DNA of 43,573 nucleotides, from positions 1-43,573 of the forward strand of contig SHYZ01000006.1 of the NCBI GenBank assembly GCA_009692535.1, given 5' to 3'. The first letter of the stretch is position 1, and each line of letters opens with the position of its first letter. The stretch comes from Myxococcales bacterium (GTDB lineage: Bacteria; Myxococcota_A; Polyangia; Haliangiales; SHYZ01). The notes beneath the pieces are model-generated. The model made no database searches. It saw only the letters and a program-made list of their open reading frames with translations, and was not told the origin of the DNA. Shown piece by piece: positions 1-43,573 of the stretch. The translations under genes and the position numbers were made by a program.

Positions 1-89
1 GCGGCAGCGGCGGACGTGGCGGTGGCGATGACTACGGTCCGCCGCCCGACACCTTCAACGCGCCCGGCGGCGACGACCTCCCGTTCTAG
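1..89 (+). CDS. ssb: Single-stranded DNA-binding protein, C-terminal end only
   Basis: Reading in the frame that ends with TAG at 87-89 gives a Gly-rich stretch, then a Pro/Asp region, and the terminal residues DDLPF. A flexible Gly-rich linker ending in an acidic tip of the D-D-x-P-F type is the hallmark of bacterial SSB, where the tip docks RecO, PriA, exonuclease I and other genome-maintenance partners. Only about 28 codons are inside the window and the OB fold lies to the left, so the call rests on the tail alone. The strong hairpin at 110-140 just downstream fits the end of a transcription unit. Confidence 0.75.
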   Translation, partial: GSGGRGGGDDYGPPPDTFNAPGGDDLPF

Positions 90-109
90 GCTTGCGGCAT
101 CGGCTTCAC

Positions 110-140
110 GCCGGGGGAACGCTCTTCCGCGTCCCCCGGC
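110..140 (+). terminator. Strong GC hairpin after ssb
   Basis: GCCGGGGGA (110-118) pairs perfectly with TCCCCCGGC (132-140). CGC (120-122) pairs with GCG (129-131) inside it after one bulged A, giving about 12 bp of stem and a 6-nt loop. There is no T-tract, so this is a terminator-like or RNA-stabilising hairpin and not a textbook intrinsic terminator. A second perfect 14-bp palindrome, CCACCCCGGGGTGG, lies at 186-199, just before the next gene. Confidence 0.5.
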
Positions 141-212
141 CAACACCCTAGGTGCGGGCGACGACCCTTCGGGAAGTCGCAGCCCCCACCCCGGGGTGGT
201 ACTGATCGACTC

Positions 213-1109
213 GTGCGGCGAGGAATACGCATCGCCAGTGCTATCGGCGCGCTGACCATGCTCTGGGCAATCGCCCTGCATGCGCGACCGCCCCGCTGGC
301 CACAGCCCGCCGGCGGCGCCTCGTCGAGCGGCTCGCCTGAGGTGCTCTTCACCTTCGACGACGGACCGCACGAGGACTTCACGCCTGCGCTCCTCGATCT
401 GCTCGCGCAGCACAGCGTGCGCGGGGTCTTCTTCTGGTCAGGCTGGCGTGTCAGCGGCGTCGGCGAGAACACCGAGACTCGCCGAAAGATCGCGCTCCGT
501 GCGCTCGCCGAGGGTCACCTCGTCGGGAACCACACCGTCAACCACGCCCATCTCTGCCAGGGGTCGGCAGCCAACGCCGAGCTCGAGGTCGATGAGAACG
601 CACGCATCATGGCCGCACTTGCGCGCATGCCGGTCTCCTGGATGCGTGTGCCGTACGGCTCGCGCTGCCCCCGTGTGGAGGCAATGCTCGCGGCGCGCGG
701 CCTCAAGCACCTCCATTGGGACCTCGACCCACGTGAATACCTGACCCATGACGTCGGGCGCGCAACGGCGTATCTCGTCAGCCGGATCCGCCGCCTCGAG
801 AACGACGAGCGCGTGATCGTACTCATGCACGATACCTACGCCGTGAGCGTCGAGACGCTCTCGGCCGTGCTCGACTGGATCGTGGAAGAGAACTCGGAGC
901 GCGAGCGCGACGCCTTGCCGCCGATTCGCATCATCGGGTACGAAGAGCTCGCTCGCGACCAACTCGCGCCGGGCGTGGCCGAGGTGGTCGACGCCGCGCC
1001 GCGCGACCTCGTCGACACGGTCATCGAACTAACCCGGCGCCTCGTTCGGCCGCTCCTGCCCCCGCTGCCGGGCGACCCGGCGTACGCACGCTTCGCCGCG
1101 GGCCGCTAG
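213..1109 (+). CDS. Polysaccharide deacetylase (NodB domain), membrane-anchored or secreted
   Basis: A 298-aa protein. Residues about 5-24 form a hydrophobic signal anchor. The NodB homology domain of carbohydrate esterase family 4 follows: motif 1 TFDDGP at 47-52 (catalytic base and metal Asp), motif 2 H-x3-H at about 108-112 in GNHTVNHAH (zinc ligands), motif 3 RVPYG near 145, and a late MHDTY His motif. Such enzymes remove N- or O-acetyl groups from chitin-like polymers or peptidoglycan in the envelope; the substrate cannot be read from sequence. The GTG at 213 is the only start that keeps the signal segment, and no clear Shine-Dalgarno precedes it. The C-terminal about 40 residues are family-unspecific. 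Confidence 0.85.
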   Translation: MRRGIRIASAIGALTMLWAIALHARPPRWPQPAGGASSSGSPEVLFTFDDGPHEDFTPALLDLLAQHSVRGVFFWSGWRVSGVGENTETRRKIALRALAEGHLVGNHTVNHAHLCQGSAANAELEVDENARIMAALARMPVSWMRVPYGSRCPRVEAMLAARGLKHLHWDLDPREYLTHDVGRATAYLVSRIRRLENDERVIVLMHDTYAVSVETLSAVLDWIVEENSERERDALPPIRIIGYEELARDQLAPGVAEVVDAAPRDLVDTVIELTRRLVRPLLPPLPGDPAYARFAAGR

Positions 1110-1201
1110 GCGACCACGACACGGCCCGGCAGGCGACCGCGCCGCACACGCACGCCGCCAGCTTTGACCACCCTCGGAGCGGGGTGTACGGTCCGGCTCC
1201 C

Positions 1202-1208
1202 GGAGGGG
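1202..1208 (+). promoter_or_regulatory. Ribosome binding site of the astA-like gene
   Basis: GGAGGGG lies 2-4 nt before the ATG at 1211. It selects that ATG over the upstream in-frame start at 1184, which has no such site. Confidence 0.6.
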
Positions 1209-1210
1209 CC

Positions 1211-2254
1211 ATGTTCCGCATTCGCGAGGCGTTCACGTCCGACCTCGACGGGCTCTTCGCCGTCGCGCGGCACCTCGACACGGTGAACCTGCCGGCCGAC
1301 CGCGACCTCCTCGCGTCGCTCCTCGACCGCTCGCAGCGCTCCTTCTCAGGCGAGCTCGAGGAGCGGCAGCGTGAATTCCTGTTCGTGCTGGAGGACACCA
1401 CTTCGGGCCGCGTCATCGGCAGCTCGATCGTCGTCGCGCAGCACGGCACACGCCCCGCGCCCCACGTCTTCTTCGACGTGCTCGAGGAGCAGCGCTACTC
1501 GTCGACGCTCGACCGCTACTTCGTGCACCGCTACCTGCGGATCGGCTACCACTTTGACGGGCCCACGGAGATTGGCGGCCTGATCCTGCTGCCTGAATAT
1601 CGCGGCCGGCCCGAGGCGCTCGGCAAGCTGCTCTCGTACGTTCGCTTCCTCTACATCGCGATGCACCGCACCGGCTTTCGCGACGAGGTGCTCGCCGAGT
1701 TGCTGCCACCACTCGGCGAAGACGGCGCGAGCCTCCTTTGGGAGAGCCTCGGGCGACACTTTACCGGGCTCTCGTATCAGCAGGCGGATCGCCTCTCGAA
1801 GGACAACAAGGAGTTCATTCGCGGACTGTTCCCGGAAGGACCGATCTACGTCGCGCTGCTGCCGCCGGACGTCCAGGCGATGATCGGCGAGGTCGGCCCG
1901 AAGACGCGCGGGGTAAAGAAGATGCTGGAGCAGATCGGCTTCGAACACGCACAGCGGATCGATCCGTTCGACGGCGGGCCGCACTACGTCGCGCACACCG
2001 ACGAGATCACGCTCGTGCGGGGCGCGCGCACGGGGCGAGTGACCGCTGCCGCGACCGACGCCGCGACCGGCACGGTGCCCCCCGAGGTGCGACTCGGCCT
2101 CGTGGCGAGCGAACACCCGGGGCGCACGCCGTGCTTCACCGCAGTGACGACGCAGTTCGGCGTGTCGTCCACCGGCGAGGTCGCGCTCGACGCAGCAACC
2201 CGTGCCGCGCTCGGCGTGGCGCCGGGCGATACCGTCCACCACGTCGCGACCTGA
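1211..2254 (+). CDS. astA: Arginine N-succinyltransferase family protein
   Basis: A 347-aa protein matching the AstA/AruG family in length and order. It begins FRIREAFTSDLDGL, has GSSIVVAQHG near residue 75, then IGGLILLPEYRG, and closes with GFEHAQRIDPFDGGPHY. The family has a GNAT fold and transfers succinyl from succinyl-CoA to the alpha-amino group of arginine (first step of the AST pathway) or related amines. The C-terminal about 70 residues (TDEITLVR onward) also follow the family. No astB, astC, astD or astE is visible nearby, so a complete AST pathway cannot be inferred and the true acceptor may differ. The start at 1211 is chosen on the Shine-Dalgarno. Confidence 0.8.
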   Translation: MFRIREAFTSDLDGLFAVARHLDTVNLPADRDLLASLLDRSQRSFSGELEERQREFLFVLEDTTSGRVIGSSIVVAQHGTRPAPHVFFDVLEEQRYSSTLDRYFVHRYLRIGYHFDGPTEIGGLILLPEYRGRPEALGKLLSYVRFLYIAMHRTGFRDEVLAELLPPLGEDGASLLWESLGRHFTGLSYQQADRLSKDNKEFIRGLFPEGPIYVALLPPDVQAMIGEVGPKTRGVKKMLEQIGFEHAQRIDPFDGGPHYVAHTDEITLVRGARTGRVTAAATDAATGTVPPEVRLGLVASEHPGRTPCFTAVTTQFGVSSTGEVALDAATRAALGVAPGDTVHHVAT

Positions 2255-2290
2255 GCCCGCAGCGCAAGCGTGACGCTCGTGGTTCCGGGG

Positions 2291-2296
2291 TAGACT
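2291..2296 (+). promoter_or_regulatory. Candidate -10 box (TAGACT) for leaderless ppsR
   Basis: TAGACT ends 7 nt before the ATG at 2304, where a -10 box would place transcription start at or beside the start codon. There is no Shine-Dalgarno. A -35 is weak: GTGACG at 2270-2275 with a short 15-nt spacer. Confidence 0.35.
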
Positions 2297-2303
2297 GCCG
2301 CCG

Positions 2304-3116
2304 ATGAAATCGGTCTTCGTACTCAGCGACTCGACCGGCGAGACCGCCGAGAAGGTGGTCAACGCCGCGCTCCTGCAGTTCGGGGGCGCGGACTGCGACG
2401 TGCAGATCTTCTCGCGCGTCCGCCTTGAGAGCGAGGTCGAGAAAATCATCGAGCGCGCCGCGGGGCTGCACGCGCTGGTCGTCTTCACCGTCGTCGACTC
2501 CGCCGAGCGCGAGCTGCTCTGGGAGCTCTGCCAGCGGCTCGGCGTCGAAGCGGTGGACCTCATCGGCGGCCTCATGGCGAAGCTCTCCTCCTTCCTCGAC
2601 GAGCAGCCACAAGGCGTGCCCGGCCTGACGCACGCGCTCTCCGAGGAGTACTTCCGGCGGATCGAGGCGGTGGAATTCACGGTGAAGAACGACGACGGCG
2701 CTGAGCCGCGCAACCTGCCACGCGCGGATCTCGTGCTCGTCGGGATCTCGCGCACCTCGAAGACGCCGCTCTCCACGTTCCTCGCCCAGAAGGGGCTGCG
2801 CGTGGCCAACGTGCCGATCGTCCTCGGCATCGCGCCACCCATCGAGCTCGAAGAGGTTCCGCCCGAGCGAATCTTCGGCCTCACGATCCAGCCCGAAGTG
2901 CTCGCCAAAATCCGACAGGCGCGCCTGGTGCATCTGGGCATGCCCCCCGACTCGAGCTACGGCGTGCGTGATCACATCCAGCGCGAGATCGCCTACGCGC
3001 AGGAGATTTTCCGCCAGCACCCGGGCTGGCCGGTGATCGACGTGACCGCCCGCGCGATCGAAGAGACCGCTGCGGACATCCTGCGGATTACGCGCCAGCG
3101 CGCCTTACGCGCCTGA
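2304..3116 (+). CDS. ppsR: Pyruvate, phosphate dikinase / PEP synthase regulatory protein (bifunctional kinase-phosphorylase)
   Basis: A 270-aa member of the DUF299/PPSRP family. The N-terminus FVLSDSTGETAEKVV is diagnostic. The P-loop-like GISRTSKTP lies at 147-155, followed by VANVPIVLG and the FGLT motif. These enzymes inactivate PPDK or PEP synthase by ADP-dependent phosphorylation of a threonine and reactivate it by Pi-dependent phosphorolysis, switching between glycolytic and gluconeogenic flux in the cytoplasm. The target dikinase is not in the window. Translation probably starts at the 5' end of the mRNA (see 2291-2296). It converges on the thioredoxin-like gene across a 34-bp gap. 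Confidence 0.92.
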   Translation: MKSVFVLSDSTGETAEKVVNAALLQFGGADCDVQIFSRVRLESEVEKIIERAAGLHALVVFTVVDSAERELLWELCQRLGVEAVDLIGGLMAKLSSFLDEQPQGVPGLTHALSEEYFRRIEAVEFTVKNDDGAEPRNLPRADLVLVGISRTSKTPLSTFLAQKGLRVANVPIVLGIAPPIELEEVPPERIFGLTIQPEVLAKIRQARLVHLGMPPDSSYGVRDHIQREIAYAQEIFRQHPGWPVIDVTARAIEETAADILRITRQRALRA

Positions 3117-3126
3117 CGCGCCAGCG

Positions 3127-3162
3127 CGCGCTACGTCGCGACCGGTCGCGCTACGTCGCGAC
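3127..3162. repeat. 16-bp direct repeat and palindrome between convergent genes
   Basis: CGCGCTACGTCGCGAC occurs at 3127-3142 and again at 3147-3162. The junction creates a perfect 14-bp palindrome, CGCGACCGGTCGCG, at 3137-3150. It lies between the stop codons of ppsR and the convergent thioredoxin-like gene, whose TAG stop (3153-3151) lies in the second copy. A bidirectional terminator-like hairpin is plausible; there is no T-tract. Confidence 0.55.
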
Positions 3163-3723
3163 AGTCTGCTCGAGCGTGTAGCCGACCTTGCGCGCCCACT
3201 GCGAGCGCGGCCACCGCTCCACGATGCGGGCCCACTCGGCGCGCGCCATGTCGAAGTTCTTGGTCTGCCGGTAACGACTCACGCCCCACCAGAACGCCGC
3301 CTCGGGCGCACGCTCAGCGCCATCGGTGTCGACGACCTGCGCAAAGAGCGCGTGCGCCTCGTCGTAGCGCTTCGCACCCATCGCCACGATCGCGCGGCCG
3401 TACGCGGTCTCGGCGAGCAGGTCGGCCACCGGCAGGAAACCGATCTGGATGTTGGCCGCGCGCTCGTCGGTGTCGACCACCGCCATGCCAGGAAGCCAAC
3501 GGACGCCGAGGCGCCGCGTCAGCTCAGGGTGCTTGCCGCTCTCGAGCTTCACCGCGACAAAGTGCTGTGCGAGCTCCTGCACGACATCGTCATGTGGATG
3601 CGTCACGGCATCCATGGCGTGACAGCCAAGTCAGGAGGGGCTGTAGAGGAAGAGATAGAGCGGGCGCGAAGTGGAGCGCGCTTCGGCGAGTGCCGTGTCC
3701 CAGTTGTCATGCCAGCGGATCAT
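3151..3723 (-). CDS. Thioredoxin-fold protein, probable selenoprotein (in-frame UGA at the CxxC position)
   Basis: The visible ORF starts at 3615, but the same frame continues upstream to an ATG at 3723 through a single TGA (3633-3631, codon 31). With that codon read through, the N-terminus is a standard thioredoxin-like start: WHDNWDTALAEARSTSRPLYLFLY, then SPS-TGA-LGCHAMD. This aligns with YSTCHWCHVME-type motifs of thioredoxin/DUF255 proteins, so the TGA replaces the first Cys of CxxC (U31-L-G-C34). The rest (190 residues in all) has LGVRWLPGMAV, the cis-Pro strand, and a TPR-like C-terminal half. Codons before the TGA keep the G/C-ending bias, so the region is coding. A SECIS-like hairpin begins 7 nt after the TGA. 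Sec is inferred; a TGC-to-TGA sequencing error or a recent nonsense mutation is the alternative. It lies 59 nt after the amidohydrolase gene, same strand. Confidence 0.75.
3602..3623 (-). promoter_or_regulatory. Bacterial SECIS-like hairpin downstream of the in-frame UGA
   Basis: Read on the minus strand, GTCACG (3623-3618) pairs perfectly with CGTGAC (3607-3602). Inside lie one C-C mismatch and a CA/TG helix, closed by the tetraloop TGGA (3614-3611). The loop begins 17 nt after the UGA and has G in its first two positions. Published bacterial SECIS rules as I recall them ask for an apical loop 16-37 nt after UGA with a G among the first two loop bases, and this meets both. The helix overlaps codons for CHAMDAVT. 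Confidence 0.6.
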
Positions 3724-3782
3724 GCGGCGAGCATACGCTGGAAATCTTTCCCTCGCGGCGCGCGCACTTGTCAGCGCGCTCG

Positions 3783-5465
3783 TCAGCGTGCCGCGCGCGC
3801 GTACACGACGCTGCCACCGACAATCGTGAGGTCGACCTGGCGCTCGAGCAGCGAGCGATCAGGCGCAAGCGGTCCGTCGAAGACCGTGAGGTCAGCGACG
3901 AAGCCGAGCGCGATCCGCCCACGCTGTCTCTCGGCGAACGCAGCCCACGCCGGCTCGACGGTGTAGAGCGAGAGCGCCTGCTCGAGCGTGAGCCGCTCGT
4001 CGGGGAGCCAGCCGCCCGGCGGGTTCCCCTTCGCGTCCATCCGAGTCACCGCCGCGTACAGCCCGAGCAGCGGCGGCACGTCTTCGATGGGAAAATCAGA
4101 GCCGCCGATGACGTGCGCGCCCGACGCGAGGAGCGTGCGCCATGCATACGCTCCGACGAGCCGCGCGGGTCCGAGCCGCTCGTCAGCCCACGCCATGTCG
4201 GAGGTCGCGTGGGTCGGCTGCATCGCAGCCGCGACGCCGAGCGCGGCGAAGCGACCGAGGTCCTCGGGCGCAACCACCTGAGCATGCTCGATGCGAAAGC
4301 GCCGGTCGCCGCCGACTGCGCGCGCGAAGGCATCGAGCACCATGCGGTTCGCACGATCCCCGATCGCGTGCACGCCGAGCTGCCAGCCCGACGCCACCGC
4401 CGCGTCGACCGCGTGCGCCAGCTCCGCCTCGGTCGCGAGCACCAGCCCGACGTTGCCCGGGTCATCGGCATACGGCGCGAGCAGGGCGGCGCCACGCGAG
4501 CCGAGCGCACCGTCGGCGTAGAGCTTCACCGCGCGCAGCACGAAACGCGCGGTCCCGTCGGGATCGCGGTCGGGGACGCGGGCGGCCAGCGTGTCGAGCT
4601 GCCCCTCGCCCTGAAGGAAGGCGTAGACGCGCAGCGGCAGCCGCCCCTCGGCGACGAGCTTGCGATAGACGGCGACGGTGGCGTCGTCGATGCCCATCTC
4701 GTGTACGCCGGTCAGTCCAGCAGCGACGGCGCGCGTGGCGCCGGCGAGAATCTGTCGCGCCCGCGCCTCGGCGGAGTCGGGCGGCAGGCGAGCGAACACG
4801 AGGTCGGCGGCGTTGTCGATGAGCACCCCGGTCGGCTCGCCGCGCGCGTCGCGCACGATGCGTCCGCCTGCGGGATCGCTCGTACGCGAGTCGATCGCCG
4901 CGGCAGCGAGCGCGGCGCCGTTCACCCAGAGCGCGTGGCCGTCGATGCGCCGGATCGCCACGGGGTGCGCGGGCGCAGCGATGTCGAGGAGCCCGCGCGT
5001 GGGAAACTCGGCGGGCGTCCAGAGGTTCTGATCCCAGCCGCGGCCGAGCAGCCACTCGCCGGCTGGTCGCGTCTTGGCCGCGCGCGCCACCACGGCGGCG
5101 ACGGCAGCGGCGCTGTCGAGACCGCGGAACGAGAGCTGCTCGAACTCACGACCGAGGCCGAAGAGGTGGCAGTGCCCGTCGACCAACCCCGGCGTGACGG
5201 TGCGCCCGGCGAGGTCGATGACGCGAGTGTCCGGCCCGACGAACGCGAGCGCATCGGCATCGCTACCGACGACCGCGACGCGACCGGCCACGACGGCGAT
5301 CGCGGTCGCATCGGGCCGAGCCGGATCCATCGTGAGCACGCGTCCACCGTGGAGCACGAGCTCGGCGCGAGCGGGGGCGCGGTCGGTCATCGTGGTCTGG
5401 CCGCCACCGGCGCAGGCCGCGAGCAGTGCTGCGACGAAGACGACGAGCAGCGTCGTTGTGCGCAC
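3783..5465 (-). CDS. Amidohydrolase family lipoprotein (YtcJ-like)
   Basis: A 560-aa protein. The N-terminus is a lipoprotein signal peptide with lipobox LAAC (Cys18). Then comes the metal-dependent amidohydrolase fold: the composite beta-sandwich (LVLHGGRVLTMDP, residues 37-49), the metal motif DGHCH at 96-100, GVHEMG in the middle, a conserved HAIGDRA His segment, and GGSDFPIED with the catalytic Asp. This arrangement is the YtcJ / N-substituted formamide deformylase subfamily, zinc hydrolases of uncertain natural substrate. The start is GTG with a GGAG about 10 nt upstream, and it begins 4 nt after the stop of the Omp85-like gene, so the two are probably co-transcribed. Export as a lipoprotein puts it in the periplasm or outer membrane. 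Confidence 0.85.
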   Translation of the reverse strand: MRTTTLLVVFVAALLAACAGGGQTTMTDRAPARAELVLHGGRVLTMDPARPDATAIAVVAGRVAVVGSDADALAFVGPDTRVIDLAGRTVTPGLVDGHCHLFGLGREFEQLSFRGLDSAAAVAAVVARAAKTRPAGEWLLGRGWDQNLWTPAEFPTRGLLDIAAPAHPVAIRRIDGHALWVNGAALAAAAIDSRTSDPAGGRIVRDARGEPTGVLIDNAADLVFARLPPDSAEARARQILAGATRAVAAGLTGVHEMGIDDATVAVYRKLVAEGRLPLRVYAFLQGEGQLDTLAARVPDRDPDGTARFVLRAVKLYADGALGSRGAALLAPYADDPGNVGLVLATEAELAHAVDAAVASGWQLGVHAIGDRANRMVLDAFARAVGGDRRFRIEHAQVVAPEDLGRFAALGVAAAMQPTHATSDMAWADERLGPARLVGAYAWRTLLASGAHVIGGSDFPIEDVPPLLGLYAAVTRMDAKGNPPGGWLPDERLTLEQALSLYTVEPAWAAFAERQRGRIALGFVADLTVFDGPLAPDRSLLERQVDLTIVGGSVVYARAAR

Positions 5466-5469
5466 CGCT

Positions 5470-6852
5470 TCACAGCTCCGTCAGGCCGACCGCGAAGTAG
5501 ATCCGGCGCTCGCCGGTCTGCGGAGCGTAGCCGACGTCGACGCCGAGCAGCGGCAGCACGATCGACTTTACATAGACGCGGATGCCGCCACCGATGCCGG
5601 CGCGGAGCTGCGTGAACGAGTCGTCGAGTTGCCCATCGAGGTAGGTGCGCTGCAGGTTCTCGTCGGCGAGCGAGAGGAAGGTCGTATAGGCAACGTCGGT
5701 GAACGCGAGGCCGCGCAGCGCGAGCGGGCCGACGGTGAAGATCGGCAGCGAGTACTCGACCGAGCCGGCGATCTTGAAGTCGCCGCGAAAGTGCCGGTTG
5801 CGGTAGCCGCGGAGGCCCGTGCCCCCCGAGGTCTGCTCCTGCTGGAACGGCAGGTGGTAGCCGACGTCGACGCCGCCCTTCCAGATGAGGTTGTGGCGCG
5901 AGAAGAACTTCCGCGCATGCTGCGCACGAACGCCGGCGAGCCAGTAGTCAAAGTCGGAGCCGAGGCCGGGCGCCCCGCGCTCGTAGGAGAGACGCAGCAG
6001 GTTTCCGGTGACCACGCCGTACCAGTTCGACCGGCGATCGAACGAGGCCTGCGCTTCCCAGCTCACGTCGGTACCGTCTTCGCCCGGCGCGAGCGCGCAG
6101 TCGACGCCGCCTGCGAACTTTTCGGCGCAGTGCGCGTCCTTGAACGACACCAGCGCGCCGCGCAGTCGCCCATCGAGTGAGAGCGAGCGACCGAGGCGAA
6201 CGCCGAGCAGGAGCCCCGCGTTCAAGTAGTCCATCGTCGAGAGCCGCTCTGCGACCGGTTCGTCGAGAAACTCGTCGGGGAAGGTGTACTCGGTGACCTC
6301 TTCGCGCCGGAGGAAGACATCGCCGCGAAAGTAGAACCAGCGCGAACCGGCGATCGATGGATCAAGGTAGCCGGCGATAAAGAGCGAGTCCGACGTGGCG
6401 AGCTGGCCGTAGACGAGCAGCTTCTTGTTGCGACCGAAGAGGTTGTTCTCGCCGAAGCCGATGCCGACGCCGCGGTTGCCCGGCTGGTTGTAGAAGGTCG
6501 GCGCGATCACCCAGGAGTGCTTGTCGCGGGCGGTGATCACGAGCCTGACGCCGGGGCCGGGCTTGACCGGCGGCGCGGCGGCGACCGCCACATCCTTGAA
6601 GAGCCCGCTCGTCACGAGGTCAGCGCGCACACGGTCAGCGAGCGCGCGGGTAAAGGTATCGCCGGTCTCGACGTCAGCGAGGACGAGCACGGTCTCTTCG
6701 TCGGTCTTGGTGTTGCCGACGACCTCGATCGCGACGATTTTCGCGCCTTCGTTCGGATCGCGCACCGGCTCCTGCGCGCGCGCCGTCGCGGTGGCGAAAA
6801 GCGCGACGAGCCCGCACGCGGCGACGACAACACGCATCAGGCTCATGATCAC
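5470..6852 (-). CDS. Omp85/BamA-TamA superfamily outer membrane beta-barrel with one POTRA
   Basis: A 460-aa protein with a cleavable signal peptide (ending near ATARAQ, residue 27). A single POTRA-like domain follows (IVAIEVVGNTKTDEETVLVLADVETGD...VTSGLFKDVAV, about 38-95), then a 16-strand-type surface antigen (D15) barrel. The conserved lid-lock motif is LRGYRNRHFRGD near residue 350. BamA itself has five POTRAs and about 800 residues, so this is a short Omp85-family paralogue, not the essential BamA. Its likely role is insertion or translocation of specific outer-membrane or surface proteins. Its start overlaps the end of the upstream protease lipoprotein gene by 4 bp, suggesting a functional pair. 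Confidence 0.85.
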   Translation of the reverse strand: MIMSLMRVVVAACGLVALFATATARAQEPVRDPNEGAKIVAIEVVGNTKTDEETVLVLADVETGDTFTRALADRVRADLVTSGLFKDVAVAAAPPVKPGPGVRLVITARDKHSWVIAPTFYNQPGNRGVGIGFGENNLFGRNKKLLVYGQLATSDSLFIAGYLDPSIAGSRWFYFRGDVFLRREEVTEYTFPDEFLDEPVAERLSTMDYLNAGLLLGVRLGRSLSLDGRLRGALVSFKDAHCAEKFAGGVDCALAPGEDGTDVSWEAQASFDRRSNWYGVVTGNLLRLSYERGAPGLGSDFDYWLAGVRAQHARKFFSRHNLIWKGGVDVGYHLPFQQEQTSGGTGLRGYRNRHFRGDFKIAGSVEYSLPIFTVGPLALRGLAFTDVAYTTFLSLADENLQRTYLDGQLDDSFTQLRAGIGGGIRVYVKSIVLPLLGVDVGYAPQTGERRIYFAVGLTEL

Positions 6853-8096
6853 GGCTCCAAATATGACGGCAAGAGGTCCTCGACCAGCACCGACAACACC
6901 GCTACTCCGCCGGGGCGCGCGACCGCGACCGGCACCTCGTCGCCGAGCACGTACTGTGAAAGCAGCCCGTACACCTCGCCGAGCGAGAGGCCCGCGAGCG
7001 CGCGGCCCCCAAAGCGCAGCACCGACTCGCCACGGAGCAGGCCCTCGGCGAACGCATCGGTGCCGCTATAGACCTCGTCGACGCGCCAGTCGCCCGCGCC
7101 GTCATCGACGACGGTGAAGCCGACGCTGACGAACTCGTCCACCGGGATGTGGTCGGTGCTCACGTAACGCGAGAAGCGGAGCAGCTCCGCGGGGTAGTCG
7201 ATCGTCGTGAGGTCGTAACGCAGCAGACCGCCGCCGACGATCGCGCGCACCGGGAGCCCAACCTCGGCGGAGATCGCAGCGAAGAGTTCAGTGCCGGGGA
7301 TCACCAGCACCGGTACATCGGACACCGGCGCCGCGTCGCCACCCTCGAGCCCGGCGCGATAGACCCGCGTCCAGTATCCGGCCACCGGCCCGTTCGCAGT
7401 CACCACGGTGATCTCCCCGAGACGCGGCCGCCGCGCGCTGTCACCGAGCTCATCGAGCAGTGACTCTTCGAGCACGAGCGAGGTCGCGCCGGTATCGATG
7501 ACCGCCGCGATCGGCTCCATGCGCCCCTCGAGCCGGAGCCCGGCGATCACCCGTGTCGGCGGCACGTGCACGAGGTGGCCGGTCGGGATCTGCGAGCGCC
7601 CGCCGCCGAGCAGAAACACCGGCGCGGTCCGCTCCGGCTCCACCTCGTCCGACCCCGGTAGGAGCGCGGGGTCGAACGGATCGGCGAGCCACGCGCGCTC
7701 GCCGCGATAGTCGACAGAGAGCGCGAAGCCGATGAGGAGATCCCCACCGATGATGCCGTCGAGCGTGCCCGGCGGTGTGGCAAAGAGATCCCACGCAGCA
7801 ACGTCGTACTCGGGGAAGCGAAGCCCGAACGCATCGAGCGAGACCGTGTTCGGCCCCGGCGTGAGGTCGGGGAAGGAGTCGACATCGAGGATCGTGATCG
7901 GCGCACCGGTGTCGACGAGGAAGCGGACCGGCGCGGCGCCGTCGATACTCCCCGCGACGGTCGGCGTCATCTCCATCAGTTCCACCGACACCGCCTGACC
8001 GGCGGTCCCCTCGTAGACGAGTCCGCCCTCGCCGTCACACGCCGACGAGATCGTCGCAGCGAGCGCACAGCTGACGAGCGATGCGCGCCGGGCCAC
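6849..8096 (-). CDS. Tandem retropepsin-like aspartyl protease with C-terminal PDZ, lipoprotein
   Basis: From the GTG at 8096 the product has 415 residues. A signal peptide ends in SSAC (Cys20), a weak lipobox. Two retropepsin-like half-sites follow: VDTGAPITIL (DTG 62-64) with IIGGDLLIGF after it, and VIDTGATSLVL (DTG 201-203) with a second strand-rich half. A PDZ domain occupies about 340-410 (VDEVYSGTDAFAEGLLRGESVLRFGG). Two DTG lobes in one chain suggest an intramolecular pepsin-like dimer; PDZ would bind substrate C-termini. The perfect TATAAT at 8103-8108 places transcription start on this GTG, which decides the start over the longer frame reaching 8171. It is the first gene of the minus-strand run with the Omp85-like, amidohydrolase and thioredoxin-like genes. 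Confidence 0.75.
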   Translation of the reverse strand: MARRASLVSCALAATISSACDGEGGLVYEGTAGQAVSVELMEMTPTVAGSIDGAAPVRFLVDTGAPITILDVDSFPDLTPGPNTVSLDAFGLRFPEYDVAAWDLFATPPGTLDGIIGGDLLIGFALSVDYRGERAWLADPFDPALLPGSDEVEPERTAPVFLLGGGRSQIPTGHLVHVPPTRVIAGLRLEGRMEPIAAVIDTGATSLVLEESLLDELGDSARRPRLGEITVVTANGPVAGYWTRVYRAGLEGGDAAPVSDVPVLVIPGTELFAAISAEVGLPVRAIVGGGLLRYDLTTIDYPAELLRFSRYVSTDHIPVDEFVSVGFTVVDDGAGDWRVDEVYSGTDAFAEGLLRGESVLRFGGRALAGLSLGEVYGLLSQYVLGDEVPVAVARPGGVAVLSVLVEDLLPSYLEP

Positions 8097-8102
8097 GCGA
8101 TC

Positions 8103-8108
8103 ATTATA
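8103..8108 (-). promoter_or_regulatory. Consensus -10 TATAAT for the protease-Omp85 operon, leaderless
   Basis: A perfect TATAAT (minus strand) ends 6 nt before the GTG at 8096. No Shine-Dalgarno and no convincing -35 were found. A consensus -10 is conspicuous in sequence this rich in G and C. Confidence 0.5.
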
Positions 8109-8155
8109 GGCCCGCGAGCCAGAACCGCGGCAGGACGTGTTATCTCCTGACCGCT

Positions 8156-8162
8156 TAGGAGG
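8156..8162 (+). promoter_or_regulatory. Strong ribosome binding site of cystathionine beta-synthase
   Basis: TAGGAGG, spaced 7 nt from ATG 8170, fixes that start and not the upstream in-frame start at 8137. Confidence 0.7.
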
Positions 8163-8169
8163 CATTCTC

Positions 8170-9549
8170 ATGATGAAAGGCGCGCTCCCCTCGATTCTCG
8201 ACGCCGTTGGTCACACGCCCATCGTGAAGCTGCAGAAGGTCGCGCGGCACGTGAAGTCCGAGATCTACGTCAAGTGCGAGTACCTGAACCCCGCCGGTTC
8301 AATGAAGGACCGCGTGGCGATCAACATCGTCGACGACGCCGAGCGGCGCGGGCTGCTCCGCCCCGGTGGCACGATCATTGAGGCGACCAGCGGCAACACC
8401 GGCATGGGGCTCGCGATGGTCGCCGCCGTGCGCGGCTACCAGTGCATCTTCGTGATGCCCGACAAGATGTCGCAGGAGAAGATCGCTTCGCTCCGTGGGT
8501 TCGGCGCGAAGGTGGTGATCTGCCCCACCGCCGTCGAGCCGGAGGACCCGCGTTCCTACTACTCGACCTCGCGCCGGATCGTCGAGGAGACCCCCGACGC
8601 CTTCTACGCGAACCAGTATCACAACCCCGCCAACCCCGAGGCGCACTACGCGTCGACGGCGCCCGAGGTCTGGGAGCAGACCGGCGGCGACTTCGATGTC
8701 TTCGCCGCGGGCATGGGCACCGGCGGCACGCTCTCCGGCTGCGCGCGCTACTTCAAGGAGCGAAAACCCGGCATCAAGATCCTCGGCGTCGACCCGATCG
8801 GCTCGCTCTACTACGAGTACGTGAAGACCGGGCGGCTCACCAAGCCGTTCTCCTATTACGTCGAGGGCATCGGCGAAGACTTCCTCCCGTCGACCATGAA
8901 CCTCGCCGCGCTCGACGAGATCGTCCGTGTCGACGACAAGGAGTGCTTCCTCATGACGCGCCGCCTCACCCGCGAGGAGGGGCTCTTCGTCGGCGGCTCG
9001 TGTGGCGCGGCCGTCGCCGGGGCGATCAAGTACGCCGAGGCGACCGGCATGAACGAGAAGATCCTCATCCTCTTGCCCGACGGCGCCTCGAAGTACATGT
9101 CGAAGATCTTCAACGACGAGTGGATGCGGCAGAACGGCTTCCTCGACGCGCCCGATCCACTCGGCGTGGTCGCCGACCTGCTCGCGCGGCACCCCGGGCG
9201 CAAGCTCATCACCGCGCGGCGCGGCGATACCATCCGCAAGGTGATCGGCATGCTCAAGGAGCACGGCATCTCCCAGGTCCCGGTGCTCGACGGTGACCGC
9301 ATGGTGGGGCTGCTCGCCGAGGTCGACCTCCTCAACACGCTGGTGAAGGCGGAGTCAAAGCTCGACGACACGATCGACTCGCTGGTCGAGAGCGACTACG
9401 CGACAGTGACGCCGTCGACGCGTGTGGTGCTGCTGCGCAATATCTTCAACGACGCAAAGTTGGTCGTCGTGCAGGAGGGGGACGCGGTCTCGGGGATCAT
9501 CACGAAGATCGACCTCATCGAGTACCTCGCCGAGCGGAGAGTCGCGTGA
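8170..9549 (+). CDS. cbs: Cystathionine beta-synthase (PLP enzyme with CBS-domain pair)
   Basis: A 459-aa fold-type II PLP enzyme. The Schiff-base lysine is K46 in NPAGSMKDR, the phosphate/substrate loop EATSGNTG is at 71-78, and GMGTGGTLSG is mid-protein. Residues about 340-459 form a Bateman module of two CBS motifs (ITARRGDTIRKVIGML...ISQVPVLDG and a second copy). It condenses serine and homocysteine to cystathionine in the cytoplasm. Cysteine synthases lack the CBS-domain tail, which favours CBS. The N-terminal haem domain of animal enzymes is absent. Its stop overlaps the start of the gamma-lyase gene by 4 bp, so the pair makes cysteine from homocysteine by reverse transsulfuration. Confidence 0.93.
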   Translation: MMKGALPSILDAVGHTPIVKLQKVARHVKSEIYVKCEYLNPAGSMKDRVAINIVDDAERRGLLRPGGTIIEATSGNTGMGLAMVAAVRGYQCIFVMPDKMSQEKIASLRGFGAKVVICPTAVEPEDPRSYYSTSRRIVEETPDAFYANQYHNPANPEAHYASTAPEVWEQTGGDFDVFAAGMGTGGTLSGCARYFKERKPGIKILGVDPIGSLYYEYVKTGRLTKPFSYYVEGIGEDFLPSTMNLAALDEIVRVDDKECFLMTRRLTREEGLFVGGSCGAAVAGAIKYAEATGMNEKILILLPDGASKYMSKIFNDEWMRQNGFLDAPDPLGVVADLLARHPGRKLITARRGDTIRKVIGMLKEHGISQVPVLDGDRMVGLLAEVDLLNTLVKAESKLDDTIDSLVESDYATVTPSTRVVLLRNIFNDAKLVVVQEGDAVSGIITKIDLIEYLAERRVA

Positions 9550-10724
9550 GCGGCGGCGGCAACAAGGACGGCGAGCCGGGGTTCGGCACGCGGGCGATCC
9601 ACGCCGGCCAGTCGCCCGATCCGACGACCGGCGCCGTCATGACGCCGATCTACTACACGTCGACCTACGTGCAGGACGGGCCCGGCGTGCACAAGGGGTT
9701 CGAGTACTCGCGCACGCACAACCTCACGCGCTTCGCGCTCGAGGCCAACATCGCCGCGCTCGAAGGCGGCGCGCATGGACTTGCGTTCGCGTCGGGCTGC
9801 GCGGCGACCGCCACCACGCTGCACCTCCTCGCTGCCGGCGATCATGTCGTGGCGGGGGACGACCTCTACGGCGGCACCTACCGGCTGTTCGAGCGCGTAT
9901 TTCGGAAGATGGGGATCGACTTCACCTACGTCGACCCGATGCTCGGCCCCGACGCATTTCGCGCCGCGCTCCGCCCGACCACCAAGATGGTCTGGATCGA
10001 GACGCCGACCAACCCGATGCTCAAGCTCTGCGACATCGAAGGTGTCGCGAGCGCGGTAAAGGGCGCGCAGCAGGACGTGCTGGTCGTCGTCGACAACACG
10101 TTCATGACGCCCTACTTCCAGCGTCCGCTCGCGCTCGGTGCGGACCTCGTCGTCCACTCGACGACCAAGTACCTAAACGGGCACTCCGACGTCGTCGGCG
10201 GCATCGCGGTCATGAGCGACCCGGGGCTGCGCGAGCGGCTCGCGTTCCTGCAGAACTCGATCGGCGCGGTCCCCTCGCCGATGGATTCGTTCCTCGTGCT
10301 GCGCGGGACCAAGACGCTGCACGTGCGGATGCAGCGGCACGAAGAGAACGCGCGCGCCGTCGCGACTTGGCTCGAGCGGCACGCGGGCGTGGCGAAGGTG
10401 ATCTACCCCGGGCTCGAGAGCCACCCGCAGCACGCGCTGGCCCGCCGGCAGATGACCGGCTTCGGCGGGATGATCTCGTTCGTGATCGAGGGCGACCTCG
10501 CGCGCGCGAGCCGCTTTTTGCGCGCCTGCCGCATCTTTGCCTGCGCCGAGTCGCTCGGCGGCGTTGAGTCGCTGATCGAGCATCCCGCGATCATGACGCA
10601 TGCTTCAGTGCCGCCCGAGCTGCGGCGCCGTCTCGGCATCGACGACGGCCTGATCCGCATCAGCGTCGGGATCGAGGACCTCTCCGACCTGCTCGGCGAC
10701 CTCGACCGAGCATTCGCCGCGTAG
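9546..10724 (+). CDS. Cystathionine gamma-lyase / gamma-synthase family PLP enzyme
   Basis: A 392-aa Cys/Met-metabolism PLP enzyme. It has GTRAIHAGQ at the N-terminus, SGCAA at 83-87, the signature VDNTFMTPYFQRPLALGADLV, and Schiff-base K208 in VHSTTKYLNGHSD. Then come SLGGVESLIEHPAIMTHAS and the C-terminal RISVGIEDLSDLL. The family includes gamma-lyase, gamma-synthase and beta-lyase, which sequence alone separates poorly. The 4-bp GTGA overlap with cystathionine beta-synthase argues for the lyase, cleaving cystathionine to cysteine, 2-oxobutanoate and ammonia. The GTG start is fixed by that overlap. Confidence 0.9.
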   Translation: MSGGGNKDGEPGFGTRAIHAGQSPDPTTGAVMTPIYYTSTYVQDGPGVHKGFEYSRTHNLTRFALEANIAALEGGAHGLAFASGCAATATTLHLLAAGDHVVAGDDLYGGTYRLFERVFRKMGIDFTYVDPMLGPDAFRAALRPTTKMVWIETPTNPMLKLCDIEGVASAVKGAQQDVLVVVDNTFMTPYFQRPLALGADLVVHSTTKYLNGHSDVVGGIAVMSDPGLRERLAFLQNSIGAVPSPMDSFLVLRGTKTLHVRMQRHEENARAVATWLERHAGVAKVIYPGLESHPQHALARRQMTGFGGMISFVIEGDLARASRFLRACRIFACAESLGGVESLIEHPAIMTHASVPPELRRRLGIDDGLIRISVGIEDLSDLLGDLDRAFAA

Positions 10725-10735
10725 CCAGCGCAGCG

Positions 10736-11914
10736 CTACAGCACGGCCTGTACGATCACGAGCGCGCCGTCATACGCGGTGCCGCGCTCGACGTCCCGGT
10801 GCACAAATGCGAAGAGTCCGATCCGGCTCCGTCGATCACGTGCAGTCGACCAAGCGAAGCCGCCGCCCGCCGAGTACTCGCCCGACGCGCCCGCGCCGCC
10901 GTCCCACTCCGCACGCACAGCGAGCGCGAGTCGATCGGTCGGCGTGAACATGAGCTCGCTCCACGCGCCGAAGGCGGGGCGACCGCCGCCGCTCACGACC
11001 AGCCCCTCGGCGAGCGCCGCGAAGGCACGCCACTTGAACTGCAGCGAGAGCGCGGCGTCGGTCGTGGTCGCGCCCGCCTCATCGAGCCGCGCGAGCACGG
11101 AGAGACCGAGCGACGGCCGCAGCGTCGCAAACCACGGATCGGTCCGCGGCGTCGGCAGCGGTCCGCGCGCGCCGAGGACGCGCCCCGGTGGATTCGAACC
11201 CATCATCGGGGCGACCGGCGTCCACTCGATGTGCAGCACGCCAACCGCGGCGCCGTCGGCTACGCCCGGCGCGACTGGCGCGAGTCCCGGCGGTGCGGCG
11301 GCGAGACGATCTTCGTAGACGCCCGCGGCCCAGGCCAGTGCGCCGAGATCGCCGACGAGCATCAGCCCGGCACGGCGATCCGGCGCGACGCGATCGACCA
11401 CGAACGGCACGCCGCCGAGCGCGAGGTCGCTCTCCTCGAACTGCCGCAGCTTGGTGAACGGAACGCGCAGCTGCCCGACGGCGACGGTGAACGCCCGCCC
11501 GGGCCGGTAGAGCGCGTACGCGTCGTCGACCAGCGCCGCCGCCGCACTCACCACGCTGCCGTCGGTCTCAGGCAGACGCGTCGCCTCGGCGAGATCGACG
11601 CGGAGCACGAACGTCCACGGGGCCGCGAGGTGCCACACCACGCCGGCACGACCTGCGAGCAGGAGCGGCGCGTCCGCTTCGAGGCCGACCCGCCGATCGG
11701 GAAATGTCGCGAGTCGCGCCGCGCCGGCGACGCCGAGGAGCCGGGCCTCGCCGACCAGCCCGTAGAGCGCGCCATCGTCGCTGCGCGAGAGGATTCCCTC
11801 CCCGAGTGGCGGCGGCGAGAAGATCGGATCCGCTGCAGCCGAGGGGACCGACGGCACCCCCAGCGCGCACGCAGCGAGCAGTCCCGACGCGAGCCAGCCG
11901 CGTCGTGTGCTCAC
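10736..11914 (-). CDS. Porin-like outer membrane protein
   Basis: A 392-aa protein from the GTG at 11914. It has a twin-Arg-rich start, a hydrophobic signal segment (WLASGLLAACALG) and cleavage near SAAADP. The remainder alternates hydrophobic and polar residues as beta-barrel strands do. It carries the pattern AFTVAVGQLRVPFTKLRQFEESDLALGGVPFVVDRVAPDR, like phosphate-selective porin O/P relatives, and a last segment of aromatic-ended strands. I cannot name the solute. The start codon follows the adenosine deaminase stop by 1 nt, so the two are co-transcribed; nucleoside or phosphate uptake with adenosine deamination is a possible link (inference). It converges with the gamma-lyase gene across 11 bp. 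Confidence 0.6.
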   Translation of the reverse strand: MSTRRGWLASGLLAACALGVPSVPSAAADPIFSPPPLGEGILSRSDDGALYGLVGEARLLGVAGAARLATFPDRRVGLEADAPLLLAGRAGVVWHLAAPWTFVLRVDLAEATRLPETDGSVVSAAAALVDDAYALYRPGRAFTVAVGQLRVPFTKLRQFEESDLALGGVPFVVDRVAPDRRAGLMLVGDLGALAWAAGVYEDRLAAAPPGLAPVAPGVADGAAVGVLHIEWTPVAPMMGSNPPGRVLGARGPLPTPRTDPWFATLRPSLGLSVLARLDEAGATTTDAALSLQFKWRAFAALAEGLVVSGGGRPAFGAWSELMFTPTDRLALAVRAEWDGGAGASGEYSAGGGFAWSTARDRRSRIGLFAFVHRDVERGTAYDGALVIVQAVL

Positions 11915-11915
11915 G

Positions 11916-13067
11916 CTACGACGACGCCGGCCGCAGCGGTTGCGGCAACTCGGTGCACGCCGGCGTCTCAACGTCAGCGCGACGCTGCCCCTCGCGCAGG
12001 TCGCGCGCCAGCTCGCCCTCGGCGTCTGGCAGCGCGAAGGTGTCGAGCTCCCGCGTGATCACCTTGAGCAGGTCCGCCTTCTCTCGGTACGGCAGGAACG
12101 CGCTCTTGAACCCGGAGACGATGATCTCCTTGAGGTCGCAGAGCGAGAGCCCGTAGTGCTGGTGGCAGAGCAGCAGCTCCTTCGAGACCGTCGTGTTCGT
12201 GATCAGCCGATTGTCGGTGTTCACCGTCACGCGCAACCCGTAGTTGAAATAGAACGGCAGCGGGTGCGCCGCGAAGCTCTCGGCCGCGCGCGTCTGGATG
12301 TTCGACGACAGGCAGACCTCGAGCGGGATGCGGTGGTCGTTGACGTAGTTCAAAAGGTCGCCGTTTTCGCGCAGCCGCGTGCCGTGACCGATCCGGTGCG
12401 CGCCGCAGAAGTGGATCGCCTGCGCGATCGACTCCGGCCCATACGCCTCGCCGGCGTGCGCGGTGCAGTTCACGTTGTTGTCGAGGATCAGCTGGAACGC
12501 CGGCTTGTGATCCTTCGCCGGGTAGTTGTACTCGGCGCCGGCGAGATCGAACGCAACGACACCGCGGTTCTTGTACGCAACGCAGAGCTCGGCCATGCGG
12601 ATCGAAGACTCGGCGCTGATCGACCGAATCCCGCACAGGATGAGCCCGTAGCGGATGCCGAGCCGACGCTTGGCGGTGCGCAGCCCGGCGAGCACAGCCT
12701 CGACGATGTTGGTCAGCTTGAGCCCCTGCCGCGTGTGCAGCATCGGCGAGTAACGCACCTCGATGTAGCGGCAGTTCTCACGATGCGCGTCCTCGGCCAG
12801 CTCGTACGCCGCGCGAAAGAGCGCCTCCTCGGTCTGCAGCACGGCCAGCGTCACGTCGAACGCCTTGAGGTACTCCTCGAGCGAGCGGCACTCCTCGCCT
12901 GGACTGAGGTGCGAAAACAGCCGTTCCTCGTCGTCGGCAGGCAGCTGCACCTGCTGCTGCTCCGCGAGCGAGAGGATCGTCTTCAGCCGCAGGCTGCCGT
13001 CGAGGTGGCAGTGGAGGTCCGTTTTGGGAAGCTGCTCGAGAAACTCGAGCGTAAGTGCGCTGGCCAT
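11916..13067 (-). CDS. add: Adenosine deaminase
   Basis: A 383-aa TIM-barrel metallo-deaminase. It has the zinc motif HCH at residues 19-21 (KTDLHCHLDGS), the substrate loop after it, HAGEAYGPE with the zinc His and catalytic Glu, then GHGTRL, SSNIQT and the last zinc ligand in VNTDN. It hydrolyses adenosine or deoxyadenosine to inosine and ammonia in the cytoplasm for purine salvage. Some relatives act on adenine or on aminofutalosine, but the GEAYGPESI segment and overall length fit adenosine deaminase best. It is the first gene of a two-gene unit with the porin-like gene, and probably leaderless: TACACT lies 5 nt before the ATG. Confidence 0.9.
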   Translation of the reverse strand: MASALTLEFLEQLPKTDLHCHLDGSLRLKTILSLAEQQQVQLPADDEERLFSHLSPGEECRSLEEYLKAFDVTLAVLQTEEALFRAAYELAEDAHRENCRYIEVRYSPMLHTRQGLKLTNIVEAVLAGLRTAKRRLGIRYGLILCGIRSISAESSIRMAELCVAYKNRGVVAFDLAGAEYNYPAKDHKPAFQLILDNNVNCTAHAGEAYGPESIAQAIHFCGAHRIGHGTRLRENGDLLNYVNDHRIPLEVCLSSNIQTRAAESFAAHPLPFYFNYGLRVTVNTDNRLITNTTVSKELLLCHQHYGLSLCDLKEIIVSGFKSAFLPYREKADLLKVITRELDTFALPDAEGELARDLREGQRRADVETPACTELPQPLRPASS

Positions 13068-13072
13068 GGGCC

Positions 13073-13078
13073 AGTGTA
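13073..13078 (-). promoter_or_regulatory. Candidate -10 box (TACACT) for leaderless add
   Basis: TACACT on the minus strand ends 5 nt before ATG 13067. No Shine-Dalgarno and no clear -35. Confidence 0.35.
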
Positions 13079-13120
13079 GCGCAGGTCATGCGTTGGCAGT
13101 CGGAGGCAGCGGGCGCTCGC

Positions 13121-13149
13121 TTGACTTGGCCTGCGTAGCGCGAAAGCAT
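13121..13149 (+). promoter_or_regulatory. Weak sigma70-like promoter before fabI
   Basis: TTGACT (13121-13126), a 17-nt spacer and AAGCAT (13144-13149) lie just before ATG 13157. The -35 is good and the -10 is poor. Confidence 0.25.
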
Positions 13150-13156
13150 CGCGGCC

Positions 13157-14056
13157 ATGCTCGGCATCGATCTTCACGGCAAGCGTGCGTTCGTCGCCGG
13201 GGTGGCGGACGACGGTGGTTTCGGCTTTGCGATCGCGAAGGCGCTCGCGCAGGCCGGCGCGTCGGTCTGCGTCGGGACCTGGCCGCCGGCGCTCGGGATC
13301 TTTCGCACGCTGCTCGAGCGCGGCAAGTTCGACGAGTCGCTCACGCTGCCCGACGGATCGCGCTTCGGGTTCGAGAAGATCTACGCGCTCGACGCCGAGT
13401 TCGACGAGGCCGGCGACGTCCCCGAGGAGCTGCGGCAGAGCAAGCGCTACCGCGACCTCGGCGACGTCAGCATCCAGGGCGTCGCGGCTCGGCTCGAAGC
13501 CGACTTCGGCTCGCCCTGCGTCGACATCGTCGTGCACTCGCTCGCGAACGGTCCCGAGGTGAAGCACCCGCTGCTCGAGACCAGTCGCAAGGGCTACCTC
13601 GCCGCGGTCGGCGTGTCGTCCTACAGCTACGCGTCGATGGTGCGCCGACTCGGACCGCTGGTCCGGCCCGGCGGCTCATTCGTCGCGCTGACCTACATGG
13701 CGTCGGAGCGCGTGGTGCCGGGCTACGGCGGCGGCATGTCGGCAGCGAAAGCCGCGCTCGAGAGCGACACGCGCACCCTCGCCTACGAAGCCGGCCGACG
13801 CTGGGGCCACCGTGTGAACGTGATCTCGGCGGGGCCGTTTGGCAGCCGCGCAGCGTCGGCGATCGGGTTCATCGGGCAGATGATCGAGTACTGCAAGGCG
13901 AACTCGGCGCTGCCGGAGGCGATCACCGCGGCCGAGGTCGGGCACACGGCGGCCTTCCTCTGCTCGCCGCTCGGTTCGGGGATCACCGGCGCGACGGTCT
14001 ACGTGGACAAGGGCTACCACGCGATGGGCGTGGCCGTGGATCGCCCGACGCTGTAA
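13157..14056 (+). CDS. fabI: Enoyl-ACP reductase, plant/chlamydial-like FabI
   Basis: A 299-aa short-chain dehydrogenase-type enoyl-ACP reductase. It has a nucleotide-binding N-terminus ([27 protein letters not shown]) and [22 protein letters not shown]. The catalytic pair is in [20 protein letters not shown] (Tyr-x6-Lys spacing), followed by [21 protein letters not shown] and [16 protein letters not shown]. It performs the last NADH-dependent reduction of each fatty-acid elongation cycle. Length (about 40 residues above E. coli FabI) and insertion pattern resemble plant, apicomplexan and chlamydial enzymes more than E. coli FabI; I judge this from remembered plant sequence, not from an alignment. 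It is divergent from add with an 89-bp shared promoter region. Confidence 0.92.
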
Positions 14057-14068
14057 GCGCCCGACGCG

Positions 14069-14428
14069 TCAGTGCCCGACGACGTCGTCGTGGGTGCTGG
14101 CGACAACGCTGAGGATCGCCGTCACGTCGGCCGCTTGCACGCCCGCGCCCTCGAGGCTCGCCTTGAGATGCCCGGCGACCTCGCCGAACGCGCCCGGCGT
14201 GATCGCGAGGCCCGCGTGCGCCGCACGCAGCGCGCGACCCGAGTATTTGTCGGGCCCGCCGAGCACCTTGCAGAGGAACTTCACCTGGTGGTCGATGAGG
14301 TGCGCCACGTCGACCGTGGCGAAGTAGGGCCGCAAGCTGTCCGACGCGAGGATCCGGTCGTAGAAGTCGTGCACCACCGCGCTCACCACAGCGAAACCAC
14401 CGTACTTGTCGAAGAGCGTCTGGGCCAT
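14069..14428 (-). CDS. Truncated haemoglobin, group I (trHbN)
   Basis: A 119-aa protein with the 2-on-2 globin pattern: TLFDKYGG at the start, B-helix HDFYDRIL (Tyr B10), FATVDVAHLIDHQVKFLCKVLGGP (E helix), and proximal His F8 in LRAAHAGLAI. Group I proteins bind O2 and NO, and several act as NO dioxygenases. The ATG at 14428 is preceded by a very good Shine-Dalgarno (14434-14443), so it is translated on its own. The frame also stays open upstream through a kinase-domain remnant, but that is likely accidental. It lies downstream of an NtrC-type regulator on the same strand, so co-transcription with it is possible. Confidence 0.9.
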   Translation of the reverse strand: MAQTLFDKYGGFAVVSAVVHDFYDRILASDSLRPYFATVDVAHLIDHQVKFLCKVLGGPDKYSGRALRAAHAGLAITPGAFGEVAGHLKASLEGAGVQAADVTAILSVVASTHDDVVGH

Positions 14429-14433
14429 CTCAG

Positions 14434-14443
14434 TCACCTTCCT
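14434..14443 (-). promoter_or_regulatory. Ribosome binding site of the truncated haemoglobin gene
   Basis: AGGAAGGTGA (minus strand) sits 5 nt before ATG 14428. It marks the real start inside a longer open frame. Confidence 0.65.
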
Positions 14444-14652
14444 GCTACCTGTGGCGCCCCTCGCCGGCCGCGTCGCTATGCCCCCAAGATCGCCGTGCCG
14501 GCAAGGCAACTCAAGCACGAACTCGGTCCCCGCACCAAGCACCGACTCGATGCGCAGCGTGCCGCCGAGCCGCGCCACCTGCGTCTGCACCAAGTCCATC
14601 CCCACGCCGCGCCCGGAGAGTTCGGTCACCGCTTCCGCAGTGCTGAGCCCGC
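14444..14652 (-). pseudogene. Remnant of a CheA-type histidine kinase ATPase domain
   Basis: In the haemoglobin reading frame, upstream of its start, the translation is LSTAEAVTELSGRGVGMDLVQTQ...LGGTLRIESVLGAGTEFVLELP. This is the C-terminal part of a CheA HATPase_c domain: the STAE-VTELSGRGVGMD segment, the GTLRIES strand and the G2 box GAGTEF. The N box, dimerisation and phosphotransfer domains are absent. Recognisable homology starts directly at the stop codon of the upstream NtrC-like gene (14653), as expected from a deletion that fused the remains of a kinase gene to this point. It could alternatively be read from the GTG at 14629 as a 67-residue N-terminal extension of the haemoglobin. 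I favour a decaying fragment. Confidence 0.6.
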
Positions 14653-16191
<1,539 letters not shown>

Positions 16192-16217
16192 CTCGAACCG
16201 GATACCATGCGTCGGCG

Positions 16218-18041
16218 GTGGAGTACACTCGCGGCAGGGTGGCGCCGCTCGTCTTCGCGATTGCGTTCGCGGCGTATGCAATCGGCGCAGCACCGATCGC
16301 GAGCTGGCTCGACTCGTCGGAGATCGTCGCTGCGTCGGCCGCGCTCGGCATCGCGCACGCGCCGGGCCATCCCGTCGCGCTGCTCGTAGGGCGTGCCGCG
16401 GCGCTGCTGCCGTTCGGCGACGTCGCCTTCCGCGTGAACCTGGCGTCGGCAGCAGCGGCGGCAGGCGCAGCGATGATCGTCGCCTGCGTTGCGCGCAACG
16501 TCATGCGACGCGTGGCACCCGCGCTCCCCGCCGGCCTCCACGCGCTGCTCGGGGTGGGCGCAGGGCTCGGCTTCGCGCTCTGCCGCGCGGTGTGGGATCA
16601 GGCGACGCGCGCAGAGGTGTACGCGCTCGAGGCGCTGCTCACCGTCGGCGTGCTGGCATGCGCGCTGGCGTACGACGAGCGCGGCAACAGACGCCAACTC
16701 CTGCTCGGCGCGCTGCTCGTCGGGCTCGCGCTGGCGAACCATCACTTCGTCACCCTGCTCGTCGCGCTGCCGGTGGCGGCGGTGGTCTGCGCGCGCGGAA
16801 TCGGACGGCGGACGATCGCCTGCGCCACGCTGCTCGTCGTCGTCGGGCTCGCTGCGTACCTCTACCTGCCGGTGCGCGCGCTCGCCGAGCCCGAGGCGAG
16901 CTGGGGCGATCCGCGCACCGCGGCACGCTTCGGTTGGACGATCTCGGCCCGCGCGTTCCAAAAGTCGCTCGACGCTCCAGCCGACGAGACCCTCGCCGCG
17001 GAGGCGGGCGAGGTCGCTTCCGCGCTGGCCGACGATGCGACGCCCGCGGTCGCAGCGATCGCGCTCGTCGGAGCGTGGCTGCTCGCACGCCGGCGTGAGA
17101 CGCGATGGGTCGCAGCGCTGCTCGGTGGGATCATCCTCTGCGTCGCGGCCGGGCCGGCGCTGCTCGGCTTCGATGCGCAAAATCCCGACGCCCACGGCTA
17201 TCTGCTCCCCGCGCTTGCGAGCCTCTTTGTCCTCGCTGCCGCCGGTGTGGCCGCGCTCGCCGCCGCTCCCGCCGCACTCGGCGCCCGCGCCACCGTTCAG
17301 CGCGCCGGTTTTGTCGCAGCCGCCGCCGCGATGCTCACGGCCGCCGTGGTCCTTCCCGTCACGCAGGCCTGTGCGGCCTCACGACGCGGCGAGTATGCCG
17401 CCGATCGTTGGGCGCACGAGCTGCTCGCGCCGCTGCCGCCCGGCGCACTGCTGGTGAGTACTTACTTCGAGACCACGTTTCAGCTCGCGGCGCTCCGCGT
17501 CGTCGAGCAGGCGCGGCCCGATATCGCGCTGGTCGACCGCGGCACGCTCGGGCACCCGGGCTTCGCGGAGGCGTCACAGCGTCGGCACCCGGAGCTCGCC
17601 ACGCTGCTCGCGGGAGGAACGGGCGCACCGCTTCGGGTGGGGCGACCGCTGCCGATTATCGAGCTTGCGGCAGTTGCGGCGCGGCGGCCGATCTTCATCG
17701 AGCTCGAGCCCGACCTCGATACGACCGCCCTCACACACCTCGTACCGTCGACGGTGCTCGCGCGCTTTTCCGCAGCGCCCGCCGAGGTCGCGACGCGAGC
17801 GATGGCCGAGGCGCTCGAGCAGCAGGCGAGCCTCGCGCTCGAGCACGCACTGCTCACGAGCGAGTGCAGCGCCGAGGCCGCGGGCACGACGCGGATGGTC
17901 CTGTGGCACGCCTTCCTGCGAGCACGCAGCTACTGCACGCTCGGACGGCGCGCGGCCGCAAGCGCAGCACTCGCGCAGGCAGAACGGCTCGCGCCTGGCG
18001 ACGCGACGCTCGCTGCACTCCGTAGCGACTGCGCCCTGTAG
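16218..18041 (+). CDS. DUF2723 multi-pass membrane protein
   Basis: A 607-aa integral membrane protein. The N-terminal motif LDSSEIVAASAALGIAHAPGHP is the DUF2723 signature (Asp/Glu in a first periplasmic loop, then H-x-PG-x-P), as in GT-C-like glycosyltransferases. About 10 hydrophobic segments follow to residue about 385, then a soluble C-terminal part ending in a TPR-like helix pair (AAASAALAQAERLAPGDATLAALRSDC). A polyprenyl-phosphate-sugar-dependent glycosyltransferase role is suggested by the fold, but no substrate is known to me. The start is GTG 16218 or GTG 16239; each has a TANNNT box 9 nt upstream (16203-16208 and 16224-16229) and neither has a Shine-Dalgarno. Its 5' end is divergent from the NtrC-like gene across 26 bp. 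Confidence 0.75.
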   Translation: MEYTRGRVAPLVFAIAFAAYAIGAAPIASWLDSSEIVAASAALGIAHAPGHPVALLVGRAAALLPFGDVAFRVNLASAAAAAGAAMIVACVARNVMRRVAPALPAGLHALLGVGAGLGFALCRAVWDQATRAEVYALEALLTVGVLACALAYDERGNRRQLLLGALLVGLALANHHFVTLLVALPVAAVVCARGIGRRTIACATLLVVVGLAAYLYLPVRALAEPEASWGDPRTAARFGWTISARAFQKSLDAPADETLAAEAGEVASALADDATPAVAAIALVGAWLLARRRETRWVAALLGGIILCVAAGPALLGFDAQNPDAHGYLLPALASLFVLAAAGVAALAAAPAALGARATVQRAGFVAAAAAMLTAAVVLPVTQACAASRRGEYAADRWAHELLAPLPPGALLVSTYFETTFQLAALRVVEQARPDIALVDRGTLGHPGFAEASQRRHPELATLLAGGTGAPLRVGRPLPIIELAAVAARRPIFIELEPDLDTTALTHLVPSTVLARFSAAPAEVATRAMAEALEQQASLALEHALLTSECSAEAAGTTRMVLWHAFLRARSYCTLGRRAAASAALAQAERLAPGDATLAALRSDCAL

Positions 18042-18092
18042 CGGCTGACTTATATGTGATGTCCATATGTTACGAGACACGTCAGCGAAAAC

Positions 18093-18122
18093 TTGCGGAC
18101 ATTCTCCGACATCTGCTACTTT
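18093..18122 (+). promoter_or_regulatory. Promoter with MerR-style dyad in the spacer, leaderless
   Basis: TTGCGG (18093-18098) and TACTTT (18117-18122) are 18 nt apart. A 13-bp inverted repeat, CGGA-CATTC-TCCG (18096-18108), overlaps the end of the -35 and runs into the spacer. MerR-family activators bind dyads between elongated -35/-10 spacers, and this promoter drives the operon that encodes a MerR-type protein, so autoregulation is plausible. The -10 ends 7 nt before ATG 18130, which has no Shine-Dalgarno. The surrounding 18050-18125 stretch is unusually AT-rich for the window. Confidence 0.45.
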
Positions 18123-18129
18123 GTCCTAC

Positions 18130-18552
18130 ATGCAACGAAGACCGATGGCGGCGGCAACCCGAATCGCCCTCTTCGACCGCCGCATCGAGGTCCGGCTCGG
18201 GACCGCCGCGCTCGAACTGCTCTTCGACGGCGCCGACCTGCTCTCCGAAGGCGAGCGCCGCGATGAGTGTTATTTCGGGTCGACGATGATTACGCTCGAC
18301 CTCGCGCGCGCGAGTGAGCAACTCGCCGAAGTGTGTGACGCAGTCACCGCGCAGGACGTCGCCGCGATCCTCCTGCGCGACGCACGCGCACGCGAGCGCG
18401 CCGAACAGCTGGCGCTCGCGGACGCCGAGGTGCGCGCGGGGGCACCGGTCGCCAAGGTCGCACTCGAGGTGCGCGTGCGCGCAGCGGGCACGCGCGTGCT
18501 GATCGATGTGGACCTCGAGGGCAAGCTCGTACGCACGGCGGTCGCACAGTGA
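18130..18552 (+). CDS. Hypothetical protein paired with a MerR-TPR regulator
   Basis: I do not recognise this 140-aa family. It has alternating strand-like segments at each end (TRIALFDRRIEVRLGTAALELLFDG and VAKVALEVRVRAAGTRVLIDVDLEGKLV) and an Ala/Glu/Arg-rich helix in the middle, where codons are strongly G/C-ending. There is no signal peptide or membrane segment, so it is probably cytoplasmic. ATG 18130 is chosen because the promoter -10 ends 7 nt before it; ATG 18145 is the alternative. Its TGA overlaps the start of the MerR-TPR gene (TGATG), so the two are translationally coupled and the protein may modulate that regulator or be its partner. Confidence 0.6.
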   Translation: MQRRPMAAATRIALFDRRIEVRLGTAALELLFDGADLLSEGERRDECYFGSTMITLDLARASEQLAEVCDAVTAQDVAAILLRDARARERAEQLALADAEVRAGAPVAKVALEVRVRAAGTRVLIDVDLEGKLVRTAVAQ

Positions 18553-19439
18553 TGGACTACGCCGTTCGCGACGTCGCGCGCATCGTCGCGCTGCCCGAGG
18601 CGAAGCTCCGCTACTGGGCACAGACCGGGTTCGTCGGCCCGAGCGTGCGGCGCGGTGGGCGCGGGTTCTACACGTTTCGTGATCTCATCGCCGTGAAGGT
18701 CGCAAAGGAGCTCGCCGACAGCGGGCTCCCGCTCCAGCTGGTGCGCCGACAGCTCGACGCGCTCCGCCTTGCGCTTCCCGAGGTGTCGCATCCGCTCGCC
18801 GAGCTCCGCATCTGCTCCGACGGCAATCGGCTCGTCGTACTCGACGCGAGTGAGCGCGCGTTCGAGCCCGCATCAGGGCAGCTCGTGATGTCGTTCGCGG
18901 TCAAGGCGCTCGCCGACCACGCAGCGGAGGTCGTGCCGATCGACGGGTCGCCGCACGCGCAGCCGCAACCACACGCGCAGCCGCAACCACACGCGCAGCC
19001 GCAACCACGCGCGCAGCCGCAACCACACGCGCAGCAGCAACCACGCCGCAGCTCTCGCCCGCGCCCCGAGCACGCGCGCTCAGCACTCGCGCCGTTTCAA
19101 GCGGCCCTCCGCGCCGAGACCGACGGCGACCTCGCACTCGCCGAGCGACTGCTGCGCGATGCACTCGGGCGCGACGAGCGCTTCGCCGCCGCGTGGACCA
19201 ACCTCGGGCGCCTGCTCGATCAGCGCGGCCGGAAGGACGAAGCCCGCGCCGCATGGGAGCGCGCACGGGCGCTCGACCCCGAGCAGCCCGAAGCTCGCTA
19301 CAACCTCGGCAACCTCCACCTCGATGCTGGCGAGCTCGACCTCGCCGCGGGCGAGTACCGGCGCGCGCTCGTGCTCCGCCCCGACTTCGCCGACGCTGCG
19401 CATAACCTCGGTCTGGCCGAGACGCCGCGCGACGCGTGA
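18552..19439 (+). CDS. MerR-family DNA-binding protein with C-terminal TPRs
   Basis: About 295 residues. Residues 1-70 form a winged-helix MerR domain (YAVRDVARIVALPEAKLRYWAQTGFV and GRGFYTFRDLIAVKVAKELADSGLPLQLV). About 70-130 is a strand-rich linker, 133-165 is a low-complexity Pro/His/Ala/Gln repeat, and 175 to the end has TPR helices (AERLLRDALGRDERFAAAWTNLGRLLDQ, ARYNLGNLHLDAGELDLAAGEYRRALVLRPDFADAAHNLG). The metal- or drug-sensing C-terminus of classic MerR proteins is replaced by TPRs, implying regulation by protein contact. This MerR-TPR architecture is, in my recollection, common in Myxococcota. GTG 18549 is an alternative start giving a 4-bp overlap. Confidence 0.8.
   Translation: MDYAVRDVARIVALPEAKLRYWAQTGFVGPSVRRGGRGFYTFRDLIAVKVAKELADSGLPLQLVRRQLDALRLALPEVSHPLAELRICSDGNRLVVLDASERAFEPASGQLVMSFAVKALADHAAEVVPIDGSPHAQPQPHAQPQPHAQPQPRAQPQPHAQQQPRRSSRPRPEHARSALAPFQAALRAETDGDLALAERLLRDALGRDERFAAAWTNLGRLLDQRGRKDEARAAWERARALDPEQPEARYNLGNLHLDAGELDLAAGEYRRALVLRPDFADAAHNLGLAETPRDA
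18951..19040 (+). repeat. Five 18-bp in-frame repeats inside the MerR-TPR gene
   Basis: Units of the type CCACACGCGCAGCCGCAA repeat five times and encode PHAQPQ, PHAQPQ, PHAQPQ, PRAQPQ and PHAQQQ. The unit length is a multiple of three, so copy-number change would lengthen the linker between the MerR and TPR domains without a frameshift. Confidence 0.85.
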
Positions 19440-19445
19440 CCCAGG

Positions 19446-22400
19446 TCAGACCGCCGTGCGCGCCTCAGCACGCGCGGTCCGTCGCTCACGCCGTCCGCGC
19501 ACGGTGAAGCGGTCGATCCAGACGTAGACCACCGGCACGACGATCAGCGTGAGACCGGTCGACGTGATCACGCCACCGATCACCGCGATCGACATCGGCG
19601 AGCGAAACTCGGAGCCCTCCCCTTGGCTGATCGCGGTCGGCAGCATGCCGAGCACCATCGCCGCCGACGTCATGAGGATCGGGCGCAGCCGCGTCGCGCC
19701 CGCCGCAAGCAGCGCATCGATCACGCCTGCGCCGTCACCGCGGAGCTGGTTCGCTCGATCGACCAGGAGGATCGCGTTCTTCGTCACCAGCCCCATGAGC
19801 AGGATGATGCCGATCATCGCCGGCATACCGATCGCGCCGCCCGTGAGAAAGAGCGCGGCGAGCGCGCCAACGATCGCCAGCGGCAACGAGAGCATGATCG
19901 TGAGCGGGTGCAGGAACGACTCAAACTGCGACGCGAGCACGAAGTAGATGAAGACAATCGACAGCGCGAGCGCGAGCCCGAGGTTGGCGAAGGTCTCGCG
20001 CATCCGCTCGGCCTCGCCGCCGAACGTGAACGTGTAGCCCGCGGGCCGGGGCACCGCTTTGAGCCGAGCCTGAATGTCAGTGACCACGTCGCCGAGTGAT
20101 CGGCCGACGATGTTTGCGGTGATCGTGATCTGCCGCTCGCGATTGAGTCGCTCGATCGTCGCGGTCGTGGAGCCCTCCCCAACCTGCGTCACGTCGCGAA
20201 GGTAGGCGGTTCGCCCCATGCGAGACGGCACGGGGAGCGCGCCGAGCGCGTCGGCGGGGAGCCGGTTGCCGCCACCGAGCCGCACCCGCACGTCGATGTC
20301 CTCGCCCTCGTCGTGGAACTTGGCCACCCGCTCGCCTTCGATCGCGAGCCGTAGCGTGCCCGCGACCGACAACCAGCTCACCCCGAGATCGGCCGCCGCG
20401 ACGCGATCGATCGACAGGTGGCGCTGGCTCTGCCCCGGGCGCCACGTCGAGGACGGATCCCTCACGCCCTGCGTGCCCCGCACCACCTCGAGCGCGCGCT
20501 CCGCGACCCGACCGAGCTCGGCATAGTCCGCGCCACGAACCGAGATCGTGATCGGCGCCTCCTCGACGCTGGAAGCGCCCGCAATACCTGCCTCGCGCAT
20601 CTTGAAGGTCAACCCCGGGATGGCCGCGAGCTTCGGCCTAAGCGTCTCTTGGATTTGCGCCACCGAGCGATCCCGCGCGGTTTTCGGCGTGGTCTTCACG
20701 CGCAGGGCCGAAGAGTTCGCCTCCTCGTCGTCGCCGACGACCGCAACGAGCTCGATCACGTCGGGGTCGGCGCGGAGGATCGCCTCGACCTGCGCCGTCA
20801 CGCGGTCGGTCTCGGCGAGGGACGCGCCGGCGGCGAGCTCGAGCCCCACCGAGAATTCCCCGCGGTCGCCGCGCGACTGGAATTCCTTCCCCATGAGCGA
20901 CGGCAAAAACATGCTGCCCGCGAAGATGAGCAGTGCGCCGGCACCGACGGTCTTCCGGTGCGAGAGCGCCCACGCGAGGAGGCCTCGGTAGCCGACGTCG
21001 AGCGAGTCGTAGGCGCGCACGATGGCGCCGACGATCGGCCGGCGGAGCTGCGCCTCCTTGTGGCCCGGCGGGAGCTGCCTGGCAACGCGCGCCGAGAGCA
21101 TCGGATCGAGCGTGAACGAGACGAGCAGCGACATGAGCACCGCGGCCGCGACCGTAATGCCGAACTCGCGGAAGAACTGCCCGACGAGCCCGCCGGTGAA
21201 CGCGACCGGCCCGAAGACCGCGACGATCGTGAACGTCGTGGCCATGACCGCGAGGGCGATCTCGGCGGTGCCCAGGCGAGCGGCGGTCACGCGATCCTCG
21301 CCGAGCTCCATGCGGCGGTAGATGTTCTCGCGCACCACGACCGAGTCGTCGATGAGCAGACCGATCGACAGCGACAGCCCGGTCATCGTCATCATGTTCA
21401 GGCTGAAACCGAACAGCCACATAACGAAGAAGGTGGCGATGATCGATGTCGGCAGCGCGAGCGCGGAGATCAGCGTCGAGCGCCAGTCGAGCAGGAAGAC
21501 GAAGATCACCAGCACCGCGAACAGGCCGCCCCAGAGGAGCGCCGCGCGCAGCTCGACGAGGTTGATGCGCACGAAGAGCGAGGAGTCGATGACCTTCTTC
21601 ACCTCAACGCCGCCGCCGAGGCGCGCACGCAGCCCGACGAGCGCGGCCTCCACGCGGTCCACGACGGCGACGGTGTTCTCGCCGCCGCGCTTCTGCACGT
21701 CGACGGTGATGGCCGACACGCCGTTTACGCGGGTGAGCGTCCGAACCTCGCGCACGCCGTCGACGATGCGCGCGACGTCCTTCACGCGGAGCTGCGTGCC
21801 GTCGGGGCGCGCGGCAAGCACCACCTCGCCGACCTCGTCGGGACGGGCAAAGCGTGCGACCGCCTTGAGGCTGATCTCACGCGCGCCATCCTGGAGCCGC
21901 CCGGCCGGGAGGTCGTGGCTCTCGTCGCCGATCGCCTGCGCCACCCGCGCGAGCGGCAGCCCGAGTTGCTCGAGTCGCGCCAGATCGACGTCGACCTGGA
22001 TCTCGCGCACCTCGCCGCCATGCACGATCACGCTGCCGACGCCGTCCACCTGCTCGAGCGCGGGGCGCAGCACGTCGTCCACGAGTCGCCTGGTCGCGCG
22101 TGCCCCCTTGGGGCTCGAGACGGCGTAGGTCACCACCGGGATCGCCGAGGGATCGAAGCGCTGAATCGTCGGGTCGAGCGTCTCTGGCGGGAGCGTGCCG
22201 CGGATCACCGCGATGCGATCGCGCACGTCGCTCGACGCCTGGCGGACATCCGCCTCGAGATCGAACTTCACGATCAGCACTGCGGCGCCGCTGCGCGAGT
22301 AGCTCCGCACCTCTTCGACGCCGTTGATCGACGAGACCGCCTCTTCGAGCGGACGCGTAACCTGCCGCTCGACCTCCTCGGGATCGGCGCCGGGATACGG

Positions 22401-22547
22401 CACCGTCACCGCCACGATCGGAAAGGAGATGTCGGGGAAGAGGTCGACCCCGAGGCGCGAGAGGCCAAGTCCACCGAGCACGAGGACGGCGAGCGTCGCC
22501 ATCGTCGTGAAGACCGGGCGATCGATCGAGACGCTGGAGAGCTTCAC
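19446..22547 (-). CDS. RND efflux pump inner-membrane permease (HAE-1/AcrB-MdtB type)
   Basis: A 1033-aa protein with the RND layout: TM1 ([26 protein letters not shown]), a large periplasmic loop, TM2-6, a second large loop, TM8-12. The proton-relay Asp pair is in [24 protein letters not shown] (TM4). The second-half TM signature is [28 protein letters not shown]. It works as a homotrimer with the adaptor and TolC-like channel encoded next to it, exporting lipophilic compounds. The substrate range cannot be read from sequence. The start ATG at 22547 overlaps the adaptor stop by 4 bp. Confidence 0.95.
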
Positions 22548-23698
22548 TCCGGCCTCACGGGCGCCAGGTCGACCGCCGCGCCATCGGCGAGGCCGATCTG
22601 ACCCGAGACGAGCACCTTCGCGCGCTCGTCGAGCCCGGAGAGCACCGGCACGTGGTCGCCGTCGCGAACGCCGAGTACGGGCCGCACGCGCACGGCCTTG
22701 CCGCCTTGGAAGACGAACAGCGCAGGGCCTTCGTCGTCGCGGACGAGCGCCGTCGCGGGGACGACGAGCGCGCCGATGACGCGCCCGACCTCGACCGAGA
22801 CCCGCGCGAACATGTTCGAGAGCAGCGCGCCCCCCGCAGGATCGACGACGACCTTCACAGTCGCACGGCGCGTGACTGCGTCGAGGCTGGTCCCGCGTGT
22901 CGCGACGTGGCCGGGAAAGGATCGGCCCGGCAGATCGCTCACCGTCACGATCGCCGGCTGGTCGAGCGAGAGCCGCACGAGCTCCTCCGCCGGCACAGCG
23001 CCCTCGACCTCGAGCACGGAGGCGTCCTGGACCTGGAAGAGCGGCTGGCCCGGCGCGACGCGCGCACCGAGCCCGACGTGGCGGCGCGTGATGACCCCCG
23101 CAATCGGTGCCTCGATCCGGCTGCCGGCGAGCGCCTCAGTGGCAAGTCCCGTCGCTGCGCGCGCGACGCGGAGCTGGGCCTCGGCAGCCCGCACCGCCGC
23201 CTCAGCCTGTGCGAGGCCGGTCTCCGCCTGCTCGAGCTCGGCGGCGTTCACCATGCTCTGCTCGCGCAGTGAGCGCACGCGCACCCGGTGACGTGACGCC
23301 GCGTCACGTACGACTTTCGTTTGCTCGATCGCCGCTGCGGCCACGTCGATGTGGGCGCGCGCCTGCCCTGCGGCGAGCTCGAGTTCGCGGTGCTCGACGA
23401 CCGCGAGCAACTCCCCTTTGCGGACGACGCTGCCGACATCGACCAGCACCCGCTCGAGCCGGCCGGGGACGCGTGCGGAAACATCAACCTCGTTGCGCGG
23501 CCGCACGGTGCCGGTGAAGACGACGCGCTCCACGACATCACGCCGCGTCGGCAAGGCGACCTCGACCACGGGCCGCTGCACCGCCGCCGGCCGTGCGACC
23601 GCCACCCGCGCGCGCCGCGCTGCGACGATACGAACGGCGAAGAGTGATACGCCCGCCGCGCCGAGGAGGATGAGAACGACGACTACGAGCTTCTTCAT
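22544..23698 (-). CDS. RND periplasmic adaptor (membrane fusion protein, HlyD/AcrA family)
   Basis: A 384-aa protein: an N-terminal membrane anchor (LVVVVLILLGAAGVSLFAV), a first lipoyl half-motif (EVDVSARVPGRLERVLVDVGSVVRKGELLAVVE), an alpha-helical hairpin of about 100 residues rich in Ala/Glu/Gln, a second lipoyl half (IEAPIAGVITRRHVGLGARVAPGQPLFQV), then beta-barrel and membrane-proximal domains ending in VLVSGQIGLADGAAV. There is no lipobox Cys, so it is held by the anchor. It joins the permease at 19446-22547 to the TolC-like channel. It overlaps both neighbours by 4 bp. Confidence 0.93.
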   Translation of the reverse strand: MKKLVVVVLILLGAAGVSLFAVRIVAARRARVAVARPAAVQRPVVEVALPTRRDVVERVVFTGTVRPRNEVDVSARVPGRLERVLVDVGSVVRKGELLAVVEHRELELAAGQARAHIDVAAAAIEQTKVVRDAASRHRVRVRSLREQSMVNAAELEQAETGLAQAEAAVRAAEAQLRVARAATGLATEALAGSRIEAPIAGVITRRHVGLGARVAPGQPLFQVQDASVLEVEGAVPAEELVRLSLDQPAIVTVSDLPGRSFPGHVATRGTSLDAVTRRATVKVVVDPAGGALLSNMFARVSVEVGRVIGALVVPATALVRDDEGPALFVFQGGKAVRVRPVLGVRDGDHVPVLSGLDERAKVLVSGQIGLADGAAVDLAPVRPE

Positions 23699-25062
23699 AG
23701 TGCATCACCTGCGTGAGCGGCCGCCGAGCCGCTGTTCCCCACGTGCTGCCCCATCGCACGCGCAAGCGCCGCGCGCGCCACCAACTCTTCATAGAGCGCC
23801 GCGAGAGCTTGCGCGCGCGCCTGCGTGAGCAGCGCCTCCGCGTCGACGACATCAAAGGTGGTCCCGGCACCGGCTTCGTGCCGTCCGCGCGCGACTCGGT
23901 AGTGTTCCTCGGCCTCCGCGCGCGCTGCGGCCGCGACGGTGCGCGTCTCTGCCGCAGCGACGACACCGGTGTGCGCGACCCGCACCTCAAGCCTGACGGC
24001 TTGCTCCAGCCGCGCGAGGCCGGCTTGCGCGAGCCCCACGCGCGCCTTCGCCTCACGCACCGCGTGGCGAACCGCGCCCCAGTCCCAGACCTCCCAGCTC
24101 GCGCTGAGGCCGGCAAAGTACGCCTGCTCCTCTGCGAAGGCCGAGCCGCCGCTCAGCTGCAGCGTCCCGACGAGTGCGACCTGGGGCACGAGGCGCGAGC
24201 GCGCAGCGTCGGCGCCAGCCCGTGCCTGCCCGATGCGCGCAGCCACCTCGACCAACTCGGCGCGCTGCCGCAGCGCTGCGACCTCAGCGTCGGCAAGCGA
24301 TGGCGGCGGCATCGACGCGCTCGCCGCTGCGGGAACGAAGACCGGCTCTAGCGCGGCGCCCGGCTCAAGTCCGACGAGGAAGGCGAGCTGCGCCGCCGCG
24401 AGCTCGACGCCACCGCGCGCCTGCGCCAGCCGTTGTCGCGCCGATGAGAGCGCGACCGCGACCCGCAGCGAATCTCCGTGCCCGGCGAGCCCCTGGGCCT
24501 CGAGCGCGCGCATGCGCTCCACATGACCCGTGAGCTGCTCGACCGACGCGACCGCGACCGCTGCGAGTTCGGCGGCCTCGAGGCGGCGGTAGAACGCCTC
24601 CGTCACCTGGTAGACGAGGCCCTGCCGCGCGGCCTCGCGGTGTGCACGCGCGACGTCGACACCAAGGTCGGCGATCCGATACACCTCGTAGAGTCCCCAG
24701 AGTCCGGTGACCGGCTGCGCGACAGTGAGCGTCGCCGAGGTCGTGATCGAATCGCGAATCGTGAGCAGCGGCCCCGGCATCAGCGCGCCGGGCGGCGAGA
24801 GATCGGCGGTCAGCGCTTCCGACCATCGCGTGACCGTCCCGTCGACCCGAACACGCGGACCAAACCCCGCCCTCGCCCCGGCACGCGCCGCGCCCGCCAC
24901 CGCAAGCTCGCCCTCGGCAGCGACGACGTCGTGCCCCTGCACGAGCGCGAGCGCGAGGCACTCGTCGAGCGTCACGCCGCGCGCAGGGTCGGCGTGAACC
25001 TGCGCTCGCGGCAGTGCCAGCGCGACGAGCGCGACGAGTCCCGCGCGAACGCCCGCGCTCAT
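23695..25062 (-). CDS. TolC-family outer membrane efflux channel
   Basis: A 455-aa protein from ATG 25062. The signal peptide ends near VHADPARG, and GVTLDECLALALVQGHDVVAAEGE is the canonical first helix of the outer membrane efflux protein domain. Two tandem repeats follow, each with long coiled helices (for example LYEVYRIADLGVDVARAHREAARQGLVYQVTEAFY and ARVGLAQAGLARLEQAVRLEVRVAHTGV), plus the GAGTTFDVVDAEALLTQARAQAL motif near the end. The frame is open to 25311, but that extension overlaps tetR and lacks a signal. ATG 25062 shares ATGA with the tetR stop, giving a tightly coupled operon. Confidence 0.9.
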   Translation of the reverse strand: MSAGVRAGLVALVALALPRAQVHADPARGVTLDECLALALVQGHDVVAAEGELAVAGAARAGARAGFGPRVRVDGTVTRWSEALTADLSPPGALMPGPLLTIRDSITTSATLTVAQPVTGLWGLYEVYRIADLGVDVARAHREAARQGLVYQVTEAFYRRLEAAELAAVAVASVEQLTGHVERMRALEAQGLAGHGDSLRVAVALSSARQRLAQARGGVELAAAQLAFLVGLEPGAALEPVFVPAAASASMPPPSLADAEVAALRQRAELVEVAARIGQARAGADAARSRLVPQVALVGTLQLSGGSAFAEEQAYFAGLSASWEVWDWGAVRHAVREAKARVGLAQAGLARLEQAVRLEVRVAHTGVVAAAETRTVAAAARAEAEEHYRVARGRHEAGAGTTFDVVDAEALLTQARAQALAALYEELVARAALARAMGQHVGNSGSAAAHAGDAL

Positions 25063-25694
25063 CGACGCCCCGAGCGCGACCCGACGGCGCCATGCAGGAA
25101 CAGTTCGGCCACTTTCGGTCCGAGCTCGGCGAGCGCGGCCAGCGACGAGTCCCCGCGCAGCGCGCGCAGGTGGAACGCGTGGCCAGTGCCCCACAGGAAC
25201 CACGCGAGGTCCTCGGCCGCGTGCGGCGAGACGCGCGCCCCCTTTGCCCCCCGCGCGTCCTCGAGCCACGCCGCCATGCGCGCCATGAACTCGCCGAAGC
25301 CCGTGTCCCACTTTCGTGCCGCGCGCGCCGGCAGCGAGTCGCGCCCGGTCTGCAGCGCGACGAATACCTGCATGATCGCCCGGTGGCGCAGAGTCAGGTC
25401 CTGCAGACGCGCCAGCAACGTCGTCACGCGGGCGGCGAAGTCTGCCTGCGGCGGCGAGCCGGTCTCAAAGCTCGCCATGAACGCGGCATGCGTGCGGTCG
25501 AGCAGCGCCTCGACGAGCCGCTCCTTGCTGCGAAAGTAGGCGTAGAGCGTCGGCGTGCTGCAGCGCGCCTCACGTGAGATCGCCGCCATCGTCGCGCCCC
25601 GGTAACCGACCCGCGCGAAGACCTCTGCCGAGGCGTCGACGATCGCCGCGCGCGTGCTCGCGGTCTGCTCCCGGGTCTGTCGTGGTCGGCCCAT
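25059..25694 (-). CDS. TetR/AcrR-family repressor of the efflux operon
   Basis: A 211-aa protein. The N-terminal helix-turn-helix spans about 12-60 (ARVGYRGATMAAISREARCSTPTLYAYFRSKERLVEALLDRT), with a variable all-helical ligand/dimer domain after it. It is the first gene of the four-gene unit tetR-tolC-adaptor-permease. This arrangement usually means autorepression relieved by a pump substrate. A good sigma70-type promoter lies 25 nt upstream. Confidence 0.93.
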   Translation of the reverse strand: MGRPRQTREQTASTRAAIVDASAEVFARVGYRGATMAAISREARCSTPTLYAYFRSKERLVEALLDRTHAAFMASFETGSPPQADFAARVTTLLARLQDLTLRHRAIMQVFVALQTGRDSLPARAARKWDTGFGEFMARMAAWLEDARGAKGARVSPHAAEDLAWFLWGTGHAFHLRALRGDSSLAALAELGPKVAELFLHGAVGSRSGRR

Positions 25695-25718
25695 AACGGT
25701 CTTTGTTTGCTTGCACAG

Positions 25719-25747
25719 TCAATAAAACCAATCCTGAACGCCGTCAA
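25719..25747 (-). promoter_or_regulatory. sigma70-type promoter of the tetR-tolC-MFP-RND operon
   Basis: On the minus strand, TTGACG (25747-25742), a 17-nt spacer and TATTGA (25724-25719) precede ATG 25694 by 24 nt. The 25695-25735 region is AT-rich relative to the window. I could not define a convincing TetR palindrome in it. Confidence 0.6.
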
Positions 25748-25811
25748 CCCCCGACGCGCCGCGTGCACGGGTCGTGGCCCACACACGCCGGCAGACGCGC
25801 CGACCGTCAGC

Positions 25812-26459
25812 TCAGGTGATGATCTCTTCGGGGAGCGCGCCGGCGAGGAACAGCGCCTCGAGCCGATCAACAACCTTCATCATCGCTGCGGTCTCGACGG
25901 GCGTCTGCTGTAGTTGGATGCCCATCCCCGGCACGTCCTCATCCGCAGTGAGGACGGTGTGCCGCACGATCCCACGCAGGCTGATCGGCTGCGCGTGCTC
26001 GGGCACCGCGAGCGCGAGATGAAGCACCGTCTCTTCGGGGAGCGGAAAATCGGTCACGATGAACAGCCCGTCCTCGTTGATGTCCCGCGTCGAAGTCTGC
26101 TGCGGCCCGCTCACGCCGCCGAAGACCACGGGCAGCCGCAACGGGAGCCGCCGGCGCTCACGCCGGTTGATCAGCCCGCCACGAACGTAGCCGTTGATGA
26201 AGTTCACCTTCTCCTTCTCACCGACGATCAGCCGCACGCCGCAGCCGGCCGGATCCCCCCCCTCACGCTGCGCCCGACAGAGCGTCACGTTGCCGCGAAG
26301 GATCAGCCGTGGCCCACCGGGCGCGACAGTGAGATCGACGCGCACCTCGGTGCCCACCTTCGGTGGGTTGTCGGTCGGCACGAAGATTCCGCCGCCACGC
26401 GCGTCGAACACCCGGAGCCACTGAGAGCCGTCCGTGAGCGGCAGCATGAGGCGAACCAC
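25812..26459 (-). CDS. Tandem PilZ-domain protein
   Basis: A 215-aa protein from GTG 26459. The first PilZ-like domain runs to about residue 85 (DARGGGIFVPTDNPPKVGTEVRVDL...GCGVRLI); its Arg motif is not obvious, so it may not bind ligand. The second begins NRRERRRLPLRLPV (RxxxR) with TRDINEDGLFI as the (D/N)-x-S-x-x-G counterpart (Asn-Glu-Asp-Gly here), then LRGIVRHTV and GMGIQL. PilZ domains bind cyclic di-GMP and act as allosteric effectors in motility, polysaccharide and development. A promoter whose -10 ends 6 nt before this GTG fixes the start. The frame stays open for a further 600 codons upstream, antisense to uppS and cdsA, which is not coding. Confidence 0.8.
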   Translation of the reverse strand: MVRLMLPLTDGSQWLRVFDARGGGIFVPTDNPPKVGTEVRVDLTVAPGGPRLILRGNVTLCRAQREGGDPAGCGVRLIVGEKEKVNFINGYVRGGLINRRERRRLPLRLPVVFGGVSGPQQTSTRDINEDGLFIVTDFPLPEETVLHLALAVPEHAQPISLRGIVRHTVLTADEDVPGMGIQLQQTPVETAAMMKVVDRLEALFLAGALPEEIIT

Positions 26460-26465
26460 GCCGAC

Positions 26466-26494
26466 AGGGTAGCGAACGACCGCACGCGGGTAAA
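26466..26494 (-). promoter_or_regulatory. Promoter of the PilZ gene, leaderless
   Basis: TTTACC (26494-26489), a 17-nt spacer and TACCCT (26471-26466), which ends 6 nt before GTG 26459. No Shine-Dalgarno is present. Confidence 0.45.
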
Positions 26495-26534
26495 GCCGAG
26501 CACGCCCGCCGCAAGCTCGACGCGCGTTCCTTGC

Positions 26535-27302
26535 GTGCCCGCCGGTCGGCGTGGTACCGCGCCTCTGGTGCCTCCCGCCGCTTCGGGTCTGCCCCGACAC
26601 GTCGCCATCATCATGGACGGCAACGGCCGCTGGGCCGAGGCACGCGGACTGCCGCGCATCGAGGGGCATCGCCGCGGCTCCGAGAGCGTGCGCGATGTGG
26701 TCAGGGCCGCGCGCGAGCTGGGCCTGCAGGCGCTCACGATCTACGCCTTCTCGTCGCAGAATTGGGCTCGCCCCGTCGACGAGGTGACCGCGCTGATGCA
26801 GCTCCTGTGCGACTTCGTGCGCGATGAGCGCGACGAGATCATGCAGAACGGTATCCGGCTGCGCACGATCGGACAGATCGAGCGCCTCCCCGCGTTCGTG
26901 CAGGCGCCCCTCGCCGCGCTCGTGGCCGACTCCGCCGCGCACACCGGCATGACCCTCTGCCTCGCCCTCTCGTACGGCGGCCGTGAGGCGATCGTCGAAG
27001 CCGCCCGTAGCGCGCTCGCCGACGGTGTGGCCCCGGCCCAGCTCGACGAGGCGACGTTCTCCGCGCGCCTCCCCACGCGCGACCTCCCGCCGCTCGACCT
27101 GCTCATCCGCACCAGCGGCGAGCAGCGGCTCTCGAACTTTCTCCTCTGGGAGAGCGCGTACGCCGAGCTCTATTTCACCGACACGCTCTGGCCCGACTTC
27201 CGTCGCGCGCATCTTGGGGCCGCACTCGATGCCTACCGCGGTCGCGAGCGCCGTTTCGGCCTCACCTCCGCGCAGCTCTCCGACATCACCGAGGACAACT
27301 AA
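26535..27302 (+). CDS. uppS: Undecaprenyl diphosphate synthase (isoprenyl transferase)
   Basis: About 255 aa. Signatures are HVAIIMDGNGRWAEARGLPRIEGHRRG (catalytic Asp in MDGNGRW), TIYAFSSQNWARP, and LLIRTSGEQRLSNFLLWESAYAELYFTDTLWPDF. It makes C55 undecaprenyl diphosphate from FPP and eight IPP by cis-prenyl transfer, supplying the lipid carrier for peptidoglycan and O-antigen. The exact start is unsure: GTG 26535 gives 255 residues and GTG 26568 gives 244; neither has a strong Shine-Dalgarno. It is followed 3 nt later by cdsA, the classic uppS-cdsA order. Confidence 0.93.
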   Translation: MPAGRRGTAPLVPPAASGLPRHVAIIMDGNGRWAEARGLPRIEGHRRGSESVRDVVRAARELGLQALTIYAFSSQNWARPVDEVTALMQLLCDFVRDERDEIMQNGIRLRTIGQIERLPAFVQAPLAALVADSAAHTGMTLCLALSYGGREAIVEAARSALADGVAPAQLDEATFSARLPTRDLPPLDLLIRTSGEQRLSNFLLWESAYAELYFTDTLWPDFRRAHLGAALDAYRGRERRFGLTSAQLSDITEDN

Positions 27303-27305
27303 CTC

Positions 27306-28115
27306 ATGGCCTTGGGAAATCTCGCCGCGCGCATAGCCACCGCAGTCGTGCTGGTCCCCGGAATCATCGCCGCGCTCTGGTGGCATCGACCCGAGGCGAT
27401 CTGGGCCATCGCCTTCGCCGCGACGCTGGCGACGCTGGTCGAGTACTTCACCATCGCCCTCGTCGATCCGGTCGAGCGCCGCTTCGGCGTGCTCGCGGGT
27501 GGCGCGCTCGCCGCGCTCGTCTACTGGTGGCCGCCGGGACTCCACGTCGCGCTCCCTGCCTGCGTGATCGCGCCTGGCCTCTTCCTCCTCTTTCGTCACG
27601 GCGATCTCACGACCGTCTTCGATCGGCTCGGCCGCATGGCGTTCGGCCTCGTCTACGCAGGCCTCCTCCTCGGCACCATCGCGTTGCTCAAGCGGGACGG
27701 CAAGCCCGACGGTGGCGACTGGGTGCTGCTGGTGCTCCTGACCGCGTGGCTCGGCGACACGTTCGGCTATTTCGCGGGCCGCGCGTTCGGCAAAAAGAAG
27801 CTCTACCCATCGATCAGCCCCGGGAAAACCTGGGCCGGCGCAGTGGGCGGACTCGGCGGCGCGTTCCTGGCTGCGGTGCTCGCGAACACCTGGTTCTTCC
27901 CCGAGCTCGGCTGGGGCCACGGCGCGGTGGTCACGCTCGTCGGCGGCATGCTCGGACAGCTGGGCGATCTCGTCGAGAGCATGCTCAAGCGGAGCGCGGG
28001 CGTGAAGGACTCGGGCAACCTGCTGCCCGGGCACGGCGGCATGCTCGACCGCGTCGACGCGGTGCTCTTCATCGCGCCCTGGATGTACTGCTACCAGCAG
28101 TTCGCGATCTGCTGA
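27306..28115 (+). CDS. cdsA: Phosphatidate cytidylyltransferase
   Basis: A 269-aa polytopic membrane protein with about 7-8 hydrophobic segments. It has AWLGDTFGYFAGRAFGKKKLYPSISPGKTWAG mid-protein and the C-terminal family signature GDLVESMLKRSAGVKDSGNLLPGHGGMLDRVDA. It converts phosphatidate and CTP into CDP-diacylglycerol, the branch-point for phospholipid synthesis, in the inner membrane. It begins 3 nt after the uppS stop. Confidence 0.95.
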   Translation: MALGNLAARIATAVVLVPGIIAALWWHRPEAIWAIAFAATLATLVEYFTIALVDPVERRFGVLAGGALAALVYWWPPGLHVALPACVIAPGLFLLFRHGDLTTVFDRLGRMAFGLVYAGLLLGTIALLKRDGKPDGGDWVLLVLLTAWLGDTFGYFAGRAFGKKKLYPSISPGKTWAGAVGGLGGAFLAAVLANTWFFPELGWGHGAVVTLVGGMLGQLGDLVESMLKRSAGVKDSGNLLPGHGGMLDRVDAVLFIAPWMYCYQQFAIC

Positions 28116-28116
28116 G

Positions 28117-29679
28117 TCAGAGCCCGACGCGCGGGCAGAGCGTGCTCGGCAGCGGGTAGCGCGGATAGACACCGTAGAGCTCCACCGGCACCGTGTTCGC
28201 GTCGATGATGCGCCGGTAGACCTCAGCTCCCTCGCCGGCGCGGCGCGTGCGGTCGGCGCTCTCAAAGTCGACGTGGTAGAGCCCGAAGCGCGGGCAGTAG
28301 CCCGAGGCCCACTCGAAGTTGTCGATCAGCGACCAGTGGTAGTAGCCGCGAATATCGAGGCCGTCCTGGATCGCGCGCGCGAGCTCGTAGAGGTGCTCGA
28401 GCAGGAAGCGCGGACGGAGCGTGTCGTCCCCGTCGGCGAGTCCGTTCTCGGTGATCACGATCGGCAGCCCGTAGACCGCGGCCTCGTCGAGCACCTCGCG
28501 AAAGCCCGGCGCATAGATCGGCCAGCCGAAGTCGGTCGACGGCAGGTCGACCCCTTGCTGGTGCAGGTCGTTGCCGAACGGGAGGCCGATGAGCGGGTAG
28601 TTGTTCTCGCCGATGTACGCGCCGAGGAGCAGCCGGTAGTAGTTCACGCCGACGTAATCGAGACGGCCGGCGAGCATCGGATCGACCTGCTCGCCAGCGT
28701 CGTCGGTGTCCATGTCGAAGTTCCGGTCGAGCGCACCGTAGACGACGGCATCGAGGAAGATGCGGTTGAGCAGGTAGCGCAGCATCTCAGTCGCGCGTTC
28801 CGACTCCTCGTCGCCCGGAGTCGCGGGGCGAAACGCCGACATGTGCTGTGCGATCGACACCAGCGCCGGCGCACCATCGGCGTCGGCATCGACGGAATCG
28901 CCGGCATGGAGTGCGTCGTAGGCGCGCGCGTGCGCCTCGATCATGTTCATCACGACGAGAATGCCGCGATCGATGTCGAGGCCCGCGCCCGGCGGGAACG
29001 CCCCCGACAGGTAGCCGCCCGCGACGTAGGCGAGCGGTTCGTTGATGGTGATCCACCAGTCGACCTCGGCGCCAAACTCGCGCGCGCAGAAGTCGGCCCA
29101 GACCGCGAACGCGTCGATGATCGCGGGATCCTCCCAGCCGGCCTTCGCGGTTTTTGGCTCGAGGTCGTGCAGCCAGATCGGCGTCACGAAGTGGTGCAGC
29201 GTCACCATCGGCTCGAGCCCGTGGGCGCGCGCGGCGGCGAGAATGTCGTGGTAGCGGCGAACCGCGTCGAGATCGGGCGACGCGGGGAACGACGCCGCGG
29301 TCGGGAAGATGCGTGACCAGTCGATGCCGAGCCGGAGCGCGCCGGTGTGGAGCGCCGCGGCGTTGGCGAGATCGTCCTCGTAGCGGTTCCAGAAGTCGGG
29401 GCCGTCGTCGGCGTGCTCACCCGAGCAGACCTCGCAGCGGGCCTCCCACTGGTGCCAGTCGCTCGCGTGGAGACCGCCCTCGACCTGGTACGGCGCGATC
29501 GCCGTGCCCCAGAGGAAGCCGGCGGGAAACTCACCGACCGGAGGCGGGATCGTCGCGTCGGGGAACCCAGCGTCGGCGCGGGCTGCGTCGGGTAGCGCAC
29601 CGTGGTCGCCGCATGCGCCGAGCGCCGTCGTGAGGGCGAGCGCTACCGTCGCAACGAGCGTTGCGGGCGACTTCATCAT
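28117..29679 (-). CDS. Glycoside hydrolase family 1 (beta-glucosidase-like) lipoprotein
   Basis: A 520-aa protein. The N-terminus is a signal peptide with lipobox LGAC (Cys23) and a short Ala/Asp/Pro linker. Then comes the GH1 TIM barrel: FLWGTAIAPYQVEGG, acid/base Glu in WWITINEPLAYV, VGVNYYRLLLG, nucleophile Glu in PIVITENGLADG, and HWSLIDNFEWASGY with RFGLYHVDF. It hydrolyses beta-glucosides, beta-galactosides or related substrates with retention. Most GH1 enzymes I know are cytoplasmic; a lipid-anchored exported copy is unusual. Transcription probably starts at the ATG: TACCTT lies 6 nt upstream and there is no Shine-Dalgarno. It converges on cdsA. Confidence 0.9.
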   Translation of the reverse strand: MMKSPATLVATVALALTTALGACGDHGALPDAARADAGFPDATIPPPVGEFPAGFLWGTAIAPYQVEGGLHASDWHQWEARCEVCSGEHADDGPDFWNRYEDDLANAAALHTGALRLGIDWSRIFPTAASFPASPDLDAVRRYHDILAAARAHGLEPMVTLHHFVTPIWLHDLEPKTAKAGWEDPAIIDAFAVWADFCAREFGAEVDWWITINEPLAYVAGGYLSGAFPPGAGLDIDRGILVVMNMIEAHARAYDALHAGDSVDADADGAPALVSIAQHMSAFRPATPGDEESERATEMLRYLLNRIFLDAVVYGALDRNFDMDTDDAGEQVDPMLAGRLDYVGVNYYRLLLGAYIGENNYPLIGLPFGNDLHQQGVDLPSTDFGWPIYAPGFREVLDEAAVYGLPIVITENGLADGDDTLRPRFLLEHLYELARAIQDGLDIRGYYHWSLIDNFEWASGYCPRFGLYHVDFESADRTRRAGEGAEVYRRIIDANTVPVELYGVYPRYPLPSTLCPRVGL

Positions 29680-29685
29680 CGAGCG

Positions 29686-29691
29686 AAGGTA
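29686..29691 (-). promoter_or_regulatory. Candidate -10 box (TACCTT) for the leaderless GH1 gene
   Basis: TACCTT on the minus strand ends 6 nt before ATG 29679. On the plus strand the overlapping TATCAT (29690-29695) may be the -10 of the divergent gene at 29719, with a 23-nt leader. Confidence 0.35.
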
Positions 29692-29718
29692 TCATCGCGC
29701 GCGATCCGAGAGCGAGAA

Positions 29719-30753
29719 GTGAGCCCGCCCCGCCCGACGAGCCGCGCCAAGCGGCCACCACCAACACCGTCGCTCGTCGAGTGGAAGGAGGGCGTGCATC
29801 TCGTCGGTACGCACCTCGTGTGCGACGCGCTGCGGACGCGTGAGGCGTGCTTCGTCTCGCACGCCGGCATGCCGCGCGTGCGCCGCCACCGGCAGACGAT
29901 CGCGACCGGGCTCACGCTCGCCCTCCTCGCCGCACGCGATGAAGGCGCGGCCCGCGGCGGGCTCGCCGTCACCTACGGCCGCCCGTTCGTGCTCGGCGCG
30001 ATGCGGCTCGAGCTCTTTCCGTCGGGACACTGTGTCGGCGGCGCTGGGCTGGTCGCGACCATCGGTGATGCGCGGGTGGTCTACGCCGGCACTGCCGGGG
30101 CGGGCGGCGTCGGTGCGAGCCTGCTCGCCAAGCCGGGCGAGACCCGCGCAGGCGACGCGCTGGTGATCGACTGCGCGCTCGCGCACCCGCGGTTCCGCTT
30201 CCCCGCCGCCGACGATGTGCAGCGCGAGCTCATCGACTGGATCGCCGCCACGCTCGGCGCCGGCATGACGCCGATCCTCCTGTGCGACCCGCTCGCCCGC
30301 GGCCTCGATCTCGTGAAGCTCCTCGGCGCACGCTGCTTGCTCCGGCTCGCGCGCCCGCTCCACGACCTCGCACGCCACGCGAAGGCGAACGGCGTCGACC
30401 TCCCATCGGCCCATCGGCTCGACGGTGCGCCGAGCGCAACCGACGTCGTGGTCTGGCCGCTCGCTGCGCGCGATGCCAAGGCGATCACGCGCGTCCGCCG
30501 TGCCCGCTTCGCGCTGGTCGACGCGCTCGCGCTCGATCCTGTCGCGACCGGGGCACTGCGCGTCGACGCCGCGTTCCCCTGGAGCAGCCGTGCCGGGTGG
30601 GACGACCTGCTCGCGTGGGTGCGCGCGTCGGGGGCGCGCTCGGTCTACGCCCTCGACAGCTCAGGCGACGAGCTCGCCCGCGCGCTCGCGCCCGACGGCG
30701 TCACCGTGCGTCCGCTCGGCCCGCCAAGGCAGCTCGGGCTCTTTCCCGCGTAG
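29719..30753 (+). CDS. Degenerate metallo-beta-lactamase-fold exonuclease-like protein
   Basis: A 344-aa protein from GTG 29719 (GAGAGCGAG upstream). The order of elements follows the YSH1/CPSF-type and ligase-associated exonuclease MBL proteins: ACFVSHA near residue 50, a long helix containing RRHRQTIATG, LELFPSGHCVGGAGLVATIGDARVVYAGTAG (PAGHxxG and YTGD positions), and a C-terminal beta-CASP-like part ending YALDSSGDEL...RPLGPPRQLGLF. The metal-binding HxHxDH expected after VSHA reads SHAGMPRVRR, and the Asp of YTGD is Ala or Gly. The catalytic zinc site therefore looks destroyed, so this may be a non-catalytic nucleic-acid-binding or scaffold paralogue. Confidence 0.65.
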   Translation: MSPPRPTSRAKRPPPTPSLVEWKEGVHLVGTHLVCDALRTREACFVSHAGMPRVRRHRQTIATGLTLALLAARDEGAARGGLAVTYGRPFVLGAMRLELFPSGHCVGGAGLVATIGDARVVYAGTAGAGGVGASLLAKPGETRAGDALVIDCALAHPRFRFPAADDVQRELIDWIAATLGAGMTPILLCDPLARGLDLVKLLGARCLLRLARPLHDLARHAKANGVDLPSAHRLDGAPSATDVVVWPLAARDAKAITRVRRARFALVDALALDPVATGALRVDAAFPWSSRAGWDDLLAWVRASGARSVYALDSSGDELARALAPDGVTVRPLGPPRQLGLFPA

Positions 30754-30758
30754 CCGCG

Positions 30759-32087
30759 CTACTCGGCGAAGCGCGCGGTCGCGCTGCCCCATCCGGCGAA
30801 CGCAACGTCATCGATGAAGGCGAGCTCGTCGGGGGACGCACCATGCACCGCGAGCGCGAGATGCGCGGACGAAGCCGGGACCTCGTCGTACATCGGGTCG
30901 ACCGCGAGCCAGCGGTGCGGCAGCTTCACCAGCACCCATCGGTGCCGGCGCAGCGCACCGTCGTCGAGCAAGTAGCCGGTCACGAGGCGCGTGTCGTAAC
31001 CGTCGTCCGCCAACTCGGCGGCGAGCAGCACCGCGTGCGCCGTGCAGTCGCCCGCGCGTGCAGCGAGCGCCTCCTCCGGCGTGAACGCGGAGAGCGAGAG
31101 GTCATCGCGCAGGAAGTCGGAGACGCGGCGAGTGCGGGCACGCACCTTCGCGAGGCTCGGCTGCGGCGTCGTGGCCTCGACAAAGACCTCCCACGCGCCC
31201 TCCGGACCGATGACGACCGACTGCTCGGCGAGCTCGGGCACGACCGGCGGCGCTGCAGCCACACCCTCGAGCGTGAGCCGCAAGCCCGAGCCGGGCGACG
31301 CCGCGCCTTCCACCGGCAGCGCCGCAGAATCGACGATCTCGGGCGGCTCGAAGGTCGCGGCGAGCAACACCTCGTCCACCCGCTGCGACTGCAGCGCGGC
31401 ACCAAGGCCCGCCGCCACCACGAAGCCACGCTCGTCGAGTTGCACCTCGCCACGCAGTCGACCGACGGCGGTGGCGAGGTCGGCACGCGCGCTCGCCCCG
31501 TCGGCCGCGATGGTCACCGTGACGTGCGCGAGCGACAGCGCGGCGCCTTCCACCAGCACCGGGCCACCAAACGCGCGACCGGGAGCTGCGTGCCCCGCCG
31601 CGACGAGCAGCGGCACCAGCGTCGACGGCACCGCTGCTCCATCGACCAGCCGCTCCGGCGCCGTGCCGTGCAGGACACGCCAAGTGCCGTCCTGCTCGCG
31701 CGTCGCCTCGGTCCGCGTGCGGCTCACGCCGCCCTCGCGCAGCACTTCGATCCGCTGCGGCGTCACCCACTCGTCGAGGTCGACGGCGATCGTCGTGCGA
31801 AGTGTCGCCAACTGGCCGGCGCGGCGCACGACGACCCGCTCGGTGCGCTCGAACCGATGGCCACCCTGCTCGGAGGCGGCAAACCACTCGCGCGCCTCAC
31901 CGATGCGTGCGCCGTTCCACGTCAGCAGATACGCCGCGCGGTAGCCGTCGAGCGCGTCACCGACGAGACCACGGCGCGCCGCCGGGTCGTCCTCGTCGAG
32001 CGGAGGCGCAAGGGCAGGCGCACCGGTCGGGGCGTGCGTAGCGCACCCCGCCAGCAGGACCGCTGCGGCCAACCGGATCCCGATCAT
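30759..32087 (-). CDS. Transglutaminase-like lipoprotein
   Basis: A 442-aa protein from ATG 32087. The signal peptide has lipobox LAGC (Cys15) and a Pro/Ala linker. The C-terminal third is a transglutaminase-like (papain-fold) core: Cys in ARAGDCTAHAVLLAAELADDGYDTRLVTGYL, His in RRHRWVLVKLPHRWLAVDPMYDE, and Asp in the same segment. The catalytic triad Cys-His-Asp appears intact. The N-terminal about 270 residues are strand-rich, without a family I know. Such proteins in bacteria act as cysteine proteases or transamidases in the envelope. The start is set by a promoter with its -10 ending 8 nt upstream. The frame stays open into the tandem repeat at 32127-32197 (Glu-Pro-Cys-Pro), which I take as non-coding. 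Confidence 0.75.
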   Translation of the reverse strand: MIGIRLAAAVLLAGCATHAPTGAPALAPPLDEDDPAARRGLVGDALDGYRAAYLLTWNGARIGEAREWFAASEQGGHRFERTERVVVRRAGQLATLRTTIAVDLDEWVTPQRIEVLREGGVSRTRTEATREQDGTWRVLHGTAPERLVDGAAVPSTLVPLLVAAGHAAPGRAFGGPVLVEGAALSLAHVTVTIAADGASARADLATAVGRLRGEVQLDERGFVVAAGLGAALQSQRVDEVLLAATFEPPEIVDSAALPVEGAASPGSGLRLTLEGVAAAPPVVPELAEQSVVIGPEGAWEVFVEATTPQPSLAKVRARTRRVSDFLRDDLSLSAFTPEEALAARAGDCTAHAVLLAAELADDGYDTRLVTGYLLDDGALRRHRWVLVKLPHRWLAVDPMYDEVPASSAHLALAVHGASPDELAFIDDVAFAGWGSATARFAE

Positions 32088-32095
32088 GATGGCCG

Positions 32096-32125
32096 AGGGT
32101 AGGTCCGCCGGAAGCGCGGTCGCAA
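32096..32125 (-). promoter_or_regulatory. Promoter of the transglutaminase-like gene, leaderless
   Basis: TTGCGA (32125-32120), an 18-nt spacer and TACCCT (32101-32096), which ends 8 nt before ATG 32087. There is no Shine-Dalgarno. The promoter abuts the 12-bp tandem repeat. Confidence 0.45.
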
Positions 32126-32126
32126 C

Positions 32127-32197
32127 TTCCGGGCAAGGTTCCGGGCAAGGTTCCGGGCAAGGTTCCGGGCAAGGTTCCGGGCAAGGTTCGCGCAAGG
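32127..32197. repeat. Five 12-bp tandem repeats in a divergent promoter region
   Basis: The unit TTCCGGGCAAGG occurs perfectly five times (32127-32186) and once degenerately (32187-32197). It lies between the divergent promoters of the transglutaminase-like and ATP-grasp-like genes. There are no spacers, so it is not CRISPR. Copy number could vary by slippage and change promoter spacing. Confidence 0.85.
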
Positions 32198-32229
32198 TCC
32201 GACCAGGGCGACGTCGGTAACGCGCGTGC

Positions 32230-32235
32230 TACGGT
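32230..32235 (+). promoter_or_regulatory. Candidate -10 box (TACGGT) for the leaderless ATP-grasp-like gene
   Basis: TACGGT ends 8 nt before ATG 32244. No Shine-Dalgarno and no clear -35. Confidence 0.3.
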
Positions 32236-32243
32236 CCGCGCAC

Positions 32244-33692
32244 ATGGCCCGCCCTCGCGACGCCCGCGCCGCCCGCGACACCAAGCACGCTGTCGCCGCA
32301 CGCCGACCGCCTTCAGCCGGCGCGCGCCTGCCTGCCGCCGCGCGCCGCCAGCAAGAACTCGCCACCGTGCTCGCGGCGCTGCCGGCAGCTGAAGTCGCGC
32401 GCGTCGAGCGGGAGATCACGCTCGCCTCTGCAGCACGCGACGTCACCTACCTGAATGAGCCGGGCAAGGCCGTGGTGATCCGACTGCTCCCGGTGCCGGT
32501 CGTGCTCGCGCGCGCCGACCTCGTCTACCTGCGCCGCGTGCTCGGCGTGCTCACCGGTGCGTTCCGCAAGGTGACCGCCGCGCGCGACCTCGACGCCGAG
32601 GTGCAGGAGCTCCTGCCGCTCACCGCCGCCGAGGAGGAGTGGCTCCGTTTCGCGCCGCGCAACGCCGGGCCGGTCTGCGCCCGATGGGACATGAACATCG
32701 ATCCGGCCGCAGGTGCGCGTGCGGCGACGCTCTTCGAGATGAACGGCTGCGCCGTTGGCGGACTGCACTACGCCCACTCCTCGTCGGAGATCGTGCTCGA
32801 CACGGCGGTCGCGCGAGTCGGCGGTCGCTCCGTCACGCTCCCCGATGGCATGGGCGCGCTCTGGCACTCACTCGCGCTGCGACACGCCGGCGCGCGCGGC
32901 CGGTGCGGCGTCGCGTGGCTCGAGGATCGCACGTGGGAGACCGGCATCACCGAGGGGCCGTCGGTGATGGCCTCGCTCGGCGGCGAGGCAGCGGGCGCGC
33001 TGGTGGCCGATCCGCGCGAGCTCGAAGTACATGGCGACAAGATCCGCTGCCGCGGCGTCACGCTCGACGTCCTCTACCGCAGCATCGAACTCGCCGACCT
33101 CGTCGAGATCGAGGCGACCGAAGGCCGGCCGCTCGTCGCGATGCGCGAAGCGGTGCGGCGTGGGCTCGTGCTCTCACCGCTCGAAGGCGACCTCGACCAC
33201 AAGAGCCTGCTCGAGCTCTTCTCGTCCTCACGCTTCGCGCGCCTCTTCACCGCCGCCGAGCGCGCCGTGATGCGACGCCATGTGCCCTGGACGCGCCTCC
33301 TTGGCGCCCGTCGCACCGAGGGCCCCGACGGACGCGAGGTCGACCTGCCGGCGTATGCGGTGCGGCATCGCAGCAAGCTGGTGTTCAAGCCGAACCGCTC
33401 CTGCGGCGGCGACGGGATCCTGATCGGCCGCGACACCAAGCCGATCACGTGGGAGCGGGCGATCGCGCGCGCCGTTTTAGGCCGCGAGCCTGCCGTCGTG
33501 CAGTCGCTGGTCGCGAGCGCGAGCGTCCTCTCGCCGACGGTGAAGCGCGGCAAGGTCGTGGTCGAGCGGCACTACACGACGTTCGGGTTCTTCCCGACCG
33601 ACGACGGCATCGGCGTGCTCGGCCGCGCCGCGCCGTTCCCGGTGGTGAACGTCTCGCGCGGCGGCGGCCTGCTCGCCGTGCTGGCGCTCTGA
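32244..33692 (+). CDS. ATP-grasp-like protein, possibly circularly permuted
   Basis: A 482-aa protein that I recognise only at fold level. The segment KLVFKPNRSCGGDGILIG (about 382-399), followed by VVQSLV about 30 residues later, looks like ATP-grasp small-loop and core strands (K-P-x2-x-x-G-G-x-G). The middle segment RWDMNIDPAAGARAATLFEMNGCAVGG resembles the R-x-D...E-x-N metal and substrate region of circularly permuted ATP-grasps (glutathionylspermidine synthetase-like and DUF404/DUF407 groups). A carboxylate-amine ligase making a small peptide-like product is possible, but no substrate can be named. There is no signal peptide. Its stop overlaps the start of a small lipoprotein gene (TGATG). 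Confidence 0.5.
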   Translation: MARPRDARAARDTKHAVAARRPPSAGARLPAAARRQQELATVLAALPAAEVARVEREITLASAARDVTYLNEPGKAVVIRLLPVPVVLARADLVYLRRVLGVLTGAFRKVTAARDLDAEVQELLPLTAAEEEWLRFAPRNAGPVCARWDMNIDPAAGARAATLFEMNGCAVGGLHYAHSSSEIVLDTAVARVGGRSVTLPDGMGALWHSLALRHAGARGRCGVAWLEDRTWETGITEGPSVMASLGGEAAGALVADPRELEVHGDKIRCRGVTLDVLYRSIELADLVEIEATEGRPLVAMREAVRRGLVLSPLEGDLDHKSLLELFSSSRFARLFTAAERAVMRRHVPWTRLLGARRTEGPDGREVDLPAYAVRHRSKLVFKPNRSCGGDGILIGRDTKPITWERAIARAVLGREPAVVQSLVASASVLSPTVKRGKVVVERHYTTFGFFPTDDGIGVLGRAAPFPVVNVSRGGGLLAVLAL

Positions 33693-34168
33693 TGCCGCGG
33701 CGCGTCCTGCCGACGCTCAGCCTCGTCGCGCTCTGTGTCGTCGTCGCTGCGTGCGGCGGTCGTCCCACGTCGGGCGGCACGACACCGGTCGCACCCGTCT
33801 GCCCCGCCGCGCCTGCCTGCACCGCCTGCCCCGCGCTCGATGGCAGCGCAGATGCGATGAACGGCGTCTGGATCGACCAGGAGACGAATGCCGCGATCGT
33901 CATCGGCGCGACCGGCGGCAAGGTCTACGTCGTCTTCGCGATGGACGACGATGGCGAGCTGTGGCCCGCAGCGCTCCTCGGCTACGACGGACGCACGCTC
34001 CACTTCAGCTACTTCGTGCCCTCGACCGGCTACCTGCTCGAGAACTGGGTCGAGCTCGTCGATCCCAACACCATGACCGGTCGCCACACCGGCTCGCACG
34101 TCGCGACCGACGACAAATACCTGCGCTGGAGACCGGCGCCAGCAACGCCAGCGACCGACGAGGGTTAA
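33692..34168 (+). CDS. Small lipoprotein of unknown function
   Basis: A 158-aa protein. The signal peptide ends in the lipobox VAAC (Cys21). A Cys/Pro/Ala-rich linker with four further Cys (VCPAAPACTACPA) follows, then a compact strand-rich domain (GVWIDQETNAAIVIGATGGKVYVVFAMDDDGELW...YLRWRP) that resembles a lipocalin-like or META-like small beta-barrel; I cannot assign it. It begins 1 nt inside the end of the ATP-grasp-like gene, so the two are co-translated. Its stop TAA overlaps the convergent flavoenzyme's stop within the palindrome GGGTTAACCC. Confidence 0.7.
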   Translation: MPRRVLPTLSLVALCVVVAACGGRPTSGGTTPVAPVCPAAPACTACPALDGSADAMNGVWIDQETNAAIVIGATGGKVYVVFAMDDDGELWPAALLGYDGRTLHFSYFVPSTGYLLENWVELVDPNTMTGRHTGSHVATDDKYLRWRPAPATPATDEG

Positions 34169-35331
34169 CCCGGCATCGCGCGGTCGGGGCGGAAGCGCGC
34201 GAGGTCGATCGCGGGCTCCTCGCCGAGCGCGAGCTGCGCGATCGCAGGCGTGAGCGCGGACGCGAACTTGAAGCCGTGGCCCGAGAAGCCGGTCGCGACG
34301 ATGACGTTGGCAGCCGCCGGCGCCCGCCCGATCAGGAAGTGCTCGTCGGGTGTCATGTCGTAGCAGCAGACGTGCGGCTCGGAGAGCGGCAGCCCGGCGA
34401 GCGCGGGGAAGCGTTGCGCCACGTAGGCGCGATGGACGTCGAGCGTGTCGCGTGTGGCATCGCGCGCCGACGCATCGCCGGGATCGATCGTGGGCCCCGG
34501 GAGATGCGCCGCGATCTTGAGCGCCGGCTCGTCACGCCACGCCGGCACGCCGTAGCAACCGCTCGCAAGCTCGGCAAACACCGGCAACGCGGGCGCGGCG
34601 TAGTGCGGTGACGGTGCGGGCGCGTAGCAGATCACCTGCCGGGTCACGCGCGGCGGCACGATGCCGAGCGCGGGGCAGAGGCGCAGCGCGAACGCGCCCG
34701 GGGCGAGCACGACGGCCTCGCACGGGAGCGACGTGCCGTCTTCGAGCCGCACGCCGGTCGCGCGTCCGCCGGAGAACTCCACGGCGACCACCGCTTGGCC
34801 GAAGCAAAGCGCTGCGCCCGCCGCGCGCGCAGCCTCGACGAGCGCGACCGTCGCGGTCCGCGCCGCGAGAAAACCGCCGACCGCGTGGAACGAGGCGAAG
34901 CGCACGCCGACGCTACTGATCGCCGGGAAACGGCGCGACACGTCGTTCGGCTCGATCCGTTCCGGTCGAAAGCCAAGCCCGACGACGGTCTCGAACGACT
35001 GCTGCGCCCAGCCAACCGGCCCCTCTGCTTGGTCATCCGTCTCGAGCGCGAGCACGCCGACCTCGTGGTAGAGGGCCACGCCGAGTCGCGCCTCGAGCGC
35101 GCGCCACGCTTCGCGCGCGGCGGCGGCGAGCCGGGTGTAGTAGACGTCGGCGCCGTACTCGACGCGCAGCACGCGCGAGTGTCCCGATGACGCGGCCCAC
35201 TCGTGCCCCGGGGCGCGCGCGTCGATCAACGTCACGCTCGCACCAGCGTCGGCGAGCTCGAGCGCAGTGCCCGCGCCGTAGACGCCCGCGCCGACCACGA
35301 CCACCCGCGGACGCCCCGACACAGTGCGCAT
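34165..35331 (-). CDS. FAD-dependent amine oxidase (monomeric sarcosine oxidase / N-methyltryptophan oxidase family)
   Basis: A 388-aa protein. It has Rossmann dinucleotide motif VVVVGAGVYGAGTALELADAGASVTLID at 10-37, SSGHSRVLRVEYG (substrate-side Arg) near 50, and the covalent-flavin region CCYDMTPDEHFLIG near 345, where MSOX and SolA bear the Cys that carries 8alpha-S-cysteinyl FAD. It ends in the FSGHGFKFA FAD motif. It oxidises secondary N-methyl amines to imine/formaldehyde plus H2O2. The substrate is unresolved (sarcosine, N-methyltryptophan or pipecolate-type). It starts 7 nt after the MFS transporter stop, so the transporter may import its substrate (inference). Confidence 0.88.
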   Translation of the reverse strand: MRTVSGRPRVVVVGAGVYGAGTALELADAGASVTLIDARAPGHEWAASSGHSRVLRVEYGADVYYTRLAAAAREAWRALEARLGVALYHEVGVLALETDDQAEGPVGWAQQSFETVVGLGFRPERIEPNDVSRRFPAISSVGVRFASFHAVGGFLAARTATVALVEAARAAGAALCFGQAVVAVEFSGGRATGVRLEDGTSLPCEAVVLAPGAFALRLCPALGIVPPRVTRQVICYAPAPSPHYAAPALPVFAELASGCYGVPAWRDEPALKIAAHLPGPTIDPGDASARDATRDTLDVHRAYVAQRFPALAGLPLSEPHVCCYDMTPDEHFLIGRAPAAANVIVATGFSGHGFKFASALTPAIAQLALGEEPAIDLARFRPDRAMPG

Positions 35332-35337
35332 CCTACG

Positions 35338-36642
35338 CTAGACGCCGCGACCGCCGCGGTGGTTGCGCCAGACGAGGGCCGCACAAAAGAGCGTGGCCAT
35401 CGCGGCGCTGCCGAAGAGCAACGCGAAGATCGGCCCGAGCTCGCCCCCCTTCGCGTCGTACAGGCGCGCGATGACCAGCTCCTGCACGATCGGCCCGAGG
35501 CTGCCGATGCCCGACACGATGCCGGCGACCATCGCGGCGCGTCGACCACCGATGTCGATCACGCCCGCCCCGGTGAGGATCGCATCGGGTCCATAGAGCG
35601 TGGCGCCGACGAGGCCGAGCAGCAGCGCAAAAATCCCGACGCTGGCGCCGCCGACTGCCATGAGCAGCGCGGTGGCGATCGTCATGCCGACCACCATGAT
35701 CAGCGCGATGCCGCTGCGACGACTGCCAAAGTATCGATCCGAGAGCCAGCCGGTCGCGAGCACGCCGAGCATGCCCATCGCGTCGAACAGCGTCGCGTAG
35801 AGGTTGGCGCGCGCGCCGCTCAGGTGAAAGTTCTCCTGAAGGAAGTAGGCCGACCAGGACCAGATCGCGTAGCGGATGAACTTGATGAAGAAGTAGCAGC
35901 CGCCGATCAGCAGCACGTTGACCCACGCGCCGCGCGACAGCCCGAGCAGCCACTCAGGCGGCGACGGTTCCGACGCTGCGGCCAGATCGTGCGCCGTCTC
36001 GGGATCGGCGATCGGCAGCAGGCCGACGTCCTCGGGCCGATTGCGCTGGTTGAACAGGTACTGCACCCAGACCACCGCCAGCACGCTCGCGCCGACGAAG
36101 AAGCACAAGCGCCATGGCTCAGGCGCGCCAGCGTCGCGCAGTGCGAGCACCCAGCCCATCACCCAGCCGGAGGTCAGCGCACCGACGACGAAGTTGGTCG
36201 ACCAGAGCCCCATCACGCGACCGCGCTCCTGCTTGTGGAACCAGCCGGCCATCGTCCCGACGTTGCCGGACCACCCGGTCGCCTGCGCGAGCCCGTTGAC
36301 CACAACGAGGCCGAGCATCACCTCGACGGTGGGAATCAGCCCCATCGCGAGCGTCACCGCGACCGACAGCGCCATGCCGACGAGCACGTTCCTCCGCGGA
36401 CCGAAGCGCGTCGCCATGCCCGACGCGAGGAACTGCCCGATGGCGTACGCAATGAGGTACGCCGCCCAGATGTTGCCGAGCGTCGTCGCGTCCCAGCCAG
36501 CCTCGGTCCCGATGGCCGACTTCGCGGCAGAGAACGGTTTCCGGCAGAAGTAGAAGCCGACGTACGAGAGCCAGGTGGCGGTGAACACGCGGATGCGCCA
36601 CCTGCGCTGCTCGATGGAGATCGGAGTCGCCACGTCGCGCAT
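35338..36642 (-). CDS. MFS transporter, organophosphate:phosphate antiporter (GlpT/UhpT-like) family
   Basis: A 434-aa protein with 12 predicted transmembrane segments. The diagnostic N-terminus TATWLSYVGFYFCRKPFSAAKSAI (the YxxFYFCRKxFS pattern of the OPA family) is followed by GNIWAAYLIAYAIGQFLASG and the loop motif GMATRFGPRRNVLVG. GWSGNVGTMAGWFHKQERGRVMGLW matches the GlpT/UhpT motif. OPA members swap sugar phosphates or glycerol-3-phosphate for phosphate. The pair of substrate Arg residues could not be confirmed by eye. It is the first gene of a unit with the flavoenzyme. Confidence 0.85.
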   Translation of the reverse strand: MRDVATPISIEQRRWRIRVFTATWLSYVGFYFCRKPFSAAKSAIGTEAGWDATTLGNIWAAYLIAYAIGQFLASGMATRFGPRRNVLVGMALSVAVTLAMGLIPTVEVMLGLVVVNGLAQATGWSGNVGTMAGWFHKQERGRVMGLWSTNFVVGALTSGWVMGWVLALRDAGAPEPWRLCFFVGASVLAVVWVQYLFNQRNRPEDVGLLPIADPETAHDLAAASEPSPPEWLLGLSRGAWVNVLLIGGCYFFIKFIRYAIWSWSAYFLQENFHLSGARANLYATLFDAMGMLGVLATGWLSDRYFGSRRSGIALIMVVGMTIATALLMAVGGASVGIFALLLGLVGATLYGPDAILTGAGVIDIGGRRAAMVAGIVSGIGSLGPIVQELVIARLYDAKGGELGPIFALLFGSAAMATLFCAALVWRNHRGGRGV

Positions 36643-36666
36643 GTTACAAGGCCCCTAGAGGCCACC

Positions 36667-37833
36667 GTGCGCGAGATCTACCTCGACAACGCCGCGACGA
36701 CGTTCCCCAAGCCGGAGGAGGTCTACCGCGCCATCGACCGCTGGATGCGCACGCAGGGGGGCTCACCGGGGCGCGGGCTCTACCGTCGCGCCGTCGACGC
36801 TGAGGAGATGGTCTCCGACACGCGCGAGCGGCTCGCCGCGCTGCTCGGCGCCGGCGATCCGACGCGCATCGTGCTGACGCAAAACTCGACCGAGGCCCTC
36901 AACATGGCGCTCAAGGGCTACCTCCGTCCCGGCGACCATGTGGTGTCGACGGTGCTCGAGCACAACGCCGTGGTGCGGCCGCTCTGGGCGCTCGAGAAGC
37001 GCGGCGTGCGCGTCACCACCGTCGAGTCATCGGCCGAAGGGGAGCTCTCCGCCGATGACGTCGTGCGCGCGCTCCGCCCCGAGACACGGCTCGTGGTCTG
37101 CGTACACGGCAACAATGTGCTCGGCAGCATCACGCCGATCGGTGAGATCACGCGCGTCGCGCACGAGCACGGTGTCGCGGTGCTCTGCGACGGCTCGCAG
37201 ACCGCCGGCACGCTCCCGCTCAACGTGCGCGAGCTCGGCATCGACCTGTTCGCGTTCACCGGCCACAAGGGCCTGCTCGGTCCGACCGGGACCGGCGGGC
37301 TCGTCGTCGGGCCGCGCATCGAGCTCGAGCCGCTCAAAGAGGGCGGCACCGGGTCGCTCTCGGAGAGCCCCGAGCCGCCGGACTGGCTGCCCGATCGGCT
37401 CGAGCCGGGCACGCCGAACACCTTCGGCATCGCGGGACTGCGCGCCGGCGTGATCTGGCTCGCCGAGCGCGGCATCGAGTGGGTGCGCGCGCACGAGGCC
37501 GCACTCTCGCAGCGCCTGCTCGAGCGGCTGCTCGAGATCCGTGGCGTGACCGTCTACTCGCCGCGCACCGCCGACCGGCGACTCGGTGTCGTGTCGCTCA
37601 ACTTCGACCACCTCTCGCCGACCGACGCGTGCGGCATCCTCACGAACAAGTTCGGCATCGACGTGCGCTGTGGGCTGCACTGCTCGCCGCTCACGCACCG
37701 CCGCATCGGCACCGAGGGGACCGGCACGCTGCGCATGTCGGTCGGCGTGTTCACCACCGAGGCCGACGTGGACGCCGCCGCCGACGCGGTGCAGAAGATC
37801 TCCAACCTGCTCTACCGTCGGAGCGTCGCGTGA
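36667..37833 (+). CDS. Cysteine desulfurase / selenocysteine lyase-like class V aminotransferase
   Basis: A 388-aa PLP enzyme from GTG 36667 (GAGG at 36658-36661). It opens with REIYLDNAATTFPKPEEVYRAIDRWM, has TQNSTEALNMALKG, HNAVVRPLWALEKRG, CDGSQTAG and the Schiff-base Lys in FTGHKGLLGPTGTGGLVVG. The cysteine loop near the end is VRCGLHCSPLTHRRIGTEGTGTLRMS. This is the EF2568-type (TIGR01977) group, related to NifS/SufS desulfurases and Sec lyases; from memory, some members sit next to selD. It would release sulfur or selenium from cysteine or selenocysteine. It overlaps the MetRS-like gene by 4 bp, strongly suggesting they act together. Confidence 0.85.
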   Translation: MREIYLDNAATTFPKPEEVYRAIDRWMRTQGGSPGRGLYRRAVDAEEMVSDTRERLAALLGAGDPTRIVLTQNSTEALNMALKGYLRPGDHVVSTVLEHNAVVRPLWALEKRGVRVTTVESSAEGELSADDVVRALRPETRLVVCVHGNNVLGSITPIGEITRVAHEHGVAVLCDGSQTAGTLPLNVRELGIDLFAFTGHKGLLGPTGTGGLVVGPRIELEPLKEGGTGSLSESPEPPDWLPDRLEPGTPNTFGIAGLRAGVIWLAERGIEWVRAHEAALSQRLLERLLEIRGVTVYSPRTADRRLGVVSLNFDHLSPTDACGILTNKFGIDVRCGLHCSPLTHRRIGTEGTGTLRMSVGVFTTEADVDAAADAVQKISNLLYRRSVA

Positions 37834-39530
37834 ACACCCGCCGCTTCATCTCGGCCGGCTGGCCCTACCTCTACGACGTGCCGGCGCTCCACAATTGCGT
37901 GCCGATGCTCTTCGCCGACGTGATCGCGCGCTTTTCGCGGCTGCGCGGCGACCACGTCCTCTTCCTCTGCGGCGGCGACGAGCACGGCGCGCGCGTGGAG
38001 TACGTCGCAGAGGGCGTCGGGCGCACGCCACGCGAGGTGGTCGACGCCGCGCACGCCGCCACGATGCCGCTGCTCTCCGCGCTCTCGCTCTCGTTCGACG
38101 AGTTCGGCCGCACGTCCGACCCCGAGCATGGCCGCTTCGTCACCGACTTCGTCGCACGCCTGCGCGCCCGCGACGCGCTCGTCACGCGCGAGCTCGACGT
38201 CGCGTGGTGCGATCGCTGCGCCCGCGTGCTGCCCGATCGCTTCGTCGAAGGAACCTGTCCTGGCTGCGGCGGCCGCGCCTACGGCAACCAGTGCCAGGAC
38301 AAACTCATGTGCGGCAAGCTGCTCCGCCCGGGCGAGCTCGCGTCGCCCCGCTGCGGCGTCTGCGGCGATCCCGCCGGCTCGCGCCGCCTCGCGCACCTCA
38401 CGCTGTCGCTTCGCCGCTTCGCCTCGCTCGACGGCCTCTGCTCGTCGCAGCCGTTCGCCGACGAGGTCGGCGCGATCGCACGCCGCGTGCTCGACGAGAA
38501 CGACGAGATCGCGATCACGCGCGACTTTTCGTGGGGCGTGCCGATCGAGTTGCCCGACGGCCGTCACGCCGCCGTCGACGGCTGGGTCGACTCGCTGCTC
38601 GCCAAGCTCTCCTTCGCGGTGCGGCGCGGCGAAGAGCAGATGTTCACCGACCCCGCAGCCGAGCGGCTCTTCTTCCTCGGACGCGACGGTGTCCCCTACT
38701 ACTCCGTCGTGCTCCCCGCGCTCCTCGCCGCCGCCGATCGCGGCTACTCGCTCGCGCGCTGGCACGTCCAGCCGAACCAGGTCTTCACCGACGAGGGCGG
38801 CGTCTGCTCGCGCTCGACCGGCACCGGCGTCTGGCTCGCCGAGGCGCTCGCCACGCTCCCCGGTGAGTACTGGCGCTTCTACGTGCTCTACGCCTACGCC
38901 GCGCGCGCCGAGGCAAAGGACGTCTCGTTTCGCTGGGAGCGCTTCGCCGAGACGACGAACGGCGTGCTCGTAAGCCCAGTCGAGGACGCGGTCGACCGAA
39001 TCGCCGGCGCCCTCTTGGCCGGCGTGCCGGCCGACTGGCGCGACGATGCCGGAGCGCGCGAGCTCGTCGGCGCGGCCACAGCGACGGCACGCGCCGCCCG
39101 CCATCTTCTCGGCGAGCGCCGTCTGGGACGCGCGTTCCTCGCGCTGCTCGACGAGTGGCCGAGGCTCGCCGCCGCCGCTGCGATCTCGCCCGCCTCCGCC
39201 GCCGGTGCGCGCGAGGCAGCGCGCCTGCTGCTGCCGCTCCTCGGCTGCTACCTGCCCGAGACCGCCGCTCGCGCATGGACCCGGCTCGCGCTGCGCGGCT
39301 CACCGAAGGACGTGCTCACCTTCGTCGAGGGCTCGCACGTCGATGCCGGAGCACCCGCGCCGCGCGGCGAGTCGATCTTCCCCGACGGCCCGATCCGCGC
39401 CCGCGATGCGCAGCGCGCCTATCAACACCGCGTCGAGACCCGCCGCCGTGCGCGCACGCTGGAAGAAGAGTTGGTCGCCGCTCGTGCCGACAAGCTCTGC
39501 GGCTGCCCGAGCGAACCGGGAGAAATGTAG
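37830..39530 (+). CDS. Methionyl-tRNA synthetase homologue with degenerate catalytic motifs
   Basis: A 566-aa class I synthetase-like protein. The fold is clearly MetRS: RRFISAGWPYLYDVP, ADVIARFSRLRGDHVLFLCGGDEHG, and the connective domain with two zinc knuckles (CDRC...CPGCGG, and CGKLL...RCGVCG). FSWGVPIELPD and the region before the KMSKS loop also match. The HIGH site, HLGN or HLGH in true enzymes, reads ALHN (VPALHNCVPML), and the KMSKS/KFSKS site reads VCSRS (GGVCSRSTGTG). Both lose residues that contact ATP. The C-terminal anticodon domain is present in outline but its Asn-x3-Arg site is not evident. A primary MetRS would not be expected to look like this, so it is probably a repurposed paralogue. 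GTG start in a 4-bp overlap with the desulfurase-like gene. Confidence 0.8.
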   Translation: MNTRRFISAGWPYLYDVPALHNCVPMLFADVIARFSRLRGDHVLFLCGGDEHGARVEYVAEGVGRTPREVVDAAHAATMPLLSALSLSFDEFGRTSDPEHGRFVTDFVARLRARDALVTRELDVAWCDRCARVLPDRFVEGTCPGCGGRAYGNQCQDKLMCGKLLRPGELASPRCGVCGDPAGSRRLAHLTLSLRRFASLDGLCSSQPFADEVGAIARRVLDENDEIAITRDFSWGVPIELPDGRHAAVDGWVDSLLAKLSFAVRRGEEQMFTDPAAERLFFLGRDGVPYYSVVLPALLAAADRGYSLARWHVQPNQVFTDEGGVCSRSTGTGVWLAEALATLPGEYWRFYVLYAYAARAEAKDVSFRWERFAETTNGVLVSPVEDAVDRIAGALLAGVPADWRDDAGARELVGAATATARAARHLLGERRLGRAFLALLDEWPRLAAAAAISPASAAGAREAARLLLPLLGCYLPETAARAWTRLALRGSPKDVLTFVEGSHVDAGAPAPRGESIFPDGPIRARDAQRAYQHRVETRRRARTLEEELVAARADKLCGCPSEPGEM

Positions 39531-39532
39531 CC

Positions 39533-41074
39533 ATGCACAAGCTCGTCGCAGCCATCGCGCTACTCCTCTCACTCGTCGCTGCATCGTCCCGTGCCGACGC
39601 GCGTGACGTGCCGGTCGCCACCGCCGCCGAGCTCACCGCCGCGATCGCCGCCGCTGCACCCGGCGACGTGATCACGCTCGCCGATGGTGTCTACGCGCTG
39701 TCCGGCGCCAACTGCAACACCCGCGGCACCGACGCCGCGCCGATCGTCGTGCGCGCGGCCACCCCGCTCGGCGCGCGCGTCGACTTCGACGGCCTCGAGG
39801 GCTTCCACGTCCGCGGTGCCCACTGGCACTTCGAAGGGCTCGACGTGCGCGGCGTCTGCGTCGACGACTCCGCCTGCGAGCACGCCTTCCACGTCGTCGG
39901 CGCCGCCGTCGGCTTTGTGCTGCGCGGCTCGCGTGTGCGCGACTTCAACGCGCAGCTCAAGGTGAACGCCGCACCGATCGACGGGGTCTGGACCGCGCCA
40001 CACGGTGGCCTCGTCGAGGGGAACGAGGTCGCCGACACGCGCCCGCGCGTCACCGGCAACCCGGTCACCAAGCTCAACATCAACAACGGCGACAACTGGA
40101 TCGTGCGCGCGAACCTGCTCCACGATTTCCACAAGGACGGCGGCGACGGCGTCAGCTACGGCGCCTTCATGAAGGGCGGCTCGATGGGCGGACTCTTCGA
40201 GCGCAACCTCGTCAGCTGCACGCGCGATGTGGCAACCGGCGGCACACGGCTCGGCCTCTCCTTCGGCGGCGGCGGCACCGGCGCGCAGTTCTGCGCCCCC
40301 GCGTACGACGCCACCGTCCCCTGCAACGTCGAGCACACCGCCGGCTGGATCCGAAACAACATCGTCGTGAACTGCTCCGACGTCGGGGTCTACTTGAACC
40401 GCAGCGCCGACACGCGCGTGATCTTCAATACGCTCATCGCCACGACCGGGATCGACTTTCGCTTCGACACCACCAGCGGCGAAGCGATCGGCAACGTGCT
40501 CGGGGGAAACATCCGTGACCGCAACGGCGCCGTGTCGGTGCGCGGCGAAAACCTCACCAGCGTAAGCGATGCGACGTTCACCTCGTGGTACGCCGCGCCC
40601 CTCGCCGGCGACCTTCGCGTCACGGGCGACGTCAGCATGCTCCTCGGCGTGGGGAGCCCGCGCTTCGACGTCGTCGATGACTACTGCGCGCGCGAGCGAC
40701 CGTTCACGCCGACCACGATCGGCGCACTCGAACACTCACTCGGCGACTGCGACACGACCCGCCCGCCTGTGGTCGGCGGCGGCGGCATGACCCCCGACGC
40801 CGGCGTGCCATCCGTCGATGCCGGCGCGCCAGTCGCCGACGGTGGACTCGCACTCGATAGCGGCACAGCGCCAGACGGCGGCCCGATGCCCGACGGTGGC
40901 AGCGATGCAGGTGCTACCGGCGGCGAGGACTCCGGCTGCGCCTGCCGCGTCGGAGCGCGCCCCCACGGATCGCCCATCGCGCTGGCGCTCGTCACGCTGC
41001 TGCTGGTCGCCGGCCTCCGTGGCGGCACCACGATGTGGCGCGCAGGTCGCCATGCTCGCGCGCGCACGCGGTAA
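39533..41074 (+). CDS. Secreted right-handed beta-helix protein with MYXO-CTERM-like anchor
   Basis: A 513-aa protein with a Sec signal peptide (cleavage near SSRADA). The parallel beta-helix begins AAPGDVITLADGVYAL, as in chondroitinase B-like polysaccharide lyases (PL6) and related helices. Coils follow with FHVRGAHWHFEGLDVRG, LVEGNEVADTR and GWIRNNIVVNCSDVGVYLN. A roughly 50-residue Asp-Ala-Gly-Pro linker leads to SGCACRVGARP, a hydrophobic helix (SPIALALVTLLLVAGLR) and an Arg-rich tail. This Cys-plus-helix-plus-Arg end is the MYXO-CTERM sorting signal for surface display in Myxococcota. Catalytic Lys/Arg of PL6 lyases were not verified, so lyase function is only a possibility. GGGAGAAA lies 8 nt before ATG 39533. 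Confidence 0.8.
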   Translation: MHKLVAAIALLLSLVAASSRADARDVPVATAAELTAAIAAAAPGDVITLADGVYALSGANCNTRGTDAAPIVVRAATPLGARVDFDGLEGFHVRGAHWHFEGLDVRGVCVDDSACEHAFHVVGAAVGFVLRGSRVRDFNAQLKVNAAPIDGVWTAPHGGLVEGNEVADTRPRVTGNPVTKLNINNGDNWIVRANLLHDFHKDGGDGVSYGAFMKGGSMGGLFERNLVSCTRDVATGGTRLGLSFGGGGTGAQFCAPAYDATVPCNVEHTAGWIRNNIVVNCSDVGVYLNRSADTRVIFNTLIATTGIDFRFDTTSGEAIGNVLGGNIRDRNGAVSVRGENLTSVSDATFTSWYAAPLAGDLRVTGDVSMLLGVGSPRFDVVDDYCARERPFTPTTIGALEHSLGDCDTTRPPVVGGGGMTPDAGVPSVDAGAPVADGGLALDSGTAPDGGPMPDGGSDAGATGGEDSGCACRVGARPHGSPIALALVTLLLVAGLRGGTTMWRAGRHARARTR

Positions 41075-41111
41075 CGAGCCGTTCCCGACCGCGCCGCTGG
41101 CGTGACGCCCC

Positions 41112-41152
41112 CCAGCTTCGGACTATTCGTCGCGCAGTACCGCGAGCAGACG
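41112..41152. repeat. 41-bp direct repeat, distal copy (recQ 3' end duplicate)
   Basis: Identical over 41 bp to 41187-41227. On the minus strand it recreates the last codons RLLAVLRDE and TAG stop of recQ, but in the non-coding tail. Each copy contains the inverted repeat TCGCG-GTACTG-CGCGA, a possible small hairpin. Confidence 0.9.
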
Positions 41153-41186
41153 ATGTCTGTGTGTCAGGCGCTTGTCGGTGCGCGAG

Positions 41187-41227
41187 CCAGCTTCGGACTA
41201 TTCGTCGCGCAGTACCGCGAGCAGACG
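41187..41227. repeat. 41-bp direct repeat, recQ-terminal copy
   Basis: It covers the true last codons and stop of recQ and 11 bp past it. The 34-bp unique spacer to the distal copy suggests a local tandem duplication. Confidence 0.9.
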
Positions 41228-43390
41228 CGTGCCATAGCGCTCGATCCGCATCGGTCCCATGCCGTGTACCGCCGCGAGCCCATCGAGGTCGCTCGGCCTT
41301 GCACTCGCGAGCGCATCAAGCGTGCGGTTCGCGAACACGACGTACGCCGGCATCCCCTCGGCGCGCGCGACCTCCGAGCGGAACGCGCGCAGCCGCTCGA
41401 CGATCGCAGGATCCGCTGGCCCCTCGGCGCAGTCGTCGCCCGCTTGGCCCGCCGCGCCCGCGTTCCCAGCCGCTCGGCCCCCACTCGCGTCGGTTCCCCG
41501 CGCCGTACGGCCCCCACTCGCCGCCGCGCCGCGCGCCTTCCCCCGCTTTGCCCGCGCACCCGCCCCCGGCGCCGACGTCAGCGCCAGCTCCAGCGGCCGC
41601 TGCCCCGCCCCCGCCACCCCTGCCGCCGCCCTATCCCCCGCCGCCCCCTCACTCACCATCGCCTGCCGCCCCGCGCGCGTAATCGCCAGCGTCGGATACT
41701 CCCCCGGCGCCTGCTCGATGAGCCCCGCACCCTCGAGCGCGCGCAGGAGATCGAGCGCCCACCGCACCCCTTCGCGTCGCAGCACGCCGCGCTCGGGACA
41801 CTCGGCCATCCGCGCATCGTCGTCGACACCCGCGAGCACCCCCGCGAGCCGCGTGCGCCCGAACCGCCCGCGCAGCCGCTCGACCAACGCCAGCGCCGCG
41901 AGCGCCCCCGCACGCTCCTCGTCGCTGAGCGCACGCCGCCCCGCGCCAAGACAAACATCGCAAGCACTGCACCCCGCAATCGCGCGCGCGTCCTCGTCGC
42001 CGAAGTAGTCGAGGATGTAGCGCCGCCGGCACGACGACGCATACGCATACGCCACCATCGCGCGCAGCTTGGTTCGCTCGACCTCCGCCCGCGCACCGAG
42101 CACCGCCGCATCGATCGGCGCCGGCGGCGGCCCATCATCGCCGGGACGCACCGCCTCGATCACGCCCTCCACCTCGCGCAGATGTCCCGCGCGCAACAGA
42201 AATCGCACCGCCGTGCCCACCTGCGCATCACCCGGCTCGCCAGGAAGCTGCCGTCGCGCCGCCGCCGGATTCACCCCATGGTGCGGATCATCGCGAAGCA
42301 GCCGCCATATCGCGCGCAGCAACTCCACCCGCGGCGTGCTCGCCTCGATGAGAAACTCCTGCAGCTTCACGTCGCCATGTTGAAAGAGCAGCACGCAGTC
42401 CGCCGGCGCCCCGTCGCGCCCCGCACGCCCCGCCTCCTGGTAGTACGCCTCACAGCTGCGCGGCAGATCCGCGTGCACCACCAGCCGCACATCGGCCTTG
42501 TCGACGCCCATCCCAAACGCATTCGTCGCCACCAACACGTCGAGCTCGCCCGCCATGAACTGCTCCTGCGTGCGCGTCCGCTCCTCGTCGCCGAGTCCCG
42601 CGTGGTACGCGCCCGCACGCACCTTCGCCGACCCGAGCCGCGCCGCGTAGAGCTCCACGTTCTTTCGCGTCGCCGCGTAGACGATCGCCGCCCCCGGTGC
42701 GCGCCGCACGAGCGCCACCAGCCGCGTCGACTTGTCCGCCACGCCCCCCGCGCGCTCCACCGTAAAGCGCAGGTTCGGCCGATCGAACCCACGCACAAAC
42801 ACCGCCGGGTCCTCCATGCCGAGCTGCTTGACGATGTCGCGCTGCACCTCCGGCGTCGCCGTCGCCGTGAGCGCCACCAGCCTCGGCGGCTTGATCCGCG
42901 CCGCCACCTCACCAATGCGCATGTAGTCGGGACGAAAATCATGCCCCCACTCCGAAATACAGTGCGCCTCATCGATCGCCAGCAGCGATAGCCGATCCCC
43001 GAGCCGCGCCAGCGCCTCCGTAAAGCGCGAGCTCTTGAATCGCTCAGGCGCGACATACGCAAGCCGCAGCCGCCCCTCCGCGAGATCGCCAAGCGCACTC
43101 TCGAGCGCCGCCGGCGCAAGCGCACTCGACACCGCCGCCGCCGAAATCCCGCGCGCCGAAAGCGCGTCCACCTGATCCTTCATGAGCGCGATGAGCGGCG
43201 AAACCACCAGCGCCGTCCCGCCGAGCGCGACCGCAGGCAACTGGTAGCAGAGCGACTTCCCCGCACCCGTCGGCATCACCGCCAACGTCGGACGCCCCGA
43301 GAGCACCGCCTCGATCACCCGCCGCTGCCCCGGCCGAAACGCCGACAGGCCAAAGCCATCAAGAAGCGCGCGGTCGAGATCGAGCGTCAC
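41198..43390 (-). CDS. recQ: ATP-dependent DNA helicase RecQ
   Basis: About 730 residues from GTG 43390. The superfamily 2 core has motif 0 FRPGQRRVIEAVL, Walker A PTGAGKSLCYQLP, DEAH with the RecQ aromatic loop IDEAHCISEWGHDFRPDY, TATATPEVQRDI, and motif VI QEAGRAGRDG. The RecQ-Ct zinc site has four Cys (CRRRYILDYFG...CSACDVC), then a winged helix, a Gly/Ala/Arg-rich linker, and a C-terminal HRDC domain (RLRAFRSEVARAEGMPAYVVFANRTLDALA). It unwinds DNA in recombination and fork repair, 3' to 5'. The GTG is chosen because TAGCCT (43404-43399) ends 8 nt before it. The in-frame ATG 43429 falls in a tandem repeat and would add 13 residues. Confidence 0.93.
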   Translation of the reverse strand: MTLDLDRALLDGFGLSAFRPGQRRVIEAVLSGRPTLAVMPTGAGKSLCYQLPAVALGGTALVVSPLIALMKDQVDALSARGISAAAVSSALAPAALESALGDLAEGRLRLAYVAPERFKSSRFTEALARLGDRLSLLAIDEAHCISEWGHDFRPDYMRIGEVAARIKPPRLVALTATATPEVQRDIVKQLGMEDPAVFVRGFDRPNLRFTVERAGGVADKSTRLVALVRRAPGAAIVYAATRKNVELYAARLGSAKVRAGAYHAGLGDEERTRTQEQFMAGELDVLVATNAFGMGVDKADVRLVVHADLPRSCEAYYQEAGRAGRDGAPADCVLLFQHGDVKLQEFLIEASTPRVELLRAIWRLLRDDPHHGVNPAAARRQLPGEPGDAQVGTAVRFLLRAGHLREVEGVIEAVRPGDDGPPPAPIDAAVLGARAEVERTKLRAMVAYAYASSCRRRYILDYFGDEDARAIAGCSACDVCLGAGRRALSDEERAGALAALALVERLRGRFGRTRLAGVLAGVDDDARMAECPERGVLRREGVRWALDLLRALEGAGLIEQAPGEYPTLAITRAGRQAMVSEGAAGDRAAAGVAGAGQRPLELALTSAPGAGARAKRGKARGAAASGGRTARGTDASGGRAAGNAGAAGQAGDDCAEGPADPAIVERLRAFRSEVARAEGMPAYVVFANRTLDALASARPSDLDGLAAVHGMGPMRIERYGTRLLAVLRDE

Positions 43391-43398
43391 GGGCGGGG

Positions 43399-43404
43399 AG
43401 GCTA
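43399..43404 (-). promoter_or_regulatory. Candidate -10 box (TAGCCT) for leaderless recQ
   Basis: TAGCCT on the minus strand ends 8 nt before GTG 43390. No Shine-Dalgarno and no clear -35. Confidence 0.3.
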
Positions 43405-43415
43405 GCGCATCGGTG

Positions 43416-43454
43416 TGACGCGAGCGCATGACGCGAGCGCATGACGCGAGCGCA
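43416..43454. repeat. Three 13-bp tandem repeats upstream of recQ
   Basis: TGACGCGAGCGCA repeats perfectly at 43416-43428, 43429-43441 and 43442-43454. It lies between recQ and the tRNA gene. Because 13 is not a multiple of three, the repeat is more likely intergenic than coding. Confidence 0.85.
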
Positions 43455-43499
43455 TCGCTTGACGCCGTCGGAGCGAGCGGATAAAACGCCCGAGCCTTC

Positions 43500-43572
43500 G
43501 CCCGGGTAGCTCAGCTGGTAGAGCAGGGGACTGAAAATCCCCGTGTCGGTGGTTCGACTCCGCCCTCGGGCA
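43500..43572 (+). tRNA. tRNA-Phe (GAA)
   Basis: The cloverleaf is complete. The acceptor stem GCCCGGG pairs with CTCGGGC (one G-T pair), and the D arm GCTCAGCTGGTAGAGC is present. The anticodon stem GGGGA/TCCCC closes the loop CTGAAAA (anticodon GAA, bases 4 to 6 of the loop written 5' to 3' as G-A-A). The T arm GGTGG-TTCGACT-CCGCC follows, with discriminator A at 43572. The window ends one base later with C, so an encoded CCA may follow. Confidence 0.95.
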
Positions 43573-43573
43573 C

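Follow-up and report, generated by a model that had tools for sequence, protein, structure and literature searches.

The locus raises the question whether a TGA codon lying inside a thioredoxin-like reading frame of a Myxococcales bacterium is a stop or encodes selenocysteine (Sec). The window (the whole analysed stretch, 43,573 nucleotides of contig SHYZ01000006.1) carries the gene on its minus strand, on which the original prediction was silent. Translated with TGA as Sec, the frame gives a 190 aa product (MIRWHDNWDTALAEARSTSRPLYLFLYSPSULGCHAMDAVTHPH...) and stays open for 159 codons past the UGA (Table 1). As predicted, a single in-frame TGA occupies codon 31, the first residue of a CxxC-type site (SPS-U-L-G-C-H), and the conventional ORF obtained by mechanical gene calling begins downstream of it and lacks the active site, as had been foreseen for automatic callers. 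Sequence comparisons indicate that this TGA almost certainly specifies the active-site Sec of a thioredoxin-like enzyme.

Table 1. Features of the putative selenoprotein locus and other genes of the window discussed in the text
Feature	Position	Strand	Basis or remark
Putative selenoprotein gene, 190 codons plus TAG stop (ATG 3723, stop 3151)	3151..3723	minus	Read through in-frame UGA
In-frame TGA, codon 31, predicted Sec of the U-L-G-C motif	3631..3633	minus	Sole TGA in the frame
Codon 34, putative resolving Cys of UxxC	3622..3624	minus	Nearly invariant in a 44-row alignment
Conserved predicted bSECIS, UGGAUGC-CGUGAC-GCAUCCA	3595..3614	minus	MFE structure and covariation; G-U at loop positions 2-3
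Originally proposed hairpin, GUCACG C CA UGGA UG C CGUGAC	3602..3623	minus	Sequence present; overlaps the conserved hairpin
Thioredoxin-fold domain, residues 1-103, with invariant Pro78	3415..3723	minus	PF13899 42.4 bits, PF13098 31.5 bits
TPR-like tail, residues 104-178	3190..3414	minus	TPR Pfam matches below threshold; helical region
Conventional ORF, 154 aa, starting at ATG 3615	3151-3615	minus	Mechanical gene calling
Lipoprotein-like amidohydrolase gene	5465-3783	minus	
BamA-like gene	6852-5470	minus	
PDZ/protease-like gene	8171-6849	minus	
Cysteine desulfurase family protein gene	36664-37833	plus	TIGR01977, 428.8 bits (cut-off 377)

A first scan of public-genome contigs with the window protein as single query gave no matches. 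A second scan of public genomes, based on an alignment that included two artificial bait sequences modelled on such proteins and used solely for choosing search patterns, recovered two natural full-length relatives with E-values of 6e-30 and 1e-27, one from a Syntrophorhabdaceae bacterium and one from a deltaproteobacterial assembly. Both have a TGA at codon 31 and align with the window protein over residues 1-179, the alignment with orthologues spanning the full gene at an E-value of 6e-30. With a three-sequence profile, the full-length family was detected in 84 of the 395 genomes of the phylum of the Syntrophorhabdaceae bacterium, and most matches hold exactly one TGA. Residue 31 was read in 92 non-duplicate members and is encoded by TGA in 81 (window included), is Cys in nine and another residue in two; none of the Sec members has a second TGA before residue 120. 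Trp4, Sec/Cys31, Pro78 and Gly95 are invariant in a 44-row alignment, and Gly33, Cys34 and Trp76 are nearly so. The window protein is divergent, with 23-33% identity to the family and a ULGC motif where UIGC is typical. In addition, a Cys-type clade (L144-L151) has for the most part lost its second Cys (C-x-G-S), and in two of its members the place of Sec is taken by Thr or Glu; these proteins are possibly altered or redox-dead paralogues.

The homologue alignment had been named as the place to look for Cys or Sec at residue 31, and the TGA found there in 80 other members far exceeds chance. At the level of sequence comparison we regard this as the decisive evidence, since a TGA placed so repeatedly cannot be accounted for by sequencing error, by a pseudogene or by chance. 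An error of sequencing or assembly, the true codon being TGC or TGT (Cys), is very improbable: the sequence comes from a single assembly and Cys is the equivalent residue in nine of the 11 non-Sec members, but the TGA sits at the same codon throughout the 80 others and the covarying SECIS described below, needless in a gene for a Cys protein, is retained in the window.

The conserved hairpin downstream of the UGA (spacing of 23 nt to the loop, loop CGUGAC, 7 bp, -9.6 kcal/mol) satisfies the published bSECIS rules, namely a G in the first two loop positions, a spacing of 16-37 nt, a loop of 3-9 nt, a stem of 4-16 bp and an MFE of -7.5 or below (PMC13188914). Of 250 random TGAs of the window (70.5% GC), 73% are followed by a rule-meeting hairpin down to -7.5 kcal/mol and 62% by one at least as stable as the window's best, so that single-sequence SECIS criteria are valueless here. 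Covariation was evaluated across 79 distinct Sec genes. Six inner pairs, between alignment columns 21-26 and 33-38 (3613-3608 and 3601-3596 in the window, where the helix is predicted to have one extra pair, 3614-3595), are formed in 93.5% of cells, against at most 65% in slid-register controls. Compensatory double changes number 29, compared with 7.3 in shuffles, and none of the 500 shuffles reaches 29. Typical stems of the family are GGAUGC-GGUUAC-GUAUCC, GGGUGC...GUACCC and AAUACG-GGUC-CGUAUU. The window is unique in the set in carrying a C at column 34, on the 3' side of its pair, which turns the G-U of the family into G-C; the change replaces a Tyr or Phe residue by His, and the loop retains its G-U. 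RNAalifold called only three of the pairs in the Sec alignment, a signal probably diluted by shifted-register stems in one subgroup.

The bSECIS-type fold expected after the UGA is thus found as the predicted MFE structure, at 3614-3595 and not at 3602-3623. The letters of the hairpin first put forward are present, as is its UGGA loop at the 17th nt after the UGA, but as the SECIS this candidate was rejected: it pairs in only 50% of cells across the 79 Sec genes and does not exceed chance expectation.

Two variants of the element were observed within the family. One subgroup (L113, L118, L120-L122, L124, L125, L132) combines the motif F-W-[FY]-D-G-U-x-G-C-A with the stem AAUACG and a GGUC tetraloop, as in the SECIS loop of E. 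coli fdhF. In another (L117, L123, L127-L131, L133), the SECIS stem is seemingly shifted by a base.

These features also bear on the possibility that the UGA is a real stop, belonging either to a pseudogene or to a shorter gene starting from the downstream ATG. The very long branch of the window gene and the failure to see selC and selD in its assembly would fit such a case, which we nevertheless consider very improbable, given the open codons after the UGA, the retention of Trp4, Cys34, Pro78 and Gly95, the same TGA in the other members and the compensating change, unique to the window, that preserves a SECIS pair.

Among the four sel genes named in the original prediction, two are present in the genome of the window: selA (E 4e-143) and an intact, full-length selB (307.9 bits, cut-off 242) coding for both SelB winged-helix domains. 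The other two, selC (tRNA-Sec) and selD, were not found above cut-off in its own assembly, which is 80% complete; the matches to the tRNA-Sec model obtained there were tRNA-Leu, Ser, Tyr, Gly and other ordinary tRNAs, and were rejected. The simplest reading is that both genes sit in the missing fifth of the assembly. Of 34 sampled genomes from the same family or order, 30 have selA; tRNA-Sec was detected in 15 of 18 relatives, one of them a genome of the same family in which it was confirmed by ARAGORN. The genome harboring the Syntrophorhabdaceae orthologue (G411) also has a tRNA-Sec. Elsewhere in the window, the cysteine desulfurase family protein strongly resembles the selenocysteine lyase SclA (349, cut-off 525) and is a possible selenium donor.

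The gene very probably codes for a cytosolic thiol/selenol-disulfide oxidoreductase in which UGA31 is decoded as Sec via the conserved bSECIS. This reading stands on comparison, through the open frame across the UGA, the equivalence of Sec and Cys at residue 31, the covarying SECIS and the genomic selA and selB. The idea of a UxxC thioredoxin-fold selenoprotein with a TPR-like tail is supported in this respect, being backed by the Sec and Cys orthologues, the SECIS, selA and selB, and the tRNA-Sec of relatives, and none of the findings named beforehand as contradicting it came up, although only half of the selABCD set was seen. Against it, the own assembly has no tRNA-Sec and no selD above cut-off, the protein is divergent, and it is the sole full-length member in the sample of its phylum. 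From the comparisons we infer actual Sec insertion, the redox reaction and a role for the tail. SelB and Sec-tRNA(Sec) would decode the UGA as Sec, guided by the bSECIS; Sec31 would then attack, or be oxidised by, the substrate, and Cys34 would resolve the selenylsulfide, following a UxxC chemistry of the DsbD-gamma/thioredoxin type. The homology to DsbD-gamma and thioredoxins makes disulfide exchange the likely reaction, in which Sec31 would be the nucleophile and Cys34 the resolving residue. The TPR-like tail would probably dock a protein partner.

Pfam matches over residues 2-103 are Thioredoxin_7 (42.4 bits), DsbH (32.4 bits) and Thioredoxin_2 (31.5 bits), with a cut-off of 27 for each. 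With the family profile, DsbD-gamma ranks among the closest relatives of solved structure (E 4e-14). The AlphaFold model, built from three sequences, is weak in the thioredoxin part (mean pLDDT 64.5, below 50 for residues 27-36), and no active-site geometry is therefore claimed. The tail is modelled as a helical region with pLDDT of about 72-90; its best structural likeness in the PDB is the TPR domain of YbgF, but none of the matches of the model reaches significance. No hydrophobic N-terminus or signal peptide is present in the window protein, which is therefore predicted to be cytosolic; across the family, such an N-terminus occurs in a single member.

Among the 119 families in a catalogue of prokaryotic selenoproteins is a 'thiol:disulfide interchange protein' with PF13098 and UxxC, represented by WP_011366075.1 (PMC13188914, Table 1), and Sec-containing proteins of that name have been described in Syntrophus aciditrophicus, Geobacter metallireducens and G. 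uraniumreducens (PMC1794560). The present family shares with them UxxC, a single Sec, the occurrence in deltaproteobacteria, a DsbD-gamma-like fold and PF13098, which is matched by all 44 members examined (window protein 31.5 bits, cut-off 27). However, the table of PMC13188914 makes no mention of a TPR-like tail, and the window member belongs to another phylum and is very divergent. Most likely, the protein is a divergent member of these known selenoproteins, a match made through PF13098 and UxxC.

Other relatives are more distant in architecture. The N-terminal thioredoxin domain of YyaL/DsbH-type proteins (PF03190, DUF255) aligns at about 30% identity, but these are longer proteins with Cys at the Sec position, a CHWCH motif and no counterpart of the tail, and are paralogues rather than orthologues. 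Two selenoprotein models match the window protein through their Trx-like domain: the Trx7/PDZ (seleno)protein NF041199 (27.8 bits against a cut-off of 300 for a 390-position model, Trx part only), which uses CxxU in a different architecture, and TsoB NF045694 (28.8 bits against a cut-off of 805), whose architecture also differs and whose best E-value in the family is 3e-17, with only the Trx part matched in those inspected. The DsbD C-terminal (gamma) domain is a periplasmic part of a membrane protein and uses Cys, whereas the window protein stands alone, lacks a signal peptide and has Sec and a TPR-like tail. In NCBIfam 20.0, neither the window protein nor the first two orthologues score above the cut-off of any model, and the family-wide scan gave, by name, partial Trx or TPR matches only. 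We found no description of the Trx-TPR architecture in the literature searched.

Neither the 378 other sampled genomes of the phylum of the window nor its 56 nearest relatives yielded a further full-length member; the matches there are tail-less paralogues sharing the thioredoxin domain, most of them YyaL/DsbH-like and carrying Cys in place of Sec. Some of them (G215:C146, G147:C247, G185:C15, G105:C44, G230:C198) match with one in-frame TGA, but in at least some its position varies with the extent of the match, so that it may fall beyond the gene's end. In the tree, the window gene branches at the base of the Sec clade, in an uncertain position and with a branch length of 2.64; such a very long branch makes it probable that the gene was acquired horizontally or that the family was widely lost in the phylum, and the tree cannot say which. 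The isolation of the gene, together with an assembly contamination of 2.13%, could also mean that the contig or the gene is a contaminant, still coding for a selenoprotein, but one of another bacterium. We consider this most unlikely, as the PpsR gene next to it shows 76% identity within the same family and 63-70% within the order, a gradient that follows the kinship of the lineage and indicates a native contig.

As to the rank of the family, it is rather doubtful, though conceivable, that the Trx-TPR UxGC proteins form a separate selenoprotein family that neither the 2026 catalogue of 119 families nor NCBIfam 20.0 includes. Such a family would occur in roughly one in five of the genomes sampled from one large phylum and be mis-annotated systematically, and the window gene would be an outlier that another phylum acquired horizontally. 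Routine callers stop at the UGA and start at 3615, which deletes the catalytic site from the annotation; since no NCBIfam model reaches its cut-off for the members scored, database entries may be truncated throughout the family. Moreover, the family-wide covarying SECIS and the mixture of Sec and Cys allow direct tests of how Sec is exchanged for Cys and of what the TPR-like tail does. With the window gene, the family reaches a second phylum, in a lineage that commonly possesses the Sec machinery.

Finally, an action on envelope proteins of the adjoining operon had been suggested. It is unsupported, as the protein has no signal peptide and the neighbors are not conserved across the family, no neighbor cluster occurring at more than seven of about 91 family loci. 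In the window itself, the upstream PDZ/protease-like, BamA-like and amidohydrolase genes are tightly packed on the same strand, and the selenoprotein gene, separated from the last of them by 59 nt, may be the last cistron of this run.
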